A stretch of 37,373 nucleotides of DNA. Source: a virus. Below the pieces are notes generated by a model. It had not been told where the DNA came from. It ran no database searches and was given only the letters and a program-made list of their open reading frames with translations. This document shows, piece by piece, positions 1 to 37,373 of this stretch (position 1 is the first letter of the stretch; each line of letters opens with the position of its first letter). Position numbers and translations under genes: made by a program. The stretch spans positions 491,585 to 528,957 of the IMG/VR virus record IMGVR_UViG_3300035182_002586; one strand, written 5' to 3'.

Positions 1-179
1 ATCGAGTCAAGCGACTGCAAGAACGCTTCGGCGCGGACTTCCCGAGTCTCGTTGGCGCCGAGTTCGCTGTCCTCGTGTGCCCCACCTTCGAGGAAGCGGG
101 CCGCATCCTGCGCGAGACCCCCGAGAACGACCCCTACACCCTCGTGTGGGACGGGAACAAGATCACGGGCCACCACTGA
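1..179 (+). CDS. Hypothetical protein, 3' end only
   Basis: An open frame enters from the left edge and ends at TGA 177-179, giving the last 58 residues of a protein. The visible part is soluble and mixed charged (it contains FPSLVGAEFAVLVCPTFEEA and ends ITGHH). Codon third positions are strongly G/C as in neighbouring real genes. No family is recognised and the start lies outside the window. Confidence 0.7.
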   Translation, partial: RVKRLQERFGADFPSLVGAEFAVLVCPTFEEAGRILRETPENDPYTLVWDGNKITGHH

Positions 180-186
180 AACCGGA

Positions 187-214
187 TGGATCGGCCCGTA
201 CCTCGCGGTGTAAC
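187..214 (+). promoter_or_regulatory. Class A promoter for the gene at 248
   Basis: TGGATC (187-192), 16-bp spacer, TGTAAC (209-214). This member leaves about 33 bp before the ATG, so unlike most class A sites it would give a leader containing a ribosome binding site (GAGG near 237). Confidence 0.6.
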
Positions 215-247
215 TAAGGCAGGTCGCGCATCCACACGAGGTTACCC

Positions 248-913
248 ATGAACGTGTCTGTTCTTCGCCCCGAGGTGTCGAAGGTCGCCGTGAAGGTCGC
301 GCTGCAAGGCGTCGCAGCGGAGGGCTTCAAGTACGACGCCCATCTGGTCGATCTCGTGCGCCGGAACACGACCATGCGCGGCCGGCAGGTGCAGTTCGGG
401 CTCGACGCTCTCCGCCGTACGACCCGTTGGGCGCAAGTCGCCACGGGGATGAGCACGATCTTCGAGGAGGGGGTCAGCTCTCAGGACGCGCGTGACCGCT
501 TCGAGGCCATCCGCGAACGCCCGAACTACTACTTCATGGTGACGAACTACCTCGGGCGCCAGGCGACCAAGAAGGGAACCACCGCCCCGAACGAGAAGCT
601 CCTGACGGCCGAGCAGGCGTGCACGATCCTCGGCCTCAAGTGGGGCATGTGGAAGAAGCGCATGTGGCGGTTCCACAAGGGGGAGCCCAACACCTACAAG
701 AAGGACGACCGCCGCCGCTTCACCGGTTGGATGCCCACGCCAGTGGAAGGGGCCTACCTCTCCAAGAAGGCGCTGTTCACGGCCGCCGACATCGCCAGGG
801 TTCAGCGCCTCCATGGAGGTAAGGATCCGACTGTCGAGGTGAAGGTGACGCCGGAGAACGATGTCGAACCCGCCCCCAAGGCTTGGCCGCGCGCGGCGCG
901 AGGAGGCCGGTGA
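248..913 (+). CDS. Hypothetical protein, possible helix-turn-helix segment
   Basis: A 221-residue soluble, basic protein of unknown function. A stretch near residues 118-140 (LTAEQACTILGLKWGMWKKR) followed by an alanine-rich helix around YLSKKALFTAADIARVQRL has the look of an excisionase/MerR-like helix-turn-helix, but this is only a visual impression. The C-terminus is low complexity (PAPKAWPRAARGGR). Start ATG 248 follows a GAGG ribosome site and a class A promoter. Its TGA overlaps the ATG of the next gene by one base (TGATG), so the two are probably co-translated. Confidence 0.75.
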   Translation: MNVSVLRPEVSKVAVKVALQGVAAEGFKYDAHLVDLVRRNTTMRGRQVQFGLDALRRTTRWAQVATGMSTIFEEGVSSQDARDRFEAIRERPNYYFMVTNYLGRQATKKGTTAPNEKLLTAEQACTILGLKWGMWKKRMWRFHKGEPNTYKKDDRRRFTGWMPTPVEGAYLSKKALFTAADIARVQRLHGGKDPTVEVKVTPENDVEPAPKAWPRAARGGR

Positions 914-1602
914 TGAAAAGCCCCCGTCCGCGTCTCCACCTGAAGGACGACGACTTCCGCGCCCTTCGCCACATGGCCATCGACACGGACCGCACGGTCG
1001 GTGACCTGGTGGCCGAAGCGATCCAGCTTCTCTTCAAGCACCACAACTACGTGTGGGGGCAGACGAAACCTGAGAAAACGACCACACCCGCGAGCTGCGG
1101 CTCGACCCCGAAGAAGGGAGTTCGACCGATCGGCCGCCCGCGTCGGGCCCTCAACACCCCTCCGGAAGGGATCGAAGTCGAGCGCGTCCGACTCGGGTTG
1201 TCGAAACGCGAACACGCGAAGAAGATCGGGATCCCGATCGCAACGTACCTGGCCGCAGTGCAACGCGAAAGTGTAACGCCTGTGGTCACCGAGAAGCCCA
1301 ACAAGGCTCCGGTCACCGAGAAGCCCAACAAGGCTCCGGTCACCGGAATCTCCCTGGAGACGTTCGCGAAGCGACGTGGCGTGCCCGTGTCGCAGATCGT
1401 CAAAGAGGGCCCGGACGCGCCGCTCAAGATTCGGTCGAAGACGACGGGACGGTGCCTCACGACGAAGGGTGAGTGGGCAGACCTTCATCGCAGGACCATC
1501 GTGCTGACGACGGCGCAAGAAGCCGAGGAGTTCGTGAAGAGCGTCTTCGGGGAGTTGAGTGGTACGTCGGACGTGGAGATCGTTCCGGTCTACGCCAACT
1601 GA
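913..1602 (+). CDS. Ribbon-helix-helix-like DNA-binding protein
   Basis: 229 residues. I chose ATG 913 because a perfect AGGAGG lies at 901-906, six bases upstream, and the start overlaps the previous stop. Residues 5-45 (RLHLKDDDFRALRHMAIDTD and then VGDLVAEAIQLLF) fit a CopG/Arc-type ribbon-helix-helix: a short strand then two helices. Two later stretches resemble small helix-turn-helix units: LSKREHAKKIGIPIATYLAA, and SLETFAKRRGVPVSQIVKEG near residues 150-170. Between them is a perfect in-frame 9-residue duplication (TEKPNKAPV twice) encoded by a 27-bp tandem repeat. Inferred role: a regulator or partition-type DNA binder. The family call is tentative. Confidence 0.75.
   Translation: MKSPRPRLHLKDDDFRALRHMAIDTDRTVGDLVAEAIQLLFKHHNYVWGQTKPEKTTTPASCGSTPKKGVRPIGRPRRALNTPPEGIEVERVRLGLSKREHAKKIGIPIATYLAAVQRESVTPVVTEKPNKAPVTEKPNKAPVTGISLETFAKRRGVPVSQIVKEGPDAPLKIRSKTTGRCLTTKGEWADLHRRTIVLTTAQEAEEFVKSVFGELSGTSDVEIVPVYAN
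1284..1345 (+). repeat. 27-bp in-frame tandem repeat (2.3 copies)
   Basis: Two perfect 27-bp units (1284-1310, 1311-1337) plus 8 bp of a third lie inside the preceding gene and add nine residues per unit. The identity of the copies suggests a recent slippage or duplication event. Confidence 0.95.
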
Positions 1603-1607
1603 TCGGA

Positions 1608-1634
1608 TGGATCGCCACCGACTCACGCTGTAGT
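1608..1634 (+). promoter_or_regulatory. Class A promoter for the gene at 1641
   Basis: TGGATC (1608-1613), 15-bp spacer, TGTAGT (1629-1634), then 6 bp to ATG 1641. Transcription would start at or within a base or two of the ATG. Confidence 0.75.
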
Positions 1635-1640
1635 AGGAAC

Positions 1641-1979
1641 ATGACCCCCGAAACCGCCCGCGCTGCCGTCGCCCTCTTCGTCAAGGCCGCCGAGACCCGC
1701 CTCTGCCACGAACCCGACGAGGAGACCCGCGAGATCGAAGGCAAGAGCATGATGCGCATCAGCGCAATGCTCGTCCCGTACAACAAGGCGAAGGTCGACC
1801 GTCTCTACGTGTGGCTGACCGACGAAACCATCACGGTCCAGGTCGCCGGCCAGACCCCTTCCCCCGAAGGCGCCGAGTACGGCTTCACCTCGGTCTCGGC
1901 CAAGGCCGAGACCAACGCCCAGTTCGACGCCGCCGGGCTCTGCCAGTTCTTCCTCGCCCTCGCCAAGGGGATGCGCTGA
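1641..1979 (+). CDS. Hypothetical protein
   Basis: 112 residues beginning MTPETARAAVALFVKAAETR. The frame is open further upstream, but ATG 1641 sits exactly 6 bp after a class A -10 box, so I take it as a leaderless start. It looks like a compact alpha/beta protein with strands such as YVWLTDETITVQVAG. No family is recognised. Its TGA overlaps the ATG of the DUF3846 gene (TGATG), making a two-gene operon. Confidence 0.8.
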   Translation: MTPETARAAVALFVKAAETRLCHEPDEETREIEGKSMMRISAMLVPYNKAKVDRLYVWLTDETITVQVAGQTPSPEGAEYGFTSVSAKAETNAQFDAAGLCQFFLALAKGMR

Positions 1980-2299
1980 TGCCCGCCGAGATCCGCATCG
2001 TATACAAGCGCCCGGGTTGCCTCGCGGACGTGCAGTTCGTCGAGAACTCCCTCCAGGGGTTCCGCGCCCTGCTCGACGGCGGACACATCGAGTTCATCCG
2101 CCTCCGCGAGTACGGCCAGGGCATCCACGGGTACGCGGACGAGGAAGGACGCCTCAAGGACCTGCCCTACAACCTCGACGTGGACGGCGAGCCCATCGTC
2201 GGCCCCATCTTCTTCTCGAAGGGTGACGGCGAAGGGGAAGACATCGGCTTCGAGGATGTCGAGGAAGCGTTCGCCCTCTGCCGCTTCCTCAACGCCTGA
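1979..2299 (+). CDS. DUF3846-family protein
   Basis: 106 residues. The order of conserved elements matches DUF3846, a small phage and plasmid family of unknown function: an N-terminal strand (EIRIVYKRPG), a helix reading VENSLQGFRALLDGGHIEFI, then YADEEGRLKDLPYN, then PIVGPIFFSKGDGEG and a final helix FEDVEEAFALCRFL. The DEEGRLKDLPYN and IVGPIFF blocks are the most diagnostic. The start overlaps the preceding stop by one base, so translation is probably coupled. Confidence 0.85.
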   Translation: MPAEIRIVYKRPGCLADVQFVENSLQGFRALLDGGHIEFIRLREYGQGIHGYADEEGRLKDLPYNLDVDGEPIVGPIFFSKGDGEGEDIGFEDVEEAFALCRFLNA

Positions 2300-2327
2300 T
2301 GGATCGCTCCGTCCCTCATGCTGTAGA
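2300..2327 (+). promoter_or_regulatory. Class A promoter for the gene at 2355
   Basis: TGGATC (2300-2305) directly abuts the previous gene's TGA. A 16-bp spacer and TGTAGA (2322-2327) follow. A leader of roughly 20 bp with AGGAGG follows, so this gene is not leaderless. Confidence 0.65.
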
Positions 2328-2354
2328 GGAAGGGGATAAACCAGGAGGTGTGCT

Positions 2355-2828
2355 GTGGGAGGAAAAACCGTAGGAGACTGGGGCCAGGCACACAGCCGAG
2401 CACGCAACGCGCGAGAGTCCAACGACACCAAGGTCGAAGCCGCCCTTCGGGAGAAACGGGACGCCGAACGCTCCGTTGCTCTGATGCACATCAAGTGGAT
2501 CCTCGAATCCCCCTACGTGACCGATCCGGCGTGGGTCATCAGGATTCGTACGAACCTCTTGGAGAACCCAACCCTGGTACCAGCCCGGAGGGAGCAAGTC
2601 GCCCTCGAACGCCTCTTGTTTTCGTTGCACCTCCGGGATTTGAACGGAGGCGAGAGCAAGCCGCGTTCCCCCGAAGAGGTCGAAGCTGCTAGGGCGAAAC
2701 GCCGCGCTCTCGTCGCTGCCGTGCAAGAGAGGGGCAAGTTTCGAGAGAAGATCAATCAAGCCGCCTTCCGCCCACAAGGGGAGCCACCGCCCAAACCACC
2801 CCGCAAAGTCTCTGTGGGTGACTACTGA
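2355..2828 (+). CDS. Hypothetical protein
   Basis: 157 residues starting at GTG 2355. The start is fixed by AGGAGG at 2343-2348, six bases upstream. The protein is charged and mainly helical with no cysteines. It includes ESPYVTDPAWVIRIRTNLLE and a proline-rich C-terminus (PPPKPPRKVSVGDY). No membrane segment, signal peptide or known family was recognised. Confidence 0.75.
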   Translation: MGGKTVGDWGQAHSRARNARESNDTKVEAALREKRDAERSVALMHIKWILESPYVTDPAWVIRIRTNLLENPTLVPARREQVALERLLFSLHLRDLNGGESKPRSPEEVEAARAKRRALVAAVQERGKFREKINQAAFRPQGEPPPKPPRKVSVGDY

Positions 2829-2856
2829 CGGATCGCACCACCCCCAGCAGTGTTAC
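2829..2856 (+). promoter_or_regulatory. Class A-like promoter for the gene at 2875
   Basis: CGGATC (2829-2834), 16-bp spacer, TGTTAC (2851-2856). This is a two-base variant of the consensus with an 18-bp leader carrying GAGGAG. Confidence 0.5.
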
Positions 2857-2874
2857 CTGTGAGGAGAACCCCCG

Positions 2875-3093
2875 ATGCTGACCGTAGGGATGCGCGTGAT
2901 CTATGAGCAGCCGGGCCACCGCCGGGAGACCGGCGTGCTGCTTCGCCTCATGGGAACAATGAGTTGCGAGATTCGCACGGACCGCTGCGCCTCTGACCCC
3001 AAGGGATGGCCGATCCCTTGGAGGACGCTCACCCTCAACGTCAACCGCGCCTTCGTGAGGCCGGAAGCGTCGAACTACCCGAAGGCAGGGTAG
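2875..3093 (+). CDS. Hypothetical small protein
   Basis: 72 residues beginning MLTVGMRVIYEQPGHRRETG. The start (VGMRVIYEQPG) and later strands suggest a small SH3-like barrel, but no family is identified. ATG 2875 follows GAGGAGA at a normal distance. The next gene starts 14 bp downstream, probably in the same transcript. Confidence 0.7.
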   Translation: MLTVGMRVIYEQPGHRRETGVLLRLMGTMSCEIRTDRCASDPKGWPIPWRTLTLNVNRAFVRPEASNYPKAG

Positions 3094-3107
3094 GCGGAGA
3101 TCGAACC

Positions 3108-3941
3108 ATGAAACCGACTTTGAACCTACCCTCGCTAGCGGCCGCTCTGCGCATTCACCCCACACACGCTGCTCACCTTGTGAGGGCGATGAGGGCGATG
3201 AGGGCGGGAACAAGTCAAGTGGCTGCCCTCGCCGACGAGATCGAGAGGGTGGCGCAACGCCGGAGTCCGCGGGAATCGATCAGCGTAACGCCTCCGCGAC
3301 CAACAAGGGGACCCGAAGAACGGGAGTGGCGCCGACTGTACGCGCGTACGAGTGAGGCCCGAAGTAACAACCTTACCCGCAAGGCCGCCGCTGCCATGCG
3401 GTTTGACTACAACGACGGCGACTCGCAATACGAAGCGTTCTGCAAGCGTTTCGGCTACGGTTCAACCGAAGAGGTGTTCCGCGCCGCTATTCGCCCGTGG
3501 GAGATCGGTTGGCGCGGTGTGGAAGTCGGAAATGTCCGGTTCGGCAAGCTGGAAAAACCACTGAGCCCGACGATGCCCCCGTCTCGTCGATCCAATACAC
3601 CCGTCGACTTCTACCGGTTGCTGTACCTCACGAAGCCGGTAGGTGTCTCGTTCGACGACATGTACGGTCAGTCGATCTGTGGGTTCACGAGCCCGTGCCG
3701 TCGTTTCGCTATGGCCTTCTACTTCCACAAGTATGAGCTTGCAGCCTACCAATACGTCCGCAAAGACCTTGCTGTACGTACGCGTGAACTGCGCGGGCAG
3801 TTCATCATTCAGTCTGGTATCCCGGGCGTCGACAATGGTGTCAATACGAACGACGTCGACGCGAAACGATGGTTCCGAATGGTAGCTACCGCTATGCGCC
3901 GAAAGTGGAAGGTCTACCCGGGTAACAACTTCGACATATAA
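3108..3941 (+). CDS. Hypothetical protein
   Basis: 277 residues from ATG 3108, which follows a GGCGGAGA ribosome site. An earlier in-frame start at 3006 would overlap the previous gene heavily. The N-terminal 30 residues form a helix containing a GAGGGCGAT micro-repeat (RAMRAMRAG). The rest is rich in aromatic and basic residues (AFCKRFGYGSTEEVFRAAI, DFYRLLYLTKPVG, RRFAMAFYFHKYELAAYQYV). Base composition is visibly less G/C-biased than in the flanking genes, which hints at a separate acquisition. No family is recognised. Confidence 0.75.
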   Translation: MKPTLNLPSLAAALRIHPTHAAHLVRAMRAMRAGTSQVAALADEIERVAQRRSPRESISVTPPRPTRGPEEREWRRLYARTSEARSNNLTRKAAAAMRFDYNDGDSQYEAFCKRFGYGSTEEVFRAAIRPWEIGWRGVEVGNVRFGKLEKPLSPTMPPSRRSNTPVDFYRLLYLTKPVGVSFDDMYGQSICGFTSPCRRFAMAFYFHKYELAAYQYVRKDLAVRTRELRGQFIIQSGIPGVDNGVNTNDVDAKRWFRMVATAMRRKWKVYPGNNFDI

Positions 3942-4040
3942 CCGCGAACTGATCGAGGCCCAAAGGAAGTGACGATGTGAACAGGTGCACCGCTGCACCG
4001 CAATCACTTCAAGTGCCTGTCGCCGAACGAGAGCTGAAAC

Positions 4041-4373
4041 ATGAGCCTAGCCCGCCACTGGATCATCCCCGGAGAAGTCACGCAAGAGGAGTTCGACTTC
4101 CTCGCGCACAGGCTAGGCGTCGTCTTCCCCGACCTCGGCGGGAAGTTCGAGCGCAACGCCCTCCAGAAGATGGTATGGGAAGTCGACCTCGACGAAGAGG
4201 ACGCTCGGCGTGGTCACAACCTGAGCCGGGAGGTGAAGGTCGACCTCACGGTCCGACTGCGCAACAGCGCGCTCGCGAACCTCGTCGCCTACCGGAACCG
4301 GACGCCCGGAGCCATCCCGAAGGCCGAGCACATCACCCTGTGGGATCGCATCCTCAAGGACGACGGACTCTAG
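4041..4373 (+). CDS. Hypothetical protein
   Basis: 110 residues from ATG 4041, a soluble, mostly helical acidic/basic protein (EEFDFLAHRLGVVFPDLGGK, then LTVRLRNSALANLVAYRNR). It ends the rightward block. Its stop overlaps the stop of the opposing gene by four bases, so the two transcription units collide head-on here without a terminator between them. Function unknown. Confidence 0.75.
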   Translation: MSLARHWIIPGEVTQEEFDFLAHRLGVVFPDLGGKFERNALQKMVWEVDLDEEDARRGHNLSREVKVDLTVRLRNSALANLVAYRNRTPGAIPKAEHITLWDRILKDDGL

Positions 4374-4642
4374 TAGGGGTTCTCCTCCATCAGGAGCGCC
4401 TCGTAGACGTCCGCCACGTCGCCGCGCGGACTCGGCCTCTCCATCGACGCCTCGCGCTCCATGGACATTTGGTTCAACCACCCGACCCTCATGGCACCGA
4501 GAATCTGAGGGCAGGTGAAGTCTCGATCCTTGCAGTAGACCCGGCCGGCATCGTCCACCCAGACGACCTCCCCGATGTCGATGTGGAACTTGACCTTCCC
4601 CGCCACCACATCGAAGGGACGCGCCGCGACGTAGCAATGCAT
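4370..4642 (-). CDS. Hypothetical protein
   Basis: 90 residues read leftward from ATG 4642. The N-terminal half is beta-rich (VVAGKVKFHIDIGEVVWVDD), followed by CKDRDFTCPQILGAMRVGWL and an acidic tail. A class B box lies 10 bp before the start. Two cysteines seven residues apart are the only notable feature. No family is recognised. Confidence 0.7.
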   Translation of the reverse strand: MHCYVAARPFDVVAGKVKFHIDIGEVVWVDDAGRVYCKDRDFTCPQILGAMRVGWLNQMSMEREASMERPSPRGDVADVYEALLMEENPY

Positions 4643-4652
4643 GCGGCCGCCC

Positions 4653-4659
4653 CTACACC
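4653..4659 (-). promoter_or_regulatory. Class B box upstream of 4642
   Basis: GGTGTAG on the minus strand, ending 10 bp before the ATG, in the short gap after the stop of the 4899 gene. Confidence 0.5.
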
Positions 4660-4665
4660 GCGAGG

Positions 4666-4899
4666 TCAGAGAAGGGGCCGGATCTTCTCCACCGTCTCCG
4701 CGTACGCCAGCGAGACCGGCTGCTCGTCCTCGTCATCACCCCACGTGCGGCCCACCTTCGAGTGAGCCTCGCAGGCGAAGTACATGTCCCCCGCGTAGTC
4801 CACGCAACGCTTGGTGGCCGTCTCCGAGCACTGGTAGCACAGGGGAAGCTGACCGAGGAGCGTCTTGACCAGACCGCGAAGCTCGCCGTCGTCACACAT
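4666..4899 (-). CDS. Small zinc-finger protein (B-box-like)
   Basis: 77 residues from ATG 4899, preceded by AGGAAAG at good spacing. The core CYQCSETATKRC then FACEAHSK gives a C-x2-C, C, C, H pattern typical of a treble-clef or B-box-like zinc site that binds protein or nucleic acid. The C-terminus is acidic (DDEDEQPVSLAYAETVEK). Longer in-frame upstream readings exist, but they cross the next gene and have poor codon bias. Confidence 0.75.
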   Translation of the reverse strand: MCDDGELRGLVKTLLGQLPLCYQCSETATKRCVDYAGDMYFACEAHSKVGRTWGDDEDEQPVSLAYAETVEKIRPLL

Positions 4900-4948
4900 G
4901 GGGTTCTTTCCTAGCACGGGAGACGAACCGAGTCTCACAAGATACCAA

Positions 4949-4965
4949 GCGGCGCGAAGCGCCGC
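4949..4965 (-). terminator. GC-rich hairpin after the 5016-5714 gene
   Basis: A perfect 7-bp stem with a GAA loop (GCGGCGC / GCGCCGC). A T5 run on the + strand at 4984-4988 lies between the gene and the hairpin as read leftward, so the classical stem-then-U order is not met. A weak terminator is possible for the minus-strand gene ending at 5016. Confidence 0.35.
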
Positions 4966-5015
4966 GCCCGGGGGTAAAGTCGATTTTTCAACCCCGGCCC
5001 ACGATACCCGGCAAA

Positions 5016-5714
5016 TCAGGCCAGTGCGTCCCACAGGGCCGAAAGACGCCGCATCTCGGCCCCTATCTCCCCGAGCGCCTTCTTCACGTACGGCGCCATG
5101 TGCTTCGCGATGATCGCCGAGTGACGCTCCAGGTGCTTGTCCCGGCCCGCCACGTCCTTCGGGCACTCCCCCATCGCCCGGATCTCCTGACGCATCGCCT
5201 CCAACACGTCCTCCGGAGTCCCCGGAGCGAACGCCAGCTCCCGCGCCACCGGAGCGCTCAGACGCTCCCGGCCCATGCGGACCCCGTGCACGTCGTACGC
5301 GCACCAGCGGACGCCCTTCGGCAGCTTGTCCGCCTCCTTGTGACTCCCCACCACGATGACCGGCCACGCCTCGTACCCGTCGTAGACCGTGTACGGCACC
5401 GGCATCTGGAACGTGTGGCCCTTCACCACGTCGCGGCTGAACCGCCTCTTCGTCGACCCTACCCGGATCGCCATCCACCGGAGCGCCGTGTACGTGTACT
5501 CGCGCTCCATCCCGTGCAGGTGCGAAGCGTAGTCGAACCCGATCAGACGTTTGCCCCGGTCGTAGGACAGGTCCTCCGACGGGTCGCCCGCCGACCGGAA
5601 CCCGCCCGGCTTGCCCTTCACCTCGGGCCAGCCCCGGAAGTTCGCCTGCATGAAGGCGACCATCTTCCGCTGCGCCGCCTCGGACTTCGTACGGATCGCG
5701 ATGCTGTAACCCAT
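5016..5714 (-). CDS. Hypothetical protein
   Basis: 232 residues from ATG 5714, with a class B box (GGTGTAC) 10 bp upstream. It contains YSIAIRTKSEAAQRKMVAFM at the N-terminus, a central part rich in Trp/Tyr (TYTALRWMAIRVGSTKRRF, WPVIVVGSHKEADKLPKGVR) and two C-terminal amphipathic helices (RHSAIIAKHMAPYVKKALGE). The overall impression is a soluble enzyme-like or structural fold, but I do not recognise it. It is divergent from the gene at 5770. Confidence 0.75.
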   Translation of the reverse strand: MGYSIAIRTKSEAAQRKMVAFMQANFRGWPEVKGKPGGFRSAGDPSEDLSYDRGKRLIGFDYASHLHGMEREYTYTALRWMAIRVGSTKRRFSRDVVKGHTFQMPVPYTVYDGYEAWPVIVVGSHKEADKLPKGVRWCAYDVHGVRMGRERLSAPVARELAFAPGTPEDVLEAMRQEIRAMGECPKDVAGRDKHLERHSAIIAKHMAPYVKKALGEIGAEMRRLSALWDALA

Positions 5715-5724
5715 GGAATGGGTC

Positions 5725-5731
5725 GTACACC
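5725..5731 (-). promoter_or_regulatory. Class B box upstream of 5714
   Basis: GGTGTAC on the minus strand with a 10-bp gap to the ATG. Confidence 0.5.
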
Positions 5732-5769
5732 AAGCTCGACCCCTTGCCCAGATGTCCTATGATCCGAAC

Positions 5770-6003
5770 ATGGGCTACGACGTCTGGATCGAAGCCACCC
5801 TCCACGGACGAAAGGGACGGGCCACGCGCACCGGCAGACCCGCCACCCACTCGTGGGACGAATGGCTCTTCGTCCCGGACGAGCCCAAGGACGAGATCGA
5901 TCACGACCACCCCAAGCAGGGGGACGCAGGGTTCGAGCTGCACGGCACGGTCGTCGGCCCGCCCCCCTGGTGGAAGTACCACGGGATCAAGCCCCTCCTG
6001 TAG
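5770..6003 (+). CDS. Hypothetical small protein, probable leaderless start
   Basis: 77 residues beginning MGYDVWIEATLHGRKGRATR; acidic, with an H-D-H-P-K-Q-G-D segment and GPPPWWKYHG near the end. I chose ATG 5770 because TATGAT at 5758-5763 lies 6 bp upstream and would place the transcript start on the ATG. ATG 5752 (six residues longer) is the alternative. No family is recognised. Confidence 0.65.
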   Translation: MGYDVWIEATLHGRKGRATRTGRPATHSWDEWLFVPDEPKDEIDHDHPKQGDAGFELHGTVVGPPPWWKYHGIKPLL

Positions 6004-6009
6004 CGCCCC

Positions 6010-6016
6010 GGTGTAC
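6010..6016 (+). promoter_or_regulatory. Class B box upstream of 6029
   Basis: GGTGTAC with a 12-bp gap to ATG 6029. Confidence 0.55.
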
Positions 6017-6028
6017 CGTCACCACCCG

Positions 6029-6861
6029 ATGCTCGCCCACGCTACGCTCGACGCACGCCCCGGTTGGACCGAAGGGCTCAAGGACCTCCCGCCCGGCGCC
6101 CACGTCGCCGTTCTCGGAGCCCGCCCCTCCCACTGCATGGAGGGCCGACGCGCCGGCCTGGAGTTCCGGGACACCATCCTCCTCGTCACGGCCAAGGGCC
6201 TCTCCGCCGCCGCCCTCTTCCGCCTCCCGTTCGACGGCACCGTCGCGACACAGATGACGAAGACGGCCACGGGCGGCCTCTGGGTCGACGGGTGCCGCGT
6301 CAGCACCACACCGAGCGACGATATCTTCGCAAAAAACCCCACACAAGGGGAGGGTTCGGACACGGGAACGCGCAAGTCTATGGGGACAGCGCAGGAGCCC
6401 CCAACTACAACCCGTCCTCCGGACGCTGGCCCTCGAACCTCGTCCTCGTGCACGAGCCCGGCTGCCGATGCGAGGGGACCAAGCGGGTGAAAGGGTCCAA
6501 CGATCCCCGCCGCGCCGACGGTACGCTCAACTCTGGCGGCACCTTCGGAGCTGGCGTTACACCCAACGCCAGCGTTCGAGTCTTCCGAGACGAGGACGGC
6601 AAGGAGACCGTCCCCGCCTGGATCTGCGCCCCCGGCTGCCCTGTCGCTGCCCTGGATGGGCAGAGCGGCGATCGCAAGAGCGCAGGCAACTACCCCACGA
6701 CATACAGCAACGGTGGAGGCTTCACACACGGAGACACCGGCAAAGGCTTCCAGGGACCTCTCTACGACGATGCCGGCGGAGCCTCCCGGTTCTACCCGCA
6801 GACCGAGGGCCCGGACCAGGCCAGGGCTTGGATCTCCCGCCTCATCGGCGGTCCCTCATAG
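6029..6861 (+). CDS. Methyltransferase-like protein, -1 frameshift at 6331-6337
   Basis: Two overlapping frames make one protein: frame 0 from ATG 6029 to the slip site near 6337, then the -1 frame to TAG 6859-6861, about 277 residues. Without a shift, frame 0 stops at 6490 (153 residues). Both parts align by eye with the intact paralogue at 17300-18175: GWTEGLKDLPPGAHVAVLGA, LPFDGTVATQ, GGLWVDGCRV (frame 0) and GRWPSNLVLVHEPGC, CAPGCPVAALDGQSG, GGASRFYPQ (-1 frame). These blocks resemble the middle of phage site-specific DNA methyltransferases of the type with GTG-LNIDGCR-GRWPANV motifs. The catalytic DPPY block that normally precedes them and the DPF-G-GTT block that normally follows are both absent. 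The shift could be programmed, a real mutation, or a one-base homopolymer error in the assembly. Function is unknown; probably not an active methylase. Confidence 0.75.
6331..6337 (+). promoter_or_regulatory. Candidate -1 ribosomal frameshift slippery heptamer
   Basis: The sequence A AAA AAC is exactly in the zero-frame phase (A|AAA|AAC) required for tandem -1 slippage. The -1 frame after it continues the paralogue-matching protein. A possible CCCC/GGGG stem (6337-6340 with 6347-6350) starts too close to be a classical stimulator. A second GGGG/CCCC pairing lies near 6382-6404. Confidence 0.5.
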
Positions 6862-7164
6862 CTCCACGCCCTGCTGGAGACGCACCCAGAGAGGGGAGAG
6901 CACCTCGATGCGCTCCCGGTAATACCGGATCCGGACGTCCAGGTAACCCGCCATGCGGCGCAGCTCCCGCTCGTGCAATCGCCTCTGGCGCCACACGACG
7001 TACCGCTTGTGCCACCCCTCGTGCGTCATCACACGGGGCCCGCCCCACGACATACGACGCGTAGGCGGACGCACCGACGTGGCCCGAGACAACCGGACAA
7101 GGACAATGCGCTTACGGAAGTCCGCTCGCGCTAGCTTCTCCTGCCAGTAGACCAGGGATCGCAT
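6856..7164 (-). CDS. Hypothetical basic protein
   Basis: 102 residues from ATG 7164, very rich in Arg (KRIVLVRLSRATSVRPPTRR, RRQRRLHERELRRMAGYLDV) with a long helical C-terminal half. It may bind nucleic acid by charge. It converges with the methyltransferase-like gene, overlapping it by 6 bp at the 3' end. No family is recognised. Confidence 0.65.
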   Translation of the reverse strand: MRSLVYWQEKLARADFRKRIVLVRLSRATSVRPPTRRMSWGGPRVMTHEGWHKRYVVWRQRRLHERELRRMAGYLDVRIRYYRERIEVLSPLWVRLQQGVEL

Positions 7165-7408
7165 GGGGTAGTACCCGCCTATCCCCCGGCGGGCATGGGG
7201 GCAACGATAGACCGCCCCTGCTTCTCGTCGCGTTCGGACAATCTCAACTAGGGAACCAGCGCTTCACTCCTGGCACTTCACCGTGTTCGCCAGGCCGGGA
7301 CCCACATACGCAGGACTTCCCGGAACGCGCCGGAACAGGGCGCTACGCCAGGGCCATTTACATTGGGCGGCCCTGACGAACGCACTCTACACCGACTACG
7401 GCGCCAGA
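7165..7408 (-). other. Intergenic region without a convincing gene
   Basis: No frame with good codon bias was found on either strand. A small GC-rich inverted repeat (CCCGCC / GGCGGG near 7174-7193) is the only structure noticed. Confidence 0.5.
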
Positions 7409-7900
7409 TCATTCGACGACATGCTCACGACAGAGACACGTCTTCACCTCGACCCGCCGCCGCAACGCGAGATGGTACGGACACGGGACGTACCCGAAGT
7501 CTCCGTGCTTCTTCACTGCCTTCGCCACCAGAGCGCGGTACCACGTCCACGTCGATCCACGTAGCATCGTGTGCCACGGACCGATGAAGAACGCGATGCA
7601 GCACAAGGGCATTTCACTGTGAACCCCACAGCGGATGTCGCCGATCCGGTTCTCGATGAAGCCCAGCCAACGGTCCGCTCGACCGCCGAGCCGCGCCGTC
7701 ACCGGCTCCCACGAGAGATCCAGAGAGAACCCCCGGGGCCCGCTCCGCGTTGCACGGTACAGTTTGCTTTCTGCGTCGACGCCAAAACCGTCGACGCAGA
7801 CGACCGCGAACCCCTTCTGGCGAAGCATCGCCACCGCTTCCTCCAGAGTGTGCTTCTCCCGGAAGTGCGTGTGCAAGCCGATGTAGACAGGGTATCTCAC
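7409..7900 (-). CDS. Hypothetical protein, last gene of the operon after the array
   Basis: 163 residues starting at GTG 7900, which overlaps the previous TGA by the GTGA pattern. Longer in-frame readings run through the upstream gene and are rejected. It begins VRYPVYIGLHTHFREKHTLE and contains DRWLGFIENRIGDIRCGVHS. The C-terminus is a Cys/His-rich segment (YVPCPYHLALRRRVEVKTCL then CREH) that could bind metal. No family is recognised. Confidence 0.75.
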   Translation of the reverse strand: MRYPVYIGLHTHFREKHTLEEAVAMLRQKGFAVVCVDGFGVDAESKLYRATRSGPRGFSLDLSWEPVTARLGGRADRWLGFIENRIGDIRCGVHSEMPLCCIAFFIGPWHTMLRGSTWTWYRALVAKAVKKHGDFGYVPCPYHLALRRRVEVKTCLCREHVVE

Positions 7901-8412
7901 GACTTCGGGACCTTCACGTCCAAGTCCTGAAGCGCGAACGCCAGGTCCGCCAGTCGACTGTCCTGACGGACATCGATCCCCCCGAGCTTGCGCGACACGT
8001 CCGCCAAGCCCCTGTCGTCCACGTCGAAGTCCCCGACCTCCGACAGGTCCGAGACCCACGCCTCCGGATGACCGATCGCCTGGAGCACCCGGTCCATGTA
8101 GGGAGCGAGACCCGCCACGTCCCGCTGAGGAGCTGCCTCGATCCTCAGCTTCCCCTCGTACGCCGCACGCCGAAGACGATCGCCGTCGTTCTCGTGCTCC
8201 GGCGCATGCGTGAAGTGGTCCCGGAAGTATACCTCCGGCAACACGCTGTACTTCGAGCGGTCCGCCAACGGATGCAGCAAGACCAACGGCTCTCCCGTCA
8301 TCTCATGCTCCGCCGTCAACAACACGTAGTACAGCGCCCCGTCCGCGCGCTTGTAGACCCCAGGGCTCGTCACGGCGCGTGCAACCGACAGTCGCGACGA
8401 CCGCACCAGCAC
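7897..8412 (-). CDS. DUF1653-like protein with C-terminal extension
   Basis: 171 residues. Residues about 16-68 (SPGVYKRADGALYYVLLTAE, HEMTGEPLVLLHPLADRSKY, then LPEVYFRDHF) match the layout of DUF1653, a small SH3-like family: GxYxHYKG, Y-V, H-ETGE-LVVY and a C-terminal PLEMF-like block. The remaining 100 residues are an acidic extension of unknown role. Start GTG 8412: an in-frame TAA lies 15 bp upstream and AAGG precedes it. It overlaps the next gene's start by four bases. Confidence 0.7.
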   Translation of the reverse strand: MLVRSSRLSVARAVTSPGVYKRADGALYYVLLTAEHEMTGEPLVLLHPLADRSKYSVLPEVYFRDHFTHAPEHENDGDRLRRAAYEGKLRIEAAPQRDVAGLAPYMDRVLQAIGHPEAWVSDLSEVGDFDVDDRGLADVSRKLGGIDVRQDSRLADLAFALQDLDVKVPKS

Positions 8413-8424
8413 CCGACCTGGACC

Positions 8425-8640
8425 TTACGGATCACCCGGACCCTCTTCCTTTTCATCGCGTGACCTCCTCTCCCACCGACGATCCGCCTCGACCGCCGAC
8501 CGGTCCCTCACCTTCCGAATGCCCCCGCGAAGACGAAGACACCCCCAAGGGTCACAGAGCGGACAGTACGGCTCCAACGGCCCCTGCGCGCGCTGCATGC
8601 GACGAGTAGCCTTCGACCCAGAACTCTTCTTCTGCTGCAT
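8425..8640 (-). CDS. Small basic protein with CxxC knuckle
   Basis: 71 residues from ATG 8640, chosen for GGAGGT six bases upstream. It begins MQQKKSSGSKATRRMQRAQG, then has EPYCPLCDPWGC and a highly charged C-terminus (RRWERRSRDEKEEGPGDP). The C-x2-C-x3-C could be a half zinc site. It probably binds nucleic acid or protein; unrecognised. Confidence 0.65.
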   Translation of the reverse strand: MQQKKSSGSKATRRMQRAQGPLEPYCPLCDPWGCLRLRGGIRKVRDRSAVEADRRWERRSRDEKEEGPGDP

Positions 8641-8685
8641 GGTTGTACCTCCGAACCTACGGAGGCACACCACCTCGACCTACAC

Positions 8686-9021
8686 TCACTTCTTCCCCCG
8701 GTTCGCCAGCATCTCGCCAAGCGTGGCCCCGAACGCCTTCGGCTTCGAGGGGGTGACACGAGCCACCGTCCGCAAGGCGCCACGTTGCACCGGAGTCCAC
8801 ACAGCCGGCTCCGGAGAAGCCATCCCCCGGACCGCACGCTGACGGAGAAGCTCCTCCTCCGCCTCGAAGATCGCACGGTCCATCGCCGCGTCCCGAGAGA
8901 GACCGCTCTTCTCCTCCAGCTCCAGGGCCCGAGCCGTCATCGCCTCGACGACCTTCGGAGACGACAAGACCCGGAACTCCTCGTCCGTCAGATCCCGCGT
9001 CGGCTTCGGAACCGGCTCCAT
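8686..9021 (-). CDS. Hypothetical protein
   Basis: 111 residues from ATG 9021, with GGAGG nine bases upstream. Mainly helical: TDEEFRVLSSPKVVEAMTAR, then SGLSRDAAMDRAIFEAEEEL, ending KAFGATLGEMLANRGKK. It starts one base after the previous gene's TGA. No family is recognised. Confidence 0.7.
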   Translation of the reverse strand: MEPVPKPTRDLTDEEFRVLSSPKVVEAMTARALELEEKSGLSRDAAMDRAIFEAEEELLRQRAVRGMASPEPAVWTPVQRGALRTVARVTPSKPKAFGATLGEMLANRGKK

Positions 9022-9022
9022 C

Positions 9023-9223
9023 TCACCCAACCTCCGCCCGGATGTCCCGGATCCCCACCCGCTTGCGCACACGCCGCGTCGCCCGCTTGATCGCCTTGCG
9101 GGCCTTGCGACGACACCGAACCTTTGATGCGCCGTAAGGGCCCGGTTTGCCACTCGGACCGTCCGGCCAGTTCGTCCGAGCCAACGCGTCCTTCAACGCC
9201 TCGACCTTGCGCTCGAACTTCAT
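9023..9223 (-). CDS. Small strongly basic protein
   Basis: 66 residues from ATG 9223, overlapping the upstream TGA (TGATG). A helix (MKFERKVEALKDALARTNWP) is followed by an Arg/Lys-rich tail (RCRRKARKAIKRATRRVRKR), strongly suggesting nucleic-acid binding. Function otherwise unknown. Confidence 0.7.
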   Translation of the reverse strand: MKFERKVEALKDALARTNWPDGPSGKPGPYGASKVRCRRKARKAIKRATRRVRKRVGIRDIRAEVG

Positions 9224-9600
9224 CACATGCCCTTGGCGTAGTCCTCGCAGCTCATGAACTCGCAACCGAGAAGCGTCCCGATCAGCTCCGCCAGAACCAC
9301 CGCGTCCGCCATCGACGAGTTGAGCTTACGCTCCACGTAGTTCGGCGCCAGGTAGCCACCGTCGCTCGGCACCACCATCGAAGGCGCACGGAACCCGTTC
9401 ACCCACGACACGAGAACCCCCGTCCCCTCCCGACCAAGACCACAGGCCGTGCACGCCTCCGGTCCGAGCCGCCCCAACTCCGTCAGGACCAGGACGTACC
9501 GCGTCCCGTTCCCCGGTTGGTACTCCACGAAGCGCGCCCCCTCGGCCTCGCTCTGCTTCGTGATCCCCTCCGCCACCGTCGCTTTGGTTCGCAGCTCCAT
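9223..9600 (-). CDS. Hypothetical protein, first gene after the CRISPR array
   Basis: 125 residues from ATG 9600. A class B box lies 8 bp upstream, between the array end and this start, so it can be transcribed apart from the array or by read-through of it. Visible elements: GNGTRYVLVLTELGRLGPEA, CTACGLG, and a helix SMADAVVLAELIGTLLGCEF. No known Cas or anti-CRISPR family is recognised. It begins a six-gene operon running to 7409. Confidence 0.75.
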   Translation of the reverse strand: MELRTKATVAEGITKQSEAEGARFVEYQPGNGTRYVLVLTELGRLGPEACTACGLGREGTGVLVSWVNGFRAPSMVVPSDGGYLAPNYVERKLNSSMADAVVLAELIGTLLGCEFMSCEDYAKGM

Positions 9601-9608
9601 ACCCTCAT

Positions 9609-9615
9609 CTACACC
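9609..9615 (-). promoter_or_regulatory. Class B box upstream of 9600
   Basis: GGTGTAG on the minus strand, 8 bp before the ATG and 19 bp beyond the last CRISPR repeat. Confidence 0.6.
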
Positions 9616-9634
9616 GGGGTCGGGTCATAACTAT

Positions 9635-10254
9635 GTCTCGGCGTACCGAGCAATCTGCGTGCGTTCCTAGTTGGCCTCGCCCCGTGAGAGGCCGGTGACC
9701 ACGACGCGTCTCGGCGTACCGAGCAATCTGCGTGCGTTCCTAGGGGTGAGCAGGAGGTTCGACATGCACGACGACGACGTGTCTCGGCGTACCGAGCAAT
9801 CTGCGTGCGTTCCTAGTCACCATCGTCGAGGGGACGGGGTTGGGCTTCACCGTGTCTCGGCGTACCGAGCAATCTGCGTGCGTTCCTAGTACTCGCCGAG
9901 GTCTTGAGGGTCTGCGTCGAGGGCTTGTCTCGGCGTACCGAGCAATCTGCGTGCGTTCCTAGCCCTCGGCCGTCGCACGCTTCGCCGTTCGTGTGTACCG
10001 TCTCGGCGTACCGAGCAATCTGCGTGCGTTCCTAGTTGCGACGTTCGAGGCCGACCAAGGCTCCGGTATCGTCTCGGCGTACCGAGCAATCTGCGTGCGT
10101 TCCTAGGCGCCTCGAAGCAGATCACGTGATCCCATGGGTCACTCGTGTCTCGGCGTACCGAGCAATCTGCGTGCGTTCCTAGCGAGAGGGCTCTCCCGAA
10201 CAGGAAGGACCTTCCTCAGTCTCGGCGTACCGAGCAATCTGCGTGCGTTCCTAG
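9635..10254 (-). CRISPR. CasPhi-type CRISPR array, 9 repeats and 8 spacers
   Basis: Nine identical 36-bp repeats start at 9635, 9708, 9781, 9854, 9927, 10000, 10071, 10147 and 10219. Spacers in the same order are 37, 37, 37, 37, 37, 35, 40 and 36 bp. Read on the minus strand, the repeat ends ATTGCTCGGTACGCCGAGAC: an ATTG, then a 5-bp stem (CTCGG / CCGAG) with a 4-nt loop, then AC. This 3' handle is the hallmark of CasPhi (Cas12j) crRNAs, whose spacer follows the GAGAC end. The crRNA sense is therefore minus, the same as the nuclease gene, and the array begins 7 bp after its stop codon. There is no room for a separate leader, so co-transcription with the nuclease, or a promoter inside its 3' end, is likely. 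I found no protospacer for any spacer within the window by eye. Confidence 0.97.
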
Positions 10255-10261
10255 GGACCGC

Positions 10262-12652
10262 CTAAATGCTGAGTGTGTCTGAGGGGTTGTACACCGGATT
10301 GCGAGAGGCGTCACCAGGAGACTTGTCCACCCCGTCGTCAGACGAGCCCTCCTGGACAGACGGCTCCGTTTTCTGCTTAGGTTTCAGAGGCTTGCGAGCC
10401 TTGCGAGCGGTCCCCGCCTTTTGAACGTCACCCGACCGCTCGCGAACCGGGGGCTTCGGCATGGCCTTACCGGTCAGAGCAACACGCTCAATGTTGTCCG
10501 TCGCGACCTCCAGGTCCGCGTGAAGCGTCGCCCCACACTGGAGGCAAACGAACTTCTCCCCATTGCGGTTACCCTTGTCACAGTGGCCGCACCGCGGGCA
10601 CGTCATGCTCGTCCGCTGCGGAGTGACTTCGATGACGTACGACCCACGGTGAAGGCCGAGGTCTGAGAACGCCTTGTGGAGCGCTTGGATGACCCAGCGA
10701 TTCTCTTTCTTCGCCGTGAAGAAAGCGTCCCAGCCCCGATCCCGCTTCCCCTTGCCGTGGAAGAAGCCGACGTTCAGGTCCTCGATGACGAACACCACAC
10801 GCTCGCACTGCGTGTACCTCTTCGCCTCACGCTCGATGAAATTGACGCACCGACGAGCCAGCTCCAACTTCTGCTTCGCCAGCTTCGCGAAGGTCGGGTG
10901 GGCCCGCTTGAGGTCGAGCACGGCCTTGTTCAGAGCATCGCGCGTGTCCTTCGTAAGCCGGGGCCGCACACCCTCCATGCGAGAGATGCGCAGGTCGCGG
11001 AACTTGAGGGTCTCGCCCTCCTTGTTCTTGAAGTAGACGAGAGACTCGTCACCCCCCTTGCGGAGCACCGCGTCCACGATGAACGTGCTGTGCCCGGTCA
11101 TCTCTCCCCACGGCACGTCCTGCGGACTGATCGAGTACTTTTCGCAGACGCGACGACGAGCGACTTCCACGCTCACGTCACACACACGGGTGATCTCCGC
11201 CTGCTGCTCGGGCGTCATCGTCTCGAACGCCTGCGCTCGAATGGCGTCCTCGAAGGCATCCATCCGCTTACGGTAGCTGGACAGCTCCCCAAGCAGCACG
11301 TCGGAGAGGAACATCCGGTGAACCGGCTCCGCAACCAGAGCGCCCTCCTGCGCCCGAACGCGGGAGACCTTCATCGAGGCCGGGTTCGTCTGCCCAAGGT
11401 CCACCGATACGAGAGCGATCTCTTCCTTGGCCACAAGGCTCTCCAGAAGGGCCCGTGACCTAAACGTCGGGACCGTCTTCCGTGAGTGCACGTCGACCTG
11501 ACCGAGTTTGTACGTGAAGGTGATGAGCCCGCGCTGAACGTCAAAGACAGGGTACTCCGTGAAGAGGCCCAAGAGCGAATTCAAGCTCAGGCCCTCTTCT
11601 GGAGTGAAGCCGCGACGGCGGGCATCACGGAGAAGCCCCCGCACATCGATGATGGCCCAGTCCTCGCCGATCGAGATGGAGACGAGCAAAGCGTCCTTCG
11701 CGCTCGCCTTCTTGAGCGCCTCGGGGTCGTACTTCGAGGTACGGCCCGGCTTCGGCTTGTGACACGCGTTCGAGTACCACTTGCGCTGACGGCGAGACCC
11801 CTCACGCAGCGGGAACTTGTTCCTCTCCGGATCCCGCTGCCACTCGGGCACGTAACCACGCTCACCCTTCGGGATGCTCAGCCTACCCTCCGGTAGACTC
11901 TCTACCAGAACCGCGTCAGGATCCCGCCGGTAGCCCGCGAAATCCACAGACATGCCAGAAAAGCCCTGAAGATCCGTACACACACGCGGGGCCACCCCCT
12001 GGTAGCCGTAGATCGAAGGGTTCACCCCCGGAGGCTGGAGCAGACGACCCTCATCGTCCGTCGCGGACTCCACCGTTACAGGAACTTCCGGGAGACCCTC
12101 CTCGACCCGACGCCGGTTCGCCCCCTCCTGACGCTTGAGGCTCTTCTTGTTCCGGTTCTCGACCTTCTTCAGAACGCCCTTGAAACGGTTCACCGTGTTC
12201 TGAAAGATCGTATTCAGACCTTGAACCTGACGGTACCCGTAGTTCTCCACCCCCGTCTTCGCGAACCACTCCGCGTGACTCGGCTTGGATGTCCCCGGCG
12301 AGAACACGTCCAACTCCGCCACCGTGAGCCCGTAGACGTACTTCTGAATGGCCTCGGAGGCGCGAACGATCGGCCACTCCGAGAACGGGCGGCTCTGCGC
12401 CACGATCGTGCCCTTGGCCGGAGGTTTGAAGTTCGGAGGGTAGTCGCTCACCTTGTTGCGAAGGTATTCGACGCACGCCTCCTCACCCTCATGCTTGAGC
12501 TTCTTCCCCGCAGTCTTCTGATGGTCCTTCCGGAAACGGCCAGCCGGGAAGTGGGTCTTGATCACGTCGGAAAGCTTGAGGGTCGCGCTAGGAGCTGCCG
12601 CACCGCATTCACAATTCGTGGGCGCTACATCTGAGAGCGTGGGTCCAGGCAT
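10262..12652 (-). CDS. cas12j: CRISPR-associated RNA-guided nuclease Cas12j (CasPhi)
   Basis: 796 residues, in the range of CasPhi (about 700-800). Known family biochemistry: one protein processes its own pre-crRNA and cuts double-stranded DNA with a single RuvC site next to a T-rich PAM. Seen here: the N-terminal lobe has FKPPAKGTIVAQSRPFSEWP and VQGLNTIF (residues 75-150). RuvC-I is VSVDLGQTNP with Asp418, RuvC-II is VFVIEDLNVGFFHGKGKRDR with Glu624, then FTAKKENRWVIQALHKAFSD. A zinc ribbon uses Cys685, Cys688, Cys703 and Cys706. RuvC-III is HADLEVATDNI with Asp713. Intervals between the three acids (206 and 89) agree with CasPhi-2 as I remember it. All catalytic residues are present, so it should be active. 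It has about 18 extra residues near the N-terminus (with CEC) and a low-complexity basic/acidic C-terminal tail (about 728-796). A class B box lies 10 bp upstream of the ATG. No Cas1, Cas2 or tracrRNA was found. Confidence 0.96.
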   Translation of the reverse strand: MPGPTLSDVAPTNCECGAAAPSATLKLSDVIKTHFPAGRFRKDHQKTAGKKLKHEGEEACVEYLRNKVSDYPPNFKPPAKGTIVAQSRPFSEWPIVRASEAIQKYVYGLTVAELDVFSPGTSKPSHAEWFAKTGVENYGYRQVQGLNTIFQNTVNRFKGVLKKVENRNKKSLKRQEGANRRRVEEGLPEVPVTVESATDDEGRLLQPPGVNPSIYGYQGVAPRVCTDLQGFSGMSVDFAGYRRDPDAVLVESLPEGRLSIPKGERGYVPEWQRDPERNKFPLREGSRRQRKWYSNACHKPKPGRTSKYDPEALKKASAKDALLVSISIGEDWAIIDVRGLLRDARRRGFTPEEGLSLNSLLGLFTEYPVFDVQRGLITFTYKLGQVDVHSRKTVPTFRSRALLESLVAKEEIALVSVDLGQTNPASMKVSRVRAQEGALVAEPVHRMFLSDVLLGELSSYRKRMDAFEDAIRAQAFETMTPEQQAEITRVCDVSVEVARRRVCEKYSISPQDVPWGEMTGHSTFIVDAVLRKGGDESLVYFKNKEGETLKFRDLRISRMEGVRPRLTKDTRDALNKAVLDLKRAHPTFAKLAKQKLELARRCVNFIEREAKRYTQCERVVFVIEDLNVGFFHGKGKRDRGWDAFFTAKKENRWVIQALHKAFSDLGLHRGSYVIEVTPQRTSMTCPRCGHCDKGNRNGEKFVCLQCGATLHADLEVATDNIERVALTGKAMPKPPVRERSGDVQKAGTARKARKPLKPKQKTEPSVQEGSSDDGVDKSPGDASRNPVYNPSDTLSI

Positions 12653-12662
12653 GGCGGCGCCC

Positions 12663-12669
12663 GTACACC
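12663..12669 (-). promoter_or_regulatory. Class B box upstream of cas12j
   Basis: GGTGTAC on the minus strand, 10 bp before the nuclease ATG. It gives the nuclease, and probably the array behind it, its own promoter. Confidence 0.6.
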
Positions 12670-12714
12670 AGATCGCTCGCCATCAGATCGACTCTCGGTA
12701 CGCACCCAACGCGC

Positions 12715-13293
12715 TCACAGCACGTGGTGGAAGCTGACCGTGATCTGAGCGATCTCTCGACGGTCGAGATGCGTCACGACCGGGGCGTTCATCCGAGCCC
12801 ATTCCCGACTCTCGTATATCTTCGCGATCTGCGCCAACTGGTCCTGACGCTCCCGGCTCGGCACCACACGGCGGATGTCGTCCCACTCCCCCCGGAAGAT
12901 ACGAACCGGGTCCAGACGGTAAGGCACCTCCTTGTGCCGATGGTCCATTCCCACCAGCCCGGCGCCTTCCGGGACCGGACGCAGGAGATGCCCTCCCCAC
13001 TCGCTCCCGTCCGCCTTGTACACGTGGATCTCCATCGGATGGTAGATGTCCGGGGTCCGGCTGATCTCCTCCACACCCTTCCAGAACCGCTCGACCAGAT
13101 CGTCCAGCTCCGGACACGGACCGTGCTCCCGCGGGTTCAGATAGTTGCCCGTCTGCCGCTCCGTGAACTTCACCGGCAAGACCAGGAACCCGAGCCCGTG
13201 CCGGACCCGCGCCCGCGGAACCTCCCGGGAAGTAGGGGCCGGAGCCGCAGGAAGAGCCGCCAGAGCCTTCAAGAACGATCGACGCTCAGTCAT
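12715..13293 (-). CDS. Hypothetical protein with Tat-type N-terminus
   Basis: 192 residues from ATG 13293. The N-terminus MTERRSFLKALAALPAAPAP fits a twin-arginine export signal (RR-x-F-L-K at residues 4-9, then a short Ala/Leu stretch and proline). The hydrophobic part is short, so export is not certain. The body has strands GLGFLVLPVKFTERQTGNYL, then PELDDLVERFWKGVEEISRT, MEIHVYKADGSEWGGHLL, and ends IAQITVSFHHVL. No family is recognised. It lies directly upstream of cas12j in the same direction, 62 bp away. Confidence 0.75.
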   Translation of the reverse strand: MTERRSFLKALAALPAAPAPTSREVPRARVRHGLGFLVLPVKFTERQTGNYLNPREHGPCPELDDLVERFWKGVEEISRTPDIYHPMEIHVYKADGSEWGGHLLRPVPEGAGLVGMDHRHKEVPYRLDPVRIFRGEWDDIRRVVPSRERQDQLAQIAKIYESREWARMNAPVVTHLDRREIAQITVSFHHVL

Positions 13294-13473
13294 GACCCTG
13301 TTCTACGCCAGAGCACTGGAGCGAGAAGCTAGGAACCGGGGCCATTTCCTGCGCTGCGGCCAAAATTAGGTATCCAACCGAAATTCGGACCCGGGGGCTA
13401 GGGGCCGGACTCTTCGATCAGGGGGGTGGGGGGTCAACCAGGGGCCTGAACCGGACCGGGATCGTGGGCTCTG

Positions 13474-14460
13474 CTAGGGGCTGAACACCTCGTCTCCCTC
13501 CATAGGCAACCCATCGAACATCCTCAGGAAAGGGTCGACAACCTCTACCACGGGAACAGGTTTGAGCGCTTCTGCTTGGATGTAGTCCAGAAGCTCGGGA
13601 TCAGGTCGGAACCACTCTCCGCGCAAACGCAGATGCTCGAACCTGAGATGCAGGTCTGCCTCGCTGTCCTTCGTGCCCAAGGTAGTCAGTAGGACCACCA
13701 CCCGATCCGGAAGGGCGGTCTTCAAGGCTCGGAGACGGTAAAGAGGGCGCTGTGTAAAGCCGATCTTGACAGGTCGATCTGGAGACCCTGCCTGAACGAA
13801 GTACACACGCTGGATGTTGTCACCCCAGGACCAGAAGCGATCCTCGTCCCGTCGCAGTGCAAGGATCTCTCGCACTTGTTCGACGTTGGGGCCCGTATAG
13901 AGGGGGTCGTAATCCTCGTCCACTTTGTGCTTCGCACGTCGGTGGTAGTCGAGGTCGTCCGGAAGCAAATCGCAGTCGGGGCAGCTACCTCGTTTGCGCA
14001 CACCCTCACGAAGTAGCTGCTTGCGTGCACCAGCAGCCGCACGGCCTCCGCCCAAAGACGATGCTCGAAAGCGCTGAACTATCGCGTGTGGGAACTCAGC
14101 CAAGTACTCCGCTGCGGACAGTCCGTGCTTCTCTTGAAGATGCTTCTCTAACTGGTCTCTGCGGAGACACCCGCACTTTAGACACACGGCCACGTCCAGA
14201 CCTACGACTAGGGCCTTGCCCGCTTTGAAGACCCGGTGCTCGGCCTGGAGGTGCGCTACGAGGCTGGAAACCGTCTCGAAGGTCTCGGCGCAGACCGGGC
14301 AAGTCGTCACTGCCTGCACAAGGGCCGGATGCTGCGGGTCTCGTTTTTCAGCACAATCTGAACAGATCGTACGAGCAGATCCGAAGAGGTCTTGGTCCCG
14401 ATGGCGGTGGCACCCAGGGCAGAACCGGCCGCTTACGGCACCCTTGTGTAGAGGTCTCAC
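13474..14460 (-). CDS. Zinc-finger protein with C-terminal GIY-YIG (T5orf172-type) domain
   Basis: 328 residues, start GTG 14460 with a class B-like GGTGTAT 11 bp upstream. Zinc sites in order: Cys14/17/33/36; then three C2H2 fingers at Cys54/57-His70/75, Cys93/96-His107/112 and Cys160/163-His173/178. The second finger with its tail (CLKCGCLRRDQLEKHLQEKH then GLSAAEYLAEFP) looks like a MucR/Ros-type bacterial zinc finger. Residues 219-290 (VYFVQAGSPDRPVKIGFTQR, then RLRALKTALPDRVVVLLT, EADLHLRFEHLRLRGEWFR) fit the T5orf172/MUG113 branch of the GIY-YIG superfamily. Inferred role: a sequence-directed DNA nuclease, perhaps homing-type or defensive. Confidence 0.85.
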   Translation of the reverse strand: MRPLHKGAVSGRFCPGCHRHRDQDLFGSARTICSDCAEKRDPQHPALVQAVTTCPVCAETFETVSSLVAHLQAEHRVFKAGKALVVGLDVAVCLKCGCLRRDQLEKHLQEKHGLSAAEYLAEFPHAIVQRFRASSLGGGRAAAGARKQLLREGVRKRGSCPDCDLLPDDLDYHRRAKHKVDEDYDPLYTGPNVEQVREILALRRDEDRFWSWGDNIQRVYFVQAGSPDRPVKIGFTQRPLYRLRALKTALPDRVVVLLTTLGTKDSEADLHLRFEHLRLRGEWFRPDPELLDYIQAEALKPVPVVEVVDPFLRMFDGLPMEGDEVFSP

Positions 14461-14471
14461 AGAGAGTGCCG

Positions 14472-14478
14472 ATACACC
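14472..14478 (-). promoter_or_regulatory. Class B-like box upstream of 14460
   Basis: GGTGTAT on the minus strand, 11 bp before the GTG start; the last base departs from the C/G consensus. Confidence 0.45.
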
Positions 14479-14496
14479 CTACTTAGGCGTTTTCAG

Positions 14497-14601
14497 TCAG
14501 AATTTTTGAGCCAACCGGCCCCGGAAACCCACGGTCCCTCGCAGGGCAGAGTCGATTGACCCCATTACCGTGTTACTGGAACTTCGCCGATCGTCCGCCA
14601 T
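14497..14601 (-). CDS. Possible 34-residue ORF in the gap
   Basis: ATG 14601 opens MADDRRSSSNTVMGSIDSAL and ends GRLAQKF. Codon bias is mediocre and no clear ribosome site is seen. The surrounding 214-bp gap (14461-14674) is AT-richer than its flanks and otherwise empty. Confidence 0.25.
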   Translation of the reverse strand: MADDRRSSSNTVMGSIDSALRGTVGFRGRLAQKF

Positions 14602-14674
14602 ATGTGGGTTCAATGTGCCCTTTTTGCAGATCGAGCAACCCAAAAGAGATAATGAGCGAGATCCGTGCCAACCC

Positions 14675-15304
14675 CTAGGGGACCCCCCCTCCCCCCTTGC
14701 CGGAGAGGGGCGTGCCAGACGCAGCGCGCCATACCGCGATCGGCATGTGGACCTCGGCGACGAGGATTCCGTATTGACGGAACACGTCGATGACGAAGGC
14801 GAACCACGCAGGCACGTCCCGCTTGCGCGACGTGTAGGCAGCGACCTTCGAGTAGAGGGGCTTGGGGCCCGACGCGTCGAGGACGAAGACCTCGACGGTC
14901 TTGGTGTTGGAGCGGATGGTGTAGGCAGTGCCCGCCTTGCTCTTCCCTTCCTCGACGATGACCGAGGGCGAGGGGGTGCGCTTGAGGGGGCCACCGGCCA
15001 GGCCGCCATCGGGGGGCTGGGGGGAGCCGAGCTTCTTGGCAGCCTGCGTGGTGAGGTACTTGGAGCGTCGGGCGGTGATGCCCCGGAGCTGGAGGGGTAC
15101 GTACGCGAAGGTGCCGTGGTAGTCGCCTTCGGCTACGAGGGTTCCGCCTTGGGTGAAGACCCTAGCGGTCTCGACCACCCCATCTGGCCAGGCGATCTCC
15201 AGGACATCCCCGCTGTGGAGGGGGGTTCCTTCCAAGTGCGGGACCCCCGCCTTGTCGGTGACGATCGGGGAGCGCTTCGGGGTCCGGGTCCGGGTGGCAG
15301 CCAT
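14675..15304 (-). CDS. Hypothetical protein
   Basis: 209 residues from ATG 15304. Residues 20-80 (EGTPLHSGDVLEIAWPDGVV, ETARVFTQGGTLVAEGDYHG) look like a small beta-barrel. A proline/glycine-rich linker follows, then a C-terminal alpha/beta segment (YTIRSNTKTVEVFVLDASGP, PAWFAFVIDVFRQYGILVAE). A longer reading on the opposite strand covers the same DNA but has poor codon bias and is rejected. No family is recognised. Confidence 0.75.
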   Translation of the reverse strand: MAATRTRTPKRSPIVTDKAGVPHLEGTPLHSGDVLEIAWPDGVVETARVFTQGGTLVAEGDYHGTFAYVPLQLRGITARRSKYLTTQAAKKLGSPQPPDGGLAGGPLKRTPSPSVIVEEGKSKAGTAYTIRSNTKTVEVFVLDASGPKPLYSKVAAYTSRKRDVPAWFAFVIDVFRQYGILVAEVHMPIAVWRAASGTPLSGKGGGGVP

Positions 15305-15317
15305 TTGGGGGGCGCCG

Positions 15318-15335
15318 GTACACCGCGTGGTGTAG
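15318..15335. promoter_or_regulatory. Palindromic divergent class B promoter pair
   Basis: The minus-strand box GGTGTAC (15318-15324) and plus-strand box GGTGTAG (15329-15335) form the inverted repeat TACACC-GCGT-GGTGTA. They face the genes at 15304 (-) and 15360 (+). One site could fire, or be regulated, in both directions. Confidence 0.55.
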
Positions 15336-15359
15336 GGGAGGGAGCGGAGCCTTGCCGCG

Positions 15360-15761
15360 ATGTCCCGGTCGCTGAAAAAACGCCGTCGGTGCCGAGTCCA
15401 CAGCGAGACCTACTGGGCGTGCTGTCAGTGCGCACCGCTCTTCTTCTACGGGAACTCGGTCGAGGACGAGAAGTGCCGGAAGTGCGGCCATCCCCGATGT
15501 GCACCCTTCGTGCCCCGTCCCCCGCAGCCGGGTAGTGGCCCCAGATGCTCCCCGACAACACCCCCGAGGTCGTGCCGTCATGGGATCGGTAGGGACGCAT
15601 CCCGCCTTCGAGGGGTCGCAGTCGAAGCAACCGCTTCCTTACCCATTTTGATGGTCCGTAGCTGCGGGTACGGGTCTATCCAGTTCACGCGAACGATCGG
15701 CAGCCTTGAAGGTCGGGGACAGGTACAGGGACTCGACCGTGTTCTCGCTCCGGCCGCTTAG
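15360..15761 (+). CDS. Zinc-ribbon protein with doubtful C-terminal part
   Basis: 133 residues from ATG 15360. The N-terminal 50 residues are convincing: MSRSLKKRRRCRVHSETYWA, then CCQCAPLFFYGNS and CRKCGHPRC, a two-CxxC zinc ribbon. After about residue 60 the sequence becomes low quality (SCRHGIGRDASRLRGVAVEA) and runs 123 bp over the 3' end of the opposing dam-like gene. The natural C-terminus may have been lost to a frameshift near 15530. Confidence 0.55.
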   Translation: MSRSLKKRRRCRVHSETYWACCQCAPLFFYGNSVEDEKCRKCGHPRCAPFVPRPPQPGSGPRCSPTTPPRSCRHGIGRDASRLRGVAVEATASLPILMVRSCGYGSIQFTRTIGSLEGRGQVQGLDRVLAPAA

Positions 15762-16544
15762 GGTTGCCTGCGACGACACCCCCGCGTGGACCTCAAGATG
15801 ATGAAGACCGAGGTGCTTCGGCAGGGGCTCTCCGTAGGCTTTTTCGCCGCATCGTCCGTCGAACGAAACGATGTACGAAATGCCTCGGGCGTTGAGGGAC
15901 GCGAGGGCTTCTACGAAGCGCCCCCGGTCAAGCTGGTCCCGATACCGTCGGTCCCGACCTTCGCTGGTCCCCTGGTAGGGCGGGTCCATGTAGACGAGAT
16001 CGTGAGGTCCGGCCCGGAGCAACAACTGCTCGTAGTCACCCGCCATGACCTCCGTTCGACCGGCCAGAAGTGAGGCGGCTCCCATCACCTCTTGTCTGAG
16101 CTTCTCTGGCCGCATACCGAGGCGTCGGTTGTCGGGCGACTGGTTGAACTCGCCCCTCGGGTTGAACCTCACGGCGTTCTTCACGCAGCGGGCCAGCAAG
16201 TACAGCAGCTTGACGGGATCGCCATCTCGGTTGAAGTCCGCTCGGACCTCATCGTAGAACTCCCGCTGGCGGCCCTGCTGGTCGTTCCAGAGCGACTCGT
16301 AGCCATCGGCAACCTTCCCCGGACTGTTGAGAATGCTGGTCCAGAGGCTCGCCAGGGGCGCGAGAGAGTCACCCAGCAGGTAGCGACGGCCGAGTTGTTC
16401 CTGGGCGGCAGCCAGCGTCACGGCCGCCGACCCCGCGAACGGTTCGATGAGCGTCTCCACCCGCTTGGGGAAGAGGTCGAGGATCTTCCCCGCGAGGTTT
16501 CGCTTGCTTCCCTGGTACGGGATCGGATGGGGAACCTTGCTCAT
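15639..16544 (-). CDS. dam: Dam-like DNA adenine-N6 methyltransferase (D12 class)
   Basis: 301 residues from ATG 16544 (GTG 16547 immediately before it is also possible). Transfers methyl from S-adenosylmethionine to N6 of adenine in DNA; most relatives act on GATC, but the site here is inferred. Seen: the N-terminal PIPYQGSKRNLAGKILDLFP, SAM-binding motif I EPFAGSAAV (residues 34-42), catalytic motif IV DPPYQGT (187-193), and later ISYIVSFDGR. Length and motif order (I before IV, alpha class) match Dam/DpnM. All key motifs are present, so it should be active. A repeat region at 32589-32740 is dense in GATC. The protein could protect phage DNA from restriction or mark its own origin. Confidence 0.92.
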   Translation of the reverse strand: MSKVPHPIPYQGSKRNLAGKILDLFPKRVETLIEPFAGSAAVTLAAAQEQLGRRYLLGDSLAPLASLWTSILNSPGKVADGYESLWNDQQGRQREFYDEVRADFNRDGDPVKLLYLLARCVKNAVRFNPRGEFNQSPDNRRLGMRPEKLRQEVMGAASLLAGRTEVMAGDYEQLLLRAGPHDLVYMDPPYQGTSEGRDRRYRDQLDRGRFVEALASLNARGISYIVSFDGRCGEKAYGEPLPKHLGLHHLEVHAGVSSQATLSGRSENTVESLYLSPTFKAADRSRELDRPVPAATDHQNG

Positions 16545-16634
16545 CACTGAAAAGCCCTAGCACATTTCGTGCTCGCAGCCAAGACCGAGGGGGCGGTAAG
16601 CGGAGCACCAACCCTGCTTCGACGCACCTGCAAC

Positions 16635-16923
16635 TTACTGCCGCTTGACCTCGCCGCGCTCATCGAGCGCCTTCCCTGGATCCTCGAACGACTCGCCGCG
16701 CGCGACCGCGAGGCCGACGGCCGCGCGCGAGACGACCGATCGCGGCGTGCGTCTCCGCGTCGTAGATGACCCCAGGGACGTGGTTGCTGCGCCTAAACAT
16801 CGGGTGTGCGTAGTCGCCAAGGTCGTGTTCACGAACGACGTCATCCGCGACCAAGAAGAACTTGTTCGCGCCCTGCGACAGGCAGACCGTTCGGGACTCG
16901 AAGGGCAAGCGCCATCCTATCAA
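16635..16923 (-). pseudogene. Small gene interrupted by a frameshift
   Basis: Reading leftward from about TTG 16923, the frame QGANKFFLVADDVVREHDLG then DAETHAAI has strong G/C third positions. It loses them at about 16738 and ends at 16660. The next frame takes over there with strong bias (SRAAVGLAVARGESFEDPGK then ALDERGEVKRQ) and ends at 16635. A single-base (+1) shift near 16730-16745, in a CG-repeat stretch, joins them. It could be a true mutation or a sequencing/assembly error. The start is uncertain (no ATG in the N-terminal part). No family is recognised. Confidence 0.55.
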
Positions 16924-17128
16924 GGCGCTGATCGAAGCGACCGGGAAGCCACCCGAACACCGGCTCTACGCGCTGATGGCGCTTCGTGACAACGGCGAGA
17001 AGGTCTACCTCAAGCCGACCGAGGAAGACCTCGCCCTGTACCGTCGCTGCGGGGCGGAGCTGCGGAAGTCGCGGCTCCCTCTGCCGACGATGAAGGTGCG
17101 CCCCTCTACACCGGCGCGCTCTCTGTAG
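16862..17128 (+). CDS. Hypothetical protein
   Basis: 88 residues if started at TTG 16862; the frame stays well biased to the end. Core: IKALIEATGKPPEHRLYALM, then ALRDNGEKVYLKPTEEDLAL and YRRCGAELRKSRLPLPTMKV. The true start is unclear: no ribosome site was found, an ATG occurs inside YALMAL, and the 5' 62 bp overlap the opposing broken gene. Function unknown. Confidence 0.6.
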   Translation: MFAPCDRQTVRDSKGKRHPIKALIEATGKPPEHRLYALMALRDNGEKVYLKPTEEDLALYRRCGAELRKSRLPLPTMKVRPSTPARSL

Positions 17129-17147
17129 ATCAGAGCAGTCAATCAGG

Positions 17148-17351
17148 ATGAAACGGGGCCACTACCCGGAGGGGTACTGGCCCGGTCACGTCGGGTTCGT
17201 CGCGCAGGGAGCCGATGGCGTGCCCCTGCGCGGTACGATCGTCGTGGACTTCCACTTCACGGACGCACGCGCCGACGTGATCGCCAAGGTGAGGGTCGAT
17301 CACGTCGGCGAGGAGCTGCCCGAAGCCGAAGACGGGGCGCTTCCGCCGTAG
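17148..17351 (+). CDS. Hypothetical small protein
   Basis: 67 residues from ATG 17148 (MKRGHYPEGYWPGHVGFVAQ), with strands GTIVVDFHFTDARADVIAKV and an acidic C-terminus. A CTGTAGAT element lies at about 17123 and TCAGG directly before the ATG. It converges with the methyltransferase-like gene, overlapping it by 52 bp. No family is recognised. Confidence 0.6.
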   Translation: MKRGHYPEGYWPGHVGFVAQGADGVPLRGTIVVDFHFTDARADVIAKVRVDHVGEELPEAEDGALPP

Positions 17352-18175
17352 ATCAGGCGTGCGATCCACGTGGCGAGCGTCGATCGATTCTCGAACTGCG
17401 GGTAGAACCGGGACGCACCGCCAGCGTCCGCTTTCACGGTGCGGGCGCTTCCTGACCCACCCTGAAAGCCCATCGAGGCCATCTTCTTGGTGATCGTACC
17501 GGGGTTCGTCGTGAGGACGCCGCTCATCTCGTCGAGAGCGGCCACAGGGCAACCGGGGGCACAGCTCCAGGCTGGAACGGCCTCCTTGCCGTCTTCGCCC
17601 TTGTATCGTTGGATCTTCACCGGACGGGCTTCGACATCATCGTTCATCAGGCCGAGCGCGGTGTTCCCCGACCGACTATTCGGACCACCTCCGGTGTTGC
17701 GGATCTCTCGTGTCCCTTCGCACGTGCACCCGAGTTTGTGGACGAGGACGAGGTTGGTGGGCCACCGGCCCTTCGTGGTGTCGTACGCCGTGGAGCCCGA
17801 CCAAGCGCCGTGGAACCCGGCATCGTGCGCCTTGAGCCGCCCGCTCCCGGGCGTGTTGCAGCGCTCCATCGCCTTCGCGTCCGCTGTGCTCGTCGTGATG
17901 CGGCAGCCGTCGATCCAGAGTCCGCCGGTCCCGGTCTTCATAACTTGCTCGGCCACGGTGCCGTCGAAGGGAAGCCGGAACAGGGCGGCCATGGCGAAGC
18001 CGTGCTCGGTCGCGACGGCGATGGTGTCGCGGAAGGCGAGGCCCGCCTGCCGACCTTCGAGGCAGTGGGGTGCCCGCGCGCCGAGTACGACGACATGTGC
18101 GCCAGGTGGGAGACGATCCCGAAGGCCATCCGTCCAACCTGCTCGCGCCTCGATGACCTCGCCGGGGATCGCCAT
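17300..18175 (-). CDS. Methyltransferase-like protein lacking catalytic motifs
   Basis: 291 residues from ATG 18175, the intact paralogue of the frameshifted gene at 6029-6861. Blocks in order: LPPGAHVVVLGARAPHCLEG (residues 22-41), AFRDTIAV, LPFDGTVAEQVMKTGTGGLW then IDGCRI (about 68-93), GRWPTNLVLVH, CAPGCPVAALDEMSG, DAGGASRFYPQFE and WIARLIYGG. In active phage methylases these regions lie between an N-terminal DPPY block and a C-terminal DPFAGSGTT block. Neither is present here, nor in the paralogue. It may be a DNA-binding remnant with a new role. The C-terminal tail (SAPSSASGSSSPT) is low complexity and overlaps the opposing gene. Confidence 0.75.
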   Translation of the reverse strand: MAIPGEVIEARAGWTDGLRDRLPPGAHVVVLGARAPHCLEGRQAGLAFRDTIAVATEHGFAMAALFRLPFDGTVAEQVMKTGTGGLWIDGCRITTSTADAKAMERCNTPGSGRLKAHDAGFHGAWSGSTAYDTTKGRWPTNLVLVHKLGCTCEGTREIRNTGGGPNSRSGNTALGLMNDDVEARPVKIQRYKGEDGKEAVPAWSCAPGCPVAALDEMSGVLTTNPGTITKKMASMGFQGGSGSARTVKADAGGASRFYPQFENRSTLATWIARLIYGGSAPSSASGSSSPT

Positions 18176-18186
18176 GTCCGGCGCCC

Positions 18187-18193
18187 CTACACC
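18187..18193 (-). promoter_or_regulatory. Class B box upstream of 18175
   Basis: GGTGTAG on the minus strand, 11 bp before the ATG, matching the box placement of the paralogue at 6010. Confidence 0.55.
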
Positions 18194-18290
18194 GGGTTCC
18201 CCGCCAGATCGGGGGTTCTGGGACGGCCCGCGAGTATTTCTACGGACCGGGGTTAATCAGCACAGCCGCCGAGCACACCCGTACCCTACG

Positions 18291-18959
18291 GTGTGGGTCG
18301 CCTACTGGCCGAGCTTTGGTGGCGGGCAGCCTCGGTCGACGTTCCACCACACGTACGCATCGGCTGAGAACGATCGCGGGGACGGGTGGTTGACCGAGCC
18401 CGCCGTGGTGCTCCCCTGCTACGGCCCAGAGCAAGGGCCGGAAGAACTCGCAGCCCGAGTACGGATCCGGGGACAGACCGGGGCCTGGCCTCTCCACCCT
18501 CTTAGACCCGAGGAGCGCGAGGTGTCGCAGGCTCCCACCGAGGCCGCGGTGGATCCCGTTGCGGAGGAGATCGTATCCCAGGCGTTGACGTGGGACGGCA
18601 CATCGATGGTTCCCGGGGGCGACCTGGAGTGGCAGCAGATCGTGCCCTTCCTTCGAGGCTGGGCGCTGATGGTTCCAGACGTGCGCGTAGAGAGCGCATC
18701 GCGGAGCCGGGTCGTAAACGAGCCGGAGAACCCGGGTGTGGTCTCGATCGTCTTGGTCTCCACCGTGGGGCCGGGCCGGGCCACCGTAACCGTAGGCCCA
18801 GAACCAGACATGGGGACCACGATCTCTTCCACGCCTCACATGAGTTTGTCCGAGATCACGGCACACGGGCACTTCATGCAGAGGGTGGGCGAGGCGGGCG
18901 AGCGCCTCCAGACCTTCCTCCGAGCACACCTCGTCGGTGTAGCGGAGGGCCTGAGATGA
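18291..18959 (+). CDS. Hypothetical protein
   Basis: 222 residues taken from GTG 18291 (VWVAYWPSFGGGQPRSTFHH). The frame is open far upstream, but that part is antisense to the methyltransferase-like gene. The middle reads EEIVSQALTWDGTSMVPGGD and a beta segment PGVVSIVLVSTVGPGRATVT. The end is a helix (EITAHGHFMQRVGEAGERLQ). It heads a three-gene overlapping operon. No family is recognised. The start is moderately uncertain. Confidence 0.65.
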   Translation: MWVAYWPSFGGGQPRSTFHHTYASAENDRGDGWLTEPAVVLPCYGPEQGPEELAARVRIRGQTGAWPLHPLRPEEREVSQAPTEAAVDPVAEEIVSQALTWDGTSMVPGGDLEWQQIVPFLRGWALMVPDVRVESASRSRVVNEPENPGVVSIVLVSTVGPGRATVTVGPEPDMGTTISSTPHMSLSEITAHGHFMQRVGEAGERLQTFLRAHLVGVAEGLR

Positions 18960-19057
18960 ACATCGTGCTCCACTACACGCCGAGCGACATCATCACCGGG
19001 GCGCTGCTTGTCTTCGTCGTGGTGGGGTTCATCATCCTCCGCTGGAGGGCCGGATGA
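18956..19057 (+). CDS. 33-residue single-span membrane peptide
   Basis: ATG 18956 overlaps the previous TGA (ATGA), with GGAGGG eight bases upstream. The sequence is MNIVLHYTPSDIITGALLVF then VVVGFIILRWRAG: one hydrophobic helix (about residues 12-29) with a positively charged C-terminus, predicting an inner-membrane micro-protein with the C-terminus in the cytoplasm. It could be a superinfection-exclusion or lysis-accessory peptide, but nothing proves this. Its stop overlaps the next start. Confidence 0.7.
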   Translation: MNIVLHYTPSDIITGALLVFVVVGFIILRWRAG

Positions 19058-19290
19058 CGACGGGACCACGGTGGGACAGCCGACGTGAGAAGCTTCGGGA
19101 GCTACTCCAGGAGGGGCCGGAAGCGCGAAGGGTGCTGGCCGACTCCTGGCTCTCTAGCTCCGCGTGGGCGTCGGGGCCGGCATTCGAGTGGCAGCTCGAA
19201 GTGGGGCGTGCCCTGCTCGACTGGCCGGACGTGGATCGAGACGCAGTGCGGGCCCGACTCGACGAGTTGGTGGCGCAGCGCCGGACCTAA
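19054..19290 (+). CDS. Hypothetical helical protein
   Basis: 78 residues from ATG 19054 (overlapping the membrane peptide's stop by ATGA). It begins MTTGPRWDSRREKLRELLQE and is amphipathic-helical throughout, ending DRDAVRARLDELVAQRRT. Converges with the 19550 gene, overlapping by 4 bp. No family is recognised. Confidence 0.7.
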   Translation: MTTGPRWDSRREKLRELLQEGPEARRVLADSWLSSSAWASGPAFEWQLEVGRALLDWPDVDRDAVRARLDELVAQRRT

Positions 19291-19550
19291 CACTTCGAGG
19301 CGACGCCTTTCACATCCGGGTGCGAGACGCGGAGGGCGCTGAGCATCTGGTAGATGTCCGTGTGGTCGGGCAGGCGCTTGACGTTGCCGAGCGCCCAAGC
19401 CGTATCGACCAGGAACGTCTCCCCCCGTGAAGTCTTGACGGTGCTGGTCCCGGGCTGCGGGGCGGGCTCGACCGCGAAGGTCGTCTCGATCCCCGCGTAC
19501 TCCGCGACGACGTTCAGCTCTTCCGCGAGGGCTTCGGGGCTCTTGGGCAT
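19287..19550 (-). CDS. Hypothetical protein
   Basis: 87 residues from ATG 19550 with a class A promoter. Begins MPKSPEALAEELNVVAEYAG, has strands TTFAVEPAPQ and STVKTSRGETFLVDTAWALG, and ends DVKGVASKC. Leaderless start expected. Unrecognised. Confidence 0.75.
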   Translation of the reverse strand: MPKSPEALAEELNVVAEYAGIETTFAVEPAPQPGTSTVKTSRGETFLVDTAWALGNVKRLPDHTDIYQMLSALRVSHPDVKGVASKC

Positions 19551-19556
19551 GACCCC

Positions 19557-19585
19557 ACTACCTCGTGTGGGGGGCGGGCGATCCA
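19557..19585 (-). promoter_or_regulatory. Class A promoter for 19550
   Basis: TGGATC (19580-19585), 17-bp spacer, GGTAGT (19557-19562), 6 bp to the ATG. Confidence 0.75.
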
Positions 19586-19694
19586 TTCGGTGTACAGCGG
19601 GAAGGATTCTGGCACGCCCCGCCGGTCCACGCTGAAACGCCGGGACCTTAGCTCGCACACTGCGGTGGTGCGGGCCTGACAAGCTCGCGGGGAA

Positions 19695-19833
19695 GGGGCG
19701 AAAGACTGCACGGTCAGGTGCGAAAGCGGCCGCCCCTCGTCCCTACCAGGCGGGCATCGGGCTTGGTAGGGACGGCGCCGAGGCATTCGCCTCTGCCCAC
19801 CAACGCGGACGCGGGGGGACTCGTCCGCGTTGG
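19695..19833. ncRNA. Candidate structured RNA or terminator cluster
   Basis: The 303-bp gap 19551-19853 holds no ORF but a dense set of perfect inverted repeats. An outer stem GGGGCG/CGCCCC (19695-19700 with 19731-19736) encloses a 4-bp hairpin. Then come a 10-bp stem GTCCCTACCA/TGGTAGGGAC (19739-19748 with 19764-19773), a 5-bp stem with loop ATTC (19780-19793), and a 12-bp stem CCAACGCGGACG/CGTCCGCGTTGG (19800-19811 with 19822-19833). No T-run follows any stem on either strand. It lies downstream of the leftward operon ending at 19854, so stacked terminators are the alternative. It does not fold as a tRNA. Confidence 0.45.
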
Positions 19834-19853
19834 GATCTCGCGCCCTAGCGTTC

Positions 19854-20129
19854 CTAGGGGTCGCCCCGGAGCCATTGCCAGAGGCGGGGCCAGAAGCCAG
19901 GCTTGGGCTCGACCTTCTCAACGACCGTGCGATACGTCAACGACTCGGGTGTCTCGGGCTTCGGGCCGTACTTGTCCCGGAGGCTCTGGATCCACTGCTG
20001 GTGCTCGTCGAAGGGGTCCGGAGGCGCGATGCGCTTGACCCGCCAGCCCCTCCCATCGAACACGAGGCCGGCGCCGACCTTCGGGGGCTCGGCGGAGACG
20101 TCCCAGGGCCAGGGCTCGGGTGGCCTCAT
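19854..20129 (-). CDS. Hypothetical protein
   Basis: 91 residues from ATG 20129, overlapping the upstream stop by four bases. Starts MRPPEPWPWDVSAEPPKVGA; middle WRVKRIAPPDPFDEHQQWIQ; ends with a tryptophan-rich tail (PGFWPRLWQWLRGDP). Last gene of a three-gene operon. No family is recognised. Confidence 0.7.
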   Translation of the reverse strand: MRPPEPWPWDVSAEPPKVGAGLVFDGRGWRVKRIAPPDPFDEHQQWIQSLRDKYGPKPETPESLTYRTVVEKVEPKPGFWPRLWQWLRGDP

Positions 20130-20383
20130 CGAGGCGGGTCCTCGATCCCGTCCTTCCCGCGAAGGACCGACATCAGGACGTCGTAGCCGACGCGCTTCGC
20201 TTCCTTGGTCAGGTCGAGCAGCATCGCTTGGTGTCCGGCCTGGTGCCCGCGCTTGTACGCCTCGACGACGATCGGGTTCTCGTGGTTGAGGAAGCGCTCG
20301 TCATCTGCCCGGGAGGACGCACCGATGATCCAGCCGCGCCGGTAGCAGGCGAACCGTTCTTGAGGGGAGAGTGGTTTCATCAT
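20126..20383 (-). CDS. Hypothetical protein
   Basis: 85 residues from ATG 20383 (a second ATG follows at once), overlapping the stop of the zinc protein gene (ATGA). It has PLSPQERFACYRRGWIIGAS, then ENPIVVEAYKRGHQAGHQAM, a helical repeat-like pattern with the GR/GH-x-AG spacing common in small phage proteins. Unrecognised. Confidence 0.7.
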   Translation of the reverse strand: MMKPLSPQERFACYRRGWIIGASSRADDERFLNHENPIVVEAYKRGHQAGHQAMLLDLTKEAKRVGYDVLMSVLRGKDGIEDPPR

Positions 20384-20607
20384 GGGTTATCCAGGGCCGC
20401 GAGAGCCCTTGCAGTGGCCTCGTCCATCCACTCCGCGTCGCACCGCGTGCAGGTTGGGATGCAGAGCGTCTCGGGGATCGCCATCCGGCCGCCCCCTTTG
20501 GCGCGCCGGGTCCGGCCGCCCCCTTTGGCGCGCCGGGTCCGGCCGGGCTTCGCCGTGGGCACGACCCGGGCGCCGCAGTCGGGGCACGTGTCGGGGGCGA
20601 CGATCAC
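20380..20607 (-). CDS. Small zinc-binding protein with internal 9-residue duplication
   Basis: 75 residues from GTG 20607, with a class B box 9 bp upstream. CPDCGARVVPTAKPG, then a basic duplicated linker (GRTRRAKGG twice), then CIPTCTRCDAEWMDEATARA. Two CxxC pairs about 34 residues apart make a zinc ribbon with a basic loop, likely nucleic-acid binding. First gene of the operon 20607 to 19854. Confidence 0.75.
   Translation of the reverse strand: MIVAPDTCPDCGARVVPTAKPGRTRRAKGGGRTRRAKGGGRMAIPETLCIPTCTRCDAEWMDEATARALAALDNP
20487..20540 (-). repeat. 27-bp in-frame tandem repeat (2 copies)
   Basis: Perfect units 20487-20513 and 20514-20540 encode the duplicated GRTRRAKGG. Same unit length as the unrelated repeat at 1284. 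Confidence 0.95.
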
Positions 20608-20616
20608 GAGAGCGTC

Positions 20617-20623
20617 CTACACC
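20617..20623 (-). promoter_or_regulatory. Class B box upstream of 20607
   Basis: GGTGTAG on the minus strand, 9 bp before the GTG. Confidence 0.55.
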
Positions 20624-20664
20624 ATCTTGTCGGCAGGCGGGCCGGATGTGACAGGGGCCGAGAC

Positions 20665-20725
20665 AAAAAGCAGACAGCCCGTGTCCCGACCAAGGGGCAC
20701 AGGCCAAGGGGCACAGGCTGTCTGC
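20665..20725 (-). terminator. Intrinsic terminator after the 20740-20937 gene
   Basis: Read leftward: arm GCAGACAGCC (20725-20716), an internal region with two CCAAGGGGCACAGG-type copies that extends the pairing partly, arm GGCTGTCTGC (20679-20670), then TTTTT (20669-20665). A textbook stem plus U-tract, 15 bp past the stop codon. Confidence 0.85.
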
Positions 20726-20739
20726 CGCGCTTTGGAGGG

Positions 20740-20937
20740 CTACAGGAGCGGACCGTAGAGGACGTCACGCCGCACGTCCGAGATGGTGCGGCAGGGGGCG
20801 CTCGTGTGGAAGTACGGGTTGCCGTCCACCCACGGGTTCTCGGGGACGACGACGGGGCTGACCTCGTAGCCCTTCTCCAAGAGGGCGGCAGCCATCTTGC
20901 GGAGCGTCTCGACGTCGGGGCTTCGGTACGTGGTCAT
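20740..20937 (-). CDS. Hypothetical protein
   Basis: 65 residues from ATG 20937. MTTYRSPDVETLRKMAAALL, then EKGYEVSPVVVPENPWVDGN: a helix and a strand in the manner of a small alpha/beta protein. Single-gene unit with its own class A promoter and intrinsic terminator. Unrecognised. Confidence 0.75.
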   Translation of the reverse strand: MTTYRSPDVETLRKMAAALLEKGYEVSPVVVPENPWVDGNPYFHTSAPCRTISDVRRDVLYGPLL

Positions 20938-20944
20938 GGGGGGC

Positions 20945-20972
20945 ACTACAACGGGAGGGGCGGGCCGATCCA
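20945..20972 (-). promoter_or_regulatory. Class A promoter for 20937
   Basis: TGGATC (20967-20972), 16-bp spacer, TGTAGT (20945-20950), 7 bp to the ATG. Confidence 0.75.
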
Positions 20973-21102
20973 TCCGAAGATTGTGGGCTGAGGACTGGAC
21001 TCTCGGGGACAGTTAGCCCACCGTTTCCCGTTTCAGGGCTGCCGTTGTAGGGAATCACGTGCTTCCGCTACGGAAGGTCCTGCCAGTCGGGTCGTATCGT
21101 GG

Positions 21103-21435
21103 TCAGTCGTTGTTGTGCGGGTCGGGGATGCAGCCGAGGTTCTGGAAGTTGTCGGCGAAGAACTGCTCGACCGCGCTGAGATTCGTCGTCGGGGCCACGT
21201 CCAGCTCGACCCGGAAGCGGGTCTCGCGCGGGGCCGAGATACTCCCCTCGGTGAGGTAGAACGTCGTGCTGGCGAACGTGCGGTCGGTGGACGGGAGAAG
21301 CAGCTCGAACTCCAGGAAGTAGAGCTTCTCGCCCTTCGCGTTCTTGAAGGTCTTCTGCCAGACCTCGCGGCCGCCGGCCGGATACGTCCTGTATCCGGCC
21401 TCGGTGAGGCTCTCTCGGGTGACGGTCTTGTTCAT
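21103..21435 (-). CDS. Hypothetical protein
   Basis: 110 residues from ATG 21435 (GCAGGG ribosome site), 5 bp after the upstream gene's stop. Beta-rich: EVWQKTFKNAKGEKLYFLEF, TFASTTFYLTEGSISAPRET, RFRVELDVAPTT, then a helix AVEQFFADNFQNLG. It could be a small globular domain with a long antiparallel sheet. Unrecognised. Confidence 0.75.
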   Translation of the reverse strand: MNKTVTRESLTEAGYRTYPAGGREVWQKTFKNAKGEKLYFLEFELLLPSTDRTFASTTFYLTEGSISAPRETRFRVELDVAPTTNLSAVEQFFADNFQNLGCIPDPHNND

Positions 21436-21440
21436 GGGGT

Positions 21441-21668
21441 TCAACCCTGCTTGCCGAACGAGTGCGCGACCTCGTGGTAGTGGGCCGCGCTCATGAGGTG
21501 GTACATGATGGCCGAGACGCGGCGCTCGACCGGGAACTGGTCGCGGCCCTGCTCGCCGCTCAGCCAGCGACGCGCGCACTTGAGGCACGAGCGGGTCAGC
21601 TTGAGCGCGTGGGCGCGGGTCATCTCGATGGTGGTCTCGGTCTCGATGGCGGGGTGCAGGCTGTCCAT
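21441..21668 (-). CDS. Hypothetical helical protein with CxxC
   Basis: 75 residues from ATG 21668 (leaderless placement after a class A promoter). TRAHALKLTRSCLKCARRWL, then VERRVSAIMYHLMSAAHYHE: two helices with one CxxC and several histidines, a possible metal site. Operon with 21103-21435. Confidence 0.75.
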   Translation of the reverse strand: MDSLHPAIETETTIEMTRAHALKLTRSCLKCARRWLSGEQGRDQFPVERRVSAIMYHLMSAAHYHEVAHSFGKQG

Positions 21669-21674
21669 GTCCCC

Positions 21675-21702
21675 ACTACAGCGGGAGGGGCGGGACGATC
21701 CA
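21675..21702 (-). promoter_or_regulatory. Class A promoter for 21668
   Basis: TGGATC (21697-21702), 16-bp spacer, TGTAGT (21675-21680), 6 bp to the ATG. Confidence 0.75.
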
Positions 21703-21721
21703 TCCAGAAAAGGTGACGCCG

Positions 21722-21934
21722 CTAGAGGAGAACCGTCATCCCTGCGAGGAACTGAAGACGTTCCTCCCGGGTGCGGAACCGGTACATGCCCCCACGGAAC
21801 GAGAGGCTCAGGTCCTCTGGGAGCGCCTTGTCTTCGTCGTAGAGCCAGTCGAGCAGCTTGTTGAGGGCGCTGGGAGTGAACCCCTCAGCCTCGTAGACCG
21901 GGTGCGGCTCCTGCTGCACGAGGTTGATGTTCAT
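21722..21934 (-). CDS. Hypothetical small protein
   Basis: 70 residues from ATG 21934, two bases after the upstream stop. MNINLVQQEPHPVYEAEGFT, then LNKLLDWLYDEDKALPEDLS and a basic region MYRFRTREERLQFLAGMTVL. No family is recognised. Confidence 0.7.
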   Translation of the reverse strand: MNINLVQQEPHPVYEAEGFTPSALNKLLDWLYDEDKALPEDLSLSFRGGMYRFRTREERLQFLAGMTVLL

Positions 21935-21936
21935 GG

Positions 21937-22239
21937 TCAGCCTCCGAACTCCTTGATAACGAACTCCGTCTCCTCGACGAGCCCCATGAGGTTGCGGGCC
22001 CGAGCCTGCTCGCAGCGCGTCCGGAGCATCGGCAAGTCGGCGGGGCCGAGCGGGCGAAGAACCTCGCTGAGCGAGGCCGAGTAGCCCACGGCGGGCTCCT
22101 GCACGCCGTCGGAGGGCGCACGGAAGGCGAGGCCCGGACCGGGAGCCTTCCCGGGAGGCGGGGTGTACGGCCCCTGGTAGCGCAGGATTTTCCCACCCAC
22201 GAGCATGTAGATCGTGCCGACGGTCAGCGGGCTGTCCAT
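21937..22239 (-). CDS. Hypothetical protein
   Basis: 100 residues from ATG 22239; a GGAGAAG ribosome site and a class B box precede it. N-terminal small barrel-like part (SPLTVGTIYMLVGGKILRYQ), then a helical C-terminus (LPMLRTRCEQARARNLMGLV, EETEFVIKEF). Unrecognised. Confidence 0.75.
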   Translation of the reverse strand: MDSPLTVGTIYMLVGGKILRYQGPYTPPPGKAPGPGLAFRAPSDGVQEPAVGYSASLSEVLRPLGPADLPMLRTRCEQARARNLMGLVEETEFVIKEFGG

Positions 22240-22247
22240 TGCTTCTC

Positions 22248-22254
22248 CTACACC
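22248..22254 (-). promoter_or_regulatory. Class B box upstream of 22239
   Basis: GGTGTAG on the minus strand, 8 bp before the ATG. The TAG inside it is also the stop codon of the gene upstream (22388). Confidence 0.55.
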
Positions 22255-22388
22255 GCCACCGGGCGGGGAATACCAGCGCCAATCACGTAGTAGAGGACCC
22301 GCGCGCCAGCGACATCCCTCCAGTAGTATCGGCAAAGCCCTTGCCTGCCAAGGAAGCGGAGTCGCATCACTTGGGGGTTCTTGGTCAT
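22248..22388 (-). CDS. Hypothetical 46-residue basic protein
   Basis: ATG 22388, five bases after the stop of the 22666 gene. MTKNPQVMRLRFLGRQGLCR, then YYWRDVAGARVLYYVIGAGI and PRPVAV. Consistent G/C third positions and tight operon spacing support it. Aromatic and basic; function unknown. Confidence 0.6.
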   Translation of the reverse strand: MTKNPQVMRLRFLGRQGLCRYYWRDVAGARVLYYVIGAGIPRPVAV

Positions 22389-22393
22389 GGGGA

Positions 22394-22666
22394 TCAGAGG
22401 GCGAAGAGCGTTTTCTCGACGGCGGTGGCGTTGCGCACGGCGAACCGGATCTCGTAGCCGTCCGTGCGGGCGTCGCAGTCGAAGTACAACTTCCAGGTCG
22501 CCTTGAGCGGGCGGACGAACGCGTCGGCCGGGATGGCGTCGAGGATCGCCTTGACCTTCTTCTCCAGGCGGCCACCGGCGACCGAACCGGTCACGCGCAG
22601 CTCGCAGGAACCCGTGAGACTGTTGACGAAGAAGCGGCGGGGCTTGGGGGTCTTCGAGGTGGCCAT
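22394..22666 (-). CDS. Hypothetical protein
   Basis: 90 residues from ATG 22666. A basic start (MATSKTPKPRRFFVNSLTGS), then LEKKVKAILDAIPADAFVRP, WKLYFDCDARTDGYEIRFAV: an alpha/beta pattern. Leaderless placement after a class A promoter with an unusual short spacer. Unrecognised. Confidence 0.75.
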   Translation of the reverse strand: MATSKTPKPRRFFVNSLTGSCELRVTGSVAGGRLEKKVKAILDAIPADAFVRPLKATWKLYFDCDARTDGYEIRFAVRNATAVEKTLFAL

Positions 22667-22672
22667 GACTCC

Positions 22673-22695
22673 ACTACCTCGCGTGGGGCGATCCA
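22673..22695 (-). promoter_or_regulatory. Class A-like promoter with 11-bp spacer
   Basis: TGGATC (22690-22695) and GGTAGT (22673-22678, 6 bp before the ATG) are both perfect, but the spacer is 11 bp instead of 16, which should weaken sigma-type recognition. Confidence 0.5.
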
Positions 22696-22715
22696 TCCGG
22701 CCTCGGACGAATTCC

Positions 22716-23006
22716 TCAGACCTCGATCACGACTTCCTTGTAGGGCTTGCCCACGCCAGGGACGACGAAGATGTCGACACGGCGCGCCGCCCCGTCCTCG
22801 TGAAGGTCCTCCTCCAGCTCGTCCTCGGCCGCGATGAGGACGTAGCCGCCCGTCGCCGCGTAGGAGATCGCCGGGTCTCGGAACGCCTTGAGGCTCTCCC
22901 AAATGCTGGCCGCCACCCTGTCGGGGTCGCCGCCGTAGGTGGGGTTGTTCTTCGCCAGGAAGGTGCACGCACCGTCGAAGTCCGACTGGCTGAACAGGAT
23001 CTTCAT
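22716..23006 (-). CDS. Hypothetical protein
   Basis: 96 residues from ATG 23006. MKILFSQSDFDGACTFLAKN, then DRVAASIWESLKAFRDPAIS, YVLIAAEDELEEDLHEDGAA and DIFVVPGVGKPYKEVVIEV. Acidic alpha/beta protein, single-gene unit with a class B box. Unrecognised. Confidence 0.75.
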   Translation of the reverse strand: MKILFSQSDFDGACTFLAKNNPTYGGDPDRVAASIWESLKAFRDPAISYAATGGYVLIAAEDELEEDLHEDGAARRVDIFVVPGVGKPYKEVVIEV

Positions 23007-23017
23007 GAGGTTCTCTC

Positions 23018-23024
23018 GTACACC
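23018..23024 (-). promoter_or_regulatory. Class B box upstream of 23006
   Basis: GGTGTAC on the minus strand, 11 bp before the ATG. Confidence 0.55.
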
Positions 23025-23040
23025 GCGGGGGTCGGGGTGG

Positions 23041-23382
23041 TCACAGGTCGTCCTTCCGGGCGATGAACTCGCGGTTGTCGGGGTCTTGGTTCGCCCAAGC
23101 GACGCCCCAAGCGATGGCCTGGTCGCGCCCTTCACGCGTCTCCGTCACGAAGAGGACCTGGTGGGCATCGAGGCCCGAACTCGCCCGGACGGACCAACCC
23201 TTGAAGGTCTTCGTGAGGATGGCGCCGCGTCGGCCGCGTCGGTGCTGGTCAACCTGCACCTTGATCAGACCGGGAGAGTCGTACGTGTCGGCATAGCGCC
23301 CGGGGGTACAGAGACGACGCGTCTCCTCGTCCCACTTCGAGGGGTTGCCGGCGAGGAGCGTGAAGTGCGCGGTGTTGACCAT
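23041..23382 (-). CDS. Hypothetical protein
   Basis: 113 residues from ATG 23382. MVNTAHFTLLAGNPSKWDEE, then SPGLIKVQVDQHRRGRRGAI, KTFKGWSVRASSGLDAHQVL, and a helix EGRDQAIAWGVAWANQDPD. The compact alpha/beta order with a basic loop suggests a small nucleic-acid-interacting fold, but no family is matched. Confidence 0.75.
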   Translation of the reverse strand: MVNTAHFTLLAGNPSKWDEETRRLCTPGRYADTYDSPGLIKVQVDQHRRGRRGAILTKTFKGWSVRASSGLDAHQVLFVTETREGRDQAIAWGVAWANQDPDNREFIARKDDL

Positions 23383-23388
23383 GACCCT

Positions 23389-23416
23389 ACTACAGCGGGA
23401 CCCCCAAGGGGATCCA
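23389..23416 (-). promoter_or_regulatory. Class A promoter for 23382
   Basis: TGGATC (23411-23416), 16-bp spacer, TGTAGT (23389-23394), 6 bp to the ATG. Confidence 0.75.
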
Positions 23417-23488
23417 TCCGCGAACTCTTCTACCTGAGCGTGACAATACACATACCTCCTGTAGGGCTGAGGGTTGACGGAGAGAGGG

Positions 23489-23782
23489 TCACACGAGGCC
23501 GAAGTTCGCCAGCACGCACTCCTGCTCGACGATCGCCTTGAGCAGGCCGTCCTTCTTCGCAGCGAGGAGCTTGTACCCCTGCGAGCCGACCGGGAAGTTC
23601 GAGTAGATCGGGTCGGCGTCGAGGTCACGGAGCTGCATGACGAGCGCGGTGCGCTCCTCGATGGCCGTGAAGACCTTGCCGGCCTCTTCGCTGTCCAGCT
23701 CGATGAAGCGGGCTTCCAGCTCGGCTTCGACGAAGTTGTAGAGCGCGGGGTTCGAGGACTTGAGGGCGGCGGCCTTGGACAT
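23489..23782 (-). CDS. Hypothetical helical protein
   Basis: 97 residues from ATG 23782. MSKAAALKSSNPALYNFVEA, then ARFIELDSEEAGKVFTAIEE and LLAAKKDGLLKAIVEQECVL. Almost entirely helical and acidic. Upstream there is a TGGATC (about 23800) but no recognisable -10 box before the ATG, unlike its neighbours. Confidence 0.7.
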   Translation of the reverse strand: MSKAAALKSSNPALYNFVEAELEARFIELDSEEAGKVFTAIEERTALVMQLRDLDADPIYSNFPVGSQGYKLLAAKKDGLLKAIVEQECVLANFGLV

Positions 23783-23858
23783 GCGCGTGGGTGGGGACGA
23801 TCCATCCGGAATCGTCACCCGGTGATCCGGCTGAAGTCGAGCTTGTCGTGCGGATCCA

Positions 23859-24308
23859 TCAGCCGACCGACCGTAGCGGGACGACCTCGGGCTTGGGGAG
23901 CATGACGGTATCACCCAAGGCGAGAACAGCATCCTCCCAAGGACCGCGCTTGAACGCCACGATGTTCGGGGGGAACTTGGCGCTTCCCCCGGCAACGGCG
24001 TTGAACCACCGCAGGCCGAAGACCTTGAGGCCGTTCTCCCCCCACAGGTCGATAAGGTACCAGTAAGGGGTGTGCGAACGGAGAATCATCTTCCCGCTGG
24101 AGTCGACGAAGCCGTCGCACGGCTTCTGCTTCGGCGCCACCGTGAACGGCGTCTCCAAGGACACGTGGAAAGGGCCGACATCGAACGTCCGGCGAGACGG
24201 GGCCGTTTCGTTCACGTGCCATGCGGCGGTGTCGGGGTGGTTGGCGAGGAGACGCAGCAGAGCGTCCCGAAGGGCCAGGGCGCGTTCGAGACGGGTCGGC
24301 TTCTTCAT
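23859..24308 (-). CDS. Hypothetical protein
   Basis: 149 residues from ATG 24308. MKKPTRLERALALRDALLRL helix, then WHVNETAPSRRTFDVGPFHV and SLETPFTVAPKQKPCDGFVD, and WYLIDLWGENGLKVFGLRWF. A small alpha/beta protein of unknown role with its own class A promoter. Confidence 0.75.
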   Translation of the reverse strand: MKKPTRLERALALRDALLRLLANHPDTAAWHVNETAPSRRTFDVGPFHVSLETPFTVAPKQKPCDGFVDSSGKMILRSHTPYWYLIDLWGENGLKVFGLRWFNAVAGGSAKFPPNIVAFKRGPWEDAVLALGDTVMLPKPEVVPLRSVG

Positions 24309-24315
24309 ACCCACC

Positions 24316-24343
24316 ACTACCGCGGAAGGGTCACCTCGATCCA
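24316..24343 (-). promoter_or_regulatory. Class A promoter for 24308
   Basis: TGGATC (24338-24343), 16-bp spacer, GGTAGT (24316-24321), 7 bp to the ATG. The TGGATC box overlaps the end of the upstream gene. Confidence 0.75.
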
Positions 24344-24504
24344 TCACCGAGGGGCCGACCGCGAAGGACCGAGAGGCAGACCTCTTCGTCGATCATCAAG
24401 TGCTCGCTCCTGCGGGCGCCACAAACGACACAGGGCGGGTCTTCTTCCGGCGGAGGCGGGGGGACTAGTTCGCGATAGGGGGCAGCGCCTAGATGCCGTC
24501 GCAT
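24331..24504 (-). CDS. Small zinc-knuckle protein
   Basis: 57 residues from ATG 24504, with GGAGAA at -12 to -7. A polyproline stretch (ELVPPPPPEEDPP) leads to CVVCGARRSEHLMIDEEVCL, a C-x2-C, H, C pattern. Good codon bias from the ATG onward. Longer readings upstream lose bias and are rejected. Confidence 0.6.
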   Translation of the reverse strand: MRRHLGAAPYRELVPPPPPEEDPPCVVCGARRSEHLMIDEEVCLSVLRGRPLGDGSR

Positions 24505-24590
24505 CCGCAGTTCTCCAGAGCCGCCTTGCACATCTTGCAGCGCTTCGGGGCCTGAGGGGCCGCTCCCGTGCCATGTGCCGTGACGGACAC
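24489..24590 (-). CDS. Possible 33-residue zinc peptide
   Basis: GTG 24590 opens VSVTAHGTGAAPQAPKRCKM then CKAALENCGCDGI: CxxC plus CxC in the last 15 residues. Third positions are G/C rich and it overlaps the next start by 16 bp. No clear ribosome site. The rest of the gap to 24826 shows no gene. Confidence 0.4.
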   Translation of the reverse strand: MSVTAHGTGAAPQAPKRCKMCKAALENCGCDGI

Positions 24591-24670
24591 CCCGACACAG
24601 GCATAGGCCCGGGTCTACCACAGCTTCCGTCCGATCCAGGATCCGAAAACGAGAGTTCGCGGCGGTTAGC

Positions 24671-24693
24671 TGCAACTTGCATCTCTAGTTGCA
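24671..24693. repeat. Small AT-rich inverted repeat
   Basis: TGCAACT (24671-24677) pairs with AGTTGCA (24687-24693) around a 9-nt loop in an AT-richer patch of an otherwise empty region. Possible operator. Confidence 0.4.
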
Positions 24694-24769
24694 ACTTCAA
24701 CTCGGCGCCGATCCCGAACGATCCCGGGCACTTACGCAGCGAGTCCCGGCTGGATGAGCCAGGCGCGAC

Positions 24770-24803
24770 GAAGCCCACGTCCCCGGTGAGGGACGTGGGC
24801 TTC
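24770..24803 (-). terminator. Perfect 14-bp hairpin after the 24827 gene
   Basis: GAAGCCCACGTCCC (24770-24783), 6-nt loop, GGGACGTGGGCTTC (24790-24803), placed 23 bp past the leftward stop codon at 24827. There is no T-run on either side, so termination would depend on stem strength or a factor. Confidence 0.55.
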
Positions 24804-24826
24804 CTACCGCTTGAGGACCTACAGGC

Positions 24827-25174
24827 TCACTTCCCGAGCGATGTCAGGGACTTCTTCGCCGACTCCAGGCGCATCTCGGCGCCCTTGATGGCCGACAGCT
24901 CGTTCGCGATCACAGTGTCGATGACCTTCTCCAGGTCCGAGCCGTGAGTCGTGCCCGGCAGCGTGTGGCGGTCGTCCATCTTGATCGAGACTTCCCACCC
25001 GTTGCGCTTCGAGTGCGCCGAGACGACCACGCCGTGGCCTTCGAGGACCCAGAGGTTCTGACCGTACTTCTCGCCGGGCGCCGGGGCTGCGTACGAACCC
25101 ACGAGCTTGAGGGGCTTGCCCTTGTAGGTCGGGGTATCGGAGTCCGTGTTGGCTTGGTTGTAGCGGTACGACAT
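24827..25174 (-). CDS. Hypothetical protein, MSYRYNQA family, long form
   Basis: 115 residues from ATG 25174 after GAGGGAGAG. Starts MSYRYNQANTDSDTPTYKGK, then a beta-rich middle (LWVLEGHGVVVSAHSKRNGW, EVSIKMDDRHTLPGTTHG) and a C-terminal helix (MRLESAKKSLTSLGK). The first eight residues are identical to those of the gene upstream. It follows that gene in an operon (11-bp gap). Confidence 0.75.
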   Translation of the reverse strand: MSYRYNQANTDSDTPTYKGKPLKLVGSYAAPAPGEKYGQNLWVLEGHGVVVSAHSKRNGWEVSIKMDDRHTLPGTTHGSDLEKVIDTVIANELSAIKGAEMRLESAKKSLTSLGK

Positions 25175-25185
25175 GGTGCTCTCCC

Positions 25186-25437
25186 TCAGACCGTCTTGCC
25201 GAAGACCTTCGCCACCATGGCGACCGCCTCGTGGGCCTTCTTCTCGATCCCCCGAAGCTCCACCTTGTCTTCGAGCGACGAGACCTCCTTGGACGCCTTG
25301 TTGGCCTCCGCGGCGATCTTCCTGAGGTCCTCCATCGCCTTGGTGGTCCACTCCCACGTCTTGTCGTGGATCTTGGCCTTGATGGAGTCCGCGCCTGCGG
25401 CCGTCTTGTCCGAAGCCTGGTTGTAGCGGTAGCTCAT
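25186..25437 (-). CDS. Hypothetical protein, MSYRYNQA family, short form
   Basis: 83 residues from ATG 25437. Begins MSYRYNQASDKTAAGADSIK, then is helical and coiled-coil-like (AMEDLRKIAAEANKASKEVS, LEDKVELRGIEKKAHEAVAM). It shares only the N-terminal octapeptide with the next gene, which suggests a common localisation or packaging tag, or a duplicated 5' end. Confidence 0.75.
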   Translation of the reverse strand: MSYRYNQASDKTAAGADSIKAKIHDKTWEWTTKAMEDLRKIAAEANKASKEVSSLEDKVELRGIEKKAHEAVAMVAKVFGKTV

Positions 25438-25511
25438 GATACGAGCCCCCCGAATAGAAACTTTCGCGGGCCGTTCCCCCACGTCCGCCGTGGGATCCTG
25501 CGTCCTGGGCC

Positions 25512-25518
25512 GGTGTAC
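25512..25518 (+). promoter_or_regulatory. Class B box upstream of 25528
   Basis: GGTGTAC, 9 bp before the ATG. Confidence 0.6.
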
Positions 25519-25527
25519 GGGGCTCCC

Positions 25528-25725
25528 ATGCCCGAACGCGCGGAGATCCACAGCCTCGTCGTGACGGGCAACGAGCCCAACGGCGGCATCACCATGGTCA
25601 TCGATCGGGGCGAAGGCGTCGAGGGGCGCTTTCTGTGCGTCGAGATCCCGCAGGCCCTCCTCGCAGGCTTCATCGAGGCCCCCCAGAAGGCCGCCGCCGA
25701 TATGGCCCCGAAGACGACGCACTAG
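25528..25725 (+). CDS. Hypothetical small protein
   Basis: 65 residues from ATG 25528: MPERAEIHSLVVTGNEPNGG, then ITMVIDRGEGVEGRFLCVEI and an Ala-rich helix. First of a rightward run of genes, divergent from 25437. No family is recognised. Confidence 0.7.
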   Translation: MPERAEIHSLVVTGNEPNGGITMVIDRGEGVEGRFLCVEIPQALLAGFIEAPQKAAADMAPKTTH

Positions 25726-25731
25726 GTGTAC
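25725..25731 (+). promoter_or_regulatory. Class B box upstream of 25742
   Basis: GGTGTAC, 10 bp before the ATG. Its first base is the last base of the upstream TAG stop, so coding and promoter abut. Confidence 0.6.
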
Positions 25732-25741
25732 GGAGCCGGGC

Positions 25742-25939
25742 ATGTCCGTCTCCACCCCCGAGAAGAAGTCGTTCGAGCCCGGCGCCGTTGTGTCCCTTCG
25801 TTCGGGCGGCCCCCTGATGACCGTGCACTCCACGAGCTGCGTCAGTGGGAGCGAGCAGATCGCGTGCATCTGGTTCACCAACGGTGGTGACCTCCGGACC
25901 GAGAGCTTCCTCGCATGCGTGCTCAAGGCCGGCGCCTAG
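25742..25939 (+). CDS. DUF2158-like (YodC family) small protein
   Basis: 65 residues from ATG 25742. FEPGAVVSLRSGGPLMTVHS (residues 11-30), then IACIWFTNGGDLRTESFLAC and VLKAGA. The order F-PGD-VV-LKSGGP-MTV, C-WF and E-F-VL-K is the signature of DUF2158, a 60-70 residue SH3-like family in bacteria and phages of unknown function. Length agrees with the family. Confidence 0.8.
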   Translation: MSVSTPEKKSFEPGAVVSLRSGGPLMTVHSTSCVSGSEQIACIWFTNGGDLRTESFLACVLKAGA

Positions 25940-25956
25940 GGTAGCCTCGGGCCCAC

Positions 25957-26937
25957 ATGCCGACCGGTGACCCTCTCTGCCCTTGCGGTTGCGGTGCGTA
26001 CCTGAACCAGTGCCGGGGCGCGCCCCAGGACATGATCATCTCGGAAGAGCAGATCGTCCGACTGGGGGAGCAGATCGTCCAGATGCAGGACAGGTCCGTC
26101 CTCGAACACCTGTGGGACGAACAGCCGGTCGTCTCTCGACCCCAAGAGGTTGTTGCCCTCATACAGCGCCTCATCGAGCAGGGGATCCCCTTCGCGATCG
26201 GCGCCGACGGGCAGCTCGAAGCCATCCCCGCCGTCCCACGAATTGCCGGCATGGACCTCACCCCGACCGCGGGCACACGATCCGGCCCCATCTCGATGGG
26301 AACCCGCGTAGGCGCCGACCTGGGGGTCGATCAGGGGACGCACATCATCGGGTACGCGATGGCGCCGACCCCCAGCGACGGCCTTGTCTCCGTGAGCTTC
26401 CCCTCGACCGGACCGTGGGGCGAGCTGACCGAAGAGGAGCAGCGGCTCCTGGACGAGGCGGGCCTAGTCGAGGATCTGCCACAGGCTCCCAGCCAGGACG
26501 AGCTGGATCGCCTCCGAAGTCTCACGGCACGTCTACGCATCGCCGCAGGGGAGCACGAGGAGCCTTCTGATCTACCCCCCGAGATGTACACGACCCTCCG
26601 CGACATGTTCCCTGCGGCCGTACCAGCCGGCGCACCCCTCGTCTGGAACGGCACCTCCTGGTCGGGCGGCGCTGGCCCCATCCCCGAAACGGACGAGATG
26701 AGGCGCATCCAGCTCATCGGGGAGGTGGTCAACCGCATCCTCGCCCCCAACGCCCCCGACGCGCTCCGGGCCTCGGTCACATCGCTCTTCATCACGTCCG
26801 ATCACCAAGTCGAGGAGTTCGAGGAGCACCTGCGCACCATCCGGCGCTACACACACCTCACCACGGCCGCCCCCGAGCCCGAACCGGCCCCGGAACCGGC
26901 ACTTTCCCTGTGGGAACGCCTCGGAGAGGACGAATAG
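25957..26937 (+). CDS. Hypothetical protein with SEC-C-like N-terminus
   Basis: 326 residues from ATG 25957. Residues 5-20 (DPLCPCGCGAYLNQC) resemble a SEC-C zinc motif (CPCGSGKKYKKC type). Then a helical region (MIISEEQIVRLGEQIVQMQD), a middle domain with beta strands (PSDGLVSVSFPSTGPW), acidic helices (LTEEEQRLLDEAGLVEDLPQ, LDRLRSLTARLRIAAGEHEE) and a Pro/Glu C-terminus (PEPEPAPEPALSLWERLGED). It could be a virion or scaffold-type protein, but there is no decisive match. Confidence 0.75.
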   Translation: MPTGDPLCPCGCGAYLNQCRGAPQDMIISEEQIVRLGEQIVQMQDRSVLEHLWDEQPVVSRPQEVVALIQRLIEQGIPFAIGADGQLEAIPAVPRIAGMDLTPTAGTRSGPISMGTRVGADLGVDQGTHIIGYAMAPTPSDGLVSVSFPSTGPWGELTEEEQRLLDEAGLVEDLPQAPSQDELDRLRSLTARLRIAAGEHEEPSDLPPEMYTTLRDMFPAAVPAGAPLVWNGTSWSGGAGPIPETDEMRRIQLIGEVVNRILAPNAPDALRASVTSLFITSDHQVEEFEEHLRTIRRYTHLTTAAPEPEPAPEPALSLWERLGEDE

Positions 26938-27034
26938 GGCTCAAATTCGCCCCTCTGGGCCTGTTTCCCATGCGGACCGGGCCGGATCGCGTCCGCGATG
27001 GCTTCCTGTGGGTCCGAAGGGCCGCAATTCCCGA

Positions 27035-27062
27035 TGGATCGGCGCCCTCCCCACGCTGTAGT
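27035..27062 (+). promoter_or_regulatory. Class A promoter for 27070
   Basis: TGGATC (27035-27040), 16-bp spacer, TGTAGT (27057-27062), 7 bp to the ATG. Confidence 0.8.
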
Positions 27063-27069
27063 GAGGGGC

Positions 27070-27276
27070 ATGAGCACGGATCCCAACTGCGAACGCTACC
27101 ACCGAAGCCCGGGCGTGCTGTCCCGCCGCTTCCGCTGTGGCGGCTGCAAGCGTCTGGTGTGCTCCAAGTGCTGCACGCGCGGCGGGCGGGGACAGGGGCA
27201 AGGGTCCACGCGATGGGCCGAGTGCTTCGACTGCCAGGCGACGCGTGAAGCGAAGATGTCCAACCGGAAGCACTGA
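27070..27276 (+). CDS. Small treble-clef zinc-finger protein
   Basis: 68 residues from ATG 27070. CGGCKRLVCSKCC, then WAECFDCQATREAKMSNRKH, preceded by a basic stretch (SPGVLSRRFR). The C-x2-C / C-x2-C / C-x2-C spacing is FYVE/RING-like. A leaderless start is likely. Confidence 0.75.
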   Translation: MSTDPNCERYHRSPGVLSRRFRCGGCKRLVCSKCCTRGGRGQGQGSTRWAECFDCQATREAKMSNRKH

Positions 27277-27285
27277 GGCACCACC

Positions 27286-27723
27286 ATGACTCGTAAGCCC
27301 ACGCGCAGGCGTACCCCCAAGGCAGTCCCCGCTCCGGTCACCCTCCCGAAGGGCTCCCTCTCCGTGGACGGTTACTCCTACACGAGCGTGAAGGGGCGCG
27401 TCTTCACCCTCGGCCCCATCGAGCATGAGGAGCGGTGGCCGGGCGACCCCCTGTGGTCGGATACCATCCAAGTCCTGCTCGACGGCGAGCCTGCCGGCAA
27501 GCTGTTCCAGAGCGAGTCCTACGGCAAGACCGCGAACGACGAGCCCCGCTGGAACGCCAGCCTGAACGGCCTGCGCATGAAGCTCCTCAAGTGGGGCGAG
27601 AGCACGCCGTACGGCATCGGATTCGATGTCGCCGCCTTCGACACCATGGAGGAATGCCTCCACGCTTGGAGCCGGAGCGCAGACGGCCTCCTCGACTGGC
27701 GTGAGGCGAATCCGCTGGTGTAG
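27286..27723 (+). CDS. Hypothetical protein
   Basis: 145 residues from ATG 27286 (GAGG ribosome site, 9 bp after the previous stop). A basic tail (MTRKPTRRRTPKAVPAPVTL) leads into a beta-rich domain (GYSYTSVKGRVFTLGPIEHE, TIQVLLDGEPAGKLFQSESY, GIGFDVAAFDTMEECLHAWS). Unrecognised. Confidence 0.75.
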   Translation: MTRKPTRRRTPKAVPAPVTLPKGSLSVDGYSYTSVKGRVFTLGPIEHEERWPGDPLWSDTIQVLLDGEPAGKLFQSESYGKTANDEPRWNASLNGLRMKLLKWGESTPYGIGFDVAAFDTMEECLHAWSRSADGLLDWREANPLV

Positions 27724-27754
27724 TCCCTCTTGTGGGAAGGGCGAAAGTGATGTC

Positions 27755-27886
27755 CTACTCGTACGACTTGAGGTAGGCCATCTGGACGGGGGAGAACTTC
27801 TCTGCGGCAAGGGCGAGAAGGTCATCGAGGGGCTGTTCGGGCTCAAGCGTCGCTAATTCGATCGCGACCGGATGGATCGGCGCCAC
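27755..27886 (-). CDS. Possible 43-residue antisense gene
   Basis: GTG 27886 to TAG 27755: MAPIHPVAIELATLEPEQPL then DDLLALAAEKFSPVQMAYLK and SYE. G/C third positions are strong. It lies opposite the region between two rightward genes, overlaps the class A promoter of 27907, and has no clear promoter of its own. If real it would be transcribed toward 27723. Confidence 0.4.
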   Translation of the reverse strand: MAPIHPVAIELATLEPEQPLDDLLALAAEKFSPVQMAYLKSYE

Positions 27887-27900
27887 CCTCACGCTGTAGG
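27873..27900 (+). promoter_or_regulatory. Class A promoter for 27907
   Basis: TGGATC (27873-27878), 16-bp spacer, TGTAGG (27895-27900), 6 bp to the ATG. Confidence 0.8.
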
Positions 27901-27906
27901 GGGGAC

Positions 27907-28404
27907 ATGACCACCTCGACGACCTCCACCGAGTCCATGACCGTCCAGGCCGCGCGCGAGCTGTGCTACGAGCTGGTCCGCACGCTCCTCACCGACCGCG
28001 GCCGCCAGACCATCAAGGCGCGCGTCGAGACGACCGAAGAAGTCGCCGCTGTCTTCGAGAACGGCCGCTATGTCCAGCGCCGCGTCGAGTCGGGCCGCAT
28101 CATCTTCGAGGGTGGCCTCACGGGCTCGCACGCACTGGAGCTGAGCGTCTCGTCCGAAGCCCGCGTGCGCACCCACTTCGAGGGCTACTGCGAGAACAAC
28201 GGCTGCTTCAAGCCGAGCGTTGGCCAGAAGGTCGACTTCCCCTCCGGCTCGGCCCGCTCCGGCTGGCGCACCGGTCGCGTCGTCAAGGTCGGCACCAAGC
28301 GCGCCGTGGTGGCGTTCACCTACAAGCACGGCGGCGAGAGCACGGCGACCGTGAGCTTCGACAAGCTCCGCATGTACGTTCGCAAGATGGGTCCGGTGTC
28401 GTGA
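27907..28404 (+). CDS. Hypothetical protein
   Basis: 165 residues from ATG 27907. A Thr/Ser-rich start (MTTSTTSTESMTVQAARELC), a helix, then RIIFEGGLTGSHALELSVSS and a C-terminal small beta-barrel (VGQKVDFPSGSARSGWRTGR, VVKVGTKRAVVAFTYKHGGE). The C-terminal part has the feel of an SH3/KOW-type barrel. Operon with the next gene (TGATG overlap). Confidence 0.75.
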   Translation: MTTSTTSTESMTVQAARELCYELVRTLLTDRGRQTIKARVETTEEVAAVFENGRYVQRRVESGRIIFEGGLTGSHALELSVSSEARVRTHFEGYCENNGCFKPSVGQKVDFPSGSARSGWRTGRVVKVGTKRAVVAFTYKHGGESTATVSFDKLRMYVRKMGPVS

Positions 28405-28616
28405 TGACCACCCTGCTCTACAGCGATGCCGTCCGCTACCTCAAGACGGCCGTACGCGTCCAGGACGCTGCCCTCACCAAGCTGGCCCTCGACTACTTCA
28501 AGGCCAACAACGTCACGAGCCGCGAAGCCTACCGCATCGCCCTCGCGGGCGACCCCTCCCTCACCTGGGATGAGTGGACCGATCTTCTCGCGCGCGCTGG
28601 AGTCCAGTTGCCGTGA
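28404..28616 (+). CDS. Hypothetical small protein
   Basis: 70 residues from ATG 28404, overlapping the previous stop. MTTLLYSDAVRYLKTAVRVQ, then DYFKANNVTSREAYRIALAG and WTDLLARAGVQLP. Helical, no cysteines; unrecognised. Confidence 0.7.
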   Translation: MTTLLYSDAVRYLKTAVRVQDAALTKLALDYFKANNVTSREAYRIALAGDPSLTWDEWTDLLARAGVQLP

Positions 28617-28622
28617 GAGACG

Positions 28623-28664
28623 CCTGGTGAACCATGATGGTCTCCGCCATCATGGTTCACCAGG
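28623..28664. terminator. Perfect 18-bp palindrome
   Basis: Arms 28623-28640 and 28647-28664 pair perfectly around TCTCCG (the arm begins CCTGGTGAACC). Lies 7 bp past the stop of 28616. No T-run follows, so it is either a factor-dependent terminator or a protein-binding site. Confidence 0.6.
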
Positions 28665-28711
28665 GCCTCCAGTCCGCCAGCCGCAGCACATGCGGGAAAG
28701 TTGATCAAAAG

Positions 28712-28906
28712 ATGGAAATTCCCCTCCTCGTCGTCCGGCTCCACTCGACCACACTCCCGGCTGGCCCCGCGCGCGTCATCGCCCACGTGGCGAACGTCAA
28801 AGAGTTCCTCGCCATGCGGACCGACCGGTGGGGAGAGGGGTACGACCCCGCTCTTCGCCTGTGGCAGGGCAACGTCCCGGTCGGCGAGATGGCCTGGCTC
28901 CCGTGA
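28712..28906 (+). CDS. Hypothetical small protein
   Basis: 64 residues from ATG 28712: MEIPLLVVRLHSTTLPAGPA, then RVIAHVANVKEFLAMRTDRW and GEGYDPALRLWQGNVPVGEM. I prefer 28712 because the upstream part of the frame is the palindrome. Small alpha/beta protein; overlaps the next gene by GTGA. Confidence 0.7.
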   Translation: MEIPLLVVRLHSTTLPAGPARVIAHVANVKEFLAMRTDRWGEGYDPALRLWQGNVPVGEMAWLP

Positions 28907-29115
28907 CCCGACACGTTGCCTCTCACGAAGTCTTCGAGGGGGCACTCGTCTTCTGGATGCACGTCCCACGCGGCGGGTATGGGTTCACCCTCCCCGTGGA
29001 AGCCAAGGTCCTGACCCTCAACCCGGCCGGCACGAGGGCCAAGATCGAGGTCACGACGAAAACGGGCCGGAAAGTCCAGCGGATCGTGGACACCGAGAAT
29101 CTTCGCTGGCGCTGA
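28903..29115 (+). CDS. Hypothetical small beta-rich protein
   Basis: 70 residues from GTG 28903 (GTGA overlap with the previous stop). MTRHVASHEVFEGALVFWMH, then YGFTLPVEAKVLTLNPAGTR and AKIEVTTKTGRKVQRIVDTE. All-beta pattern, possible SH3-like barrel. Unrecognised. Confidence 0.7.
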   Translation: MTRHVASHEVFEGALVFWMHVPRGGYGFTLPVEAKVLTLNPAGTRAKIEVTTKTGRKVQRIVDTENLRWR

Positions 29116-29143
29116 TGGATCGGGCCCACCCCCACGCGGTAGT
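29116..29143 (+). promoter_or_regulatory. Class A promoter for 29150
   Basis: TGGATC (29116-29121) directly after the previous TGA, 16-bp spacer, GGTAGT (29138-29143), 6 bp to the ATG. Confidence 0.8.
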
Positions 29144-29149
29144 GGAGAC

Positions 29150-29632
29150 ATGACCACCACCGAGAGCTTCGTCGAAGTCGGCAAGAACAAGATCACCTCG
29201 TGGGAGACCACGGTGACGGTCGAGCGCACCCCGGCGACCATCGACGACCTCGACTGGAAGTCGCGCTGGTTCATGGACGTCGGCAGCCAGATCGCCAAGG
29301 TCGAGCGCTGCAAGATCACCCGCACCTTCGAGAAGTCGAGCAACCCGTACGTCGAGACGGGCTTCGAGGTGACCTTCCTCTGCGGCGCCAAGGGCTGGAT
29401 CACGGTCTACCGCGACTACTCCGAGCTGAACGCCCTCGTGGTCGGCACCAAGGGCTACCTCCACGGCCTCGCCGTGTGGCGCAAGCACCGGAACATCGTC
29501 GGCCACTGCGTCCCCTGGTTCACGGCGCAGATGGGCGACCGCAAGCGCCTGAACGCCAACACCGCCCCCCGGTGCTGCGCCGCCGAGCTGTACGCCCGCG
29601 CCGCCGGCAAGCCGTGGGGCACCACGGTCTGA
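29150..29632 (+). CDS. Hypothetical protein
   Basis: 160 residues from ATG 29150. MTTTESFVEVGKNKITSWET, WFMDVGSQIAKVERCKITRT, then FEVTFLCGAKGWITVYRDYS, then a basic C-terminus with CC (NANTAPRCCAAELYARAAGK). A compact beta-rich fold is likely. It starts with MTT like several class A genes. Unrecognised. Confidence 0.75.
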   Translation: MTTTESFVEVGKNKITSWETTVTVERTPATIDDLDWKSRWFMDVGSQIAKVERCKITRTFEKSSNPYVETGFEVTFLCGAKGWITVYRDYSELNALVVGTKGYLHGLAVWRKHRNIVGHCVPWFTAQMGDRKRLNANTAPRCCAAELYARAAGKPWGTTV

Positions 29633-29718
29633 AAGGACCTCGGAACAATACGTCCGTGGGACCGAAGAAGACCTGCCCGGCGACGTGCAGATGCGCATGT
29701 ACCGCGCCCCCCCACGGA

Positions 29719-29746
29719 TGGATCGGCGCCCACCCCGCACGGTAGT
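29719..29746 (+). promoter_or_regulatory. Class A promoter for 29753
   Basis: TGGATC (29719-29724), 16-bp spacer, GGTAGT (29741-29746), 6 bp to the ATG. Confidence 0.8.
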
Positions 29747-29752
29747 ATCCCC

Positions 29753-30082
29753 ATGCCGAACCTGATCGTCACCAACGACAAGGGCCGCAGCTTCACCGTC
29801 CGCATCGTCCGGAAGGGCGACCGCTACGGGCTCAACGACTGCCTCACCCACAACAAGGCCGAACCCCTCGTCGAGTTCTACGACCTCACCTACACGAAGA
29901 ACTTCGGCCCCCTCGGGCAGTTCGTCTCCCGCTACTACCTCGATACCATCGCCGACATCCCCCTCGGCCAAGGCATCGACCTCATGGGCTACGAGCCCGT
30001 GTGGAAGATCGATGGCCCCACCATGCAGACCGTCATCGAGCACGCCCGGCGCACCCGCCGCGAGCTTGGGGCCGTCCGGTGA
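29753..30082 (+). CDS. Hypothetical protein
   Basis: 109 residues from ATG 29753. MPNLIVTNDKGRSFTVRIVR, KGDRYGLNDCLTHNKAEPLV, then FYDLTYTKNFGPLGQFVSRY and a C-terminal helix (TMQTVIEHARRTRRELG). Known small phage proteins with GDRYGLND cores exist, but I cannot name a family. Confidence 0.75.
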   Translation: MPNLIVTNDKGRSFTVRIVRKGDRYGLNDCLTHNKAEPLVEFYDLTYTKNFGPLGQFVSRYYLDTIADIPLGQGIDLMGYEPVWKIDGPTMQTVIEHARRTRRELGAVR

Positions 30083-30288
30083 AGCGCAAGCCCACCTGGA
30101 AGCAGGACACGCCACGGATGCAGACCGTCGCCTGCGTCATGAGCGCCCAAGGCGACCTCCTGAACCTCCTCGCCGGCCACAGCCCCAACCCGAAGCTCGC
30201 CATGGAGCGAGCCCTCGGCTTCCTCACCGAAGCACAGGAGATCCTCCGGCACTTCGTCCCCGAAGGGGAGTGGCCGAAGGATGGCTAG
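30079..30288 (+). CDS. Hypothetical helical protein
   Basis: 69 residues from GTG 30079 (GTGA overlap). VKRKPTWKQDTPRMQTVACV, then MSAQGDLLNLLAGHSPNPKL, AMERALGFLTEAQEILRHFV. Helical bundle-like; unrecognised. Confidence 0.7.
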   Translation: MKRKPTWKQDTPRMQTVACVMSAQGDLLNLLAGHSPNPKLAMERALGFLTEAQEILRHFVPEGEWPKDG

Positions 30289-30377
30289 CAGACGCAGGGA
30301 GGCTCCTTGTAGCGTCCAGGGTCGGACCGGACGAGTCCCTCCGCGTCCGCGGTGGAAACCAGCGCCACAGCGCCCGC

Positions 30378-30560
30378 CTAGCAGACCGTAGGCGGAGTCG
30401 GGCCGGGAGCGAAGAGGGGTCGTTGAAGCACCACCTGACCCACAACCTTGGCCTTCGCCCCCTCACGCTCCGGCACCTCGACCACATCGGTCACCTGCTC
30501 GACGCGACCATCCGTAAGCAGCCGAACATCTGTACGCCCACCCGGTACACCGTTCAGCAC
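30378..30560 (-). CDS. Hypothetical small protein
   Basis: 60 residues from GTG 30560, overlapping the end of the 31447 gene by 7 bp, with GGAGGAG upstream. GGRTDVRLLTDGRVEQVTDV, then VEVPEREGAKAKVVGQVVLQ and RPLFAPGPTPPTVC. Good codon bias. A small inverted repeat (CCGCCTA/TAGGCGG, about 30374-30395) at its stop may aid termination. Confidence 0.6.
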   Translation of the reverse strand: MLNGVPGGRTDVRLLTDGRVEQVTDVVEVPEREGAKAKVVGQVVLQRPLFAPGPTPPTVC

Positions 30561-31447
30561 TTCAGGTGCTCCTCCGCCTCCGCCATCCGGTACGGCCGCC
30601 CGCACCGCCGGCAGTGCCAGAACCACTCGCCCGGCTGGAGCCTCCGCCGGTGCGCCCGCTCCAGTTGCCCCTCCCGGAAGCCCTTCATGTAGTCCGGCGA
30701 CGTCCCGCCCGGCGTCAGCCCGGCCAGACCGTCCCGCTCCCCCTGGAGGAACCGCAGCCCGGCCACGGCCTCCGCCTGGTGCGGGTCCCGGTACATCCCG
30801 AGACGCTCCGCCGTCAGCTCGTCCACGACCCTCGCCAGACCGGATAAAGTGGTGTTTTGACCCCCGGGCGAAGCCCCCTGGTCCCCATCGGGATCGCGGG
30901 GATCCTCGGGGTTTCCGGGATCCGCAGCCGGAAGGGCCGCAGCGGTCGGCTCGGCCCAATCCGAGTTCCTCCAGCAGTGAACCTCACGGGTGGCACCACA
31001 CCCACACGAGCATCCGGGGGGCGGCTCCCCGAAGGGCCCGACCCGAGAAGCTCGCGCCCGCTCGAAGGCCAGGTCCCGTGCCCGCTCTTCGTCCGAAGGG
31101 AGGATACCCGCCTCGCGCATCTCGGCCTCGACGGCCGCCTCGGTCTCCGGGTCCGCCTCGAAGTCCGCGAGGAGCCGCTCCCGGGCCATCTGCTGTTCGG
31201 GGGTGACCCACCCCTCGGGCGATGGGATCCCTTCCCCTAGCGCCGCTCCGAGGGCGAGACGGGCCAGCTTGAGGGCACCCTCCGCCCGCCGATGGTAGAT
31301 GGTGTGCTGCTGGTCGCTCCCCTCCCGCGTCACGCCGTAGGTCGCGACCCCGCGCTCGTCCTCGGTCACGTGGACCACGCGCACGGTCTCGACGACACGA
31401 GGCGCCTCCCCGCTCGCGGGTAGCACCTCGATCCGGATCCTCAGCAT
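30554..31447 (-). CDS. Zinc-binding hypothetical protein
   Basis: 297 residues from ATG 31447, class B box 9 bp upstream. N-terminal beta part (MLRIRIEVLPASGEAPRVVE, RVVHVTEDERGVATYGVTRE), an acidic helical middle (LADFEADPETEAAVEAEMRE), a Cys cluster (GCSCGCGATREVHCW, about residue 145), a long linker, and a C-terminal zinc finger (FWHCRRCGRPYRMAEAEEHL then KC). Mosaic architecture; function unknown. Confidence 0.75.
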   Translation of the reverse strand: MLRIRIEVLPASGEAPRVVETVRVVHVTEDERGVATYGVTREGSDQQHTIYHRRAEGALKLARLALGAALGEGIPSPEGWVTPEQQMARERLLADFEADPETEAAVEAEMREAGILPSDEERARDLAFERARASRVGPFGEPPPGCSCGCGATREVHCWRNSDWAEPTAAALPAADPGNPEDPRDPDGDQGASPGGQNTTLSGLARVVDELTAERLGMYRDPHQAEAVAGLRFLQGERDGLAGLTPGGTSPDYMKGFREGQLERAHRRRLQPGEWFWHCRRCGRPYRMAEAEEHLKC

Positions 31448-31680
31448 GGGGACGGTCTACACCGGGTCGGGCCAGACCGTGCGGGGCTCCCCGGGCCGGA
31501 CCACCTCGCACCGGGCCGGGGCAGGAGGAAGGTCCGGAACTCCCGGGTCATGTCCACCCGCTCGATGCCCACATCCAGGCCGAGCGAATCCGCCTGCGCG
31601 TGCGCCCGCTCCCGAGCCGCTCGGTACTTCCGGGTCCCCTCCGGCGTCGTGGTCCAGTCCATGGCCGTTCTACCTTCCAT
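31441..31680 (-). CDS. Hypothetical small protein
   Basis: 79 residues from ATG 31680 (GGGGGAG ribosome site); ATG 31662, six codons later, is the alternative. TPEGTRKYRAARERAHAQAD, then LDVGIERVDMTREFRTFLLP and a proline-rich tail. Its stop overlaps the next start region. Unrecognised. Confidence 0.65.
   Translation of the reverse strand: MEGRTAMDWTTTPEGTRKYRAARERAHAQADSLGLDVGIERVDMTREFRTFLLPRPGARWSGPGSPARSGPTRCRPSPC
31457..31463 (-). promoter_or_regulatory. Class B box upstream of 31447
   Basis: GGTGTAG on the minus strand, 9 bp before the ATG, inside the 3' end of the 31680 gene. Confidence 0.55.
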
Positions 31681-31744
31681 CCGCCAGCTCCCCCGGCGGT
31701 GGCTTCTATGTCCAGGTCGGGGCGAAATCCCTCGCCCGAAATTC

Positions 31745-31924
31745 TCAGAACCCGAGGAGCCGGCTGAGCGCCAGGCACCAGTGCCAGAGCGACACGGGCG
31801 AGTCCAGCCCCCGGACCACCCTGCGGGTCACCCGCAGGGTCACCCGCAGGGTCACCACGGCCGCAGTCCGGGGCTCGATGCCCCGGTCGTACGGCACGTC
31901 CACCGTCCAGCCCCCGGCGTCCAT
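31745..31924 (-). CDS. Hypothetical protein with 4-residue repeats
   Basis: 59 residues from ATG 31924, overlapping the previous TGA by one base. MDAGGWTVDVPYDRGIEPRT, then the repeated TLRVTLRVTRRV encoded by a 12-bp tandem repeat, then SPVSLWHWCLALSRLLGF, a short hydrophobic end that could touch a membrane. Unrecognised. Confidence 0.6.
   Translation of the reverse strand: MDAGGWTVDVPYDRGIEPRTAAVVTLRVTLRVTRRVVRGLDSPVSLWHWCLALSRLLGF
31825..31856 (-). repeat. 12-bp in-frame tandem repeat (2.7 copies)
   Basis: GGGTCACCCGCA repeated at 31825-31836 and 31837-31848, with 8 bp more at 31849-31856. Confidence 0.9.
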
Positions 31925-32295
31925 CAGCCGAAGATCCCACCGTCGTAGAAGGTGCCGTCCTCGTCCGCCTTCTTCTCGGCGGCGATCTCTTCGGCTGCGC
32001 CATCGGCGTACGCCTCCGAGCCGTACATCGGCCACGTCGGCGTCCAGTGGGCCGACCCTTCCGGACGCTCCCCACGGGCCAGGCGACGACGCACGGCCGG
32101 AACGCAACGGGCCGCCGCCTCCGCCGAACCGAAGCTGCGCTGCGACAGCCAACGCTCCCCGTTCGGGGCCTCGACCATCACGAAGTACACCTCGACCTCG
32201 CGACGCTCCCCATCCTCCGGATGACGCGGACCCCACGCCAGTCGGGAAGTCGGGCCCACGTGCCACTCACCAGCCGAAGTCGTCAGGGTCGCCAT
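31924..32295 (-). CDS. Hypothetical protein
   Basis: 123 residues from ATG 32295. MATLTTSAGEWHVGPTSRLA, then REVEVYFVMVEAPNGERWLS, FGSAEAAARCVPAVRRRLAR and an acidic end (AAEKKADEDGTFYDGGIFG). First gene of the 32295 to 30378 leftward run. Unrecognised. Confidence 0.75.
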   Translation of the reverse strand: MATLTTSAGEWHVGPTSRLAWGPRHPEDGERREVEVYFVMVEAPNGERWLSQRSFGSAEAAARCVPAVRRRLARGERPEGSAHWTPTWPMYGSEAYADGAAEEIAAEKKADEDGTFYDGGIFG

Positions 32296-32301
32296 GTCCC
32301 T

Positions 32302-32329
32302 CCTACAGCGCGGGCCGGGTCGAGATCCA
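32302..32329 (-). promoter_or_regulatory. Class A promoter for 32295
   Basis: TGGATC (32324-32329), 16-bp spacer, TGTAGG (32302-32307), 6 bp to the ATG. Confidence 0.75.
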
Positions 32330-32588
32330 TCCACGACCGGACGCTTCCGGGGCCGGCGTACGGGCGGGTGCGATAACGCAATGCGTCGGGGATCGTGTCC
32401 GTCGGGACCGGATCCCCGACCGGAAAATCGACAGGGGCGGACCGGCTGGATTTCCGGGCTGGCATGGTCATTGACCGTGCCATTACCGTTCGTGGCCGGA
32501 TCCGCCAACGGTCGTGATCGGGTTTGGCACTTGGTGATCCATACCCCATATAAGCGACGCGTGCGTCATCGGGAACCCCCTAGCCCCG

Positions 32589-32740
32589 GATCAGGTCCGA
32601 TCAGGTCCGATCAGGTCAGGTCCGATCAGGTCAGGTCAGGTCCGATCAGGTCCGATCAGGTCAGGTCCGATCAGGTCCGATCAGGTCAGGTCCGATCAGG
32701 TCCGGTCAGGTCCGGTCAGGTCCGGTCAGGTCCGGTCAGG
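32589..32740 (+). repeat. Pentamer-phased iteron array rich in GATC
   Basis: Built from GATCAGGTCC (10 bp) and CAGGT (5 bp) units, all in 5-bp phase. GATC occurs at 32589, 32599, 32609, 32624, 32644, 32654, 32669, 32679 and 32694. The last four units drift to GGTCAGGTCC. No spacers, so it is not a CRISPR. Confidence 0.95.
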
Positions 32741-32770
32741 TCGGGGGCTTCGCCAGGACCGGACTGTGTG

Positions 32771-32808
32771 TTGAGCACCCACCCTTGAGCACCCACCCTT
32801 GAGCACCC
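32771..32808 (+). repeat. 14-bp tandem repeat (2.7 copies)
   Basis: TTGAGCACCCACCC at 32771-32784 and 32785-32798, with 10 bp more to 32808. Confidence 0.95.
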
Positions 32809-32837
32809 GGTCTGGCTGAGGCCATGGCGGGACAACT

Positions 32838-33725
32838 TCACCCTTCGGTGAGTGTCTTGGCCGTCTCCAGTCCTTTCGGGGTGGGCTGCCAGAAGCGCTT
32901 ACCGCCAAGGGAGCGTTTGGAGACGAGGCCCGCCTTGGTGAGGTCATAGAGGGCGTTGAAGGCGACCGTGTAGTCGACGCCTAGAGAGCGAGCGACCCAA
33001 GCGCACCGGACGGGTGCTTGAGCGGCCACGAGGACTTTGAGGACGGTCTCTGAGCGTCGGAGGGGGACGTCTTTGGGGAGGTAGTTGCGCGGCTGTTCTA
33101 AACCCACGACGAAGTGTCCGAGGGCGATGGGCCAGCCGGGCCAGTGGTTTCCGTAGAAGCGGCGGGGGTTGCCGGGTGCCCGTGAGTCGAGGAGTCCGGT
33201 GTCGTACCTTTCGAACCAGTCATCTTGGTCACGGATGCCGATGTCTCGGGCGTACTGTGTGCACTGGTTGAGGGTGAACTTCCCGATGGGTTCGATGGGT
33301 TCGGGAGCTTCTTCGGGGGGTGGTTTCACGAAGCCAGCTCGGGCATCTGCGATCCACTGCAACAGGTCGGGCCCCATGGTGAACCACTCGCCTCCGACCC
33401 TGAGGTGTTTGAACCGGGCGTGGATGGCGTGTTCTTGGTCAGACTGTGGGAGTACGAGGAGAAGGAAGACGGGGTAGGGGGTGTTGGTTCGGACCGTGCT
33501 CATCCGTGACCGAACGTCTTTAGCGACGCCGATCTTGATGCGATCGAGACAGAGGATGGCGTAGACACCTGGAGTGACGGGCGGGAGGAGCGGTGGGAGG
33601 TCGAATCCCTTCTCGATGAGGATGTCTCGTCCGTCCCGCACCCCGGAGATGGACGGGGGGTGTGGGAGGGGGGCGAGTGTCTGAACGTAGGGGCGTTTCC
33701 GTCGAGCGAGGGCGCGGGCCTGCAT
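32838..33725 (-). CDS. GIY-YIG (T5orf172-type) protein with C-terminal winged helix
   Basis: 295 residues from ATG 33725, class B box 13 bp upstream. Residues 52-126 (PGVYAILCLDRIKIGVAKDV, RSRMSTVRTNTPYPVFLLLV, EHAIHARFKHLRVGGEWF) align in pattern with the nuclease domain of the 14460 gene and with T5orf172. Residues 150-204 (TLNQCTQYARDIGIRDQDDW, NPRRFYGNHWPGWPIALG) resemble the phage-integrase repeat unit (W-GW--LG type). Residues 225-295 (ETVLKVLVAAQAPVRCAWVA, YDLTKAGLVSKRSLGGKRFW) form a winged helix. Likely a DNA-targeting nuclease or regulator of different specificity from its relative. Confidence 0.8.
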   Translation of the reverse strand: MQARALARRKRPYVQTLAPLPHPPSISGVRDGRDILIEKGFDLPPLLPPVTPGVYAILCLDRIKIGVAKDVRSRMSTVRTNTPYPVFLLLVLPQSDQEHAIHARFKHLRVGGEWFTMGPDLLQWIADARAGFVKPPPEEAPEPIEPIGKFTLNQCTQYARDIGIRDQDDWFERYDTGLLDSRAPGNPRRFYGNHWPGWPIALGHFVVGLEQPRNYLPKDVPLRRSETVLKVLVAAQAPVRCAWVARSLGVDYTVAFNALYDLTKAGLVSKRSLGGKRFWQPTPKGLETAKTLTEG

Positions 33726-33738
33726 CGTGGGCGGGCCG

Positions 33739-33761
33739 GTACACCGAGGGTTTCGGTGTAG
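33739..33761. promoter_or_regulatory. Palindromic divergent class B promoter pair
   Basis: Minus-strand GGTGTAC (33739-33745) and plus-strand GGTGTAG (33755-33761) lie in the inverted repeat TACACCGA-GGGTT-TCGGTGTA. They serve 33725 (-, 13 bp) and 33772 (+, 10 bp). Confidence 0.6.
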
Positions 33762-33771
33762 TCCCTACGAC

Positions 33772-34074
33772 ATGACGGACCTTTCCGAACCCGCACTCAC
33801 GAAGCCTCTGGTCGACGCTCTCTGCCTGGCCTACACGGGATCGATCCACGAGGGGCTGAACCACGTGTCCGGTATCAAACCCAATCTCGCAATCGAAGCG
33901 AGCACGATCGACGCCCTGTGGCAGCTTGGCTACATCGAGCCTGCTGAGCGGCGGGGGTACTACGAAGAGGACTGGGGTAGGCCCTGGGCCCTGACGGACT
34001 CCGGGGCTGACTACCTCCAGACCTTCCATCCGGAGGTAGTCAAGCAGAGCTTGAGGGAGAACCCGATCGACTAG
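33772..34074 (+). CDS. Winged-helix-like protein
   Basis: 100 residues from ATG 33772. MTDLSEPALTKPLVDALCLA, then EASTIDALWQLGYIEPAERR and WALTDSGADYLQTFHPEVVK. The pattern helix, L-x2-LGYIEP, W-LTxxG fits a MarR/PadR-like winged helix. It is divergent from the GIY-YIG gene and shares its palindromic promoter, so it may regulate that gene (inference). Confidence 0.65.
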   Translation: MTDLSEPALTKPLVDALCLAYTGSIHEGLNHVSGIKPNLAIEASTIDALWQLGYIEPAERRGYYEEDWGRPWALTDSGADYLQTFHPEVVKQSLRENPID

Positions 34075-34080
34075 TTCCCC

Positions 34081-34087
34081 GGTGTAC
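34081..34087 (+). promoter_or_regulatory. Class B box upstream of 34099
   Basis: GGTGTAC, 11 bp before the ATG. Confidence 0.6.
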
Positions 34088-34098
34088 GGGGGGGTCCT

Positions 34099-34629
34099 AT
34101 GAAGCGTCCCTACACCTTCCTGCTGAATTTCGGGTACGCGGAGAGCGGGGGCCTTTCGTTCCTACCCTGGACATCGCGGGTAACGTTCTCGACGGCTCGG
34201 GAGGCCCTGGTGGATCTGGCGACGTACCTTCGGGACGTGTACGTCTCGAAGTCGGTGCGTGAGCCTCGTGCTTGCTGTGTGGGGAGTCGGGAGAAGGATC
34301 CGGGGGCGCAGTTCTGCCACAAGTGTGGGCGTGTGCTTGCCGAGGTGGAGTTCGACCCCGAGGCGTTCATGCAGTGGGTGTCGGAGATCGGCGTGTGCGA
34401 CACCGATACGTTCCACGGGGACTACATCGAGTGGGACGATGAGGCGCGGTGGGAGGCTGGTGTGCTGGAGGGTGCTCTCGTGAAGGGGGGCGGTGGGGCG
34501 CGCATCGTGTACACGGCGGAGAAGGTGCTGGCGGCGGCGATTGGGCACAGTCCGGACGAACGTGTGACGATCGAGAGCATTTTCGAGGCGCGCACGAAGT
34601 CGGGGTCGAGCCACTTCTCGTTCTGGTGA
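34099..34629 (+). CDS. Hypothetical protein with zinc ribbon
   Basis: 176 residues from ATG 34099. MKRPYTFLLNFGYAESGGLS, then TAREALVDLATYLRDVYVSK, a knuckle pair CC...FCHKCGRVL (about residues 55-80), FMQWVSEIGVCDTDTFHGDY and a C-terminal part EKVLAAAIGHSPDERVTIES. Alpha/beta with an inserted ribbon; unrecognised. Confidence 0.75.
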   Translation: MKRPYTFLLNFGYAESGGLSFLPWTSRVTFSTAREALVDLATYLRDVYVSKSVREPRACCVGSREKDPGAQFCHKCGRVLAEVEFDPEAFMQWVSEIGVCDTDTFHGDYIEWDDEARWEAGVLEGALVKGGGGARIVYTAEKVLAAAIGHSPDERVTIESIFEARTKSGSSHFSFW

Positions 34630-34642
34630 GATTGGGGGGTCG

Positions 34643-34667
34643 GGCCCCCTCAATGGCTGAGGGGGCC
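34643..34667. terminator. Bidirectional hairpin terminator between convergent genes
   Basis: Perfect 10-bp stem GGCCCCCTCA/TGAGGGGGCC with loop ATGGC, 13 bp after the 34629 stop and facing the leftward gene ending at 34796. Followed on the + strand only by a loosely T-rich stretch (TGTTCTTCGTGTT). Confidence 0.7.
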
Positions 34668-34795
34668 GATCGAGGTGTTCTTCGTGTTGCCCCGACTCTG
34701 CGGTGTTCCCGCTCTGCCTCACGGTTGTGGGATCGCGGGGAGGGCGATCTGTGGTGGGGCCGGAGTGGCGGCCCATGAGGGGGGGTGTACGCAGC

Positions 34796-35047
34796 TTACT
34801 CGCGGTCGAGGTCCTCTTTCAGAGCCCACGCTTCGGCCGTGGACCACTTGATGTAGGCTTCGGTACGCTTGAAGTCGTCGGGGGGTCCGAGGTCTTGGAC
34901 CTTGTAGGCTTCGGGGCAGGTGTCGCAGGCGACGCCATCCACGGTGCCGGTCATGGCGTTGCAGCAGTTGTTGCCGCAGCGTGGACACCTGACGAAGGGG
35001 CCGCAGTTCACGCAGATCTCCCATTGGAAGTCTTGGGGTGCGGTCAT
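34796..35047 (-). CDS. Small multi-CxxC zinc protein
   Basis: 83 residues from ATG 35047 (overlapping the previous stop). CVNCGPFVRCPRCGNNCCNA, then VDGVACDTCPEAYKVQDLGP, at least four CxxC/CC elements, a dense zinc ribbon-type fold; then a helical end (YIKWSTAEAWALKEDL). Confidence 0.75.
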   Translation of the reverse strand: MTAPQDFQWEICVNCGPFVRCPRCGNNCCNAMTGTVDGVACDTCPEAYKVQDLGPPDDFKRTEAYIKWSTAEAWALKEDLDRE

Positions 35048-35268
35048 CGGAGTGCCCTTGCTTCCCACGCTTCGGCGAGTCGGATGAGGAAGGGGCAGAG
35101 ACGTTCGGGGGCCTTCTTTGCTTCCTCGACGGCGTAGGCGCGCTCTTGCGAGCCGGTGGGGCTTGGGACGTACTGGAAGGGGCCGGGGGGGCCGACCAGC
35201 GAGTGTGCGAGGTGCTGGCGGCCTTCGTCGGTCGTCAGGAGGGCGGCGACGGCTTCGTCTTTGGTCAT
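35044..35268 (-). CDS. Hypothetical helical protein
   Basis: 74 residues from ATG 35268. MTKDEAVAALLTTDEGRQHL, then GSQERAYAVEEAKKAPERLC and PFLIRLAEAWEARALR. Overlaps the next start (ATGA). Unrecognised. Confidence 0.7.
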   Translation of the reverse strand: MTKDEAVAALLTTDEGRQHLAHSLVGPPGPFQYVPSPTGSQERAYAVEEAKKAPERLCPFLIRLAEAWEARALR

Positions 35269-35275
35269 GGTCGGC

Positions 35276-35614
35276 CTAGAGGTCGGGGTCGTCTGAGATC
35301 CGGTCCCAGACGGACGGCGGCTGCGGGGAGTAGGCGGCATGGTCGAGGTAGCGCAGGGCATCCATCCCCTTGCTTGGCCCCTCGAACTTCTTGCGGAAGA
35401 GCTGTGCGGTCTCCGAGGGTTCGTAGAGGGCGGAGGTCAGGAGGGACCAGGAGGCGTCGCAGGTTCCGCAGTGGACGACGTAGGCCGACTTGGGACCTTC
35501 GCACCCCGGGGTGAAGGAATCGGAGTCGAAGTGCAGCCGGAGGCCCGTGTGCCGTTGGTCCCGTTGGTGGGAGGTGACGGCGCGGAACCAGGGCTCGACG
35601 CGTTCGTGTTTCAT
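35276..35614 (-). CDS. Hypothetical protein with CxxC
   Basis: 112 residues from ATG 35614, overlapping the previous stop by four bases. MKHERVEPWFRAVTSHQRDQ, LRLHFDSDSFTPGCEGPKSA, VVHCGTCDASWSLLTSALYE, then FRKKFEGPSKGMDALRYLDH. One CxxC plus C. Unrecognised. Confidence 0.75.
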   Translation of the reverse strand: MKHERVEPWFRAVTSHQRDQRHTGLRLHFDSDSFTPGCEGPKSAYVVHCGTCDASWSLLTSALYEPSETAQLFRKKFEGPSKGMDALRYLDHAAYSPQPPSVWDRISDDPDL

Positions 35615-35973
35615 GCGGGCATCAAGCGCCAGCGGCGGACGTGGGTGACTTTGACGGGGCCCGAGGTCGTCTTGCGCGTGTTCTTGGCGCACCGGCGGGC
35701 GACTTCGCGATCTTCGGCGCGGAGAGTGGTAGCCTCCCCGTTCTTGAGCGTGTAGAGGATCTCGTACCAGTCGGCGACGAGGGTACGGACGGGGCCGTTC
35801 TTCGACCACTGGACGATGCGGTAAAGGTCGTGGCTGGACTTCGTGCAGGCGAGGAACTTCTCGCAGTCGGCCTTGGTGACGGGTCCGGTATCGCCGCAGT
35901 CTTCGACCCATCCGGGGGTCGGTTCTTCGGCGTCTCCGAGCCACCAGAGGCCCCACGTCCTGCTACGGTCCAT
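35611..35973 (-). CDS. Hypothetical protein
   Basis: 120 residues from ATG 35973, with TGGAGGA and a class B box upstream. MDRSRTWGLWWLGDAEEPTP, then TKADCEKFLACTKSSHDLYR, WSKNGPVRTLVADWYEILYT and a basic end (EVARRCAKNTRKTTSGPVKV). First gene of the operon running to 34796. Confidence 0.75.
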   Translation of the reverse strand: MDRSRTWGLWWLGDAEEPTPGWVEDCGDTGPVTKADCEKFLACTKSSHDLYRIVQWSKNGPVRTLVADWYEILYTLKNGEATTLRAEDREVARRCAKNTRKTTSGPVKVTHVRRWRLMPA

Positions 35974-35982
35974 TCCTCCAGA

Positions 35983-35989
35983 GTACACC
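35983..35989 (-). promoter_or_regulatory. Class B box upstream of 35973
   Basis: GGTGTAC on the minus strand, 9 bp before the ATG. Confidence 0.55.
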
Positions 35990-36217
35990 GTGGTCACATG
36001 CGCCCCGAGACGGTGAGGATCTGGACGAGGATGGAGAATCGGATCTGTCGAAGGAAGGCGAGTCTCTCCACGTAGAACTCCATCATCTTGCCGTCTCCCT
36101 CGGACAACAACGAGAGCCGCCCAACTCCCCCAGAAACCTACGGGATGCCCACGGAGACGATCGAGTCCCTCCACCAAGAACGACAACGCGTCGAAGAGGA
36201 GCTGAGAAAAGCAGTCG
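35990..36217. other. Gap with two possible mini-ORFs
   Basis: Minus strand 36086-35994 could encode a 30-residue peptide (MMEFYVERLAFLRQIRFSIL then VQILTVSGRM) that looks amphipathic. Plus strand 36145-36228 could encode a 27-residue helix (MPTETIESLHQERQRVEEEL then RKAVATS) with good bias. Neither has a decisive ribosome site. Confidence 0.3.
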
Positions 36218-36886
36218 CTACTTCTTGACGAGGGCGTTACCGACGACGCCGAACCCGAGGGTACGGATACCCTCGTAGAGCGGGCTGATGTCTCGTCCGA
36301 GACCCTCTCTGAACTTCGCGATTTCGAGCCACTTGTTGGCGGCGAACCGGTGTGCGAACGGGACATCGAGGGCCCGGAGGTGCTGCGCGATGCTCGGGAT
36401 CTCCTCGGGCTTGAGGATGGTGAAGCTCACGGCGGCGTTGAGGGCGAGGACGCTGTGTTGGACGTCGTGGTTGTCGAGGATCTCGGCGGTCAGGTTCTCG
36501 ACGCAGAGGTGTTCAAGGCGTTCAGCGAGCCGAGCGTCCACGGGGGTTTGCGGGTCTTGCCCGTAGAAGGCGTGTTGCACGCACTGGAGGGCGCAGATCC
36601 GCGTGTGGATCCGGTTTTCGTCTCCCATGAAGCGGACGAGGAGGGCGATGTCCTTCTCTGGAGCGAGGGAAGCGAAGCGTCGGAGGGCGGACCAGACCAG
36701 GGGCTCGTGCGTGCTCGGTCGTTCTCGGAGGCTGAGGGCGGCTTGGTAGAGCGCGGGGGCGAGCCGCGCTCTGTGTCCAAGGTCCTCGAAGTCCAGATCC
36801 TCGACGTTGCCGAGGATCTGGAGGAGGGTGGCGTGGTCAGCGTGGCTGTCGAGACGCTCGACGGCTTGGACGAGTTCTTCGGTCAT
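36218..36886 (-). CDS. Hypothetical alpha-helical (HEAT-like) protein
   Basis: 222 residues from ATG 36886, overlapping the previous stop by ATGA. Nearly all helical: MTEELVQAVERLDSHADHAT, LVWSALRRFASLAPEKDIAL, LVRFMGDENRIHTRICALQC, RLAERLEHLCVENLTAEILD, VQHSVLALNAAVSFTILKPE. Helix pairs of about 35-40 residues suggest an ARM/HEAT-type scaffold that binds protein or nucleic acid. Unrecognised family. Confidence 0.75.
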   Translation of the reverse strand: MTEELVQAVERLDSHADHATLLQILGNVEDLDFEDLGHRARLAPALYQAALSLRERPSTHEPLVWSALRRFASLAPEKDIALLVRFMGDENRIHTRICALQCVQHAFYGQDPQTPVDARLAERLEHLCVENLTAEILDNHDVQHSVLALNAAVSFTILKPEEIPSIAQHLRALDVPFAHRFAANKWLEIAKFREGLGRDISPLYEGIRTLGFGVVGNALVKK

Positions 36887-37194
36887 AGGGTCGTCCACGT
36901 GTTGAGGGCGAGCTGGATCTGACAGGCGAGGCAGCGTTCGCACTCGTCGTCGTGTCCTTCGGAGTCGTGTCCGCAGTCGCAGCTACAACCGTTGAGGGCG
37001 AGCAGGGCGCCGATGGCGGCGACGAACTCCGTGTGCTTGGCGCGTTCGGCTTCGAGGATGGCTCGTAGTCCCTCGCGGTCGCGGCGGGCTCGGTCTCTCT
37101 CGTCACAGACGGCGTGGATCTCGGCCCGCGCCTCGTCACGTTCTCGACGGGCTTGCGCGATTTCCTCGAAGAGGTTCTCGGTCAGGTCTGACAC
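36883..37194 (-). CDS. Coiled-coil protein with C-terminal Cys cluster
   Basis: 103 residues from ATG 37194. MSDLTENLFEEIAQARRERD, EARAEIHAVCDERDRARRDR and EGLRAILEAERAKHTEFVAA form a coiled coil (residues 8-60). A Cys/His-rich end follows (NGCSCDCGHDSEGHDDECER then CLAC), probably metal binding. Confidence 0.75.
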   Translation of the reverse strand: MSDLTENLFEEIAQARRERDEARAEIHAVCDERDRARRDREGLRAILEAERAKHTEFVAAIGALLALNGCSCDCGHDSEGHDDECERCLACQIQLALNTWTTL

Positions 37195-37373
37195 GGGGGC
37201 GTCTCCCCTCGCAGTTCGGCGAGGATCTTGGCGGGCAGCGTCTCGGCGTAGTCATCGGCGATCTTGAGGGCTTCTTGGACGCGTGTAGGGAGGCGTCCGG
37301 GGGCGGTCCGAGCGAAGTCGGCCAAGGTGACCAGGGCCTCGACGTTCGTTGTGGGGTCTCGCGGGTAGCTCAT
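37182..37373 (-). CDS. Hypothetical small protein at window edge
   Basis: 63 residues from ATG at 37373, the last base of the window, so the real start could be further right. MSYPRDPTTNVEALVTLADF, then LPTRVQEALKIADDYAETLP. Overlaps the next gene by 13 bp. Unrecognised. Confidence 0.65.
   Translation of the reverse strand: MSYPRDPTTNVEALVTLADFARTAPGRLPTRVQEALKIADDYAETLPAKILAELRGETPPCQT

What the first reader, a model, noticed from the sequence alone, without database searches (positions are those of the whole stretch)
9635..12652. Complete hypercompact CasPhi (Cas12j) CRISPR locus
One 796-residue nuclease with an intact RuvC site (Asp418, Glu624, Asp713) and zinc ribbon (Cys685/688/703/706) is followed 7 bp later by nine identical repeats whose minus-strand 3' end has the CasPhi crRNA hairpin. 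Known CasPhi loci are few and come mostly from huge phages; this looks like a distinct member with all elements in 3.0 kb and no adaptation genes or tracrRNA.
Basis: partly seen in the sequence, partly recalled or inferred. Interest (0 to 1): 0.9.

Follow-up and report, generated by a model that had tools for sequence, protein, structure and literature searches.

The report
Phage CasPhi locus plus stray crRNA hairpins
A 529-kb virus sequence carries a complete, new but otherwise ordinary CasPhi (Cas12j) DNA-cutting CRISPR locus; unexpectedly, it and other CasPhi phages also carry lone copies of the guide-RNA hairpin outside the array, which in one relative look like guides aimed at the phage's own neighbouring gene.

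Summary
A 796-aa protein (10262-12652, minus strand) is followed after 7 bp by nine identical 36-nt repeats (9635-10254). The protein is a bona fide CasPhi: E=6e-210 to CasPhi-2, 9e-208 to Cas12j-SF05, 7e-162 to CasPhi-3 (41-49% identity), with all RuvC, zinc-ribbon and PAM-reading residues kept. The window ends a 528,957-bp virus record with no Cas1 hit. It is a new member of a known kind; only three other CasPhi records were found in IMG/VR.

The surprise lies outside the locus. The 19-nt hairpin core of the repeat recurs as single copies: one exact copy in this phage's tRNA cluster (about 2e-5 expected), about ten in a second CasPhi phage, mostly among tRNA genes, five directly upstream of casPhi in another, and more in gene leaders of huge phages without casPhi in the record. 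The stem covaries and the loop is UNCG-like. In L086 all five lone units carry guides matching the gene just upstream of casPhi (11-33 nt exact; four of five with a TBN PAM), and ten relatives lack casPhi at that site. No such self-targeting was found in the window's phage. What the lone hairpins do is unproven.

The parts
10262..12652 (-). casPhi (cas12j) gene, 796 aa
   Evidence: phmmer vs PDB: CasPhi-2 6e-210, SF05 9e-208, CasPhi-3 7e-162; fold search top 15 all Cas12j
11399..11401 (-). RuvC catalytic Asp418 codon
   Evidence: aligned with D394 of CasPhi-2 and D413 of Cas12j3
10781..10783 (-). RuvC catalytic Glu624 codon
   Evidence: aligned with E606 of CasPhi-2
10514..10516 (-). RuvC catalytic Asp713 codon
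   Evidence: aligned with D695 of CasPhi-2
10535..10600 (-). zinc ribbon, Cys685/688/703/706
   Evidence: cysteines invariant in six CasPhi proteins; Pfam TNB domain
9635..10254 (-). CRISPR array: nine identical 36-nt repeats, eight spacers of 35-40 nt; transcribed strand taken as minus
   Evidence: repeat finder, script; no other copy in the record
9635..9655 (-). hairpin half of the repeat (GATTGCTCGGTACGCCGAGAC), shown for the last repeat; same in all nine
   Evidence: fold; covariation over 23 hairpins from CasPhi and other huge phages

Best explanation
The locus is a complete CasPhi (Cas12j, type V-J) interference module of a huge phage. The nuclease gene and its array are probably one transcript. 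The nuclease binds the 3' hairpin of each repeat, probably cuts the pre-crRNA itself, and uses the following 14-20 nt or so as a guide to cut dsDNA next to a T-rich PAM with its single RuvC site. New spacers, if any, must come from host adaptation genes or recombination, because no Cas1 was found in the record. Its likely role is attack on competing phages, plasmids or the host. Shown here: family, intact catalytic and PAM-reading residues, repeat structure and layout. Inferred from characterised relatives: RNA processing, PAM, cleavage and biological role. In addition, the hairpin that CasPhi should bind is not confined to the array: the same phage holds one exact stand-alone copy in a tRNA cluster, and such copies are common in other huge phages; their role is open.
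For: Full-length homology to three solved CasPhi proteins; all active-site, zinc and PAM-reading residues kept; fold search; nine identical repeats with the CasPhi-type hairpin on the gene's strand 7 bp downstream; three further CasPhi loci with arrays next to the gene and the same repeat ending; 529-kb virus record without Cas1.
Against: No credible spacer target. The phage record may be incomplete. No expression data. Cas12j3 does not process its own crRNA (PMC8298400), so self-processing here is not certain.
Confidence: 0.9

Rival explanations
1. The protein is a TnpB or another Cas12 subtype, and the repeats belong to something else.
For: Family libraries without a CasPhi model report TnpB, Cas12f and transposase for the C-terminus.
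Against: Those hits cover 50-190 C-terminal residues with weak scores; CasPhi-2, SF05 and CasPhi-3 match over some 740 residues at 540-700 bits.
Confidence: 0.01
2. The locus is a CasPhi used mainly for regulation or as an RNA processor rather than for attack. CasPhi binds stand-alone hairpins in the phage's own tRNA transcript and gene leaders as well as the array.
For: Exact lone hairpin in this phage's tRNA cluster; about ten in G001, mostly in tRNA clusters on the tRNA strand; five directly upstream of casPhi in L086.
Against: Similar lone hairpins occur in huge phages with no CasPhi in the record, so the hairpin may serve another protein; only one clear copy in this phage; binding untested.
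Confidence: 0.25
3. The lone hairpins are decoys (RNA anti-CRISPRs) or an unrelated phage leader hairpin that CasPhi repeats came to resemble.
For: Solitary repeat units that inhibit CRISPR are known in phages (PMC10651486); copies stand before start codons in casPhi-less records, 13 of 20 against 14% background.
Against: Decoys make little sense inside CasPhi phages; in L086 the sequence after each lone hairpin is a guide-like match to the neighbouring gene from guide position 1.
Confidence: 0.35

Closest known systems
CasPhi-2 (Cas12j-2; PDB 7lys)
   Same: Full-length homology, catalytic triad, zinc ribbon, PAM glutamines, crRNA-only layout
   Different: 48% identity; longer N- and C-terminal ends; own repeat sequence
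Cas12j-SF05 (PDB 8iew; PMC10663539)
   Same: 49% identity; 36-nt repeats with 35-38-nt spacers as here (35-40); no tracrRNA
   Different: Different repeat and phage; its PAM (TBN) is known, that of the window protein is not
Solitary repeat units / RNA anti-CRISPRs (PMC10651486)
   Same: Single repeat-like hairpins in phage genomes outside arrays
   Different: Here only the 19-nt hairpin half is kept, several copies per genome, in tRNA clusters and gene leaders, also in phages that own the matching nuclease
Ectopic repeats of CreTA (PMC9458426) and viral mini-CRISPRs (PMC6858448)
   Same: Repeat-like units outside main arrays that can load a Cas effector
   Different: Different CRISPR types; in L086 the lone guides match the neighbouring gene over up to 33 nt, and no toxin was looked for

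Membership tests
CasPhi / Cas12j (type V-J) | Full-length homology to characterised CasPhi proteins | tested here: met
   E=6e-210, 9e-208, 7e-162 over about 740 residues
CasPhi / Cas12j (type V-J) | Single RuvC site D-E-D plus zinc ribbon | tested here: met
   D418/E624/D713 and four Cys aligned
CasPhi / Cas12j (type V-J) | Two conserved PAM-reading glutamines | tested here: met
   Q144 and Q218 align with Q127/Q202 of SF05 and Q123/Q197 of Cas12j3
CasPhi / Cas12j (type V-J) | Size about 700-800 aa and Cas12j fold | tested here: met
   796 aa; moderate-confidence model (pLDDT 63.6), top 15 fold hits all Cas12j
CasPhi / Cas12j (type V-J) | CRISPR array next to the gene | tested here: met
   nine repeats 7 bp downstream
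CasPhi / Cas12j (type V-J) | No tracrRNA, no adaptation genes | tested here: met
   no Cas1 hit in the record; no strong anti-repeat match; the record may be incomplete
CasPhi / Cas12j (type V-J) | crRNA-guided dsDNA cleavage at a T-rich PAM | not testable with these tools
   needs protein and RNA
CasPhi / Cas12j (type V-J) | Huge-phage origin | tested here: met
   IMG/VR virus record of 528,957 bp
Solitary repeat unit (SRU/Racr), for the lone hairpins | Single intergenic copy of a CRISPR repeat away from arrays and cas genes | tested here: inconclusive
   right kind of place, but only the 19-nt 3' core, and also in phages with the effector
Solitary repeat unit (SRU/Racr), for the lone hairpins | Inhibits a CRISPR system | not testable with these tools
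   needs an interference assay

The most novel reading that the evidence does not exclude
CasPhi phages use the crRNA hairpin as a dispersed RNA module: stand-alone single-guide crRNAs or CasPhi-bound leaders sit in tRNA clusters and gene leaders, in this phage too, so CasPhi has work beyond its array; and in at least one virus (G025) hairpin-only units make CasPhi an RNA-guided, homing-like cassette aimed at the gene that flanks it.
Probability: 0.33. Interest if true: 0.85.

Novelty: new member of a known kind. Interest (0 to 1): 0.55.

Why it matters
The locus adds a distinct CasPhi (no closer than 49% to any in the PDB) to a family that proved rare in IMG/VR: four records found here, this one included. 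More important, it led to lone, covarying copies of the CasPhi crRNA hairpin outside arrays. If CasPhi binds them, phage Cas12j is also a regulator or RNA processor, or, where the guides match the flanking gene, a self-spreading RNA-guided element. Each of these is directly testable with a compact, well-studied nuclease family.

Tried and rejected
Spacer targets: array against 50,697 phage records (none) and 72,556 plasmids (one 25-nt match in Variovorax, E=0.05, too weak); array against its own record (only weak matches besides the hairpin copy); spacer 1 seed in IMG/VR (none); spacer 7 seed hit L107 over 20 nt of a GAC-repeat stretch, 26/37 in all, with CCG on the PAM side, rejected. CasPhi in cellular genomes: none found with the two peptide patterns used. 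Hairpin core in about 85,000 cellular genomes: three hits in 257 Gb, about the number expected by chance, with no array seen around them. Self-targeting by lone guides of G000 and G001 or by the arrays of G000, G001 and G002: none. A tree of six CasPhi could not resolve the order among the window protein, CasPhi-2, SF05 and the G001 protein. A DNA operator instead of an RNA hairpin was judged less likely because the loop keeps a UNCG/YNMG-like pattern (UACG, UUCG, UGCG, UGAG, CACG, CGAG; rarely UAUG, UGUG), but it is not excluded.

Full report
WHAT WAS CLAIMED AND WHAT IS THERE. All of it is in the sequence. The ORF is 10262-12652 on the minus strand, ATG start, 796 codons. Nine identical 36-nt repeats begin at 9635 and end at 10254, with eight unrelated spacers of 35-40 nt. 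The gap between stop codon and nearest repeat is 10255-10261. On the minus strand, the strand of the gene, the repeat reads CTAGGAACGCACGCAGATTGCTCGGTACGCCGAGAC, and its 3' end folds into a 5-bp stem with a UACG loop. The full repeat occurs nowhere else in the record.

THE PROTEIN IS CASPHI. A search of all PDB chains gives CasPhi-2 at E=6e-210 (residues 21-768), Cas12j-SF05 at 9e-208 and CasPhi-3 at 7e-162; the next full-length-independent hits (Cas12f, TnpB) cover only the zinc ribbon and RuvC tail at 18-35 bits. Identity to the three characterised proteins is 48, 49 and 41%. Asp418, Glu624 and Asp713 align with D394, E606 and D695 of CasPhi-2, the four cysteines with its zinc ribbon, and Gln144/Gln218 with the two PAM-reading glutamines described for SF05 and Cas12j3. 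An AlphaFold2 model from four phage sequences (pLDDT 63.6, moderate) returns Cas12j structures at the first 15 ranks of the fold search. The general family libraries gave no CasPhi hit and see only the TnpB-like C-terminus. TnpB or another subtype is excluded.

WHERE IT SITS. The window is the last 37 kb of an IMG/VR virus record of 528,957 bp. No Cas1 was found in the record. Neighbours include a D12-class DNA methyltransferase at 15639-16547 (-) and a MUG113/T5orf172-type protein at 13474-14460 (-). The gene and the array are not found in 50,697 phage records, and the scans of IMG/VR returned no other contig with an array of this repeat's hairpin (records of this genome or very near it may be left out of those scans).

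HOW IT MOST LIKELY WORKS. From characterised relatives (PMC8298400, PMC10663539, PMC9147844): the nuclease binds the crRNA hairpin, in some members cuts the precursor itself, reads a T-rich PAM (TBN or TTN) with two glutamines and cuts both strands with one RuvC site. With only 7 bp between gene and array the two are probably one transcript (inference). No convincing spacer target was found, so what it attacks is unknown.

RELATIVES. Three more CasPhi records were found in IMG/VR: L004/G001 (323 kb; 718 aa, 7 repeats), L054/G002 (362 kb; 12 repeats upstream of the gene) and L086/G025 (126 kb; 775 aa, 8 repeats). None was found in 84,980 cellular genomes with the two peptide patterns used. All four repeats end in ATTGC, a 5-bp stem, a YNMG-type tetraloop and GAC or GAGAC-like 3' ends.

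UNEXPECTED: LONE crRNA HAIRPINS. The 19-nt 3' core of the repeat also occurs alone. In the window's own phage one exact copy lies at record position 139431-139449, between tRNA-Gln and tRNA-Asn in a cluster of 12 tRNAs, on the same strand; about 2e-5 exact copies are expected. A weaker copy at 349461, two mismatches, stands 17 nt before an ATG. In G001 about ten copies are scattered, most of them in or near tRNA clusters on the tRNA strand, and most keep only the hairpin half of the repeat. A covariance model found further copies in huge-phage records with no CasPhi hit (G009, G012, G006) and in G026 and G027, which were not searched for CasPhi. The small records used as controls showed little beyond the hit that had brought them in. 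Over 23 distinct hairpins all 115 base-pair cells pair; three of five pairs change on both sides and none on one side only. Some members were found with a structure-aware model, so this leans towards pairing; the arrays of G001 and G025 were found through their proteins. In records without a CasPhi hit 13 of 20 hairpins stand 1-36 nt before the ATG of an ORF, against 14% of random places, p=2e-7 (two of the 20 are the same element in related records). In cellular genomes the exact core occurs only at chance level.

IN ONE VIRUS THE LONE UNITS LOOK LIKE GUIDES. In L086 five hairpin-only units lie directly upstream of casPhi. The sequence after every one of them matches the gene immediately upstream (3123-3872) or its 3' edge from guide position 1: 17 of 18, then 17, 33, 27 and 14 nt exact, with TCG, TCA, TCA, TTC and CCT on the PAM side. 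Ordinary array spacers of the same locus match that region over 5-7 nt, and 5000 random 36-mers over at most 11. The sequence after the last array repeat also matches a downstream gene over 18 nt, from guide position 2. Ten relatives carry the flanking genes next to each other, and no casPhi was found in their stretches. A CasPhi cassette whose lone guides aim at its own flank, in a family of viruses without casPhi there, looks like RNA-guided homing or regulation of the neighbouring gene. Against homing, its own targets are intact. The lone guides of G001 and of the window's phage match nothing in their own records, so this cannot be extended to them.

COMPARISON WITH WHAT IS KNOWN. Solitary repeat units in phages are known and some are RNA anti-CRISPRs (PMC10651486); ectopic repeats in CreTA and viral mini-CRISPRs are known (PMC9458426, PMC6858448). 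Searches of the open literature found no report of lone hairpins for CasPhi, and the passages read of the paper that named CasPhi mention none. Subscription papers, including the full CasPhi description, and supplementary tables were not readable here, so priority is not established.

VERDICT. The finding is real and correctly read: a new, distinct member of the Cas12j family, ordinary in mechanism as far as can be told. The lone hairpins are statistically solid; their function is open.

Noticed in passing
L007:1030-1050 (record G000, 139429-139449, +), outside the window: Exact 19-nt copy of the CRISPR repeat's hairpin core inside a tRNA cluster of the same phage.
   Followed up: yes
L086:3948-4173 with targets in L086:3137-3881: Five hairpin-only units upstream of another phage's casPhi; all five guides match the neighbouring gene; ten relatives lack casPhi there.
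   Followed up: yes
L010-L015, L073 (record G001): About ten scattered lone crRNA hairpins, mostly near tRNA genes, three sharing a 27-nt upstream sequence.
   Followed up: partly
L062-L069, L070-L072, L089-L092 (records G009, G012, G006, G026, G027): Lone hairpins in huge-phage records, often just before start codons; no CasPhi hit in G009, G012 and G006.
   Followed up: partly
L009 (record G000, 23448-24198, -), outside the window: A 250-codon open frame with a TnpB/Cas12-like zinc ribbon in the same phage, perhaps a decayed TnpB.
   Followed up: no
window 9223-9600 (-): A 125-aa ORF starts 34 nt after the last repeat of the array on the same strand, so the last repeat lies in its leader.
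   Followed up: no
window 13474-14460 (-) and 32838-33725 (-): Two MUG113/T5orf172-type proteins, possibly GIY-YIG-like nucleases.
   Followed up: no
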